Below are positions 1 to 64,000 of a DNA stretch of 64,000 bases, piece by piece. Below the pieces are notes generated by a model. It saw only the letters and a list, made by a program, of their open reading frames with translations, had not been told where the DNA came from and searched no databases. Position numbers and translations under genes: made by a program. Origin of the DNA: Paramacrobiotus metropolitanus. Lineage: Eukaryota; Tardigrada; Eutardigrada; Parachela; Macrobiotidae. The stretch covers positions 2,542,001 through 2,606,000 of the forward strand of contig NW_026570225.1 of the NCBI RefSeq assembly GCF_019649055.1, written 5' to 3'. The stretch's first letter is position 1. Every line of letters starts with the position of its first letter.

Positions 1-320
1 CTTATTTCCTGTTCCGTATTTTTATACCATTTCCTAGCTGTACCCGCTAGCACGTGCACGAATCTTTCTGCTTTCTCTAATTTTTCCCATTTATAGATTC
101 TAACCATTGCTCTGCATCCTCATGAGCGTAACCAGAGAAAGGTTCTGGTAAATTTATTTTCGGGCCGGCGGCTGGATTTATGAAGCTTTTAAAATCTTTG
201 TGCGTCGACATTTTGAATTTTGATCTACTGTAAAACTGATACTGGTCAAATTCAAAAATTGCTTGAACATCAGACAATTTTTGTTTTAATTTTCTACCTG
301 TACTTGTAATTTTCTTCCCC
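1..320 (-). mobile_element. Fragment of an LTR-retrotransposon gag-like gene, frameshifted
   Basis: Reading the minus strand leftward from about 320, the frame contains a Pro-Glu-Pro-Phe-Ser-Gly stretch followed by Asp-Ala-Glu-Gln-Trp-Leu-Glu. This pattern is typical of the capsid N-terminal region of Ty3/gypsy-like Gag proteins. The frame stops near position 77, but a second frame continues to the window edge with a Leu-Ala-Gly-Thr-Ala-x-x-Trp-Tyr pattern, also Gag-like. The switch falls at a run of A residues near 80-85, so the copy carries a one-base frameshift. No protease, reverse transcriptase or convincing LTR pair is visible inside the window. It is most likely a decayed element whose remainder lies to the left. 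A host gene domesticated from gag is the alternative. Confidence 0.55.
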
Positions 321-382
321 TCTGGCTGAAATGATTTTCCAAAGATGTTACGCTGGCTGCTTACTGAGTCACAAGTTCTTTC

Positions 383-857
383 AATAACTGGATTGCGGCG
401 GCTCTCAATCGCTGCAGAGCAGCCAACGTTTGCATTCCAAATGCCGCTGCCGTCTGGCACAGAAAGACGTCGTTGGTCTGCTGCTTGAAAAAGACTTGCG
501 AAACAAAACGTGCGCCATCGCATACAATAACAACAGGGAAACGGGGTACATGTGGACTGCTCTTCCACTCACATTCAGTCATACACTTACGCTCTACACT
601 CAGACCATATGCGTTTTGACCAGTCCGAGCGACTTTGCCCTCTCCTGTGTCTTTTGATAGGGAGCAGGGGAGCGCAGCAGACGACCAGGACCTACATGTT
701 CAAAAAGGCGATTTGGACCGGGCTGCAGAGCGTTGCAGAGGGACGGTCTGCAGGCCAGACGGGGTCTGACTCAGACCGCTTGCCATTTTTATTGCCTCTG
801 CAATGCAAACTGTCCCTGATTTGTAGCGATTTGAGAGCCGCCGCAATCCAGTTAATA
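383..857. repeat. Inverted repeat, arms about 30 bp
   Basis: Positions 383-413 and 826-857 are near-perfect reverse complements (core CTGGATTGCGGCGGCTCTC, one indel). Weaker complementarity extends inward. The arms flank about 410 bp with no recognisable gene. The left arm overlaps the upstream part of the gag-like frame, so this could be two head-to-head fragments of the same element. Confidence 0.6.
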
Positions 858-1840
858 ATTTTTGCAAAGCCGCAAAGCACACTAATCGATTCACAAAACT
901 TACAAACCTTAATGTAGTTTTTGTTTTTTGCTATTTATTCGTTTCAATTGCCCTCAAAAATTGCCCACTTCAAAACTCAAATTCAACAAATTTCTTTTTT
1001 TTGTCTCAAATTTTCAAATATTCAAACCTGTAAGCGTACTTTTTTCCTGTTCTTTGTCTCTGTGGTTCTCATTAACTTCCTCAACAATAAGTGAGTGCAA
1101 TTACGTGATTGGCCAGACCACGCTACACCCAACACATCAATTTGTATTGCGCAATATTATTCTATCTTCATTTGAACCACTTCTGCACAATTCAACACTT
1201 ACGGATCCGTTTAAAAATTTCAAACAAAGCTCATCAAAATTACATTAAATGCAAATTGACAACAATTTTATTAAACTTTTTTCTAGCTCCAATTCTTTAG
1301 TCAAAATTGACCTTTCAAATATTTTTAGGTACCTCTCAACTTCTAAAATATTTTTCAAACGTAATATTTTCAAGCTGACCTTTCTGGTCTGCAACTTACC
1401 ACAATTTGTAGAAATTCTCAGACTGACCTTTCATAGATCTTGGGCAACGAAAAATAACACGATGGCAGGAACGATGACCTTTTTCAGGCCTACACTGAAC
1501 ATCCAAATGCTGTGGCTCGGGTCACACAAGTTCTGATGATCAACTTCACGCCAGTTGTTACAAGGGGAAAAGCACTCTTGCAGTGTGTACTGCGATGGAC
1601 TTCATTGGTGACTCTATCGACTCAAAACTCTCAACTAAAAAGCAGCTCCCAAAATTCGCGATGAAATCGCGCTTATATTGGCTGCAAATGCCAAACATCA
1701 AAGGCTTTAAAAAGGATAGCAAAACATAAACAACAAGTTATGCAATCAAAACTCATGGGAAGAACACGCCTACGGGCGTGAAGGCATTCCCGATGACTTC
1801 ATACCAATGACATCATAACATTGGTTCGCCATCCAACTTT
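858..1840. other. Gene-free AT-rich interval
   Basis: Only short open frames of low-complexity, T-rich composition occur here. I see no splice-bounded coding exon, no RNA gene and no terminal repeat. It is probably old transposon or intergenic sequence between the gag fragment and the GC-rich repeats to the right. Confidence 0.4.
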
Positions 1841-1843
1841 GGT

Positions 1844-2290
1844 CCGCCAAACATGGACCAGAGGGACTGGGACTAACCAAATACCATAAAGCTAAGCCGA
1901 CTTTATGGTGTTTGGTCACTTGGAAGGATTGTCCCGCAAGACCTCCCGCTCCCGTCTGAGGCATGCCAAAGACAACGTATGGACCACCCCAACGGGGCCG
2001 GTCCACTACACCCCTGTTTGGTCACTCGGAAGAACAAAATCCACAAGGAATCTCATCCCGTCCAAGGCATTTCAGAGACCAAGTATGGACCACCCCTACG
2101 GGACCGGTCCATCACACTCTTTTGGTCACTTGGACATGGGAGCACCACTTCTGCTTAGAGCATATCAACCGACAGAAGCTCTACACGCGCTCCTGACAGA
2201 GGTATATTACAGCCACTTGGCCATCAGAGCAAATTAAAGACCCTATATGGACCACCTAACCGGGACCGGTCCACCATACCTGAACCAGGA
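1844..2290. repeat. Dispersed direct repeats with GGACC/GGTCC dyads
   Basis: A motif of the form TATGGACCACC...CGGGACCGGTCCA recurs near 1978, 2083 and 2245, with a diverged copy near 1850. Each copy has internal dyad symmetry (GGACC against GGTCC). Two of the copies are followed by a TTGGTCACTTGGA or TTGGTCACTCGGA phrase. Spacing is irregular (about 105 and 160 bp). The stretch is clearly GC-richer than its flanks. Open frames here cross repeat units and look like shadows. It may be part of an LTR or a decayed satellite. Confidence 0.55.
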
Positions 2291-4052
2291 AGGGGAAAAC
2301 CGTCCTCGCGAATGCGACAGTGCCTTCCATATATCGCGCAGCTGAATTTACTCTACTGGACACCGTCGACAACTCTGGGAACCGTCGCCCCGGATCCACA
2401 GGACCAAGCCAATCCTATCGGATTAAGCGGACCGTTGACCAGGACCCCTGTGGACAATTTGCCCTGTGGTACGCCTAGTCGGAATAAGCTTTTTGCGTCT
2501 AGTTTTTGAACCATAACTGGTTTTTCCAGACTTATTAACCAAAGAAATTGTTGTTTTTATCTAGCAAACTAACCAAAGGAATTGGCTTTGGGATCTCTAC
2601 CTATGATCTTACTTTAATTCTCACCGGAATTGTGAATCTTTTATTTCGATGTTTAACATGAGCCTTATAAAACTTTATTTCTTTTACTCATCACCGATAG
2701 AAAAAGCCTCACCAAAGCCACACTGGAACCCCCAACACACCGAGTGCACTCCAGATATCAGCCGTTCGGTGCACTGCACCGCGGGTCTGGAGGCAGCGGC
2801 CCTACCGGGCAAGAGACAAAGTGGCATCCGGCCCTACCGGGTATCGGATCCTGATGTCCTACCGGACAGACCAGGGCCAAAGACGGGAAGGTGCTTGCAG
2901 GAGCTCCCACTCCCGTCCAGAGGCATGTCAGAGACCGCACACTCATGGCGGTAGACGCCTCGTGGCTTGCTCTGTTGCCCACACGCAAGTGGCCACGCCA
3001 CTCGTGTCGCGCTTTACGCTGACAGCTCAGCGTATACTTTGTCTACGCTGACCAATCAGCGTTGCTGTTGCACTCGTGGGGGCGGTGCCCAGCCTACGAG
3101 CATTTCCCGTGCTATACGACCTCAGCTAATACGCAGCTGCAGCACGCCGTCTCATTATCACGATTACACCGAGCTCGCTGGCAGCCACTTTCCTAGCATT
3201 AGGCCGCATAAACGTTGTGGTTTTCTGTTGGTTTTTTGGTTGCTTTATTGATTCTCACGATTTTCAATAAAGGTGTGCTAGATCTGCTCATCCTTTGCGT
3301 TGCTATCTGATGTAATATATCATAATATATCAGACAAACAATATATCAGACAAACATAATATTATTATGTTTTGAACTTTAGTATTAGCTATTAGGTAGC
3401 ATTAAGTACTTAAATTCTGATGGAAACAATATAAAATACCTAACCTGACTCCTAAAGGTCACTTGGTTACTTACTTACGTTTAATACGAATTCTTTGCCT
3501 GTCATGTAGCCCAAAATAATACGTACTATGCGGGTGCCACACCGACGTCCGACGTGAGTGCAGTATGTAAGAGTAAGTAAATACTCGTATTCGAACCAAA
3601 AATTTGTAAAAAACACGTTGTGTGTTACTTCTTACGGTTAGTTAATTAGTTTGGAACAACACTAAAATTTTTGCGACAACAGCTTATCAAGTTAGGTTGT
3701 TGTTCGCCCGTCTCTCGTAAAGTACAGTATACTGTAGCTAGCGGTAGCGTTTGTACGGCCCATAAGACAATTCCCAGTGACTGATTCACTACTAATTTTA
3801 ACAACATCTGTATATTGCTCATGTCTTGATGTTTGTTTTACGCATTTACTCAGAATAACTTATTTTTCTTGCAATTATTGGAAATAGCTGATAAATTGTC
3901 ATAAAGATCGCGTATTCAGTCCATATTATTAGTAAGAATTTCCAAAGTGCAACCGCGGTAATTGTTTTATACGGACAGTTTTGAGCAACAGATACTATTC
4001 AACTTTCGGGATGAGCTATCTACGTTTATGGTGCCTTGGTCGTCCAAAATGT
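2291..4052. other. Gene-free interval with short repeats
   Basis: A GC-rich part (about 2300-3200) contains repeated CCCTACCGGG phrases (2800-2870) and repeated CGCTGAC phrases (3015-3060). It is followed by AT-rich DNA with short tandem ATATATCAGACAAACA units near 3315-3360. An AATAAA motif lies at about 3268. I find no exon with coding character on either strand. The GC-rich part resembles the repeats just to its left and is probably mobile-element derived. Confidence 0.45.
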
Positions 4053-7000
4053 CTATTCGGATTCTTCGTGACCTTGCTCATCTGTAGCAGACTCCAAATC
4101 GTCCAGACCGTGCTCGAAACGTTCCCGCATTTCTTCCAGCTCCACATTACCTAAAATATAATAAAACAATTAAATACGTAAATAACGCAGTAACCAGTAC
4201 TTTATGAGTATAGCCACCTGCTTCTCCAATTAACCAGTACGTTTTCATCGCCCCTTTTCCCTTTATAAAGATTTCGCCTCGTTCTTGTAGTTCGAAATTG
4301 CCGATTTTATCCAGACATGTTTTGCTCACTAAACTCAGCTGAATTCGCATATCTACACAACAGAATGTACATAGTTCAAAGAGCTGATGCTTTGGCCTAA
4401 TGCGGGTAAGGCTTACCCTCGCCACCGGTGAGCATCTGAGATGATACACTGACAGTATCCCCAAACAGCAGGTAGCGCGGTACTACGGCTCCCCACCACA
4501 CCCGCCATTACCGGACCTAAAAAGTATACCTCTAATACCTGTAATATAATATCTCCACAAGCACCTAGTAAAATATTACGAGTAAGTACTCTATTTTCGC
4601 AAATTCAAAACCGCAATGTATTTCGGTTCAGTATTTGCGGTTCATAAACGACACTCCAACAATAAGAGGTAAGCAGCTGACGTAAATGGCATTGGAAAAC
4701 GTGTTTCCGCTTACCGGCATGAACACCCATTTGGATTGTGATACGCGCTGTAGGTCGATGACGGACACGAAAACTCCTAACCATAAACAAGAGATTCAGC
4801 GCGACCCTGGCGATCTCTCGGGCATGAAAGATTCCGTTCCGTCGGGGGAGTCCGGAGACAATCTAAAATAAGAACACGTTATTATCAGGCCTCACAACTC
4901 CTTTAACTTTTTACAAGTCTCCAACGTCGATCGACACTTGCCAGTGTGTTGTCCTTGAACGTATCAATTTTGTACGCCTCGTATTTGTTGATAATTGCAT
5001 CATAATGGTCAGCCAAGTCGTTGATCAAATCCACCATCTGCAGGGCTGAACTCTCCGCAGCCAGTTCCAGATATTCCGGAACCGAACAATGCAGCACGCT
5101 GACCTGCTCGAAATTTTCGGCTCTGGCTTTTTCGCCTTTCTTAATCACTTCCGCCACTTCCCTGCCAAAACAACAGAAAATATGTCCTTATAATGTCCAA
5201 AAAATTATTAGGCTGAAAAATTCACACCTTGGCAGAACGCTATAAAGAAGTTCATCACTACGATTCTTCTCGTCCAACAGCATTTCCCCCTTTTCATCCA
5301 CGATCGCCTGCAGATTCAGCTCCATATCCTCCATCTGCTGCAGAAGAGTGTCTAATATGTTACTTCTTTCTCCCATTCCACTGCAAGGCACACATTAAAA
5401 CAGCAAACTTGATTTTTAGCGACACTGGTATGCCGGAGGCTAATTTAATGGTAGATAAAGGGTCATACAACTATTTTTATTCGCATACAGTTGTTTGCCC
5501 AATTCCTTCAGGCTGGCACGCACTTGTACCATGTTGGGTCGTTTGGCTGGATCCACCGCCCAGCAATGATCGCACAGATCCGCCAACTCTGCCGGGCACG
5601 CTGTTTCGTCAATTTTCGGCACAAATCGTGGATGAATCTCGTTGACACTCATTTTGATAGCCTCGATTATTTCTAGATAATTTTAGCGTGAACGGCTTAA
5701 AGCTACTAATGCCAACATTGTGACAGAACAGACCAAATAAGGTCATGGAACGAAAAACGCGGACTACCTTCTTCGGGAATCGCATACATGGAAAATGGTT
5801 TCGATCGCAGAATCAGCTCCTGGATGATGATCCCAAAGCTGTAAACGTCACCTTTTTGACTAACCGAGCTGATCACTTCGTAGCGGGATTGTGCCTCAGC
5901 CTTCAGATGCTCCGGCGCTTTCCACAGCTGCGCCGTCAGATAGTCCGGTTCACGCTTGGCGGCCCATAATTCCGCCAAAGTCAGCTCAAAAAAGGCATTC
6001 AACCCGTAGTCTCCGACTTTCAACATAAACCGTGAATCCACGTAACAACACATAGAATTCACCCGGCCATGTACGCGCAGCACGTGATTATGTATGTAGG
6101 ATACACCTTTCATGCAGTCACTCATTAGGGAAAAGCGCAGTGTCCAGTCCAGCTTGAGATTCATATCGTTTATCAAGTCCTATCAATACGACCCATATCT
6201 ACAGGAATACACACCAGCAAGCTAATCTATCACTATCCGTACCGTAAGACATCCCTTAGCGCAGTTTTCGTATATGATCAGTATGCGGTCATCTTCCAGA
6301 CACGCCCCTTGAAGGCATCAAGTTATCGTGCACCTGAGTGCGTACATCGCGCACTTGCCGGATGATCTCTCTAGTTAACCGTAAACGACGCTTCTTCGAC
6401 CACCGCACTGTAACCGCCTGCTTTCGCCATATGCCGGTATTAATCGTCACTTTAATTCCCGCTTCTTTTTCTGTTGTTCCTGTACATGAAATATACCAGA
6501 AAATGTGCACAGTATAAGGAATATTATATATATTAATCAAGCTTAATTTGGCAAATCAAATCACCACCCGGGATGTTTCACAGCACAGCCTGCTTTACCA
6601 ACCTTCGTGAGGTTTATCGCCGTTCTTATTTTCCCCTCCATCCGGCATACTGTCGGCATGCTCGGATGTTTCGTGGTTTTCGTCTTTCTCCTCGCTCCTT
6701 CCTTCGTCGTGTTCGTTGGCTGACGGTCCACCAGGCCGGACGACCTCCAGCTCATGCCAGTGGGCGATCCACATCTGGTCCTCTTTTTCCTGTGCTTTGG
6801 CGCGACGGTAATATATCACAATCGCAATGGCCAGTATGATGCCGGAAGGAACGGCCAGTCCAACGGCAATCGGCACGGTGTAATCGCTTTCTATTTCATC
6901 GCGAATGAAATATCAGGACGGCGCCGCTTTACGATCACCAAATAACAGGAGGAGCCAGTAAAAAAAGCAAACTGGCCAACTGAATCAATCACCTACGTGA

Positions 7001-9165
7001 CAAGCGGGGTCGTCGCCCAAATAGCCACACTCCGGCTCGTTTAATGGGGGTGTGTTGTTCGCACCCGGCCACAGTATCGCCTCCTTGTTCAGTGTAAAAG
7101 AATTACTCGATCCCAGGTACTGCCCCACAACCTTGTGGAATAACGAAATACAGACTATTCAATCGGTTCGGCCGTGGAGAATTTAGAGGATCTGCGTGGA
7201 AGTGCTTATGAAATTAAGAAATTACCGAATACGTCCCAGAATTTCGATTGGTGATACCATACAAAGCAAAATCATCATTCCGGTCTCCATTGGAGGCAAT
7301 GTGCATTGGACCAGCAGGACCTGTATCCAGATTATAAGCACATAATAACAGTTTCATACATTCAACAGTGCTTGTGCGAATTCGATTTTGAAACAGTACG
7401 CTCATAACATACCTGTGATGGATGTGTTTTTCACAAACTTCTGCAACACTGCAGTGTAGTTGGAACGAAAATCGACACCGGCATCGTGAGCGTTGCGCAG
7501 TCCGGCAGACAAAGCCACAATACAGTCGTGAAAGGTCACTGCGAAATGTACACAACAGGCACGCAAAAATTAAGGAAACCGCCAAGACGCCGGTCACGTA
7601 ACAAAAACAAGACACAAAGAAAAAGGATATAATTAATATCATAATCGGAATCCGGATATGGTCCCTCGAGCGAGCGTTCTCTTAGAGCAGCGCGGAAGGC
7701 GTCATATGTGGGAGTATTGCTAGCGTCGCGAACCGCCCAGAAGAACAGAGACTGATAGGCTTCCATGGCAATGGTATCATTCGAATCACCTGTAGTAAGT
7801 GAAAAATATACTTTTCGTGTTCCCGAGTCGCAACTAGACGCATTCGATAATACATGAACTGAAAGTTGAAAGTCCAGCGCTAGCGCTCGAATTAATAGCT
7901 TGACATGCGTCGGGCTAGAAAAGCAACGTAAAAACAAAATTAATAAAGGACATAAAGTTGCATTACGTCTAGGCATTTGAACGATGCATGGGTGATCATA
8001 CCACGGTACTTAATGTAAATGCCACAGACCAGATTCTGAATACACTAAACGAGCCAAATTAAAACTTTTCCACATACCGTGCTGCCAATTTTCGATGTTC
8101 TTATATTGCAGTATACTGTTGTTGGGAAAGGTATTCAATGAAAAATAGATATAATCCCCCTTAGTCATCCCTTTGGCACGCGCAGTGATCATGAATTCGC
8201 GAATTCGCGTTGGACACAGAATAACGACAACTGCAAAATCGACCAAATCCGACAGTGCACGATTAGTAAACTGATGAAAATTTTGATTGATATTGAGATA
8301 CTTTACTTCTAGCTTGTTTCTGGATGGAGTCTAGTAAGGTGTTCACGTCAACGCCGGCATAGAAAGAAAACTGGGTGTACGTATAGTTGTTATTGGTCAA
8401 TCGGATCATTAGGCTGTTCGCCCAAATGACCCGAGCATTATCCGCATCGTCGAAAACAACAGCGAAATTGGTCCAGTTGAACTGTCGGGCCATGTCCAGC
8501 ATGCCTGACCACTGCGTGTACGTGCAAAACGCACAGCGAATCACGTTAGGAAATTGCTACGAAAAAACCAGATTCGCTGACCTGTATGCGAATATGTTTT
8601 CTGATGGGTTTATCACGCCATACAATGATGTATAAAGTTTAAGAAGATAATCTTGAGCAACATTTTTTGAATATCACTTCCACTTTCCACAATCTCTTTG
8701 CACCTCAAGTTTATCCGTGAGCGTCGCTCCACCAGTGAGCACCATCGTCGGAAACACCGTGCTGATCACTCCCGCCTGCAGTACATCCTGCGCGCAGGGA
8801 GGTCCAATGAAGACATCCACCGGCCGCGATCGGTTTCGGACAATGTCCGTCATGACGTGTGCCGAAAACCAGGCCACCATCACCTGGCAGGTCTGATAGG
8901 TGTAGTACTGCACGTCGAAGATTACATTGTACTTATTCCGGGCTTCCTCAAAGCTCAGTTCACAGGCTGGCCAGAATTGGTCGATGTACATTTTATTCTT
9001 GAAGGCCGTGACGTCTACAGGGAACCAGGCAGAACCCGTAAAGTTAGCATCTTTATACGGTACCACCACAGCGGCGGTGACAGTAATCGGATCTGGACTG
9101 TTTGTGCTCTGGGCGCAAGATAAACCGAACAAACCGATAAAAAAAATAACTTCTATCAACATCAT
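4053..9165 (-). CDS. Receptor guanylyl cyclase with degenerate cyclase domain
   Basis: This is a single-pass membrane receptor of the natriuretic-peptide-receptor type, split into about 15 exons. In order it has a signal peptide ([18 protein letters not shown]), a ligand-binding periplasmic-protein-like ectodomain (exons 9165-7010), a transmembrane helix (about 6870-6810), a kinase homology domain (about 6480-5450; VHGRVNS replaces the catalytic loop and DYG replaces DFG), a coiled dimerisation helix (5375-5225) and the class III cyclase domain (5161-4200), then a short acidic tail. Cyclase landmarks are clear: [42 protein letters not shown] and [12 protein letters not shown]. Key residues differ from active cyclases: the first metal Asp of FSDIVGF is Ser, the Asn and Arg of NTASR are Ser and Gln, and the purine-binding Cys is Leu. 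One exon (4516-4417) has one base too many, and one intron has a GC donor. It may be a pseudo-cyclase receptor or a young pseudogene. Some N-terminal exon joins are not resolved. Confidence 0.85.
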
Positions 9166-9603
9166 TTTGACGATGTTCGCTGGAAACTTGAAACGACAGT
9201 AATATTAGATACCTTACATGCGGTCACGTCACGGGTTGGTCACGTTTTTTTTACAAAACATCACGGTAGTGCTACTGCGAACCACTGTCTCGGTACCAAA
9301 AAAGGATATTTACTGTATTTTCACTGTTTCTTAGCAACGTCGACACAACTTCGACACACTGATGCGAGATACACGCCGTATTTAGTGCTAAACAGCAAGA
9401 GCAAAATTTATTGCAAAACGCCATACAGTTTACGAGAATATTCTTTTTGCAACTCAACGGTATCACAGAAAACTGCCGCAACTCCTGTACATTTCAGAGA
9501 TATTTAGAAACTCAACCCGTGCATTCAAACACGCGATCGTACTGTACGTACAAAATCAAATGGGATCGGCACTCGCATTTTAAAGTACTTGACATCGATT
9601 AGC
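9166..9603. other. Intergenic: upstream of cyclase receptor, 3' flank of GatB
   Basis: No coding exon is visible. An AATAAA on the minus strand (9407-9412) lies about 195 bases beyond the GatB stop and could be its poly(A) signal. The remainder probably holds the promoter of the receptor gene, but I recognise no specific element. Confidence 0.4.
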
Positions 9604-12007
9604 TTATTTCACCTTATCTTCATTTAAAATAACAGGTCCATCACCGCGTACCTTCTTGTCCAGAAGTACTTTCGTCTGTCTCAAATTGGCTCTATCTTCA
9701 GAGAGAATTTTAACTTCATTGGTTAAAAAGTTCAACACACGATCCTTGCCTTTACGAACGAGTTCAACTTTGTCCGGATGAGACAATATAACTTGATCAC
9801 ACCACGCTCCAAGTCTTGCTTCATCGTTCACTTGAAGAAAATTGTTCCGTATTACGTGCTCCTCCACATCCCTGATTTCATCAGGTTGTTTAACCAACTG
9901 GTCCAACAATTTGACAAAGATCACTCGAGGAAGTCTTTCCTCGTGCAACATATCGATCAGAACAGCCACCTGCTGCGCGTCCACCTGCCGATTTACGAGA
10001 GTGTCGTGCAGATCGTTCAGTGTTGCCAAAGCCACAGTGAGCAGATGCTTCGCCACATTGGTCGGGGTGGTTTTTGGTGACTTAGCGTTCTGGAGAATCC
10101 CCTCAAATAGTTTCGGAAGTCCCTGTAACAGACAAGCCACCCACTCAAAGTTTTATTATAAACTGAAATACATAGGCAAAAAGAATTAAGAACAAACAGC
10201 CAAAAAGAATTGCTATAATATTAAATTAACGAATAACAATCTGACAATACTGCATTACGCGAGATCGAGATCCAAGAGATCAAATTACCTACGTTACTTT
10301 TTCTAAACAGCCTTTTATCATAACGCATTTTTGCGAAAAGTTGTACAGTTCTCTACGCTTACCTCTGCCGATATGAGGGTCACTGCTTGCGCAGGGGTTA
10401 ATTTGAGTTCTTGAATATAGCGCTGACGCTTGGCTGCCGGAGGTTCGGGAAGACGAGTGCGCAGTGTAGCAATGTCCACTTGATGTTCAGGTACAGTCTG
10501 ACCCGAGTAGGAATCAAAAAGGCGCAATGGCGGAAGATTTGGTTCAGGCATGTAACGGTAATCCTGGAGGATTTCCTTGTCTCGCATGGGGAACGTTGTA
10601 CTGGTTGACAAGTCAAAGCCTCTCGTCTCGTTCACCACTTCTCCGCCAGATTCCTTCAGCTTAATTTGTCGGGCGATTTCATAATCAACCGCTCGGTTAA
10701 CAAATTTTGCACTTGCGAGATTTTTCACCTGTCAAAAGAAACACAACAGTTACAATATCACTACTTACTATAAGCAACAATTTCAACCACTGCTGGTACA
10801 AAACTACACATTTAGTACTATAACTTCGGAAAATTAAATGATCGGATATTTGGCACAAATCGTTAATTTGCACAATTGCAGTACACATGTTGAAAATCCG
10901 ATGCCGACGCAATTACAAGTAGATGCTGAAAAACTGATCTCGATATCGTTCTGACTTGCGTGCTACCCGTTTTACAGTATCATGTGCAACAAAAAAACTT
11001 GTCTTACCCTTGTGAAAAGAGAAGATACAATGTATTACAGCAATTTACGGAGGAACAAACAATAAAATTGTATGGTACCAAAATACTATGCAGTAGTTAC
11101 CTATCCAATATTACTACGTTACTGTCATTTTACAGTCGAAATATCCAGATTCCACACAGTTTCACTCATTCACCATCACGAAGTATTCACCTCGCTTCGC
11201 ACTCCTAACGGATCTCCCGGCCTCCTGACAGAGATATTTGCATCCACCCGCAACGATCCCTCGAACATCTTCACATCGCACACGCCCAGTTCCCGCAGGA
11301 TTAACGTCAGTTCACGGACGAAGAACGCCGCTTGCTCCCCGTTCTCGAACTCCGGCCGCGTAATGATCTCCATCAGCCCGATCCCAGCCCGATTCAGATC
11401 GATCAAGCTGTAGCCGTCCTTTGCGTTGTGAAAGCTCTTCCCAGAATCCTGCTCCAGCTGCAGCTGCTCGATACCGACTTTCCGCATTCGAGGCTCCTTA
11501 TCCCTATCGACAACGTACATGGCGTACTCCATCCAGCCATTGGTGGCGATGGGCTGAAAACGCTGCGTGATCTGGTAGCCGGTGGGCAGATCGGCGTAGA
11601 AGTAGTGTTTGCGATCGAATGTGGAAACTGGGTGCAAGGTGCAGTTGAGCGCCATGGCGGTGAGCGCCGCAGCTTCCACGCAGCGGCGGTTCAGCACCTA
11701 TCAAACCGCGTGTGGACTGTAGACGCAAAAGAGGAAACAAGCTTCATAAGCTCTACCGTACTGGCAGCGTTCCGGGTGTAGCGCAGTCAAATAGTGAAAC
11801 TTGCGTGTTTGTGGGCGCGGAAAACGTCGTTCCGCTTCCGGAGAAGAGTTTACTTTTCGCAGCAATCTGCGCGTGGATTTCCAGTCCGACAACTCCCTGC
11901 CATTGTGAGGATTTGGGCGAAGGTGTGGTGGAAATGCAGCGGAAGAGGAAACAAGGACGAGATGGGATTTGCCGGAGCAATCGGCATTTTGTGAAGTGCA
12001 TCGTCAT
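9604..12007 (-). CDS. GATB: Mitochondrial Glu-tRNA(Gln) amidotransferase subunit B (GatB)
   Basis: Subunit B of the GatCAB complex converts mischarged Glu-tRNA(Gln) to Gln-tRNA(Gln) in mitochondria. Four exons join cleanly in frame (12007-11762, 11697-11191, 10728-10363, 10122-9604), giving 545 residues, the usual family length. The start has an Arg-rich, acid-free leader ([12 protein letters not shown]) typical of a mitochondrial presequence. GatB hallmarks follow: [17 protein letters not shown], the NRRCVEAA and DLPTGYQIT stretch, [20 protein letters not shown] and [20 protein letters not shown]. The last exon is the GatB/YqeY helical tail that contacts tRNA. Nothing looks broken. It diverges from NME7 across about 1.2 kb. 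Confidence 0.93.
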
Positions 12008-13164
12008 GGTAGATTTGCAATTAATTATAAATGGGTGAAGTCATGAAGTCAACGATAAAATCATAAAAAGGTAAAGACCACAACTTGACAACTTCAGTAC
12101 GTACATCTGCGACGGTCTACAAGTGAGGCAACACCGCCAACACGCCAACATAAGTGAACAACCAAGCCATTTTACACATAGACATTTAATAGACATTTTT
12201 CGCAGCTCCGTTTCTAATAGACATATCATCCGTTTTTACCAAAGACAGCGTAAAAAGATGGGTACTCCTAATAAACTTAAAATTCAGCTTGAAAAGTCGA
12301 AAACAGAATTACAGATGGCTGAAAAACTGAAACCACAACATCGGCGCATTTGGTTGTAATTTGTACATCCAGTTCCAACAGCTATCAGACCTGTAGTTCC
12401 ATTTCCACTTCTTTCGGTTTGCAGTTAGCTGTTGGCCGGTGCTTTTTATTTTTTATGGTTTAAGAATCGATTAGCCGTTTTTTTATGATTCAAAAATCGA
12501 TTAATTAATGGTAAGTAGTCTAAGTACTAACCCAAATTTTGCAAAAAAATTAAAATCGTCAATTTTAATAAATATAAATCTGATTAGCTTGGATAGGAAT
12601 ACTGTACTGAGTTAATATTTAAATAAGTAATAATCATTACGTGATAACTTTTGTCTTGCAATACCGAGTCACCGTCAACTGATAAGTGATAATTGCAAAT
12701 CAATAGTCTATTACTCTATTTGATACAATTATTGCATCTACCGTTAATTTAAAAAATAAATTGGACATTGGCTCGTTTCGCACCGGTTTACCAGGAACGT
12801 GGACGCAGTTGGAAATCCCAGTAGTTTCTTTTTCGCAATTGCCAAACAACACCAACCCTAACAATGGACTGATTCAGTTCTTTACATGTTGCAGTACTCG
12901 TGTTGGTGTTCTGCAATTGCAGTAAACAAAAATTGTGCTTACTGTACTTGTACAATAACTTCAGCTATTGGAAAAAGGGTCAGCCGATTTCATAACGAGG
13001 AATTAGAAAAGTGACGGGAAAGGTTATAAATTGTTTAGGTTTGCGCGGGTTGCATATGCGTCTGCAATTACATACTTGTACTACAAAGTTAGAGATTATA
13101 CAGTGCAGTGCTTAATTTCTTTCGCACTGCGAATCCGTTTGAACTTTTGTCGCCACTCGTCAGC
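12008..13164. other. Divergent intergenic region, no gene recognised
   Basis: This AT-rich stretch separates GatB (minus) from NME7 (plus) and presumably carries both promoters. A short plus-strand frame at 12258-12359 (MGTPNKLKIQLEKSKTELQ start, 33 residues) has a lysine-rich helical look, but it has no splice context and no recognised family. I do not call it a gene. Confidence 0.4.
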
Positions 13165-14941
13165 ATGGTACGGTTCATGGGAATTATTGGGAAGCGTGTT
13201 TTACTGAGGTTTACAAAATGAAATTATGAAAGACAGCGTGTGAAGTTGTGAACTGGTATTCTTAGGATCTGGAGGGCTATGCTTTTAATGTTGTTTGGGA
13301 TTACGAAGGGAATATACGACAGTTTCTGCTGCGATTTTATCCCTTCCAAGAGGCTGTCGAAATGGTAAGGCCGTATGAGAGCACTTTCAGCGGTAATTCT
13401 GCCTAGATATATCACCGAATATTTTATATCTAAATATGTTAAACAAGAATAAGTTTTTGTGAATATTTGTTAATTTTTCTCACTCTTGATAGGTCGACGT
13501 GCTGAAACGGAAGGTATTTGTGAAGCGAACGAAAATTCCCGGTGTGCAGTTGGCGCATTTGAATGTTGGGAGTACGGTGTCGGTTCTCAACCGACAGCTG
13601 TTAGTGATGTCCTTTGCGGATGAAATTACGCGGCAAGCCATGGAGAAGTTATTTCAGCGGTTAGTTGCTGCCGCGTAACTATAAAGTACTCAATGCAGAT
13701 CACGCTTTTGGATGCGCAGTTCACTGAAAACAGGACCTTACCGTTAGCGAAAAACGTGTGTTTCGTTAGAACAGTTGTGATATTCAAAGTCAACCTGCAC
13801 ATGGGCTCCGTCCTGGACAGTCTCACATCGGGTGGTCTGTCCAACTTGATGACTGTCACCCGCATTAAAATGCTGGTGCTGCAGAAAGAGGAAATCCTGA
13901 AACTGGGCTTGGTTGGACAGTGTCATTTCACGTGGGTTAGCAGTGGCCAATGCTGTATCAGCAGTATTTGCCGGTAAGACGCTCATTTCACAGTGCGTGT
14001 GGCTCTGTAGTGCGCCATCCGTGTGTGCTGAGGTCACCGGGCAGGATGCAGTGAAGCACTGCCAGGATGTGCTGGGAGCAATCAGCAGCTGCTTCGACAT
14101 CCAGGATTTCTGTTATGCCGCTCCTGACGTGTCCACAGCCGACTGGACGTTACGCTCCATTTTCGATAAACCCCGGGCGAATACCGCGATATGCGATGGT
14201 TCGGGAATGTTGTGTCTCATTAAGCCACATGCTATTCGCGAAGGTACTGTAATAAGACTGGAAGCGCGGTAACCGTAATATATACCTGTCTAAATCGTGT
14301 GATTTGTTAGCTTGTTGTCAGAAGCCGAGCGATGTTTGATTTTTCTAGGTTCACTACCGAAAATAATTAAGCACATTCTCAATAACGATTTTGTGGTTAC
14401 CGCCATTGAAACCGTCGTTATGAACCGAAATTCGGCGGAAAGCTTCTTGGAGCTGTACAAAGGAGTCGTTCCAGAATACCTGGTAAAGAAAATACAGTTT
14501 TCTGTTTTTGGGGTTGGGATTTGCGATTACTGTGCAGAAAAAGTTCAACTTTTTGCTTCATGCATGCATTGTACTTAATTCATAGGCATGGGTGGATCAC
14601 ATGGCCTCCGGTCCATCGGTTGCAATGGAAGTGCGACATTTGGAGAGTGGAACATACGACAAGTTCCGAAAATTAGTCGGTCCCACCGACCCGGTACGAT
14701 ATACAGTAAACATATCAACTCAACATATATAACCGTTTCGCACACTTTCATACATAACAACTTAACATATATAACCGTTTTGTTTCGTTTTGTTCTGCAG
14801 GGAATTGCAAAAACGATCAGACCGGATACCTTGCGAGCTTTGTTCGGACGGGACAAGATTCTCAGCGCTGTACAGTGTACGGATTTGGAGCGGGACTGTG
14901 CCAGCGATCTTGAATTCATGTTTAATTACATTGCCAAATGA
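13165..14941 (+). CDS. NME7: NME7-type nucleoside diphosphate kinase, both active-site His lost
   Basis: NME7 has a DM10 domain and two NDPK domains, and works in the gamma-tubulin ring complex and as a microtubule inner protein of cilia. Exons read here: 13266-13364, 13493-13659, 13770-13973, about 14011-14243, 14349-14482, 14586-14693 and 14801-14941. DM10 is clear (FYPFQEAVEM, FVKRTKI, LNRQLLVMSF). NDPK-A is diverged: IKPDA is FKVNL, and the active-site His position (AAHGPDS in relatives) is not His. NDPK-B is well kept (LCLIKPHAIREG, LYKGVVPEY, MASGPSVAMEV, IRPDTLRALFG), but NAVHCTD reads SAVQCTD, so its catalytic His is Gln. The linker between the NDPK domains is short. The first coding exon is uncertain; an ATG at 13165 is a candidate, but its splice phase is unproven. 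Confidence 0.88.
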
Positions 14942-15083
14942 TTGTGTTTCTCTTGCCAAATTAAATGTACTCGTATTAAATGTTTTCAGTTTCTACGTGT
15001 ATTTCCTTCTTTCTTCCAGACTTCCTTTGTTTGTTATTTGCTAATTTTCCATACGAGTCTGTACTGCTTTTTTACACCAAGTC

Positions 15084-15089
15084 AATAAA
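15084..15089 (+). terminator. Candidate poly(A) signal for NME7
   Basis: AATAAA occurs 143 bases after the NME7 stop codon, with no intervening gene on this strand. Placement fits a normal 3' UTR. Transcript ends were not available to confirm it. Confidence 0.45.
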
Positions 15090-15646
15090 ATTATGAGAGA
15101 AATTCATAGTCAGTAATGCAATAAGTATTACTAGCGCGCAATTCCAGTCGAAAATCTTCGACTATTTCCTCCAGAAAGCTACTATGTAGAATACAGCACT
15201 AACTCGTACATTTTTTTCCACTTTTGCTCGTATTGTACGGTAATCTCATTAGTGATTAGTCTGCCGATATTTATTACAATGATGTCAAATGTTTATTAGA
15301 TGGTACTTTAAACTGTTTAAAGTATTACATAACACACATATTATTAGATGCCTCTGTTTAATATGCTTCAAAGCTTGCAGCGGACGGCAGTTACCGGTTT
15401 GATACGATAACACGTGCTGGTGAACTGATTTGTTTTTGCTTTTTGGCATTCGCTTATTTCGGTCTGTTGACAGCTTTTGCAATCAGCTTAAACCGCACTT
15501 GTTACCTATTTTCTCGAAGTTGTTTTGCTGGGAGAATTCCTGCTGAAATAATTTGTTTTTGGCTTTCTGGTTCATTATTAACTGCTTATTCCTTTACGCC
15601 ACGAATTCAGGATATCCTTTAAGTTAAGCTACACATATTGCAAAGA
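15090..15646. other. Intergenic between NME7 and ALDH8A1
   Basis: AT-rich spacer without a supported exon or RNA gene. It should contain the promoter and 5' UTR of the aldehyde dehydrogenase gene. Confidence 0.4.
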
Positions 15647-18189
15647 ATGTCGTCCGCTCGAATTAATGGAAACCTTGCTGAACGCGAACAAGTCATTATT
15701 TTGGAGAATTTCATTCGTGGAGAATTTGTCGCGAGCGAAAACTTAGGATACATTAACAGTTATGAGCCATCCACTGGACAGGTATGGGCGCAATTGCCGG
15801 ATTCCGGCGACGAAGAAGTCTGTCGAGCAGTTACTGCGGCGAAAAATGCATTCCCAAAGTAAGTACTGTTAGCACTTTTCAGTACTTGTAGTTGATCATT
15901 GGTATAAGTAAGTAACAATAATAAGTTGACTCTTTTTACTTACTGTATTCTTGGTACTTATTAAGTTATTCTCACTACTTTTCATGCGTTTTGCAGTAAT
16001 TATATTCATTACAAGTCTGATTGCGTTCGGATTTGTAAGGGCTATAGCAGCTTTTGCAGAATCTGTTGCTGGTTGCAAGCTATTTTCGGCAGTTTTAGCA
16101 CGCGGAAGCACGTCGTAATTACCGCGTAGGTAATGTTTTTCAGATGGTCTTCACTTTCGACGCACGAACGAGCGTCCTACCTCAACAAAATTGCCGATTT
16201 AATCGAACAGCGGCTGGATGAATTCGCCGAAGCTGAATCGCGCGATTCCGGTAAACCCGTGGCATTGGCGAGATTAGTCGACATTCCCAGAGCGGTGCAT
16301 AATTTCAGATTTTTTGCTTCCGCTGTTCAGCATTACATTTCCACGTAAGTGTTACTTTCTTACAAGTTACACACATGTATCTAAATGTTGGGAAAGTTGC
16401 GCAGTCACCAGTAAAAATCGCGGTGGCTTTCAGTAAGTATGACAGCGCTGTTTCAGTTTTAAATGTATTTCCGTTTTCTATTTGTTTATGTTTTGGTGAC
16501 AGCAAACGGCTCTTCTCTGTGCACCAGTTTCGTTTAACCGTGGTTGATATGCGCGTGAGGTGGACAAACTAACTTGTTCATTTGTTTCGCCGTAGCTCGA
16601 ATTTTAACGATCAGCATGGTGCTTTAAACTACGTTCACCGCTCGCCAGTGGGTGTGGCTGGACTGATATCGCCCTGGAATCTACCGCTTTATCTGCTCAC
16701 TTTCAAGATTGCGCCGGCGATTGCCGCTGGTAAACAGTATGCGATGGTCTGAAATTACGAAAGTGGTTGTTAATCATGAGATCTGTTAGGCTGCACGGTG
16801 GTTGCAAAGCCAAGCGAAATGACATCGGTCACAACTTGGATGATGTGTAAAGTATTCCAGGACGTAGGTAAATAATCATCCGGCAAGTTGGCAGAATATC
16901 CGCTGATAAGGAAAAACCATTTTTGTCCGTGAACTGCAGGACTTCCGGCTGGCGTTGTGAATGTGGTTTTCGGCTATGGTGGGAAAGTTGGAGAAGCATT
17001 AGTCAAACATCCAGACGTTCCAGTAATCTCTTTTACCGGAAGTACACCGATTGGCCAACGGATTACGGCCGTTAGTGCGCCTTTTTGCAAAAAGTTATCA
17101 CTCGAGGTAAATCGGGCATGATGGATAACTGGAACCGGATAGCGAGAGATGTTGGTATTCCTGCTGATTTTAGTTGGGAGGAAAGAACGCCGCTATAATT
17201 TTCGATGACGTGAACCTCGACGAAGTCGTGCCTGGTTCTGTCCGTTCGAGTTTCATGAACCAGGGCGAAGTGTGCTTGTGCAGCAGTCGAATTTTCGTGC
17301 AGCGTGGAATCTACGACGAGTTCCTCACGAAATTTACAGAAGCTGCAAAGTAAAGCCATGTTGTGCAAATGTGCGGGTAATCATAAATTGCATAGGATGG
17401 TTGCAGGAAATTTAAAGTGGGCGTTCCGAGTGACCCATCCGTAAACATGGGTGCCCTGATCAGTGAACAGCACCGCGAGAAAGTCAGAAGCTTCATCCAG
17501 CTGGCGGAAAGTGAAGGTGCAACTATCAATTGCGGAGGCGATCAAGTTCCTGAATGCATTCCAGAAACCCATAAAAACGTGCGAAAACAAATTTGTTCTT
17601 TAGTTGAAACGACTAACTTGCTTGTTTCGTTTCTAAATCACTATTGCAATAATTCCTGAGACATAAGCATGATATACGGCGGGCAGAATAGCACGAATGT
17701 CAAGATGTTGCTCTGTGTCGTTATGAGAATTATGCTTTTAGGGATATTATCTTGCTCCTACTGTAATTAGCAACATTTCCGACCGGTCGCCGTGTATGCA
17801 GGACGAAATTTTCGGCCCCGTGACCTGTGTGGTTCCATTCGATAACGAGGAAGAGGTGCGCGCTTGGCACATTTTTGTACTTACGTGCCGCGTAATTGCA
17901 GTTTGCATGCGAATTGCACTTGTGATTATGATTTTGTCAACAGGTGGTTGAGCGCGCCAATGCCGTCAAGTACGGACTGTGCGCTGTGGTGTGGACGAAG
18001 GATCTGAGCCGAACACATCGCTTGGCCCGGAAACTGCATGTCGGCACCGTGTGGGCCAACTGCTGGCTGGTCCGGGATTTGAATATGCCGTTTGGAGGGT
18101 CGAAGGCGTCGGGGATTGGGAGAGAAGGCTGCAAGGAATCGCTGGATTTCTACACTGAATCCCGGACAGTCTGTATAAAACTCGGTTAA
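15647..18189 (+). CDS. ALDH8A1: ALDH8A1-type aldehyde dehydrogenase
   Basis: This is an NAD-dependent dehydrogenase of the ALDH8A1 group, which oxidises 2-aminomuconic semialdehyde in the kynurenine (tryptophan) pathway in the cytosol. Nine exons join in frame (15647-15858, 16144-16344, 16596-16729, 16790-16867, 16940-17106, 17174-17349, 17407 to about 17579, 17742-17855, 17944-18189). Diagnostic stretches include [62 protein letters not shown] and [11 protein letters not shown]. Catalytic Glu lies in LSLELGGK and catalytic Cys in NQGEVCLC; the EIFGPV and [13 protein letters not shown] motifs are intact. The family match runs full length, with no sign of decay. The start is the ATG of MSSARING, the only one before the conserved N-terminus. 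Confidence 0.93.
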
Positions 18190-18945
18190 GTCTGTTTTCT
18201 CACTGTACACACATTTCTCAGTAACTCCGTATTGCCATTTTGACGGTATTTTTGCAGGCATAAGTATGCTCAATGGCTTTGTTAGTATTTTTTGTGTGCC
18301 CTTCTATGGGTGACTGTAACTGGTAGTTCGCTTTTTTTGGCAGTCTGGGGTAGGCCGTGCTGTATTACAATACGTCGATACGCACTGTTTTTTTTTGTGG
18401 GACGCTTAGCGACATTTATGATTTTCATAGTTTTAATGTTGAAGGGTTTTATGCGAAATAGCAAATTAAAAACTCGATGTGCACCCTGTTGTGCAATACT
18501 GAAAGTATCAGTTATTGAATTATTATTCGATCAAAGTAACATAAAGCGCAAACGCGGACACACTTCTTTGCAGACTAATTGCAGTTAAAATTTTAAGCAT
18601 TGAAAAAACAACCAAAACCTTTGTCCTCCCTTGAGTTAAAAGATAACGTACTTATGCAACACCGCTGGAGCATTTCCTTTAATTGACAGCCAAACTAAAA
18701 CGCTGCTCTAGAAAAGCAGTAGAATGCGCTTCTCCACTCAGTTCACGAATTTTTCGACCCATAAAATGCAGCAGTTCGCTTAAAGCTTGGCCGAACACAC
18801 GCTACACACCTAACGTTGCAACCACCAAAGGATTAAAAAGATCAATTTAAAAATTAGTTGCAGGTAATGTCATAATTAATTATGGTGAGGCGCTGGCAGT
18901 AACTACCCACGTCAACTGCCTTCAAAAGCCGATTCATTTGTCCGA
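18190..18945. other. Intergenic between ALDH8A1 and DUF2807 copy 1
   Basis: No supported coding exon. A plus-strand frame at 18292-18588 is rich in hydrophobic residues but has no family match, no splice partners and AT-driven composition, so I do not call it. Two genes converge here, so the interval mainly holds their 3' ends. Confidence 0.4.
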
Positions 18946-19856
18946 TTAAGCCGATTGAACTGTTCCTCGATCTTGTTCATCTTTAGACACGTTACTTGTT
19001 CCCTGCGTTCTGACCACAGCGTCATCGGTGGCTGACGCTTTTATTTCCTGGCTGGCGTTCACTTCCGCCTGGCCACTTCCGTTGGCGGTTGTACTAATGG
19101 TCGCGGCGTTCAGGCCGAACCCATGGAACACTCCGGAACCGCTGACCTATACCGACAAAACGAAATTCTCTGCACTTCCTAATTGCGAAGTTATGATTGG
19201 ATTACCGAAAACACAACGACGAAATTTCGTCGATATCATGTACTCTCATTGTAATTGCAGTTGTATCGTTAGTTGTAACTTGGCTACTACTATTCTTAAA
19301 ATTAGTAGGCAGTACATACCACAACGTTAGCGTTATCCGTAGTTCCCGATAGCGTGATAGTGCCACTGTTGGCCAGTACGGCGTTGATATTCTTACTGGT
19401 CACGGAACCGATCATGCTGGCCGACTGCGAAACCACCACAACCACGGTACTAGCTTCGATATTGGCAATCACTTGAGCCGATCCACTAACCACGATGCGG
19501 AACACTTGCCCTTTCATATTACTACGGGACGTAATCTGAGCCGGACCGGCCGCCACCAAATTTATAATGGATTTAGTAGTTACGGCGATTTGAAGAATCC
19601 CAGTGAACTTTGTGTCCCAGTTGTTAAAGCGGATTTTCAGGGTGCCATTCTCCACGACCGTCTCCACGGCCTTGATGAAATCCTTGTTGGAACCGGATAA
19701 CACGATGGAATCTTTATCGCCGATATCCACATTGATAGCGAATGGTCCATCGACGGCGATGCCGTTAAACGGTTCTTCTACTTGCCGCGTCTCTGAAAAC
19801 TGGCCGTATCCGGAAGCAAACAGTCCACACAAAACCAACACGACATATCCCGACAT
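18946..19856 (-). CDS. Secreted DUF2807/GIN-like beta protein, copy 1
   Basis: Two exons (19856-19320 and 19146-18946) give a 245-residue protein. A signal peptide (MSGYVVLVLCGLFASGYG) is followed by a repetitive beta-rich body opening with FNGIAVDGPFAINVDIG and ENGTLKIRF, the signature layout of DUF2807 (head GIN domain). That family is best known as surface or secreted proteins in bacteria; its function is unknown. The body is Ser/Thr/Val-rich with alternating hydrophobic residues, as expected of a stacked beta solenoid. The tail matches copy 3 (33984-34977): both contain a TDNAN or ADNAN phrase, then FHG and a near-terminal (D/K)RGT or DKGT. Intron positions differ between the two. It lacks a membrane anchor, so I expect it to be extracellular. 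Confidence 0.78.
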
Positions 19857-20595
19857 TTTCAGGCTTTTTCGTAGATATCTATTGTTTTTCTCCGAAAAAC
19901 CTCTTGCTACTCACCGTCAGATCAGCAAAGGCAAGTGAAAATGTGCGACAGACCGCAAATATCAGATCAAGTGTCAAAAACGCTGCGGGCAATTCCTCAC
20001 CTACTCAGTAGCTGGCCGGCGAAACAGTATTGTACGTAACTGGAGAGAGACGACTCCGGCCTTTTTATTATGTAATATCAAAGAGGAAACGTTCTGCACT
20101 AACGGTCGCCGTAAAGTTCAGCCGCACTTATTTATTGTCTTACCAGATTCACTTTCTATTAACACACCGTGTCTGACACGTTTCGCCTTGTAATTTTAAC
20201 AAGTGCATCATAACACAAAACTACTGGTTACGTTGTGATAAATAACACCGACTGGATACAGGCCGCTTTTTTTTGTAATTTTACTGGCGATAACTGTTTG
20301 ACGGTTTCTATTACCGCCTGTCTGACATATTAATAGCAGACATACAAACGACAACATATTTATTCGGGCTACACTCAGGCAGTTTTACTGGCACTTAACA
20401 AACTCAGCAGTTTTCTAGCAATACAAATGTGCACTCATGCCACGAGACAGATCAATGTTTCGGCAGGAATACTAACAACTTTGTAAATAACGCGCACACG
20501 CAGGCAATTCAAAAAGTATAACAATACGATCCTCTATAAATTGATAGAACGAATGCAAAACTGAACAACCATTACAAGACACTGATATGACTCAT
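19857..20595. other. Intergenic, no gene recognised
   Basis: AT-rich spacer between DUF2807 copy 1 (its 5' side) and the RAD21 3' end. A minus-strand AATAAA near 20359 could serve RAD21. I see no exon or RNA gene. Confidence 0.35.
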
Positions 20596-23206
20596 CTATT
20601 TTGAAAATTCTATAAACCGTGATCCCTTCTTTAACCAGATTTCCCCATAAGGGACCTCCTGTTCCACATCCACAGCCTGCAGTTTCTTCAACACGAGGGC
20701 ACTGTAGAAGCGCTGCGCCACTTCCTTTCGAGATCGCCGTCCCCGGATAAGCTCTTCAAAATTGACCGACTGCGATCCGTCGGATTTACTGTGTCGAGGA
20801 GTGTGACGACGGGTTAAAAGCGCAGAGAACTGGTCGAAAACCTCTTTCGTTCGCTTGCTCATCTTGTCATAATCCTCCGCATGCTAGATTACCACAGGAG
20901 CAACTCTTGGGTAATTCAAACGTAAATTAATCTCATAAACATAGCGGAAAGTGTTCTTACCGCCTCTTCATCTTCCCCTTCCCCTTCGTCACCAGCACGG
21001 CGTTTAGCCGGTCGCTGTGTATCGGATGAGAGAACGTCTGAGCCCGGCACCTGCATGTCCGGAGACCCTTCCATTGTATGATGGGATCGCTTTCCCTTCG
21101 ACTGCGGTGATCGTACATCAAAATCATCTTGAACGAGAACGCTATTGAATCCTGGCTGAGGCAGCTCTGCATCGTCTGCATAATTGGTGTAATCTACAAA
21201 ATATACACCAGTTAGAACACAAGCACTTGTGAGTGTACCAGGATGTATTAAAAAACAATCCAATTTACAATCCAGAAAATAATGAACGCGATTATAATAA
21301 CATAATTATATGAAATGACAAATCTTCTATTATACTAATAACATCAAATCAAGCAAACCGATGAAAGCACGTACTGAGTGCATCCTGGAATATCTGCGAA
21401 TACCGTTCTACACTGTTATCCAACTTATCCGGGAAAAAACTGTCCGCCGGGTCTGTCCGAGGTACAACAGCGTGGTTGAAAGCGTCCGCAAAGAACTGCA
21501 ATAGTCGAAGTAACAATTTATGAGCAGTCATCCTACAAGCCTAAACTTGGTGAACTGCTCACATTGGTCAGCTTTTGTGACAATCCCATAACACCATCCT
21601 CAAAATAGATTCCTGGATATTTCCACATCTTATCTCCCATAGTAACTTCCCGTAAATACAACAGCTTATCGCTCCTTGGGCCAAGCTCAAGAGTGCGAAC
21701 AATATCGCTGGGATCTTGTAGTTGAGCCCGCATCTGATCACTGGAGATGACTTTCTGCTCATCGATGATTAAACGCCGCCGACGCTTTGCTCTGACACGA
21801 TCCTTAATCGGTTGATTTCCACCAGGAAGTGCCGGAAAGACTGCCGCCAAATCATCTAAATGCCGCACACTGGCAGCTTCAGACGGACCAATGGAATGGG
21901 CAACTGTGGAGCAAAGCGTTGCTGTTTACTGCATTAACTGCTTGTAATCGCAATTTACCAGAAGTAGCTCGTGATCGTTCGCCGGTGAAGAGCTCTTGTC
22001 CGGGTGGGAGATCAGTACTGCCGGGTGCTACAGCGGGGATTTCGGGAAACGGCTCAACCCCTGCACGAGTACAACACGATGTTACCCAGTTAATACCGTG
22101 CGCCCACTAACCGCCGTACGAACTTCACAATCACTATCAGTTTGTGACTTTGTTCACATTTAACCTAAAATACCTGAATCAACTGAGTCTGGAACCACTT
22201 GGATCTCCGGTAACAGTTTTCCTTCCTCGCTGAGCGATGGTTGTCTCTCACCGTCTGCGGGACGCACCGGTTCTTCAGGAATGACACTGCTCATCATCAG
22301 ATCGTCCAGATTCAGGTTCATTTCGCCTAAGACAACAACAATAGCAACGAATTAAAATCAGACCAGATCCACACCGGTCATGAAGTGGTACCGAAATCAT
22401 CCTGAAGAGTGTCATCTACAATTCCCTTGGTAAGCCCGATAATCGTCTCTTTAAGGGTAATGCTGTCAGGATCTGCCTGGTTCGCTTCGAATCGCTTTTT
22501 GAGCTCAGCGTCGCTGCAAAGGTAAAAGAATCAGACGCACATCAACGTGTTCACACGCTAGAACAGCGTATGCAGAAAACAGCCGAAAGTCTTATAATTC
22601 TGACCCAAACTGCGAATACTGATATTCGAAATCTAGTGCGATGAGACATTACGTCATCTGCGTCAGAATCAGCTGCCAAGTCGAAATTGTGTCACTACGG
22701 GTTTTACCTGAGTTCTTCCATATCCAGCTCAAAATCAATTTCAACCATGGCAAATTCCCGCTGTGTGAAGTTGATTTCTTTTTCTTGCGCTGGCAGTGTG
22801 ATCGAGCTCTTACTGGCCATGCGCTGTTCCGGTGGCAAATCAATGATAACAGGTCGGAACGCCTGTTTGATTTTGCTGAGCGCTTCATTGCAGTCTTGCA
22901 GCAGGTATTTCGCTTTGCGTGAATGAATGCGTACTACTCCCAACAACAAGTGCCCAGATGTGCGCAGTGCCAATTTAATCTAACACCAGAAGATTCTTAA
23001 CCACGTAAACTTCGAAGGTGCTTACTGTTAACATGAGATACTAGAAAGAGTACTGTCAGTACCTTGGGATTTAGAAGATTTTCCACAGTTTCTTCGATAT
23101 CCGTTTCGTACACATGAGTTTTGGTAAGCTTGCGTTCCCAGTGTGCGGCCAACCATACTTTAGCCAAAGGGCCTTTCTTACTCAGCACGAAATGTGCGTA
23201 AAACAT
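20596..23206 (-). CDS. RAD21: Cohesin kleisin subunit RAD21/SCC1
   Basis: This is the kleisin that closes the cohesin ring on SMC1 and SMC3 and is cut by separase at anaphase. Nine exons join in frame (23206-23063, 22979-22708, 22513-22392, 22326-22174, 22060-21959, 21903-21563, 21495-21375, 21193-20961, 20883-20596), giving 591 residues, close to animal RAD21. The N-terminal SMC3-binding domain is unmistakable ([55 protein letters not shown]). The central [14 protein letters not shown] and [11 protein letters not shown] block and the C-terminal SMC1-binding winged helix ([26 protein letters not shown]) are present. The region between holds acidic and Arg-rich stretches where separase sites normally lie. 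No damage is seen. Confidence 0.94.
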
Positions 23207-25759
23207 TTTCAATCAGTTCCAGATGTTACTTCTTTAAACTATCGCGGTCGATGTAAGAAGGACGGAATGCATGAACTCACTGCAAAGGAGCAACAATTAA
23301 CACAACGGCAGCGCAAAACACGTATTATTAAAGCATATAGAGTATAGCTTTGACCCATGGCACTGATGCTGGTATACTTCGTATACGAGTGTTAAACCGA
23401 AGTTTTAAACTCTTTAAAGTTTTGTATTAGTACTTTTATCTTATACCGACAACTGTCACTAAACTTCGCAGGACTTGTAGTCCATAAGATGATAAGCGAA
23501 GCTCGCGCAAATAATTTTATAAGTTCTTAAATTTACAAAGATGGGTATTTGTACAATAATATCATTTCAAGCCATTAACGATTAAATTATTGCTTTTGCA
23601 AGTCACAGCATGTACTTAATTGATAACTACTTCATAAAGTAAGTAACAATCACAGGTCCGTGCTCAAACGAACCTCACAAAACAAATGGCTATAACTGAT
23701 AAGTCACGCACTTTTTTATTGATCTGGACTCTGGTGGGCCATTACGAAAATGTTGGTCCCATAATTTATGATAATTACCTAAACTTGTCGTCAAGCAGCA
23801 ACTACTTTTAAAAATTTTCAATTGGCAATACCAATGCAGCAATGGCACCACTACGGGCAACGAGAATGAACGAGAACAGAATAATATAATTTATACAGTA
23901 AATGACAAAATATATTATATACGTAACAAGAATGAGTAAATTAGAAGTAAAGTACAGTACAAAATTTTAAAATAAACAGTGCAAAGTCTGCAGACTGACT
24001 ACCTAGTGACTACAGAATAGTAAAGCTTACTGGTTAGCTTCAAACGGGAAATTTCAGTTGCGCTGCATTTTTGCAAATTCGTCGAACCGTTGAATGCTCA
24101 TTTCTAATTTTTGCAACTTAAAGCACAGCATGCTAAAGGGTTAGACAAAACAGCGGGTTTCAAATGTGCACTTTCAAAATAATAACTCAAAATGATTTCA
24201 AAGTGGAGGGCGAATCTTAACGAACTTTAACCGCACCTTTCTTCCCAAAAAAATAATCTGGACATCAGCAGAAGCATCGAAGGATTGGAAGTTTGATACG
24301 GCAGCCATGCCAGTCAAAGTTTCGCGATGATCTAAAAAAACTGAAATCCTGAACAAGTACTTGATAAAGTTCTAGACTGCAAACAAGAGAAATTCAAAAC
24401 CCAAAAATTATATAGAAAAAAGTTCTGCAGCGAATTAACGCGTTTTCCCTCGCAGCCTCGATGCCGTGACCGTCGGAGCGTCCTGTTTGATGAAGCCAAG
24501 GTGAAAAAACCGTGGTGGCGGGAACAATCGCTTGTCTACGGTCTGAACCAATCACGAGGAGGGAAATTACTCATACGGTTTATTACTTTAACTTTATTGG
24601 TCCACATTGTAGGCAAAGGGCGGGCCGTTCAGTCTAGCCACGCCTTTGCAGATGACGCAGCTGTCATGCTTTTTGAAGATGTTCGGTGCGAGTTGGGTCG
24701 AACGTGCAGCTCGGCAGCTCGCAAGTTGTGCTTTGAGTTTGTTCTTTTGAGTTTTGGTTTTATTTTTTATTGTTAGGATTTTTGAGTTCATCGAAGAATG
24801 CATACATCTTTATACCTTTTTATTCTGGATGTATCTTGACACTGAGACTTGCAACTGTAAGTTAGTAAGTAGTTATGGAAAATTATCTGTGAATATGTTG
24901 AGCATTAAAATTAAGTAATTGTGATTGAATAAGATTATAAGATTACAGTATACGTATTTTAAATTCGCTTTAAGTACAGTAATGCACTAATTGTAATGCT
25001 GATTTTATAGTGAAGTCGTTGATGTTTCTTATGTGAACCTTACAATGATTATAACAATATTTTACATATGAAAATATCGTTAACTTTGCAATCAGTACGG
25101 CAACTTCGGATGCGTTATTCGGTAATAGTGTATGCACTGCTTGGTGTTCCCATAATTTCAAAAGTCAAATACCTGAACCTGGTAGAAACGTGCCAGAGTC
25201 ATGGAAGTTTGAATGTGTAACTTTGTGGCAGATCGTTTTGGATTTTTTTGATTAGAAAGTTAAATTTTCAGTCTATAACATGCTTTCAGTTTTGTTGAAG
25301 GTTTTTTTTTGAGTTGTCAAACAAATAAACTGTAAACTCAAGCGCGATAAGCCGTGCCTGCAAAGGCACCTGCCACATCACTGACTGATGTGGAACCTCG
25401 GAATTATCCATTGTTTGTTAATTTTAAGACAATTTAGTGACAATCCGGACCAGGACTACGTATTTTTCTGGATGCTTATACATATATTCTCTTTCTCTGT
25501 TAATACTAATTTTCGCCTTCGAAATCGAAAGTTGCAGTTTGAAGCAGTTCTTTCCAAGGCTATGTAAACCGTACTTAATCCTTTTCTGTTTTACTCACTA
25601 ATCAGAAGAATTTCGCATTTAGTGTAGGCTTCAGAATTAATGTATAGAAGTTACAGGACGAGATGGAGTAAGCAGCTTAATTGATTTGCTTGAATTGTAG
25701 GTTATATTTGAATTTTCAATCAATTTGCCCCACTCATCTGGTCTGGATCGTTGTTATCC
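23207..25759. other. 2.5-kb divergent intergenic region, no gene recognised
   Basis: RAD21 (minus) and the BFR1-like gene (plus) diverge from here, so both promoters lie in it. Most is AT-rich. A GC-richer island at about 24430-24720 holds a 91-residue plus-strand frame with no recognisable domain and no clear splice sites. I record the island but do not call a gene. Confidence 0.4.
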
Positions 25760-28700
25760 ATGATGGCCGGGTGGAATCGACCAACTAGGCGGCGGTCAGG
25801 AGATGGAGGTCGGATGTCCAACGCTAGCAGCAGCAGCAACTTGGCTGTTACTCCTGAAGGTAGGTTTTTGTCTGTTATGGTTTTACCAGATTTTTATGAA
25901 TGTGGAACGTATTAAGCGTTCGGAAATGCGAGCTCGTACAATGGAAACAGAAGTACGTATGTTAAGCATGGCTTATGGTGTTTTCTGCTGCAGTGCCGCG
26001 AAAGCCTCATCCGCCAAATAAAAAGCAACATGAAGCGGACTTACAAGACATCCAGGATAAAATTACTGCTAAAGAGCAGGAAATGGTAAGCATAGTATAT
26101 CATTCATATTTGGCCTGCAATAGGCAAATGTAGCCTAATATTAGACTCGTTAACGGAATAAACAACTATGGGACGGTGTAGCAAGATTTCGTTAATTTTT
26201 CTTGTCAGTGTGAACATTTTTTTACTCCATTCACCGTCACGAATTTTTTGGGTCCGAGATTATTAGCCAATAATTGTTTTCATTTGTGAGTTTACATCTG
26301 GGCTCGAATTGCATCAGCCAACACATTTACAGTGGTAAAGTCGTAAAGACTAAAGATGGACTCTGCAGATTAGGGAACGAATAATTCACATGGCGTTATC
26401 TGGCGCCAGCTTAACGAATTCTGATTTTTGCTTGGTAGCACACAGTAAAAACTTAACACGTTTTTGTGTCATTGTTTTATCAGCGGGATCGTTTTTTACA
26501 ACATGAATGCAGTTTCTTGTGCAGTAATGGGATGATTAAGCGTATGAATAAAGTTCAGCGTTTATTTTTAGTGGCATGGATGAGTCGCTTCCGGTGTCTG
26601 GTTGTATTGGTGTTTTGTTAGAATACCTACAGCAGTACACCGTAATATTGTCGTGATTCTTTAAGTGAAAATTTGTAATTTTTCACCGGTGTTGTTGTTA
26701 TCTCCTTGAAATTTTATTTCACACCAGAGAAGATCGTTATTTGTCGCGTTCTTACATTACGTGTTTGTTTTGATTAGGTGGCCATTAATCGTCAGTTTGA
26801 GACTGACGTAGCCGCTACTGCCGATCGCCGGGCTGAGATTTCCGCGAAAATACAGGCGGCTCATGACCGTCTCCGTATTGCCTCCGACAATCTTCGTCTG
26901 CGCCAAGATGAACTTGCGAAGAAGGTATGTGAGCTTACGCGGTTGTGTTGATCTCTCTGTCTCTTGGTTTTGTTTTTGGAATGTGTTTTTGGGGTCAGTG
27001 TGCAAAAGTGGGCCAGAGTCAGTGACAATATCCGGGTAGCCTGGGTTGTAGTGTACGAGTGGTGTGTGAAGCCGGCAGAAAGGTAGTACGGTAGACAGAA
27101 AGGGTGGGGCAGGCCGTTTATCTTATTGCGTCGACCGGTTAGAAAATGTGGTTTGATGCCAAACGTAATCCCATTCACTTTCTAGTCGCCACGGCCCTTC
27201 TGAGTCATTTTAGTGTGGAGATTTTTTTGATTGATGGGTGAGAGATTATCATTATCCATCAGATATTAGGAAGCCATGCTGAATGGAATACTTACCATTA
27301 ATACGTTAATGACTGATAAAAACGAAAACACACAGAATCGCAGATATAAACCGCTTTTATGATCAATTTACGACAGATTTAACCCTTTAAGAAGAAAGCC
27401 TTTTACAAAGTATATATTTTTATATCAGATGAGAAAGCTTTGACGATGCATACGTACATACAGTGAGACCTATGAAGCCATCGAAGTACTCAATTAATTG
27501 CATGTTATTTGCTGAAATTGCGTAGGATATGGAGATTAATACCGCACGAGCAAAGCTGACTTACCGTAACGAAGCGGTGATTGACAGCACCATCAACAGA
27601 CTGGAGCATGAGCGCAGCACAAAACATTTCAGCTTGCCGGAAGAACAAAAGATCATCAACGAAATCAACAGGTTAAGACGTTCCAAAAACGAGCTCAGGT
27701 GTGTTTCTCCTACAGTACGTACCATGTGCGTGTCGCTTATTTTATTAATTTCCGATCTTTTATTTCAGAAAATTCAACGCTTTACGTAATGAGAAGGAAA
27801 TTATGGAAAACTCATTATCCGGACTACGGAAAACTCGAGCGGTGCGCAATCAAACGTCCACTATTTGCTTACTTTTAAAGTTCCTGTTGAATTTTTATAA
27901 GTTATTTGTTCTGTACCACAGGATGCGCTCCAGGAGAAGCACAATGTGCAAGCGGAAGATCGCATGTACCGTGAACGAGAGGAGAAACACCAAATGCATT
28001 TGAACGAGTTGTTTGGTGGGATGCGGTCTCTGAATAAGCAGCGCTCACGGTTAGTGAAGGAACACAATCAGCGCACTGTTGAATGGGAGGAGCATTTAAC
28101 TGCCACCCGGCGCCAGAAACAACAACATTTCGAGCTGCAGTTACGAAGCCGTCCAGCTGATCTGCCGTACGTTTTTTTTTCACTGTTGAAAACGTATTGA
28201 ATTGTCACTTGCATGATAACATAATATATAGTATATACATATATTTTCACGATCGAAGAAATATTATAGCAAAAAGCGCGTGGAATCGCCATTTTGAAAA
28301 CCGCTTTGCAAAATATTAAAAGTTGTATGCGCTGACGTATGCATTCATATCAGTCAGTATCAATAAATTTAATTCTGGTTAAAGCTGTATAGTCTAGAAA
28401 TATCACGGTGTATTTGCGTAATTGCAGGTACGATAGCACCCCCAGGGATCCTTTGGCTGGTCTAAAACAGATCGTGAACAATCTGTTAGCCTACATACAT
28501 ACCCTGGCCAAGCAGGATGATGCAAATGGCCCGGCCACCACCACACAGTCACTGGATAATCCACCCACTCAGGATGCACTGGCTGTGCCGGTGAACCGTC
28601 CTTCTACGCCGCCTCCAGCCTCATCGTCGTCGCTGTTCGAAGAGACACCAGGATATTTCTTGCCGAAGAAGTATTCTGACTCAATGGTGACGCAGAAGAT

Positions 28701-30267
28701 TGTCGGTCGCGGGAAGAAGGAGAAAAAGAAGGTGCGAGATCGTTATCGATTTTTGCTTTTTTTCCCGGTGGCCTGATGTCGTAGTGACGCAGTTGGAATG
28801 ACATTATTATGTTTGCAGCATAAACCGATTACTCATAATGCGACGGTTGTGGCTCAGTTTATGAAGTTGGACATTTCACTGCCGGCTACTTTTGCCGATC
28901 TTCCCGATACTTTAGAGAAGCTAAAGGCTAAGAAAGTTCGTATAAGAATACGATTCATATTTTATTTTAACGTTTAGCGCGAAAGAATCGGAGTTTTACT
29001 GTTATTCGAGTTTACTGTTTATACGAGTTTTACTGTTTACTGTTTTTTCTCGTATATAAATTCAGTGATTTGTGAACTGAATAAGTTTTTGGTGATTTGC
29101 TGTTATTGTGCTGAGAAATTGTACTGATGTACCTAGATTACATAGTATGTAGTATTGCTTAAATGTGTAATAACCGAGCGTATGATACTTACGTAATAAT
29201 TTTTGCAGTTGTTGCTGGATCAGCAGGCTCAAGTCGGCTCAGATTCGGCTACTCCAAAAGCATCTCCATCAGAAGAATTCGCTTCACCTATGCCGGCCAT
29301 GGGTACGGAAGATGAAATGTCGCCAGCTGAAGAGGCTCGGATATTACCTCGGATGGACCGTCTTCCATCCATCACATTATCAGGCGATGGTAACGAATCA
29401 GTGGTGTTGCTGGATAATTTTGCTGCATTGAAATTAGCGGCAAACCACGATGATCCCATTACTTTGAGCCATTTAGAGGAAGTTAATGCTGGAGGTAGTG
29501 GGGATCCCAATCAAGACATGCTGCGCTCGGATGGTAGGTTGCAAAAATGCTGTTATGTACAGAGTGACTACGGTATTTTGAAACTAAGTACATGCATCGC
29601 TTCCTTTTTGGAGAAATAACATAACCTAAATAAGATCATACTGCCATAATTTTTTGTAAGTAATATCCAGTGATTAAGCAGGAAGTTCTGTGAACGGCGG
29701 TGCTTTAACTGAAATCGGAAATCAATTGTAAATTTATTTTTGTCGCTTGTAGATACAGCTTCAACTGCAGCATCCACCATATCAATGGCCGAACCAATGG
29801 ATCATGTTACCGATTCCGAGTCGATCTTGGATGACGGAGAACAGCGTTCTGATTCGGGTATTGGTCGCTACGCCGGTCTGAATCCGTTCGATCACCACAG
29901 GGGTAGCGACACACCCGACGGAAGTACACTTCGCAGCTATATTCGATCGGAGTCAATTTCCGAAGAAGAGCCGTCTGAGGAGACGGCTGAGAACAGCGGC
30001 GAGGAGACCCATGATAATCCATCAGTGCTTTCCAACAGTTCATGTGATAAGAAAATTGAGAGTCCGCCCATCTCACCGGATACGATGCGATTAAATGTTA
30101 ACAACAACGGGAATGGAAGAGTGCCTGCGATGCTTGTTGGCGGAGGGGATTGTGAGCGCCCCAAAGAGAGCGCCATTGATACGCAGGGAGTGTACCCGGA
30201 GACGCCACCCATCGACGACCTGTTGTCCAAACGTCCCATCTTCCCGAGTCGAAGCATTGCGGAATGA
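25760..30267 (+). CDS. BFR1: BFR1-like coiled-coil protein with long acidic tail
   Basis: It is homologous to yeast Bfr1, an mRNP- and ER-associated coiled-coil protein linked to ploidy and secretion. Ten exons join in frame (25760-25859, 25994-26085, 26778-26924, 27526-27698, 27769-27841, 27922-28166, 28428-28731, 28819-28935, 29209-29533, 29753-30267), giving 696 residues. Residues about 40-275 are nearly continuous coiled coil rich in Lys, Arg, Glu and Gln (LPEEQKIINEINRLRRSKNE). A conserved block follows (GRGKKEKKKHKPITHNATVV, then FMKLDISLPATFADLP and a leucine/lysine helix), which matches the Bfr1 C-terminal region in order and spacing. The last two exons add about 280 residues of Ser/Glu/Pro-rich, probably disordered sequence absent from yeast Bfr1. 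The start is the first of two adjacent ATGs. Confidence 0.8.
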
Positions 30268-31525
30268 TATTTGATGATGGTGGTATTTTTGAAGATTGGC
30301 TTTTTATATCTCCCGCATTCGTGACGTTTCCCCAAGGATTTCCATTCTGACCATTTCATTTCAGCTTTTGTTCGATGCCGCTTTACTGAATGAAGGTCCG
30401 TTTGGGACCGGTTGTCCATTTTTTGGGATTGTAATTTGGTGGTTGGGCGAATATTACAGTAAATTAATTATATTGTTCAGATGTTAAGGTCAGATGACCG
30501 TTACGTTGTGGTCAGATGTTTTTGTTAACTACGATAAAGTTCCCTTTCACAGAATGCCTTATTTAGATGTTGACCTGGTAATTGTAACATCGGCTTGAGT
30601 ACAACTTTGTACTTGGTTTTATTTATTACGTTTGGATTTTATATGTGCGAATGACCGTGTATTTGCAACAAAATTTGCGATGACGAATTTTTTGGTTGGG
30701 AATGAAAACATTTTAAAAGATAATATGTTAAGACAGCAGAAATGTAGGATGAAAAGCCATAAATCAGTTCGGAAGGAATCAAGCCCTCATGGCTTTTTGA
30801 TTTTTAAACACAAGAAAAGGCTCCCTTTGTAAGAGATGTTTCTGCATAAGGAAGTACTTGCACATACGGAAGTTTCGGAGCATGATGAGCGCATTGGTTT
30901 CTGGCACCCTAGTTCTAGCCATCATGTACTTGTTCGGCCAGGACCGAGCAAAAATTTTTTTACTGTATTCGGCAAAAGTAGATTGTAATATTGCAGAAAA
31001 AAATTGATTGCAAAAAATTTATACTGTAATTCGGCAAAATTGTCCAATCAATAGCCTTACGCAATGCATCGTAATCTGTGTTCAGCAAAATTAATTTATA
31101 ACTACGATATTACAGTATCTCGTATTACAGTATCTCATTGGTCCACAAGCAGAAGGTTTGCAATCACAACGAGATACTCTCTGGCATTTAAACCAAATTT
31201 GTTGACGGTGCAGAGTAATTTGCAGATAGTTTTTTTTATCTGCATGTTTTGTACGAGTATAAAATATCCAGGGCTGAGAAAGCGGGAAGAAACGAATAAG
31301 AATTATCGTCACGCTAAAAACAGCAAGCCAGCTTCTAGATTTCGTATGAGTTCCGTAAATAATTCACAGTGCTTCGGTTCACGTGCGTACGAACAGAAAC
31401 GTAAAATTTTGCATACGGGACAACTTATTTTAAAATATTTTTAAATTAACAGTTAGCAAAGAAACGCCCCTTATATTTACGTGAGGGCGTTTCACCACCG
31501 CAGCATATCCGTATCGAGAAGGTCA
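30268..31525. other. Intergenic between two converging genes
   Basis: This contains the 3' flank of the BFR1-like gene and of DUF2807 copy 2. It is AT-rich, with a local direct repeat of ATTACAGTATCTC (about 31108-31136). No supported exon or RNA gene is visible. Confidence 0.4.
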
Positions 31526-32569
31526 CTAATTACTGAACTCTTCGTGTCCAGTTTGCAGCAGCCTTAATGTCTTTTCCAGCGCATCAATCGCGGCGGCCGT
31601 ATCATCAAACTGCAACGCTCCCACGGCAAATTTCATATTTTTCTGCGCCCGGGCAATATCATCTGCCGTTAACTTGACCTTCGCCGCGGGACTGGCGTTC
31701 TTTACCGTCTTCCGATCCACACAATCGGGCAGTCGTGCCGTCGTGGCTTTGGTCGTGGGCGGTCGGGTCGTGGGTGGCTTCTCGGTCGGGTACGTGTGCC
31801 GGTATGCACTGGCGTTGGCGTTGTCGATCTTGGCACGACCATAGGCGTCTTTCGTGGCTACGCCCAGTCCCGTGGTATTGGCCACCCCCTGGTCGTACAC
31901 GGCGACTTGGATTTGCTGTTTGGAATTGAATTCGCCGCGGCCATACCCGCGAATGGTCCCGGTCACAATCCCACCGTGCAGTTTCGACCCGTAAAACACC
32001 GCGTCCTGACTGATCTCCACGGTCTCCACATCGGCAATGCCGCTGGCGTTGAATTTACTGTTCCCGTACAGTACCGCTTGGAAGACCGTGGCACGGAAAT
32101 CACTCCTAATCGTCGCCCTATCCGTCATCCGCACCTGGAACGTGACGGTGTCCACATCCACGGCCACCGAGGAATTCTCATTGGCCAGGATACGGAAGCT
32201 GCCGGTTGCCACGCGTTTGGTCACGCTGGCGCGTGTCACGCCGCCGGTGTTGAAATTGTCGATGGACGGTGTAAGAGCGGTGATTTTGATCAAGGGGCCT
32301 TTGTAGTTGGCCGTCGTCTCACCGGTTAGACGGATTTTCAGGGTTTTGTACCGGTCGATGGTGGTGTTGAGAGATTTCAGAATCTGACTGTCGCCTTCGA
32401 TTTTCAGGGAGGATTTGTTGGCCAAACTGACGCTGATATCGAAGGGACCGTATGCATTGATGCCGGTAAACTCCTCCAAATTGCGTGTTTCTGAAGCCGC
32501 TCCGACGCATTTTGTACCGTATATTCCAATTAGGGCTAAAGTGAATAGCCCACAAAATAAGGAAGGCAT
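31526..32569 (-). CDS. Secreted DUF2807-like protein fused to a VTA1-like C-terminal helix pair, copy 2
   Basis: A single uninterrupted frame of 347 residues, unlike its spliced relatives. Residues 1-24 are a signal peptide (MPSLFCGLFTLALIGIYGTK start). Residues about 30-255 form a beta-rich body opening with FTGINAYGPFDISVSLANKS and KTLKIRL, the same layout as copies 1 and 3. A Thr/Pro-rich linker (about 259-280) then leads to a Cys/Lys-rich connector. The last 48 residues (31672-31529) are helical: DDIARAQKNMKFAVGALQFD, then a second amphipathic helix ending in LRLLQTG. This closely resembles the C-terminal domain of VTA1/LIP5, which dimerises and binds Vps4 in the ESCRT pathway. A VTA1-type cytosolic module on a secreted protein is unexpected. 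The coding frame is clean and GC-rich compared with its flanks. Confidence 0.75.
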   Translation of the reverse strand: MPSLFCGLFTLALIGIYGTKCVGAASETRNLEEFTGINAYGPFDISVSLANKSSLKIEGDSQILKSLNTTIDRYKTLKIRLTGETTANYKGPLIKITALTPSIDNFNTGGVTRASVTKRVATGSFRILANENSSVAVDVDTVTFQVRMTDRATIRSDFRATVFQAVLYGNSKFNASGIADVETVEISQDAVFYGSKLHGGIVTGTIRGYGRGEFNSKQQIQVAVYDQGVANTTGLGVATKDAYGRAKIDNANASAYRHTYPTEKPPTTRPPTTKATTARLPDCVDRKTVKNASPAAKVKLTADDIARAQKNMKFAVGALQFDDTAAAIDALEKTLRLLQTGHEEFSN

Positions 32570-33983
32570 TTTGCTGAGGCAACAAATCGTACAGAGATCT
32601 AGAGACTGTTTCTGCGGTTACAGATACCGATGCTTATTTCTCTGATGCACTAGTGATTTTGAATTTTTATGAGTGAACTTGTCTAAAAGTTATCGCAGCT
32701 GCGTTGGATACTGACTGTTACTGGCGTTAGTTTAGACAGGAGAAGAAAAAAGAAAACATAGTTACTGGGGTTGGCGTTACCATTTAACTGAACGTAGCTG
32801 GAAGCAAATAATATTCTGTAATGGATGTATGCGTTTGTAACGATTACGCATTTACAAGTTTTTAATTTTGTGCGAAGTTGTACATGTTATGTTAGACAAG
32901 TAACTCGCAGCTCGTATCAACTATTATGAGTGTAAATTTTGAATAAATATCCGGATCGACTGCGAAGATTCAGGTCGCCGTACAACGAATAATAATAAGT
33001 TTGGTGCTTACGATTAACTGGACAATTTGCGAAACCTGTTTGAGACGGAAAGGGCACCTTGAACACATGGCTTCCGGTGATGAACCATCTACGACTTACT
33101 CGTACAGTCGTACTTTAATTAGTTTTGTTATGCAACCAAATTTTTGTATGCAGAATACCTCTGTGATTAAACCGGGAAAAGATAGCTATAAACAGCTATG
33201 AAAATAATATCAGGTATAAAAATAATATTATATATATACAGCTACAAGCTATATCTATATATATACATACAGCTATAAAAATAATGTTAATAATTATACA
33301 AGTAGCTTACACATCTGTACGGGCTGTACTTACTTCTGACCGAAAAAAACTATTTCCTGCAGGCCGCAAAACAAATTAAACTACGTATTTTATTACTTAA
33401 CAGTTACATGTAAATATATTTATATTCTGGACGATGTAATACTTTGCAACGCATATGTTTGCATCACAGGTTAACAATTATCTGATACTTGACAGTGACA
33501 GCAAATGCTAATCGGCATGCATAATGAGGAAGGCTGGTCACTCCACTAATCAAATATTTTGTCATCAACCACCTGCATTTGCAAAAATACGGTGCCTACG
33601 GTTTTACCGAGTAATTAATCAAAACGCGAAACAACTAAACACCCGCCCAAACAGCCAAAACGTGTTATTATATAATTGTTTTCTAACAAGTGCAAGCAAC
33701 CAGTGCCTCGAAGAATTGCGATACCAGCTAGCAGCACCGTAGGCAATTATTTGAACACGGAGAATGCTAAACCGCAAACGTTCGAAGCACAACAATGTCG
33801 AGTGTTTCGTTCTCTCGAATTTTTGAGACCGGATACTAGCTTATGGTTAGCTGTGCTGCTTATTATTATTATTATTATTATTATCGTTATCAAAGAATTA
33901 AGTACTTGTTAAAAAGCGATACATTTACATCCGAATTTGAAATAGAACATTACATTTTCCTTTACCGCTTCCACTGGTTTACA
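32570..33983. other. Divergent intergenic region between DUF2807 copies 2 and 3
   Basis: The two family members are transcribed away from each other, so this 1.4-kb stretch carries both promoters. It holds AT-rich repeated phrases with AGCTAT and ATAAAAATAAT (33185-33290) and an (ATT)n microsatellite at about 33861-33888, just upstream of copy 3. No coding exon is supported. Confidence 0.45.
33861..33888. repeat. (ATT)n microsatellite
   Basis: About nine consecutive ATT units lie roughly 95 bases upstream of the start of DUF2807 copy 3. In the plus-strand frame they read as a run of Tyr, which makes an artificial extension of the downstream reading frame. Confidence 0.85.
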
Positions 33984-34977
33984 ATGTGGAAATTAAACAT
34001 TTTAGTTCTAGCTTGTATTTGTGGCTATTTGTCGGACGTGTGCAATGGAGCACAGAAAACTGTGCACCGGAAGCTAAAGAAGACCTTCTCGGGTGTTTTG
34101 GTGGATGGTCCGTTCGTGGTCACGGTGGTCTTCGGTGAAGAGGAAGAAGTGATGCTGTCTGGCCAGGACACTGTCATCCAGTCTGTGCAGACGCGCGTCA
34201 GTCCCGAAGGCACGTTGACAATTCGTTTCAAGCCGGACACCAACATCAATGACCCGGGCAACATCCAGATCCAAGTTACGGCCAAGGCGGTCACCAGTCT
34301 CGTAGCGTCCAGTAATTCCCAGCTGATAACGCAATCAGACTTCACCGCCAAAAATAACTTAGCCGTGGCTAGTTACGGCTCATCGCAAATTATTATGCAA
34401 GGTATTGTCGATCGAAGGTTTGCTTTGCCGGGTCCGTTATCTGTTCTGTTTCCATCCGGAATTTGTTCAGTTCTGCCAAATGTTGTCGCTATTACTTATT
34501 TTCGCAATTTTCTTGTTTTTTCAAAAAAACCCACCAACCATTTGTTCGAAATTGTTTTACTTGGAATCAAAATGATATGTACAAAGATTTTTTCCAGCAT
34601 TTTTGTCATTTTTGGTTTCAGGAACGGTAACAACCAGTTCATTTAGCGCGGTTGTTTCAACTTCCTCCAGTCTGGTGGCAGCTGTAGCAGTTGAAACAGC
34701 CAATGTCGTGGCCAGTGGGACCAGCGGAGTGACCTTGACTGGGACCGCGGACAATGCCAACATCGCCATTTCCGACAGTTCCCAGTTTCACGGCGGTCAG
34801 TTGGTCGTTCAGTTTCTGAGTGCCAGTGTTTCGGGCAAAGCCAAGGCGGAATTAAACAGCATGAAGGAGCTGAAGGTGTCGGTAAGTCAGAGCGGGATGG
34901 CCATTACCAGCGGCTCGGCTAAGGTGGTCAAGGAAATCAAGGATAAAGGGACCATTCTGCATCAAGATCTGGCTTAA
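33984..34977 (+). CDS. Secreted DUF2807/GIN-like beta protein, copy 3
   Basis: Two exons (33984-34401 and 34622-34977) give about 257 residues. A signal peptide (MWKLNILVLACICGYLSD, cleaved near CNGA) precedes a body opening with FSGVLVDGPFVVTVVFG and PEGTLTIRF, as in copy 1. The C-terminal half (FSAVVSTSSSLVAAVAVE, ADNANIAISDSSQFHGG, LKVSVSQSGMAITSG) aligns by eye with copy 1 along its whole length. The intron falls near the middle, not at the copy 1 position, so introns were gained or lost after duplication. Copies 2 and 3 are head to head, 1.4 kb apart. No transmembrane segment follows the signal peptide. The biochemical role of the family is unknown. Confidence 0.77.
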
Positions 34978-35199
34978 TGGTTGAAAAGTGTACTGGTTCC
35001 GATAACAGTTGACTTGTTTTTAAATTTAAAAGTTCTGCACAAAAAACGTTGTCGTTAACAACGGGAAAAATATGGAGAATTTATGTGTAAACTGGGTAGG
35101 CACTCGCTAGAAAGTATAAAAGAAACAGGAAATAATAACAGAGGCACTTCCCGCACTAAGAAGCGTAAATGTCACGTATGCAGTGCTTTCAAGCGGACG

Positions 35200-36400
35200 C
35201 TAAGAGCTGCTGTCGGATGAAGCGGAATTGTTCGCAACTCGATTCTGCAACATTTGGGTGATTTTCTCAGCGAGATTGGCAATTGTCTGTTGAACTGGCC
35301 ACTCCGCCAGCGTCCGCACATGATCGTTGTGCAGCAGATTCGACAACACATTCCGCAGGCGCTGGTGTTCTTCATTCACTCTGTTTCGCACATTTTCTGC
35401 ATAACACCAATTTCTCACAACACAGTTCCTAATAATTCTGGTTTTAGTTCCGACAGGCACCACAAGTCGTTTATTGTATTTACAATCAGATCTGGAAAAA
35501 AAATGCACACACCGCCAAGCCAGATTCACCGGCTGAAAAAGAGAAGATAAGAGCTTCTCGAATCATGTAAAGGAAATAACAGGTTCACAGTAACTAGCAG
35601 GAATATCTACTTTGAGATAAAAATTATTAAAACAACGATTTTGGAGGAAACAGAGCCCTGACAGAGTTATTCTACAAAACACAAATATTACCGTTTACCG
35701 GCACGATTATTCAAGTACGACTGTAAGGCGTTCACAACTTTCGGTGCATTTTCGCGAGTGGCCTGTACAGCTAGATCACGCAGATCTTTCACTCCCTGGT
35801 CCACCTGCAAAGTATAAAACGCGGACAAATTCAACCACAAATGAAATAAAACATCGTAGTTTACAAAATCCAGCGTTAAAAACAAAATTTAGTAAGGTAT
35901 AATTACGACAATCGACATGCGATGGTTGATTTTTCGCAGATGTGCTGTACCTGATTGCTCCATCCTTCACCGTAACGCCACTCCGTAACGTAATGCTCGC
36001 AGTTCTTCCTAAACAGATCATAGTGCACCTGCGTGCCCACCAACTTCCTCGCGTCCTCTACTAGTTTCTCCATGGGCAAAGGCTGTAGATTGCGGTGCGC
36101 TGCCCGTGGTTCTTGATTGTTTATCCGTACTCGACTGCCGCCCGCCACGACCTGCAGATCATCCAGTTTGACGTTGGCCTTGCCTGTCCAACTGATCTCA
36201 GAATCCGGTTGGCCACCGCGGACGTGAATCACCTGCCCGTCGCCCACGTACAGTCCCCAATGGCTGTACATATCGCGGTTGAATTCGATCAGGTCGCCCG
36301 GCAGCGGATGGAGATCATGCGGTCGGACAAAATCAGTGAGGAGATCGCGCGAATGACGGCGGTGCACTTCGTCCGCATGACGACTCTCACTGCTGCTCAT
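35200..36400 (-). CDS. LRAT/PLAAT-type (HRASLS) lipid acyltransferase-phospholipase
   Basis: This NlpC/P60-fold enzyme of the LRAT-like group moves or removes acyl chains on membrane phospholipids. The catalytic triad is visible: His in YSHWGLYVGDG, second His in QVIHV and the nucleophile Cys in KNCEHYVTEWRYG; PLPGDLIEF starts the domain. Exons 36400-35951, 35804-35699 and 35396-35200 join in frame for 250 residues. The hydrophobic C-terminal anchor usual in PLAAT proteins is absent. Two amphipathic helices replace it (DQGVKDLRDLAVQATRENAP and the last exon). If the second intron is retained, translation stops at about 35688 with AGKR, giving a shorter form. An upstream in-frame ATG at 36529 would add an Arg-rich leader, so the start is not certain. 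Confidence 0.85.
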
Positions 36401-37628
36401 TCTGGGGAAACAGCGAGAGGCAGGGACTACTACACGAACGCGCCGAGAGCTAGATGTGCAAAGGTTCGAGACGGGTTGGAATGTGGATTTCACCAAGGCA
36501 ACCACACGGTGGCGATACATCCACCGCACACCAACAAGCAGCTTGGTTCGTTCCTTGTTTTCTTCGATTCCTGGACTGCAGGGAATTCAGTACTACTAGA
36601 CAGTACTAGTACACTGAAATCACAATCTACAATCTATGACAAGTGCAAATCAACAGCTGCTGCAATGGTATTTCGATATCCACTCAGCCCAGTACTGCAA
36701 TTTCAGAAGTATGGGGAAAAATCTGAAGTCCGTCGATTGAAATCTTAAGAAACGCTATTAGCCAAAAGCAAATTTCCGAAGTCAGAAACAGCTTACTGTA
36801 CATGTGAACCAACGATGCAAACATATCTGGGAGCCTTCGAACTGTAAAGGGTTAACGTTGTTGCGGTGAAATTGAATGAATCAGCTGTTTGGATCAACCT
36901 ATACGTTTTATGTACGGTGCCGGTGTGTACTGTGTACCGTACTACACCCCACCGGTGTTCTATGGATATGCTCATCATCTCGTTCGTTCAAGAAATTTCC
37001 ACGGTGCGTAAGGAGCCGGCGGTGGGTATATTCCGCGTGACTAGATTTTTACATTTTTGGTTTTAATCTTTAAATTGCAGTGTTCACATAGTAATAAGTA
37101 TTAACAGTAAGTACAATTTAATAAGTAAGTTATGGCTTCAACGATAACGTTTAGCAAGTCACAGCATAAAGGTAAAACATATAATACATTCGTGTTAGAA
37201 TTTCATGTTGGCAGAGGAATTTATATCAAAATATCTTGCAACGAATTTGACTGCAGAATGTGCACTACAGTTCAAGACTCATATTCTGAAAATTTATTTT
37301 TATATTTATACAACAGTAACACAACAACGTAAGTCAACAAACGGTATACGAATTGATCTTAAGTTGTGCTGTACCTTTTTCTCATGGCTTTAGAAAATGT
37401 ATACCATTAAGGTTTTCCTCGAAAACAACTTTGTTTCATAAAGCCAAGGTTAATCACAACCATAGTCTCATTAAATTCTGAAATACAAACCCCAACTGAA
37501 AACCGGACAAATCCTTCAAACAAAAGTCAATTCAATTCAAGATTGGTCAATTCAAAGTTCAAAACGCAAAATAACAAAAGACCCAATTATGCCCATCAGG
37601 AAACATGAATACATAGAGATAAATTTGG
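36401..37628. other. Intergenic, no gene recognised
   Basis: Lies upstream of the LRAT-like gene and downstream of the DIDO1-like gene. It is mostly AT-rich beyond 36600. Several short frames have no splice context or family resemblance. Confidence 0.4.
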
Positions 37629-40600
37629 CTAAGGCGTCACAGGTTCGCTCCCGTCTCCTTGGATCACCTCCACCCGCGCACTCGATATACCACCACTATC
37701 CACTCCGCCGGTTTCCTTATCTGTCTGCAGATGATCATCATCTAGCCCTTTCTCGTCCTTCTGCTCCTCCGACGGATCCCGCTTCAGCTTCTTTCGCAGT
37801 GTGATGTCCCTTCCGAACTCATCTACACCCGTTTCTTCTTCCTTTTTACGACTTTCGCGTGCGCGACGAGGACTACGCGAACGTGAGCGTGACCGTGCCC
37901 GTTTTTCCCGGTCTCGTTCACGCTCTCGGCTTCGACTACGACTCTTCGACCTTCGCAAAATGGAAAAATTTATTGCATACTAACCAAATTCAAACACAAT
38001 AACTATTAAATACATTTGCGATATCAGTAAAGTTTCTCACTTTGAACGGTAACTACGACGGCGCGCCAAAGGTGATCGGCTTCTCGACCGTGATCGCCGA
38101 CCACTTCGAATTCCACGCTCTTTCCGCTCGTTACTTCGCTCTCGCACTCTATTAGGTCGACGACTATCCGAATTCCATCGTTCAGGACGATCCTCTCGCT
38201 TATCTCCGGACCGTGGCGGACCTGGCCAACGTCCATTTTCGTCTCGGTCACGACGGTCCACGCGCTCATTCCGTCGTTGATCCGGTGGACCTCTGGCCCG
38301 AAAATCGCCATGCTCCTCAGGGGGACCCTGCTGCTGGCGAAATGGCCCTCCAGGTGGCGCACGTCGGTTGAATTCGCCCGGAAAATTGCTCGGTTGATGG
38401 GGTGGCGGTCCAAGGGGCGGAGGAAACGGTGGAAATGACCCCCGTGGTCCCGGAAAACCCGGTGGTGGCTGGCCGGGATTGAAACCTGGAGGTGGGTGGC
38501 TTAAGCTAGGTGGTCGCATGTTGTATCCAGTAGGAGCCAGATTCATCGGCGGGGCCACTCCCAATAATGGACCACTTGGGCCGGGTCCAAGTAGAGAACC
38601 ACCAGGAGGAATGGGTGGCAGCGGTGCCGGCGCAACACTCACAGGCGGTGCCGATACGGGTGGTGGGGCGGTAGTACCTTCTCCCGGCCCGGAAATGGAT
38701 TTCAGCGCTTCTTTCAGTCCGGGGGGCAGTTGGATTCTCGACAAATTCTCGATAAATTTCTGTGAGAATCCAAACCCATCGTCGTCTTTTTCTGGGGGCG
38801 GGGCAGCTTGCGACACAACCGGTGGTGGCACCGACAGATTAGGTGGCGGTACGGTGATGGGCGCGTAAGTCATACTCGGGGGAGGAACAGTAATAGGAGC
38901 GTAAACAGGAGCAGCGGCGGATTCCACAGCCGACGCTGGCGCCAGTGGTGTCACTGGCTGCCCATCGACTGCTACTTTCGCTGCAGCATTCAGCCGTGCC
39001 AACCGGGGATCCACAGGAACTGCTGGTTTGGACGCTTTTGTCCCACTAGGCTGTTTTGCCGAAACGCTCTTCACAACCTCCTTTAAGGCTCCCTGATGGA
39101 AGCTCGGCAACGAATCCATCACCTTCAACAGATCTGCCGGTGTGACTTTTGTAGTGAGGGGCGCAGATGTGACTGGAGGCGGCGCATTAGTAACTACGAG
39201 TGGTTTAACTTCCGATGCCTTGGAAGTGGGGGCATCATCCTCAATATCCATCGGTTCACTCGTATCAGGGGAAGGCTGACGGGGAATGGTGAGGAATTTT
39301 CCCACGATCGGGTCCGCTTTGGTCTGATTAATATTGGGTGAGTTCTCGGCACTGTCTGGTGTTTTAGGAGATACGTAATTAGCCACTCGCGTCATTCCTA
39401 CTGACGGGAGAGCAGGCACATCAAATATTCCACGCCCTATCGGCGGACCAGTTCGCAGAGGACTGTGGAAAACGATTATACCCAGGAAGATCTTGGGATG
39501 CTTGCCATCAAATGCTACAGAAAACAAGTCTATACAGTTTTTCAAGTATCTCAATAAGAATAAGCCATACCAATGCCTTCCGGAAATCGCAGTCCGTCTG
39601 GTAATGGTTCATCTTCCTTAAGAGCAATGATGTAGAAGTCTTTGAAAGTAGCAGGCAGAGGTCCGATAACGGCAACCCGGCCGCGAGTCGTCAAAAAATA
39701 GTGATAGGAATTAAATTCACTGCTCACGCGACCGGGTGGCGGTTTAAAGGTCACCAAGGCCATTTCCTAAAAACACGTTATCATAATTGCTCATTTTGCT
39801 CATTGTACCGCTATCGTAATTGCTCATTTTACATTTCGTACACACCTTCAACGGCTTCACTTGCTCGATGTACGGCCACAATTGTCCAGGTTGGATTCGA
39901 CCAAGCTGTCGCACTTTCTTGGGAATTTCCTGCATTAAAAACGCAGTTGTACTAATGATAATCAGATTTTCGTGTTATTTTAAGACTAACATGCATGGCT
40001 TCTGAAGCTCGGCCGTAAACAGCAAAGCCTTCAAGTTTCACAATAGGAAGATCGCATGTATCAACTTCGCCTTGCCAGATCACACCGCGAGCAGAGGCTT
40101 TGGCTTCTTCATCCGCATCCGGAGAAAATTCCGACGTTCTAAATGAAGCATCACCAGCAATTACGGCACGAATATCTTACAGTACTGTAGCAAAAACAAA
40201 TTTAAACTAACGTACGATGACTGAGGCGATGAAGCATTCGGTGACGTCTCCGTGGAACGTGAAAATCTGGATTTCTTGGCTGGGACAGAATCATCTGGGA
40301 CACGAAAGGAAGCTGTTGATGAACTGGAATGAGCGACGGGAGTTCTTGGCCCATAGAAGACCCGCGGAGGTTGTTCAGCATTTTTCTCTTCTTCTTTGAC
40401 TTTACTCTGCAGAGTGGAACTGTATTTCTCCAAATCCCGCGAAAATCCCGGCAGCGACGAAGTACATATCCGGCAGTTGGCATCGAAAATGTGATCTTCG
40501 TGCTCGCCGGTGGTGTCAGGCCGTGAAGCACCTCCTTCTGGACTCTTTATGATGTCAGTGTGCGGCGATTCCGAAGATTCTCGAGGTGAAATGTGAGATG

Positions 40601-43600
40601 GAAAAGTACTGCCAGTCGGTGAGGACAAAACGGCGGGAGAGAAATTGGATTTCAATTCCACGGGCGAAATCTTTTCGGCGTTCTCATCTGGTTTATTCTA
40701 TAGTTTAGCAAAAATGACGTTAAAATGGTATTTATTTTTGGAAATTCATTAAACCGCTTTCAACGTATTTGGATAGTATTTTAACAAAAAAGAGCTTGAA
40801 AACTCGAAAATACTGTATATGCGAGGAAGAACAAAAAATATTCACACTGACAGCATTCTTACATCTTCCAGTATCTCCCTATCCTGCGACAGAAATTCCT
40901 CTTCAATTGGCTCCTCTCCACGATGGGTTTTCTTTATGTTCGGTTTAGAATCGATGTCCTCAGTTTGTGTTTGAATTAGCATATCCAACTCCTATTACAT
41001 AACAATGTTGACTAACATCTAACGGTGCAAAATTAAATACCGATCTACCTTTTTTATTTCATTCTGCCGCCACTGTGCCATGGAGTCGGATGCCATCTGC
41101 TCCGGAGTTAAATCCACCACCTTGTCTGGATGGACTTCTTTCCGCAGGATTCGACGAAAAAAATTCTCATTCTTCTTGTCATTAATATTCATAACAATGG
41201 TACGATATTTCCGTTTGTAAGCATTTCCGGTGTCCTTGAAGTTGTGGAAAAGCCCGGCTTCCAGCTCATCGACAATTTTCGATATCATAGCTGGACTGAT
41301 ATCTTGTAAATCTGGTGCTTCTCTCCATCTACAAGTGTTTCGAAGGCATGCCGATTTATGTATTTTATCAGCAAAAAGTTAATTGGAAACAGTTACTAAA
41401 AGTGGTATTTACCTATTAGTGAGATGATCCTTGAGCATCATCTTAGTCGTGGCACGCACTGGATCATCCTGTGGTCCCGCGGTGGATCCCTTCTCTTCTG
41501 CTTGCAACACCTCGTCAGGAACCGGCACATAAAACGTTTGATGGCCTTCCAAGAACCCTATGATATTGCTTCGCAATGGAGCATTCTCGCCATTCAGTTC
41601 TCGTCCACCGTGCTTTTCCTTCACAGCAACCCGATCATCTGGAATATCCGGGATAGATTTGGCCAGTCGCATGGCCAGTATGGCATGCTGGTGAATACAT
41701 TTAGAACTGCAATATAACGAGTTTTCCCGAGCCGAAGCGCTCTTGCACACCATGCAATGGTGGCGGCGGATTTTCGGTCGCGTCGGTTCGGAAGATTTGT
41801 GAGAAGACTGTGACGAAGCCGGGGAAGCTTTCATGGTGGGCGTCGTCGGTGTGCGTGGTTCAGAAGTTTTTATATCGGCACTGAAGAGCTGCGGCCGATT
41901 ATTCTACAGAAACATGTAAAACACAATATTCAAGTGCTGACTGTTCTAACAGAAGATTATTTGAAAAAAAGACAAAGTATTTCATACAACTAACGCAAAT
42001 CATAGACTTAAATTCAGTTCATACATTTTTAGCCAACTTTTCGGTTTAGTTTACCTTGGGGGGTGGTACAACGGGAAGCGAAGGCCTTTTCTGTTTGTAT
42101 TCCAAACGAGGCTTTCCCAGCGCGGTAAGTCTCTAAAAAAAACACGCCAAATAACTTTTTTCCCAGATCGTTGAAGTCGGTCTACACGAAACGGTTTAAT
42201 GTCGACTCTTAATCAGCAACAAATCTGTTACACGGGACTGCAAAATTCAATGAAAGAAACCGAGCGAATCAGTTAATTTATGAGTACGTAAGAGATAAGT
42301 GAGAAAGGCATTTCACATACCAATCCACTGCTATCCGCCTCCACCGGCAGCGGTTTTTCTTCTTTAATTTTCTCCTCCACTTTCTTCTTAACATGTCGAG
42401 CTTCATTAGACTTTTGCCGTTGAATAAATTCTTTCAGATCGCCTTTCATGGGCTTGAGTTTCGACTGCGTGGAGTCTTTCACAATTTTGACCTTTCCTTC
42501 CTTCTTTTCCTTGACTTTCGGTGGCGTCTCCTTCGCTCCTGTTTTTTCTCTTCCCGTCTCCACAGAACTAGTTTCTGCACTGGTCACATCGTTCCCGCTG
42601 CTACTATCGGAAGGAGGCACACCTTTTTCTTTATCGCTGGATGTAATCTCTTCGGATGGAGCACTAACGACGGGCTTGGTCGCTTCCACTTTAACAACAG
42701 GAACAGCATTGCTCAGCGCTGTGTTCTTCTTCCGGCATGGCGGACAGAACCAAGGCAAATTTTTACGGGCGTAATTTTTCCCCTGGGCTTTAGAGACGCC
42801 CACACAGGTGCCGTGATACCATTCGTCACACTTATCACAGGAGATCATGAATCTGTTCAACAAAATACCGTTATGAATTATTCATGTGATAGATGTGAAT
42901 GACACATCCCACGTCCATAACATGCATTCTGTTCATAGTTGCGCAGCGCTACACCTACTGACCAGTGGTCACTTGCAAGTTCCAGGATAACTAGATTTTA
43001 CAAACGTCACTAGTAATAAATTTACGGGCGGGCAGCAGACTTTGGCGTACGAAAAGCATGAAAGAACGGCAATGAAAGAGTGGTCAGTGGGGTTACCGTG
43101 TTGTCGACATCCCTACCGACGAGGCAGTTTAACCACATCGCTGGTTTTTTTTCGGATATGCCTTTTTTCCTGCTTGAAGTTGTATATGACAGAATGCAAG
43201 TGGTAATTGTTATAACTCTGTAAAGGGCAGTCACCGCGCTAAATAATTGTCAAATTCGAATGATTTATCAGCATTAATTTTTTGTAGTTGACCAATAGTC
43301 AATATCATTGCCGGTACAGAGATTTTTTACTGCGCAGTGCGCACGTCATTAGTGAGCACCTATGGCTTGAATATCAAACCACAATTATCGTAATCGATCG
43401 TTCCGATTTCTTGCAATTAGGTTTCGTATATTCGTGTTTCGTATTGCATTAGTATTACACCGGCCCACCGGGTACCTATGCAATGTTTCAACTTACAGTC
43501 TCAGTCCCGTGAAATATCTAGGTAAAACTTGCAATTTGCAAGCGCATGCCAGGAAGAGTTCAAGAAATACGAATTAGCATAATTGTCGATTTCTGCGGGC

Positions 43601-44687
43601 AGACTTGATCAGAGGCTTTTGCGACTGACTTTTGAGTACTACAAAGTATGTTACCAGCTGTGCATTTGTTTTCAATGGATTTCAAACATTCATCTGTTGT
43701 GTAACTGTGAAGTAATTGGATAATTTTCTGCGTATTAACTGACGCTGTGGAAAGGTGTCGTGCTGCGCAAAATACACACTGGAACAAGAAAAATATTCTA
43801 CGAACCGATTGCCATATGGTTTTTTGCAGATACAATACAGTTTTGTCTGATTGACGCTACTGTTTGCATCATCGGAACTGTCGCTGTCGTCTTCGACGGC
43901 TGAGACCCGGCGACTGCTGGCTTCCCTTTTGGGACGCTCCTCCATTTTCTCTGTAAACACACAGAATCCGCCTTCACCCAACCTACTCTCCAAGTGCATC
44001 AAAATACTGTGCAACAGAAAACAGTGACCTTTCCAACCAGCCAATGCTATTCGTACCTGGAGTCTCGTCAGACGGTTCCGCGGGCAGTTCGACCGGCGGA
44101 GTGGGTTCTTTCAGCGGCAGACTGGGCTTCTCGTCTTCTTCACGTTCAAGCGCCAAATTATCAATCGAATACGGATCGTCTGACTGAACCGACGATGCGG
44201 TTGTCGTTGCGCTGTCTGCTTGCGATACTGTCGACATGCTATCAGTTATGCTACCAGTTTTACTGACATCAATCCCGTTGTCACTATCAAGAGGTATACG
44301 CTTTCCATTAGCACTGGAAGCCGGTGACATACTACTAGCGGGACTTTTAGCAGAACGTTTACGGCCTCCCGCAAAAGCTAAAGCATTATCATAGCAAAAA
44401 TCCGGATCGAATTTCTTCCGTGAACTGCGCCCGGACGAACGAGTTCGGCCGCTCCAGTCTTCCGTGTTCGCATCAGATGAAGAGGCTTCCGAAGTCCGGG
44501 TGCTGCCACGGCCCCGGCGCCCAGTTGGTCTAGAAGTGGGCACCACCTCGCTCAGTGGCAAGAGGACATCTTTGCCCGTAGCCACTTTCTCCTCTTCTGG
44601 GTTAACATTAGCTGCACCTTCGCCTAAAGTAATTTCGGTCTGCACGTCCGGAACTACGCCAGCATCCTCCACCATTAACTCATCCAT
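37629..44687 (-). CDS. DIDO1: DIDO1/PHF3-type protein: PHD, TFIIS-M, SPOC and RS tail
   Basis: This nuclear regulator of RNA polymerase II elongation has about thirteen exons and roughly 1,600 residues. A Ser-rich acidic N-terminus starts at MDELMVEDAG. The PHD finger is split by a 0.9-kb intron (LYCICKKPYGNRF then MISCDKCDEWYHG; last Cys pair in WFCPPC, about 43840-42735). A CxxC-type cysteine cluster follows (HHCMVCK, LYCSSKC; about 41750-41690), then a TFIIS central domain (41290-41050: AGLFHNFKDTGNAYKRKYRT, LTPEQMASDSMAQWR). The SPOC domain (40115-39555; VIWQGEVDTCDLPIVKLEGF, then YHYFLTTRGRVAVIGPLP) is the part that reads the phosphorylated Pol II tail in PHF3. The last exons are Pro-rich, then strongly RS/RE repetitive. 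Vertebrate DIDO3 also has a long Pro/Arg tail. All domains look intact. Confidence 0.9.
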
Positions 44688-45082
44688 TCTACACAAATAA
44701 AGAATATGGAAATAACAACACAAATTAACTGAAACTTGTAAGACAAAATTAATTGAAACTTGTAAGACATTCTGTAGCATTTTAGGAAAATTCTAATATT
44801 TCCTACCGGACATTTTACAAAGAGCGAAAAATTTTAATTGCAACAAGTCCATTAATGATTACCAATCCAGCATAGATTACAAAAGACGTCCACGGTACAT
44901 ACAGGGCCCAGGCTCACTACTCAATGATTTGACATGAAAAGTGGACAATAAATATTTATGGACTCTGAAGAAAATTTTACTTGTAGCACCAAGTATGCGT
45001 CTTTACCGTGTACAAGGTATCCTTCAACCGTGGAATTACTTCTAAAGAATCAAAAACAGGTGCAGACGGAAACGGTAACGAT

Positions 45083-45240
45083 ACAAGCCTGTCCGGTAAT
45101 TTCTGCCGGTTCAATACAGCGAAATACACAAATTTGCGTGAAACGCCAAACGTAGTGTAGTGGCAATCGCTATAGCGCAGACTTCGCGCTAAATATGTGC
45201 TATCTGTACCTTTACGACAGAAATTACCGGACAAGCTTGT
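45083..45240. repeat. Inverted repeat with 23-bp arms
   Basis: Arms 45083-45105 and 45218-45240 are reverse complements at 22 of 23 positions (core TGTCCGGTAATTTCTG), separated by 112 bp. The size fits a miniature inverted-repeat element or a foldback transcript. Target-site duplications are not obvious at the arm ends. The loop has no coding potential. Confidence 0.7.
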
Positions 45241-47350
45241 ACACCACTGGCGGCATTGGCGTATAATTTCTCTTTATAGGTGTGATACGTTTTAACGGTT
45301 TCTCCAGTCCATATGACAGCCACCTGCAGATGCTTAGTGCTCACTAGTAGTTTTCTTATGTCTGTTTCCTGGGCTCGCACTAAAACGCCTCATACTTTTC
45401 AGTTAAAAAAGTAAAAAAAAAATTTACGGCGTTTTATAATCTCCCATCTACCTTTCCACATTTTCTTGTGGTCACTGCTTTCATTTTTCTGTATTTTACT
45501 CTGCATCTTACTGTACAAGGGCAGAGCTTCTATTTGTCCAGTTATGTTCAATTGAGACAGTTACCACTATCTATTTAGTATTTACCAGCGACCAGCTGAT
45601 CTTGTGCTTCGATACACTGCAGTTCTGAACAAACGGAAGCCGCATCTACGAACGACAACAATGGCCATACATCCACAGCATAAGTCCATACAATAAACAT
45701 AACAAAAATATGAGGATACTACGATTTTGTAGAAATACCGAAATTCTTGTGTCAGACTCCCATGCTATTAATGTGCCATTAAAACTGCTGCAGTACTAGT
45801 ACAAAACCTCCTATTTTTGCGCGCGTAATTCATTTTTTGTAAATCGATGCCTTTTAATTAGAACACTGTATTAATTCAAAATTACGCTATTACTCACATC
45901 AAAAGGATTACACGGCCCTGCAACTATAATCTCTGCAAATAAGTAAGTACTGTAAGTGCTTACTGAATTACATTAATTTACGCGTAGTCAGTCAGCAGTA
46001 GCACTCAACAATAAAGCAGTGGATGGCCATTCGGAAACTAAACATGTTACGGTATTATCTACAGATACAGATTTGGACTTATAATTTATTTAGTACTGTA
46101 ATCCAACAAGTAAAGTTGTTTTATCGTATAATCGTGAAAAAAAATCACTGGTGTCTCTCAAACTTGCTGCTACGAGAATCCTCCAACAAAAATGGAATCC
46201 TCATTCATTATGCTTACATTCGGTTATGTCAAATTAAAATCACTTAAACTTTAATATTTTTATAGCAGCAGGCCACCACAGTAGTCGATCTTCACCAAAT
46301 GCCATTATGCCCCACATTAATGGCACCAACTACAAAAAGCCAACACATAAAGGGAAAAGATGAAAATATCCTTTCCTGAGATCCAAGAGCAACTCGTACA
46401 AATACACTTCGTAGTTCTCGCGCCAGCGAACCCAACAACTGTGCAGCTGCAGCCAAATCTGATCCAGATCTGCTACACGTTAGTGTTGCTCAGTCATGTT
46501 ATTTCACAAACCTTCACGGTTTTACCCAAGAGTTAAAATAAACATCTTTTTATCGTTCATTATTCATCTTACGTTGTTGTGTTCTGGTTCCAGGAAAAAA
46601 GGCAGGAAGAAGGATAACGGAAGAAGGACTCCAGTCCACAATTCGAAGCTTCTCTCCTTCTACACACCAAACGCCATCTAGATTTTAGACTTTACTTTCC
46701 TGCGCCGAGCCGTGATTAATCCTTGTTAAGCATGACAAAACAGCACATGCTTACTAATTTGTAGAGGTATGGAATGAAAGTTCAAACATGCTATTTAAAA
46801 CAATGAACAAATAACCAAGAGTTATGTCGATGTCGTCATCCATAAACACAGGAACTACGCATCTAGGCCCCGAGACCCCTAAGCTTGTTTCATCCACGTT
46901 TTTCGTCGAGCCTGTCGCTCACTTGTCAGTAGAAACCAGTCAGATATAAAGAAGGCACCAGCCATTTCCGTATGGGTTTAGTGACAAGCCGGCCCGATCA
47001 AAATTTGTTTTGTTATTGGTAGCATGGCGTACGGTACAAAACCTCACCAGGCAGTACCGTACCAGGCGTAGCGTGGCGTAGTTGTAGCAGACTGTAGGTT
47101 GTCCGTCCCCGCGGTAGTTTTATTCGTGCTGTAAGGGGCATGTCGAACCTCATTGCCTATACTACTGCACCTTCTGTTAACAGTATTTGCCCGTATTAAC
47201 GGCCGTAAGTACTTCTTGTTCTAATCAATAAGAAGTAAGAACCTCAAAATTCAAAAACATCAAAATGTTCCTATCATAATTAATAAGTACACGAATTACT
47301 TAAAAGCAGGTTAGGAACACGAAGTATACACTATACATACATATTAAAAA

Positions 47351-47375
47351 CGCTCGCTCGCTTCGCTCGCTCGCT
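47351..47375. repeat. GCTC-rich palindromic microsatellite
   Basis: Two GCTCGCTCGC blocks meet at a central TTC, making an abrupt GC-rich patch in AT-rich DNA. This is probably slippage-derived. Confidence 0.7.
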
Positions 47376-48485
47376 TGACTATACAGAACTGTACATACTT
47401 ACTGCATATTTACCACATCAGAACTGCACAGAACTCGAATTTTTTCTGTGATTAGGCCGCCCCTTTCGATTGATGCTTGTTAAGTGACTATTTTCGAATT
47501 TGATGTAAAATTATTGGTGGAGAGAATACTTACACATGCATATTAATGCAAACATAGTTAAACATAGTAATGCAAACATACATACAGATTACTTACCATG
47601 TAGGGTCAGTAGAGACTAGTACTACAGAATATCGAGACTTCCAGATGATTTTTAAAAGAAATTTAAAAATTACTTAATTAATACTACTACAGTACTACTA
47701 CGTAATAATTACAAGTACTGACTAACTAGTAATTTTTATGGAGCAGGCACCCTACAGGGCCTACACTCACAAACTCATGGTCACGTGAGTAAGTAGCTAG
47801 AGGAAGCCGGAAACTTATGCCTTAGTTTTCTATTCGGACCTTCGGTAGACTAAATGTACGACACCGATATGGTTAATCATGTTTAATCAACGTTTCCAAG
47901 TTCCAGATCCAGTAAGTTCCAGTAAGCAGGAACTAGAGCACTCTGCTTGCCAGCGGCAACCAGTACTTAAGCACTTGATAAGTTGATACTAGTAATGTTA
48001 ACATTGTGGACTGTGTCATTGTGATGATAATAATAAATCAATTAATGCCAGTGGTAATAAAAGCGTAATTTCTGTGCATTTGTTTAGTTGGTCTAGCTGG
48101 TAACTTTGCAAGTACCGTTGTCCGCTGATATCTAGAAACGTGAGAACATTGGAAGTCGTGTTGAACTCAACTGCGCTTTAATGCTTTATCCATACGAAAA
48201 TCGCAACAAAAGCACGCTCATTCAAAAACCCGTGGGCTACTCAAAAAATGGAATGCTTCAGTGCATATGTCCCGCATACTACTCCGCGCAAGGCTATAAG
48301 CCCAGAGATCTCCGCGTGACAGGAACTAGAGCACTATCCGAAAAGAACAACCGAAAAGACCGACACTGTGATTTACGATAAAATAAAGATCAGCAATCCA
48401 AAAAAAAACTGTGGAAACACGGAAGTTACAACAAAAGGCGCTATTGTGCCCACCGTCAACAAAGCTGGACATCCCAGTGCTGGTC

Positions 48486-49980
48486 TTATTTGTGGTGCAG
48501 TTTGAAGTACTCGCGGCTGTCGTCCGGAGTGGGAGCAATGCTGGGCGCCCCTGGTTTCCAGTCAGCCGGACAAACATCTCCGTACTCGTTATTGAACTGC
48601 AGCGCTTCCAAAACCCGCTTCGATTCATCCACCGAACGCCCCACTGCCAGATCATTGACAGTAATGTGACGCAGGATTCCCTTCGGATCAATAATGAACA
48701 ATCCTCTGTTTAAAACACAATTAATCAGACTAAGAAAACCAAAACGCAAGAATACGAGAACTCAGAACACCAACCAGCTACTGGTAAACTGCCGGCATCA
48801 GGAAAGAACTCGAATTATAAGGGAAAAACTTCAATAAATACCTGACTGAATGTCCGAGCTCATCATCAAATACGCCATAGTCTCTGGCTATATTCCTAGT
48901 AATGTCCGAAAGCAACGGGATGCGCACATTCCCCACACCGCCTTTGTCACGCGCCATAGTGGCCCTACAAAACAAAATCATTTATAGTCAGACTAATCAG
49001 CATAAGCCGGACTGGCAAGTTTTACTACTAGCCAGTCTAGCCCAGTACCGGACGTTCCAAATTAAATTCGTTCAGTAAATTAAATTCGTTAACTATATAA
49101 AATAAAACCAGTTAAACAAATTAACTAATTAAATTAATTATATTTCTCGTTTCGTACCATGCCAGATGTGAGTATTTCGAGTCCACAGAGCACGCCAACA
49201 CTTCGCAGTCGATCTCCTGAAATTCCTTCAAGCGTTCTGAGAAGGCAATAATCTCCGTAGGACAGACCTAAAACGCCATAATTTAAACATGGATATTTAG
49301 CGTTTTCCTTCTAGCATCTCCAATAAACAAATAAACTACACATACGAGAAAAGCCTTACATAAGTAAAATCCAGTGGGTAGAACAACAAGATGAGATATT
49401 TCCCTTTGTAGGACTTAAGGCTGATTTCCCTAGAAGCAGCTCACGGTCAGACTCAGAATACCATGAGTAAATGCTAGACAATTTTCGCACACAGAAGTGT
49501 CATTGCAGGCCTACTTACCGAAAAACACCATCCACAACAGCTGGAACGGCGCTAAAATCCGGCGCAGGTTTACCAACTATAAAAATTTCACAATGCTCTA
49601 CCGAGCTTTGTCTTATGCAATGCTAGTCGACCGTCGTACCTCGGGCTCGCGAACTATATGCCCCCGAGCAAGATGCCCCGAAATTGAAAGGGCCAGGGGC
49701 CAGCGAAGAGCCATTTTGCTTCGATAGGGATCCGAATGTTCCAGTCCATGTCACTGGCGAATCGAACAAGCCCGTGGTGCGCGAAGGTTCGACGGGCGAA
49801 GTGGATCCTATACATGTACAATACAAGTCTATTCATCACTTCAGTCTGCAGATACCATAATTACAGTTATTCTATTAATTACTGCAGATTTCGAACACTC
49901 AAGCACTTACGTTTGCGTTTTGCATTTCGCTGATCAATCTGACCGTGAGACGTGCTCCCGAACATGGCGTTGCGGTTCAT
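48486..49980 (-). CDS. PRDX: Typical 2-Cys peroxiredoxin (PRDX1/2 type)
   Basis: A thiol peroxidase that reduces hydrogen peroxide using thioredoxin. Six exons join in frame (49980-49911, 49576-49519, 49429-49360, 49267-49158, 48964-48842, 48705-48486), giving 216 residues. The peroxidatic Cys lies in [16 protein letters not shown], the resolving Cys in [13 protein letters not shown], and the catalytic Arg follows in the usual place. Both features of hyperoxidation-sensitive peroxiredoxins are present: GGVG (in [16 protein letters not shown]) and a C-terminal YF (REYFKLHHK end). The first exon adds about 20 polar residues ([20 protein letters not shown]) with no signal or mitochondrial leader, so the protein is probably cytosolic. 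Intron 1 contains a plus-strand coding-like frame, described separately. Confidence 0.93.
49628..49851 (+). pseudogene. Coding-like open frame nested in peroxiredoxin intron 1
   Basis: On the plus strand, a frame opens after a TAG near 49627 and runs to a TAA near 49851. Its protein has ordinary composition ([39 protein letters not shown]), quite unlike intron translation, and the local GC content is raised. There is an acceptor-like TGCTAG just before it but no start ATG and no clear donor. It could be an exon of an overlapping gene or a retrocopied gene fragment. I do not recognise the family. Confidence 0.35.
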
Positions 49981-51484
49981 CGGATCTGCTTAGGTTGGTT
50001 TTGGTTGTACCTTGCAAAGATTGGGCGCGACCGAATATCGACTAACTCGCAATATCGTAACAAAATACGCATCGGAATCCAACCGATAACAGTTTAAAGA
50101 CTATATTCGGTTTGTGACTTTATCAAGTAATTTTCAAGGAGATAAAAATTGTTTTTATAGGCCATTCACGGTTCCGCGAAATTTTTTGGTGAAGTGAATG
50201 AAGCATCTATTCTTATGGGTTTCAAACTTTTAACGTACTGTTAACGCAAATAAACACCTGTACGAATGTACGAATACGGGTACAGTACTGTACGTGTGCG
50301 ATACGTGCTACAATGCAAGTCATCCCGATCATGATTGCACACTTTGTACAATACTACGTTGTTAATTAAGTAATTGTTCTAATAATTAACACAAGGTCAG
50401 TTTAATGATGTATCATAGATTCATAATACTAGTAAGTAATGTTTTCTACGACATGCATGCGATTACGTACGTATCAATATAGATATGTAAGTAAGACGTA
50501 CCCATGCTTTCCTTCTCCCAACAAATGAGTTATTAGTTAAAAAAATTAAGACTTTTGTACCGCTAAAAACAAAACTGGAAAGGCTGTTTTGTCGCTGGAA
50601 AGAAATACTAGAATTACAGTACTTAATTAAAATCATAATAATTAGCAAGTAAGAATGTACTCTAAAGTTTTACATAGATTATTATATCAATAAGTATTTC
50701 ATTTTACAAATAATAAATAACTTTTTATTGTACTTATCGCAGTTTCTTTGGGCTTATATTTGCCTTAATAACACGTTAACGCTTTCGAGCTCTCGGTGTA
50801 AACGTATTGCCGCTTGACGGATGCCGGGGCAAGTAGTCTACTGCGCCGCGCGATGTCCGTACGGTGCACTGACGACGAAAGGCAACCGCAGGTCGCTGGG
50901 CAGTTCAACACGAGCCGCGCCGGACACCACCAACGGAACGCAACCCCCAACCCGGATCGGAAGAAAAGGCCCAAATGACCGAATTGAAAGATATGCGAAT
51001 ACGAGAGATCATATTCAGACAAACGGACAATTTGTGCTGCTGCATATGATTTTTGACAATTGACAAAATAACGGTTGTAACGGATAGGGTGGGTGCTAAT
51101 TGCGAATTCAGGAAGGATCCGAAGTTAGGTGCAGAATGCGAATACATATGACTGATATGTGGCGTTGGAATCGGTGGGATCGCAACGGTGTATGTAGGAG
51201 ATGTAGAGCCGAATGCGGGTAAAGTCAAGGGTCATTCATGTCCGGAAGACGGGTGAGCATTCGTTGAGGGACTTGAGGCTAAACTGATTCCATGGAGTAC
51301 GTACGTGGGAAATGAGCATTGACATGGAAGAAAGCAAATGATTAGGCATGAATACAAGTTGGCACTAGCATGGAAATGATTAATAGGGTTTAAGTATTTA
51401 TTCATTGTTATAATTACTAGAATTGTACAAGCAGATTGAAGCAATTAAACAAAAATACCGCCTATCATAAAAGCGATTGCAGAT

Positions 51485-51590
51485 ACGTAGAGTTAGTATC
51501 GTACGTAGAGTAGAGTTAGTATTAGAGATAATAGCGCATTAGACATGATCGTAGTAGAGTTAGTATTAGAGATGATATTAGATGATTATT
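51485..51590. repeat. Imperfect tandem repeats, GTAGAGTTAGTATTAGAGAT
   Basis: Two near-full copies and one partial copy of the phrase follow each other with short diverged spacers. This is a low-copy minisatellite with no coding potential. Confidence 0.6.
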
Positions 51591-52883
51591 AGAAACAGAA
51601 ACGGCATCAACCGGTTGAGGAAGTCTCTATAACAGACAGCGGCTCATAAAACGCTTCCAACGCTAATTATGCAACATTTAAGGTTTACCTAAGCGATCTG
51701 TTGGTTTCGATATACTAGTAGTATTATATACAAAAACAAAATTAAAACTTGATAAGCAGCCAGCATGGTGATGTGCAGTAGTAGGGTACGCGGTTACTGT
51801 AATCTCCATAAGAGGTTTGATTTTATACTTTTGAAAAATTTATGCAAACGTTCCACTGCATCAGAGAGCACTCATCAGGCGAAAACAAAAGGTCAGCATG
51901 TAAATTATGGCTTAGGAATAAACCCTATCAATCATATACCCTTGCCAACAATGGAACGGTCTAAATGATTAAATCTATCGATTAACTGGATGAGTACTTA
52001 TTATGAAAAAATATTCTCACCGAAGAATCAGAGCATCAATGCAGAATTTGAATTGTTCGTTAAAAAAAAATTGTTCATAAAAACGCATATCAGTAAGATT
52101 TTTGAGAGTGATGGCCTTATGTGTAAAGTATCCTTTACTGAAGCGGTTAGCTTTTACGAGGGTATATAAAGTAAGCTGAATTAAAGAAAGCTGCGGCTGG
52201 TAATAGTAATTGCGTCAATAAACTAAAATAAAATATGAAAGTAATGGTAAATGAGTAAAATAGTATAAATTGAGTCATTATGTCCACTGGAGAACATTAG
52301 AAATTTTTGAGTAGTCGCATTACGGAATCTAAGATGCAAGTCAATAAACTCGAGTAAGCAAAAGTTACACAGCTAAATTAGTATTAGTTAAAAGTAGTGA
52401 ACTCGCAGTTGCCATTTTCTTACAACCTATCGTTAGTGAACTCGGACTTGCATTACTTTTAAGAATACTTGTGGGATAATTGATGCTCGCTCGATGTACC
52501 TTTTAAAGAATAAACAGATTTATTAAGACCGTTGCTCAATAATTCTGTCGCTCGTTACACATTGGAATTCAATAACCCAAAGATTTAATCTTACAAATGT
52601 TAACCATGTTATTTATGCAGTTCTAGCGAAATATTTATAGAACTGTAATCGTACGACAGCACGAAATAATTTTAACATGTTCTATTAAATTTATGAGCGA
52701 TTGAAGAAAAAAATTTATTATATAAAAGATTGTATACCATAATGCGCTGCCATGGCGACTGAAGATATAAGAAACAAAGGAGGGAAAACACACATAAGTA
52801 CGACTTAACGAGAACTGACTGTCATTAAGATACTAGTATATTGTACTTGAAATGTACGTAATGAAAATTTCAGATTCCGCAAG

Positions 52884-52986
52884 GTACTGTGTTGTCGAGT
52901 GGCACCTTTTCGTACAGTGAGTTATATGCTAATCGGATACGACTCACTGTACAAAAAGGTTCCAAGTTGACTCGACAACACAGTAA
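52884..52986. mobile_element. Hairpin MITE with TA target duplication
   Basis: The element folds almost completely on itself. The outer 14 bases CTGTGTTGTCGAGT are matched exactly by the reverse complement at the far end. The inner arms CCTTTTCGTACAGTGAGT and ACTCACTGTACAAAAAGG pair with a single mismatch, leaving a loop of about 20 bases. It is flanked by TA on both sides, as expected of Tc1/mariner-type insertion. Its length of about 100 bp and lack of coding capacity fit a non-autonomous miniature element. Confidence 0.75.
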
Positions 52987-53396
52987 TTTTTTAAGGAATT
53001 GTGTATATGAAAGCTGCAGTAAAATCTTCTGTGAAAGAAGTAGAGATCGAGTGAATTAAGGAAGAAATCCACACAATAGCGAACGTATACCAGGAGCTGA
53101 CCGTAAACAGAAAATTTTAGTAGATCCTATTTGCAGATTACCACTCGAGGAAGCCTAGAATAATACTAGTACGGTTAAATAAATTCCCTGATAAACATTA
53201 AAGGTCAGCCAGTGTAAGGAAGAGAACGAGCAATTGATGGGGAAGAAATATACGAACGATTACCCAATTAAGTACAGAATTCCTACGTTAGCACAACAGA
53301 CAGTTAAGATGATATAATAATAATACTAAGTAGTTATAATCATAAGGCTGGTTAGAAGGAATAAGTGAAAATAACGTTTATACTGTACGGCCGTTT

Positions 53397-53706
53397 AGGA
53401 GGTTATCATTGACTGTGCTAGCTTCGCCACGATCTTCTGCACAGTATCGGCAAGTAGTTCAACATCGCCGTCGTTGTTGACCATGGGAACGGAAACGTGT
53501 TCTCCTCTAGATACTCTATCGAATTTTGTCAAGTGCGTTTTCTGGCATTGTCCTTGACCGTAAAGAATATGATGTTCAGACGGGGATCGTGTGCGCTCAT
53601 AATGCCGGTATGTGCGCTGCAGTTCCTCGAACGCGGATTGAGGCAGCCAGCCTGCGGAATCCCATCCGAGCGAAAATATAAGTGGAACTGTTTGGGGATC
53701 GCTCTA
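53397..53706 (-). other. Coding-like frame without a start, possible 3' exon
   Basis: The minus strand is open from after a TAG near 53708 to a TAA near 53397, about 100 codons. Its last third (HVSVPMVNNDGDVELLADTV, then QKIVAKLAQSM) looks like genuine protein. A second minus-strand frame over 53529-53744 also looks protein-like (HDPRLNIIFFTVKDNARK), and the two meet near 53530, as if joined by a one-base frameshift. There is no early ATG and no family I recognise. It could be a decayed gene. Confidence 0.3.
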
Positions 53707-53711
53707 GGAAA

Positions 53712-54293
53712 ATGCGGTTGCAACACGCTGGAAATCCGCTCCACAACGATCTCTGGTCAGTGGATCCCATTGGTGACTGGTCATACTTAAATAAACATAA
53801 AGTACCGCGAGATTTTTTACGCAGACTTCGTCGCTACTTCCACATCCGGCCGCTGGAATATCTCAACGACACCGGTTCATATCGCATGTTCCACGTTGTG
53901 AATCAGTATTGTGATCTGGAGAAACTGGCCAAAAATGAGCAGAAAGCGGCGCTGCATAAAGCACGCAAAATGGAACTGGACTATCTGGCTATGATTTGGT
54001 TGTCCATTTGGGATCCGCGACTGGAAGCCAATGTGTGGCAGCTGCAGGAGATGGCCATGACTGACTGGTTCTTCTCTCGGACGGGGTGGAGCAATGCCAT
54101 TGGGGTGCGTGAATTGCTGACCCAGAACGAAGTGTACGCTATGGATAGTTTGTGGGATCACCGAGCGAAGCAGCGAGAAAAAGAGAACGAGGACGACGCG
54201 CAAGAAGCGGAGGAGTTGGAAGATTGGGTGCGATCCGGTGTGTCGGACGCGGTGTCCAGTCGTTTTAGCGAGAGTGGGATCGTGCACCATTGA
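53712..54293 (+). CDS. Unrecognised 193-residue protein
   Basis: A single open frame starts at ATG 53712 (MRLQHAGNPLHNDLWSVDPI). Codon choice and amino-acid composition look genuinely coding: many Trp, Tyr, Leu and Arg residues, and a helical mid-section (CDLEKLAKNEQKAALHKARK, then ELDYLAMIWLSIWDP). A strongly charged Glu/Lys/Asp helix (about residues 148-172) precedes the Ser-rich end. There is no signal peptide or clear membrane segment. I recognise no domain. A stop codon lies a few codons before the ATG in the same frame, so it is either a one-exon gene or the last exon of a spliced one. It converges with GGH. Confidence 0.55.
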   Translation: MRLQHAGNPLHNDLWSVDPIGDWSYLNKHKVPRDFLRRLRRYFHIRPLEYLNDTGSYRMFHVVNQYCDLEKLAKNEQKAALHKARKMELDYLAMIWLSIWDPRLEANVWQLQEMAMTDWFFSRTGWSNAIGVRELLTQNEVYAMDSLWDHRAKQREKENEDDAQEAEELEDWVRSGVSDAVSSRFSESGIVHH

Positions 54294-54425
54294 TATGTCG
54301 AGTGTGATAACATAATATGTTCGTGGAATTCAATAATTTGCATTTGTTCGTGGAGTTTGGCTAACCGTAAGTCCGAAGCGATATGTCGGTTTGTGGAATT
54401 CGATCAAATTTTGTGTTTTCATATA

Positions 54426-54431
54426 TTTATT
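54426..54431 (-). terminator. Candidate poly(A) signal for GGH
   Basis: AATAAA on the minus strand lies 108 bases past the GGH stop codon, in a plausible 3' UTR position. Confidence 0.45.
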
Positions 54432-54538
54432 GCAGATTATCGTAGCGCAATTGTATTACTCTACGCCATCTTGTTGCTTATCATCAAACTGTATACGCCC
54501 TGCAGGTAATCGATCCCTTCTATTTCTTCAGTTTTGCC

Positions 54539-56589
54539 CTAAAACAGATACATCTGATCGTAAATTGTAGCTTTGGAAAACATAGGATTCCAGTTGTATA
54601 TCGAATATTTGTCCTCCTCCTCTTGGTTCTGAAATCGTTGTTTATTCATCCTGGCTGCAATTAAATTTCTGGGATTAATATCGGCGGCAATGGTAAACTT
54701 AACAAAATTGCTTAAGGACGGATAGACTCAATCACCATCTCTTGTCAATACGATTTTGGTTGAGATACTAAAATGAAACATCGTACCTATTCGTTTTAGT
54801 AATTATTTTACGGTATAACTGCCTTACTCTGTGAAACGAAGAAATTTGCAAAATACTGTGAAGCTAAGATGGCGTGCTGGGAGTGCGAGTACGCTGATGG
54901 ATGGTGAAATTCAAAATGGGCCTTCTCGGGATGAAACTGAACTCCATAAAATGGATATTGCAGATCTACCAATAAAAATTATCCAGATAATTGGTAAAAA
55001 CGTTTAGTTACAGTATCTTTTCAGTTAAATCCAAGATTTCTAACAGGGAACAATCCTCATACCCTCTACCGCAGCTATAAAGGTCACTCCGTCTTGCGCG
55101 GTAGAATACGAAGTCGGGCGCAGTTTATCTTTTAAACCGGAAGCAGAAAAACTTGCTGGTGTAAGGCATTTCCTGTGGGAATTTGCTGTACTGCTTTCAT
55201 TGGCTAGAATATCCGTAACTTCTTTTGATGCCGGTGAAAACATTCTGGATAATTTGTAACCTACATACAAAGGCCTTCACAATTACCTCGTTCGAGAGTA
55301 GTACTAGAGACGTTCGAGAGTAGGACTTACTTCTATATTTTTGATTTTCGCTTTATAACGTTATAACGTTGATGAATACAAACAACCGCGTGAGATCATA
55401 TAATTATAGGATGATAAATTCAAAGTATCTGTTTTGCTTAAGCTTTTCAAAATTATCTCTGAAAGATGAATATGTACGTAGTTATATTGATCGTGAGGAA
55501 AGCTTTACACGGTCTGGCACTGTGTAACAATTACCAGTTACCGCTATAAAAAGAGTGTGTCCGGCAATAGCATGCGCATGTCATACGACGTCCGTAACAT
55601 AATAAGTTTTGCTATCCCTGTAATCGTATTGATATGAATATTGCAAAAACTAACCACTCGGGAACTGTAGTGGAAGACTAACGTTCTCAGCATTGCACGA
55701 TGTCAAAAAGCATCCATCAGCGGTTAGCACCGTAAGTAGCTCATATCCTAGGCAAGTCCCCCAGATCGGGAAATAATTTCCTTTGTCATTCATCTGCAGC
55801 ACACAAGCAACAAGCAGTGTGCAACTGAGTTTTTTTATTGCAGGTAATAGTTCTGACTTTTAAAAAAATATTGTAACTACCTCTTTCGCCATCGCGTATA
55901 GTAATTTTCCAGTTTGTGCGTAGCCGCTATCCGTTAACGAAACACCTCCTCCTGGGAACAGCACCCTTAAATAACACAAAAATTATCACTGTTATTACCG
56001 GTTTCTGTTTTATGATACATATATTGCTGCGATGCGTAAGTACAATATGCTCATTGTCAGTTCCGCAGTTTCCGAAATTACCTAATTTTTCGAGTATGTA
56101 CCGTTAATTGAAAAATCCCCGCTAATATAAAATTCTGACAGAAAACTTCCAATCAAATTTTGGAATTCCTTACCCGTTTATTTTTGACATAAGAGCGGTG
56201 TAATATTCTGGCGGTTGACTGAGTCTGAAATTATATTATAATTTAGCACAGATCATTTACACCGTGCCACTGATTCTTGATCATATGATTAATATCTAAT
56301 TTATCGATAAACCGAAATCATCAGGGTATCCAGTGTGAAACTGTCCTTTGTTTTCCCTACGTTATAATGGCTTTATAAAAAAACAATGTCTTAATCGAAA
56401 GGGTTGTGTCTGTATTTACAGCACTGGTACCACACGGGCCCCTGCACTTTCGATCCATTTCACATATGAAGCGGCAATGAAGGATGGCGTCGTTCTCGTG
56501 GACGTGGTGTATGTGCCGTATATTGATCGCAGTTTTTTGGCGTTGATATCCTGAGATAAAATTCCTACCCAGTCACAGACACAAGCCAT
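54539..56589 (-). CDS. GGH: Gamma-glutamyl hydrolase (folylpolyglutamate hydrolase)
   Basis: This class I glutamine-amidotransferase-fold peptidase trims polyglutamate tails from folates. Seven exons join in frame (56589-56420, 56224-56174, 55965-55881, 55793-55655, 55260-55063, 54965-54828, 54654-54539), giving 298 residues. Family stretches match in order: WVGILSQDI, YVKWIESAGARVVPV, ALMSKINGVLFPGGGVSL and FPIWGTCLGYELL (nucleophile Cys), then YPFYGVQFHPEKAHFEF (catalytic His). The end is QMYLF, as in relatives. The usual N-terminal signal peptide is missing. An acceptor-like TTTGTTTAG just before the first ATG suggests an unseen upstream exon that might supply it. The first two exons lie inside copy 1 of the tandem duplication at 55981-60653. 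Confidence 0.92.
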
Positions 56590-59500
56590 TAACTAAACAA
56601 ATCTACTTCCTTACGATAAACTGCGCCACTTATGCTAGAGACAAAATAAAAGTAGATGTAAACAAAGACCGACCAATAATTGGTTTATCATTCCGACCAT
56701 GGTCATCTGGGCAATCACGTAGCAATTTAGAAAGCAGCGGCTTCTCTAAAAATAAATTGTATACGTCACAAAAACACGGAAGAAAAATAATTTGTGAATT
56801 ATATAGAAGTCTATATATAAGGCAACGCCGCTTCCGTACTCGGAACCACGGAAGGAGCAGCAGCGCTAAACGAACTATTTTTGTTGCGCTAAGGAGTGTT
56901 TTTAATTCAATTGTATCCGTGTTCTATGAAACCAAGAAACTTTTCAAAATTTTGAGTTTAGAAATTAATGTACGAGTAATAAATACGAGTACGAAGTATA
57001 CTTTTGAGTGCACAACTCACAGCAATTGCATTGTACACTTATCTAATCGTAAGCTCAAAGGCGCATTTGCATGTATCTCGTATGTGTGGCCGTGCTGGAG
57101 AGATTTCTGACATGCAGGATCGACAGAAATATTATATGCAATTGTTCTTAAATATCTGGTGAATATATCTTCAATTTCTGGTGAATATATATATATGTTG
57201 TACAGATATACGTAATAACGTATCTATATAATCATAATTATACGTTCAGCAATTTCTTTATTGTATGGCTAACTACAGGTTTATAGTTCGAAAAGAAAAA
57301 ACGAGATCGAAAAATTGATCAATAGAGGTACTCGTATACATAAATGAGTCTTTTCGAATTATACGATTTGAATTGTTTTCATAGAGACGATTGGTAATAT
57401 TGTACAATATTACCACTAATATGCCTTACTTCTTACAGTTATTCGTTCGTTACATGTAACGCATAATTAACCGCAGTACTTATGGTCTTACGGAGATCGT
57501 CGAGATCAGGGATCAAGCTGGTTCCCACGAAAACGTCATGGAAATGAACCAGGATCATAAAACACTCAGACAAGATACTCTGCGAAATATCTGCATAGTA
57601 CTGGTGTTACATAGAAGTAGATAAAGTATAAATAATATTAATTTTGAGTATGAAGCAAGTATTTTCAGTTCTTAATGACTCAGTGTTTCTACCACGAAAA
57701 CACTATTAAGTATTACGAACTGTACTGGCGAACTGTACTGGCAAATACAGCTGCTGCTATGCCGTGGTCAGTGTGGTAGAAAATGGAAAACTGACATATT
57801 ACATTTGATGCAATATGGCACTACTGTAGCTTATCGGTTGGCTCGATCATTCAGAATCAGAGGATCCCAAACATAAATTATTACCGCGTGCGTTTGTCTA
57901 AACATACGCGCGCTAACAAAACACTACCAAAAAACTTACTCGTTAATTAAACTACTCATCTGCAATTTTAAAAGAACAAGAGAGTGCTAATATGAGTTAG
58001 TTTTTTCGGTGGTAATCGCTTTGTGAAAACACGCAAATTAGATTACGAAAATGTGCATGCAGTTAGAAAGGCTGGCCAGTTAGAAAAGCTTTTGGCTTCT
58101 GGACTTTGATTTTGCCAAATTCTTAATCGAATGGGCGATCTGCTTTGGGTCGACCTAATCGTGCAATTATGTTTATTTACAGTAATAGTAATTTATCTAT
58201 GCGCATGCGGTTGATCGAAATGATGTTTATATGTAAATATAAAATTGTCGTTTTCTGTTGCACATATACAGACCAGCTGCCGCAGAATTATCACTGTTAT
58301 TACCGGTTTCTGTTTTATGATACATATATTGCTGCGATGCGTAAGTACAATATGCTCATTGTCAGTTCCGCAGTTTCGAAATTACCTAATTTTTCGAGTA
58401 TGTACCGTTAATTGAAAAATCCCCGCTAATATAAAATTCTGACAGAAAACTTCCAATCAAATTTTGGAATTCCTTACCCGTTTATTTTTGACATAAGAGC
58501 GGTGTAATATTCTGGCGGTTGACTGAGTCTGAAATTATATTATAATTTAGCACAGATCATTTACACCGTGCCACTGATTCTTGATCATATGATTAATATC
58601 TAATTTATCGATAAACCGAAATCATCAGGGTATCCAGTGTGAAACTGTCCTTTGTTTTCCTACGTTATAATGGCGAAATCATCAGGGTATCCAGTGTGAA
58701 ACTGTCCTTTGTTTCCCTACGTATCTGGCTTTATAAAAAACAATGTCTTAATCCGAAAGGGTTGTGGCTGTATTTACAGCACTGGTACCACACGGGCCCC
58801 TGCACTTTCGATCCAGGATCACATATGAAGCGGCAATGAAGGATGGCGTCGTTCTCGTGGACGTGGTGTATGTGCCGTATATTGATCGCAGTTTTTGGTT
58901 GATATCCTGAGATAAAATTCCTACCCAGTCACAGACACAAGCCATTAACTAAACAAATCTACTTCCTTACGATAAACTGCGCCACTTATGCTAGAGACAA
59001 AATAAAAGTAGATGTAAACAAAGACCGACCAATAATTGGTTTATCATTCCGACCATGGTCATCTGGGCAATCACGTAGCAATTTAGAAAGCAGCGGCTTC
59101 TCTAAAAATAAATTGTATACGTCACAAAAACACGGAAGAAAAATAATTTGTGAATTATATAGAAGTCTATATATAAGGCAACGCCGCTTCCGTACTCGGA
59201 ACCACGGAAGGAGCAGCAGCGCTAAACGAACTATTTTTGTTGCGCTAAGGAGTGTTTTTAATTCAATTGTATCCGTGTTCTATGAAACCAAGAAACTTTT
59301 CAAAATTTTGAGTTTAGAAATTAATGTACGAGTAATAAATACGAGTACGAAGTATACTTTTTTGAGTGCACAACTCACAGCAATTGCATTGTACACTTAT
59401 CTAATCGTAAGCTCAAAGGCGCATTTGCATGTATCTCGTATGTGTGGCCGTGCTGGAGAGATTTCTGACATGCAGGATCGACAGAAATATTATATGCAAT

Positions 59501-60653
59501 TGTTCTTAAATATCTGGTGAATATATCTTCAATTTCTGGTGAATATATATATATGTTGTACAGATATACGTAATAACGTATCTATATAATCATAATTATA
59601 CGTTCAGCAATTTCTTTATTGTATGGCTAACTACAGGTTTATAGTTCGAAAAGAAAAAACGAGATCGAAAAATTGATCAATAGAGGTACTCGTATACATA
59701 AATGAGTCTTTTCGAATTATACGATTTGAATTGTTTTCATAGAGAGACGATTGGTAATATTGTACAATATTACCACTAATATGCCTTACTTCTTACAGTT
59801 ATTCGTTCGTTACATGTAACGCATAATTAACCGCAGTACTTATGGTCTTACGGAGATCGTCGAGATCAGGGATCAAGCTGGTTCCCACGAAAACGTCATG
59901 GAAATGAACCAGGATCATAAAAACACTCAGACAAGATACTCTGCGAAATATCTGCATAGTACTGGTGTTACATAGAAGTAGATAAAGTATAAATAATATT
60001 AATTTTGAGTATGAAGCAAGTATTTTCAGTTCTTAATGACTCAGTGTTTCTACCACGAAAACACTATTAAGTATTACGAACTGTACTGGCGAACTGTACT
60101 GGCAAATACAGCTGCTGCTATGCCGTGGTCAGTGTGGTAGAAAATGGAAAACTGACATATTACATTTGATGCAATATGGCACTACTGTAGCTTATCGGTT
60201 GGCTCGATCATTCAGAATCAGAGGATCCCAAACATAAATTATTACCGCGTGCGTTTGTCTAAACATACGCGCGCTAACAAAACACTACCAAAAAAACTTA
60301 CTCGTTAATTAAACTACTCATCTGCAATTTTAAAAAGAACAAGAGAGTGCTAATATGAGTTAGTTTTTTTCGGTGGTAATCGCTTTGTGAAAACACGCAA
60401 ATTAGATTACGAAAATGTGCATGCAGTTAGAAAGGCTGGCCAGTTAGAAAAGCTTTTGGCTTCTGGACTTTGATTTTGCCAAATTCTTAATCGAATGGGC
60501 GATCTGCTTTGGGTCGACCTAATCGTGCAATTATGTTTATTTACAGTAATAGTAATTTATCTATGCGCATGCGGTTGATCGAAATGATGTTTATATGTAA
60601 ATATAAAATTGTCGTTTTCTGTTGCACATATACAGACCAGCTGCCGCAGAATT
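55981..60653. repeat. 2.3-kb tandem duplication, two copies
   Basis: Copy 1 (55981-58285) and copy 2 (58286-60649, plus a terminal AATT) are nearly identical along their length and abut directly. The junction is marked by a shared AATT. Differences are mostly one-base changes in homopolymer runs. In addition there is an about 60-bp local tandem duplication in copy 2 (58615-58730, repeating CGAAATCATCAGGGTATCC) and a few small indels in the GGH exon. Each copy holds GGH exons 1-2 with the upstream 1.7 kb, but not exons 3-7. A 22-bp perfect palindrome (GGTAATATTGTACAATATTA core) occurs in both at 57393-57414 and 59753-59774. Confidence 0.9.
58476..58940 (-). pseudogene. Duplicated, broken GGH 5' end
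   Basis: This is copy 2 of GGH exons 1 and 2. Exon 1 (about 58943-58770) keeps WVGILSQDIN and FIAASYV. It has a three-base in-frame loss near 58895 and a one-base gain near 58818, where CCATTTCAC in copy 1 reads CCAGGATCAC. The gain shifts the frame inside the conserved YVKWIES stretch. Exons 3-7 are not duplicated, so this copy cannot make the enzyme by itself. Splicing from it into the intact downstream gene is possible but would carry the frameshift. Confidence 0.75.
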
Positions 60654-61588
60654 CTTGCTGTGCTAAATTGCTAATTCTAATGGCAGTGCGCAACATATTC
60701 GCATTTTCTTTCATGAAAATCAAAATTTTCACTTGTTACAAATCAGCCTTTGAGTTAAGCTTAAGCCTAATGCGTCACGAAATATTGCTTTTCTTCTGCC
60801 TGCACCAACAGGAAGAGGTTACAGCTAAAGGCTAGCTAGATAAAGGTCACAGGTCGTTACTCCGTCACATGCACAGAAGCACCAAAAGTGTTAGTACTGC
60901 TTTCTGTTGCCAATATTAGAAAGGTATTTACGTCGCTTTCGGGACGTACTATATGGCGTGAGGGACACGTTCATTAGTGCAAAAATGATGTGGTTCAGTC
61001 ATCTGGTTCTGTCTGATCATACCTACATTAGGCTACATACAAAGTAGTACATACAATTACATACTACATACAATTATACTACTTAGTAGTATAATTATGG
61101 CTATATCTATATGCAGGTATTGCGCATCCTACGCTATTTTGTCTTATGATCGGTAATCAAACCATCGAACTCAACAGCAAATGTTTTTCAAATATAACGT
61201 TTGCAAACAGCAGGAACGCATTAAGAGGAACCTTAAGAAACTTACGAATGACAGATTAGATGCTTGGACATTCCAAATAAAGACGCGCGGTGCAAACTCA
61301 GAACAAGACATCACAAGACGAAACTGCTGCATAGCAGCAAGCTGTATATTTAAGCAACTGCCACCCACCCTGCCAGAATGACTGTAAAAACATGTACATG
61401 TTGAATTACTGTACTCAACTGTAAGCAGAATGTGACCAATTGCATGCTGCGACTTGGTTTAAAAATTCAAACATGAAAGCAAATGAAATGAGGCAAAATT
61501 TGCGCCATCAAAACAATTAAATACCACGTGACAACCGGAGAATGCTTGGAACACAAAAAATTAAATTATTACAAACGGGAATGGACGT
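60654..61588. other. Intergenic, no gene recognised
   Basis: This holds CATAC-rich direct repeats (61019-61070) and a palindrome at 61072-61096. A 66-codon plus-strand frame at 61181-61381 is basic (KQQERIKRNLKKLTNDRLDA) but has no splice context or recognised family. Confidence 0.4.
61072..61096. repeat. Perfect palindrome, 11-bp arms
   Basis: AATTATACTAC and its exact reverse complement GTAGTATAATT are separated by TTA. It sits next to CATAC repeats and could extrude as a small cruciform. Confidence 0.75.
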
Positions 61589-64000
61589 TTACGCCTGCGA
61601 TTCTTTTTGAGCTGAGCGGTTATCGCGATGATCTGGGTCATCAACCTGGACGGATATCGTGGGTATGGGAGCGGCATTAGTCTGGTCGGGGGCGTTCATC
61701 ACCTGCTGACCCTCATCGGGCTGAGATTTCTTATTGAACAGCTTGGCTACTCCAAAACCATTCTTCACGCGGGCCCACAGTCCCTGTAGACAATCGAAGG
61801 ATACGCGATCGGCAAAAACAATCACAACAAATCCCATCCCGATCATCACCGTGCCGGCTGTTTCCACGGGGGCGAACTGCTTATGAGCCAAAGAGGCATC
61901 GAAAACTGCAATACATTCACAGTGTTGGTCTTTCTCAACACAAAAAGAACGTTCACGCAAATTTATAAATTGCAAGCATGATTTGCGTAATATATTTACT
62001 GCTCAACCAGAATAAATCATTTAGTCAGTCAACGTACGTATATCTTAGATCGACATTTTGTATACAGATACAGATAATTGTGTTTGTAGACGCTGCTTAT
62101 GTAAGGAAAGTGCAAAGGTTACGACATCGGCTACATCGGACCGTAGTTGGATTCTTTTACGCATGACCTTTGAGTAAACGCTTCACTTACAATGTGCAAG
62201 CGGAACAGCCAATAAAAATCCCAACGATGTATAAACTGGATTAGTCCATGCGACACCCAGGTTTATCAGGTAATTAAACGCTGAAAGACAGGAAATTCAT
62301 AAAGCGACCGAAGAGATTTTTTTGTTGAAAATAATACCTGATCAAATTATACAGAGAATTTTATAATTTACTGAAAGATATTAGATGCTGAATTACCCAT
62401 GGACGCTGCGGAGTTCTTGCAAACGATGTCCCAAGGAATGCTCTCCCATTCCCACCGCTCGGCCTTTGTCAAGTAAAGAATGAGCACAATGGGCCACATG
62501 GTGAACAGAGTGAAACAGGCCAAAGTAGAGACGGAAAAGGTGATCTGGCCCAAATCTGTCGTGCCTCCGATTCGTTTCTTGTACAACACCTGCACCACGT
62601 ATTCGTAATTACAGTACTGCGGCAAGTTACGAATTATCAGCGTTTGAACTCTGAAGCCACAAAGCGGCTTAATAATATATTTTGTATACTCGTTTATTGT
62701 TCATGAACCTATGTTTAGCTACTGCATAATATTCATCAGTAGTACAAAGAATAGTTTTGAACACATAAATTGTGTGATCACAAAGAAGGCCGCGTGGTAC
62801 GTGTTTCAGCTTGAAATTAAATTATGAATAATAATATGTACGCACCTGATATACGGCAGTTATCATTGCGCCAAGAATCATCATCACAGCACTCTCCCAA
62901 TCTGGATTGGTGAAACCTTCGTGGTAAGCCAAGAGTACCACTCCTATCAATGAGCACAATACTCCCAGGATCTAAAACAGGATCTTAACCATTAAATTTT
63001 ACTATCGGGGCTACCATTTTGCGATAATTAAAATTAATTAGATAATTAGATAATCATCACATTATTTACATACACTGATCTACCGCCCCCATTAAAAAAG
63101 TTATCGGTCATTATTTTCTAAGAACCCATTATCAGTTTCAACTCAAGTATTTGTACTACAAATGAATATTCTTTCATGCAGCTAATAATTTGCGTAGAGT
63201 TTTAGTAAACGGCAGGAAAATCAACCTCCCTGCATATACAATTGAACCGTATACTGCAACTGCAAGCTCGTTCCCGGCGCAGCCAGCAATGCCAAGCATG
63301 TGATGTCCTCATGCAGCATGTGCTATCAACAAAAGAACTGGCCAACACAAGCTCATTAGTTGGTTTCTCGAAAGAATAATTAACTCCAATAGTGATCAGA
63401 ACTTTTAGTATCAATGGGTGGGTACTGGTTTTTCGCATAATCAACAGCGAGGTTAAAGCAAGCATATTAATGATTTCTAGGTGGTAGACAGTAGCTAACG
63501 ATAAGTAATCAGGTTCCGGCTGGAATAATCATAAACCATAGGCAGAACTGTCTGTGGACGCTTCTAACAGCCTGTATAAACAAAACGCGCTTAATGAATT
63601 CGCTTTTCGATTAATATGCTATTGCTGTGCTAAAAGTAAAATATAAAACATGAACATAATATGGTTGCGCTTGTAAGCATTGCAGTTTTCGAAGAAAACC
63701 TTCGTTTAAAGGTCATCTACCAGCCCGGTGCAAACATGTAAGAAAAAACTTACAAATATTACAGCAGGTAACGCGTAAAACATTCGTAGGTAATACTTAT
63801 ACGATTTTTACTTTATACTGTACGCACTTTGACCGGCATAATATCGACACCCAGGATAATAACTGATAAAATGTAAACCCAAGCCACGTTGGAAGCGTTG
63901 AGAGCAGTCCCATTTCCGGCCCAGACAAAATGGTAAGGAGCAAATGTGAGATACTGTACAGCGATGCTGATGGTGGATAACAATGCAATATCGATGAAAA
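61589..64000 (-). CDS. SLC35F3/F4-like transporter, C-terminal part (runs off the window)
   Basis: A multi-pass membrane transporter of the EamA/DMT superfamily. The closest recognisable group is SLC35F3/F4, where SLC35F3 is linked to thiamine transport. Exons read here: 64000-63828 (partial), 62971-62846, 62589-62397, 62280-62191 and 61905-61589, joining in frame. Helices are clear: NVAWVYILSVIILGVDIMPV, ILGVLCSLIGVVLLAYHEGF, LACFTLFTMWPIVLILYLT, LGVAWTNPVYTSLGFLLAVP and TVMIGMGFVVIVFADRV. The MITAVYQ/VLYKKRIGG join fits the family. A further exon encoding a TDV-like helix (DITCLALLAAPGTS) probably lies at about 63230-63340, but its donor phase is unresolved. The cytosolic tail is polar (about 60 residues) and ends QKESQA. 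Confidence 0.75.

Follow-up and report, generated by a model that had tools for sequence, protein, structure and literature searches.

One open reading frame in the Paramacrobiotus metropolitanus genome was found to join a DUF2807 (GIN-domain) body, headed by a predicted signal peptide, to a linker and a C-terminal helical hairpin that, judged by alignment and profile, derive from the ESCRT cofactor VTA1. The donor VTA1 gene survives intact in the same genome. The captured hairpin has most likely been kept as protein under purifying selection, and with modest confidence we lean towards a secreted protein whose hairpin dimerizes outside the cell. Feature coordinates are collected in Table 1; positions refer to the window, meaning the whole stretch of 64,000 nucleotides that was analyzed (G+C, 42.4%). 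The fusion gene lies on the minus strand, for which the earlier note on this DNA had given no value.

Table 1. Coordinates of the fusion gene and its parts, of the VTA1 match, and of DUF2807 relatives in the window
Feature	Position	Strand	Remarks
Fusion gene	31526..32569	-	347 aa, single open frame; ATG at 32569, TAG stop at 31526-31528
Predicted signal peptide, ~residues 1-25	32495..32569	-	Aligned with hydrophobic N-termini of relatives
DUF2807/GIN-domain (Toastrack) beta-helix, ~residues 26-242	31844..32494	-	Pfam, model, Foldseek
Linker, residues 243-299, VTA1-derived (VTA1 residues 219-277)	31673..31843	-	Alignment, shuffles
VTA1-derived C-terminal (VSL) helical hairpin, residues 300-344	31538..31672	-	Profile, alignment, selection, structure
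Pfam Vta1_C core, residues 303-339	31553-31663	-	
Vta1_C match of VTA1	G000:C5:3450077-3450187		~876 kb from the fusion gene, same contig
DUF2807 relative without tail	18946..19856	-	Two predicted exons, 19320-19856 and 18946-19146
DUF2807 relative without tail	33984..34977	+	Two predicted exons, 33984-34401 and 34622-34977

Two domains in one open frame

Both Pfam domains lie in one continuous frame from ATG to stop, which supports the gene fusion suggested in the earlier note. The DUF2807 match, covering residues 33-188 (E 2.9e-17; 63.5 bits against a cut-off of 24.2), supported the body that had been proposed from the letters alone. For the tail, the lack of a significant profile match to Vta1_C had been named as the result that would speak against it; the search was run, and the match to PF18097 was significant (E 5.6e-10; score 39.1 bits, cut-off 26.3). 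An NCBIfam scan of the fusion protein returned nothing up to E 1, and the N-terminal Vta1 domain (PF04652) was absent from it in the Pfam scan, likewise up to E 1; by this missing domain, the protein is not a VTA1 orthologue.

A Vta1_C profile search of the whole genome (169.8 Mb, 533 contigs) gave two matches, namely, the fusion gene and the real VTA1 gene, the latter with the higher score (44.1 bits). VTA1 is complete and intact (322 aa in one open frame) and contains the sole match to the Vta1 N-domain in the genome (E 1.6e-46); that domain matched the solved VTA1-homologue N-domain 2lxl (E 5.4e-61), which we take to be the human one. Thirty-four of the 45 tail residues are identical in the fusion protein and VTA1, including the tip ALQFDD, and the nucleotide differences at codon positions 1, 2, and 3 number 11, 5, and 26, respectively. 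By these comparisons, the tail is homologous to the C-terminal part of VTA1. An alignment of the coding and downstream DNA of the two genes did not extend beyond the VTA1 stop codon; past it, a short AT-rich stretch was the best match. Separately, an inverted repeat, GAAACGCCC / GGGCGTTTC, was spotted by eye at window positions 31461-31493, ~33 to 65 bases past the fusion stop; a repeat search with a minimum length of 14 did not list it.

The linker also derives from VTA1, as judged from several alignment controls. Fusion residues 243-299 aligned with VTA1 residues 219-277 with one 2-residue gap when the tail was included and with one 11-residue gap when the linkers were aligned alone. The linker alignment score was 66, whereas the maxima among 5,000 shuffles of the fusion linker and 5,000 shuffles of the VTA1 linker were 57 and 55, respectively, and the best of 2,377 control segments of 57 aa (obtained by translating the window and nine paralog loci in all six frames and dropping segments shared with the fusion gene) scored 51. 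Nucleotide identity was 42% in register, compared with 22 to 35% in 30 shifted registers. The middle piece alone (21 residues from PTEKPP) was not significant (p 0.10), and the pieces before it (none of 5,000 shuffles) and after it (p 0.0032) were. An unrelated Thr/Pro spacer and a hidden intron were both rejected on this colinear homology. The Thr/Pro linker described earlier, which holds a Thr-rich stretch, is not an independent spacer but came from VTA1 with the tail. Because the linkers are homologous and the four modeled DUF2807 relatives end about where the VTA1 homology starts, the capture appears to have taken linker and tail together (~100 codons), with the junction near residues 243-252.

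Age and origin of the captured segment

A pairwise maximum-likelihood codon model of the tail against VTA1, fitted by script (the Biopython NG86 dS was undefined), gave an omega of 0.086, a dN of ~0.17, and a dS of ~1.9, the last a rough value near saturation. Models with omega fixed at 1, 0.5, and 0.25 were worse by 30.4, 14.9, and 5.0 units of 2dlnL, respectively. If the fusion copy had drifted freely while VTA1 stayed fully constrained, an average omega near 0.5 would be expected; because this value was rejected, the tail has most likely been maintained as protein in the fusion gene too, under purifying selection. From the synonymous divergence, the fusion is old; a recent fusion or an assembly chimera was rejected on the same value. 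The captured module was retained under selection while its synonymous sites neared saturation.

The earlier note had called the gene intronless, unlike its paralogs, and had seen in this a sign of retroposition. The difference holds for the two paralogs in the window, each of which has one predicted intron (GT-AG models), but not for the relatives on contigs C43 and C30, which are without introns and open in one frame across nearly the whole DUF2807 profile. The VTA1 coding frame has no intron either. Since the feature is shared with VTA1 and with two of the body's relatives, intronlessness was rejected as evidence of retroposition. Insertion of a retrocopied VTA1 mRNA downstream of a DUF2807 gene, a proposal that concerns origin only and is compatible with any functional reading, would explain the intronless fused part, but DNA-level duplication of an intronless donor leaves an identical trace, and after so much time neither a poly(A) tract nor a target-site duplication is likely to remain; we regard this origin as unlikely. 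Accidental read-through, with a functionless tail, or the misjoining of two genes in assembly is extremely improbable, as the dS from VTA1 means that the tail is not a misassembled VTA1 piece, the omega speaks strongly against it, and the linker is homologous to, colinear with, and in frame with that of VTA1.

Here, gene fusion has clearly moved a module of a cytosolic ESCRT cofactor, together with its linker, onto a protein with a predicted signal peptide. The genome retains both donor and product, so that the capture can be read directly, along with what changed afterwards (sequons, Thr-rich stretch, and cysteine). The tail resembles the VTA1/LIP5 C-terminal (VSL) domain in its profile match, its residue identity, and its modeled helical hairpin, and differs in that a predicted signal peptide and a DUF2807 body, not a Vta1 N-domain, precede it. 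In plant callose synthases, as described in passages of PMC5683620, a Vta1-related domain is likewise fused to an unrelated protein; there, it is the N-terminal Vta1 domain on a glucan synthase, whereas here it is the C-terminal VSL domain on a protein with a predicted signal peptide. In the open-licence literature searched (titles, the starts of abstracts, and some passages), no report of a DUF2807-Vta1_C fusion was found, nor was any publication joining DUF2807 and tardigrades. Both domains, and fusion as a route, are known, and within that literature the pairing is new.

Fold and relatives of the DUF2807 body

The genome profile search gave at least 14 DUF2807 matches, 5 of which belong to the three genes in the window. 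Four relatives of the fusion gene were modeled in full, and those on contigs C92 (two), C129 (two), C54, C66, and C17 were examined as open frames. In a tree of eight body sequences, the fusion protein formed a long branch (2.92) grouped weakly (78/93) with the relative on C43 and the window gene at 19 kb, which makes any choice of closest paralog tentative. In the same tree, the animal copy L003 (G000:C30:313002-313553) grouped with the three bacterial sequences and not with the other animal copies (98/96), perhaps through a second transfer from bacteria or through a long-branch error. Another copy, L008 (G000:C17:1174025-1174594), has an in-frame TAA within its DUF2807 match and is a possible pseudogene.

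Among prokaryote genome contigs, 3 of the 23 stretches that matched the search pattern encode a relative. Two of these (L022, the one covered by the Pfam scan, and L024) end without a tail, and the third (L023) runs off its contig. In viral contigs, 11 stretches fit the pattern, and none was confirmed. The body shares its Pfam match and its beta-helix fold with the bacterial DUF2807/GIN-domain putative adhesins (3lyc, 4opw, 3ljy, and Porphyromonas gingivalis PGN_1547), and bacterial relatives likewise have a hydrophobic N-terminus; unlike them, the fusion protein is encoded in an animal genome, is very divergent, and carries a foreign C-terminal extension. One DUF2807 protein has been reported as an adhesin, according to passages of PMC10949514. 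One paper also links Toastrack to PspA, the bacterial relative of ESCRT-III; because it is the VTA1 of the animal itself that the tail matches, we regard the meeting of Toastrack and an ESCRT part in this gene as a coincidence.

The two parts of the protein were modeled best under different inputs. The single-sequence model was useless for the body (mean pLDDT, 38.3) and fair for the tail (block means of 74 to 78 over residues 301-340), which formed two helices, 302-320 and 324-346. The model built from an eight-row alignment gave a beta-helix body with pLDDT mostly >90, and the block means of its tail fell to 49 to 69. A Foldseek search with the model placed bacterial GIN-domain crystals on top (E 8.1e-12). 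The top 14 chains, which belong to 3lyc, 4opw, 3ljy, and 3jx8, had target-normalized TM-scores of 0.85 to 0.92, and sequence identity was 10 to 19% to the 21 solved chains found at an E of 0.001 or better. Vta1 chains followed at ranks 23-31 with a probability of 1.00 and an rmsd of 0.5 to 0.7, at E values (0.49 to 1.2) that are not significant, the tail being short. By phmmer, the whole fusion protein matched no DUF2807 chain in the PDB up to E 1, and its tail matched at E 0.061 only; the 19-kb window paralog matched solved DUF2807 chains (3lyc, E 9.3e-10).

When the tail model was compared by VIA-align (998 chains aligned), four Vta1 entries took ranks 1-4 (Z 7.5 to 6.8), followed by DnaK structures, none above Z 5.5. 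The tail superposed on the yeast VSL domain with rmsd values of 1.2 over 42 residues (2rkl_D) and 0.6 over 41 (6oo2_H) at ranks 1-2, and the other Vta1 entries superposed worse (5xmk_G, 4.4 A over 51 residues; 5uie_K, 3.6 A over 47). A Z of ~7 to 7.5 can be reached by chance for a helical hairpin, so that it is weak alone and consistent alongside the sequence evidence.

Export, dimerization, and Vps4 binding

The signal-peptide-like N-terminus noted earlier was supported by a hydrophobic stretch (best 12-mer mean, 2.4) that aligned with the N-termini of the four modeled paralogs and two bacterial relatives (L022 and L023); the cleavage site was placed by eye, and the boundary is approximate. 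The first methionine after the start is residue 148, in the middle of the body. The fusion protein has seven N-glycosylation sequons (N-X-S/T) versus none in VTA1, a modest excess over the shuffle mean of 3.2 for the predicted mature chain (p 0.024), and two of the seven (N252 and N291) lie inside the captured linker; the four modeled paralogs have 2, 4, 4, and 0. The sole cysteine of the predicted mature chain, Cys283, is in the linker ahead of the hairpin, and the cysteines of VTA1 are at residues 10 and 155 only. Such sequons and such a cysteine are what a segment transferred to the secretory pathway would be expected to acquire, each being a small piece of evidence.

Since Vps4 is cytosolic and the hydrophobic N-terminus aligns with those of relatives, the hairpin most likely pairs secreted chains. 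An intronless VTA1 would have donated a 3' copy, comprising the linker and the VSL hairpin, to the end of a gene from the DUF2807 family, whose members have predicted signal peptides, and the protein would still enter the secretory pathway, as that family appears to. The VSL domain of VTA1 both dimerizes and binds Vps4, according to passages of PMC5520056 and PMC5413351; the hairpin would keep its VTA1 role minus Vps4 binding, pairing two chains in a four-helix bundle. The product would be a secreted, N-glycosylated dimer in which a Pro/Thr stalk carries the adhesin-like beta-helix heads. A disulfide between the two Cys283 residues, next to the bundle, might lock the pair, and the dimer would gain avidity for its ligand.

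Several observations count against the extracellular dimer. The yeast Vps4-contact positions named in PMC5520056 and PMC5413351 keep their chemistry in the fusion protein (Y303 to F314, Y310 to F321, E311 to D322, and D312 to D323), which an extracellular module would not need. The fusion tail matches the yeast sequence at 17 of 43 positions, as does the VTA1 tail, and by this count it is no more eroded, although it has the lower Pfam score of the two. Furthermore, the sequon excess is modest, one modeled paralog has none, and bacterial DUF2807 proteins have crystallized as dimers, a trimer, and a tetramer, all without such a tail (passages of PMC10949514). The model-based support, that is, the top VIA-align Z, the 3.6- and 4.4-A superpositions, and the Foldseek E values for Vta1, would also have to be counted as weak.

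The same sequence evidence would fit a secreted protein whose hairpin is a site for another extracellular partner or a stabilizing cap, not a dimerizer. The 11 of 45 tail positions that differ from VTA1 point in this direction, but in the model the tail still folds like a module known to dimerize, and we consider this reading rather unlikely. Less probable still is that some or all of the protein stays cytosolic, with a tail that still binds Vps4 and makes the protein a regulator or decoy lacking the ESCRT-III-binding N-domain of VTA1. The retained contact chemistry, the tip shared with VTA1, the purifying selection on the tail, and the three Vps4_C matches in the genome would agree with such a role; against it stand the N-terminus aligned with the DUF2807 family, the two sequons in a linker that has none in VTA1, and a next methionine that falls only in mid-body. 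A combination of two fates, in which the protein is normally exported as an adhesin-like dimer and the precursor left in the cytosol after failed export (e.g., under stress) binds Vps4 and modulates ESCRT-III disassembly, would amount to a switch, gated by the signal peptide, from secretion to membrane repair, and it is a very unlikely proposal.

If the tail dimerizes outside the cell, as in the secreted dimer that we prefer, the VSL hairpin would be a portable dimerization device that works without Vps4; continued Vps4 binding would instead make the fusion protein a new kind of regulator. Two of the Vps4_C matches have identical scores and lie on opposite strands 28 kb apart (G000:C140:237823-238005 on the plus strand and 265675-265857 on the minus strand), a possible inverted duplication of VPS4. 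Elsewhere in the window, positions 55981-58289 and 58286-60653 form a near-identical direct repeat (~2.0 kb at 98.9% and 0.39 kb at 99.5% identity), which would be either a recent tandem duplication or an assembly duplication.
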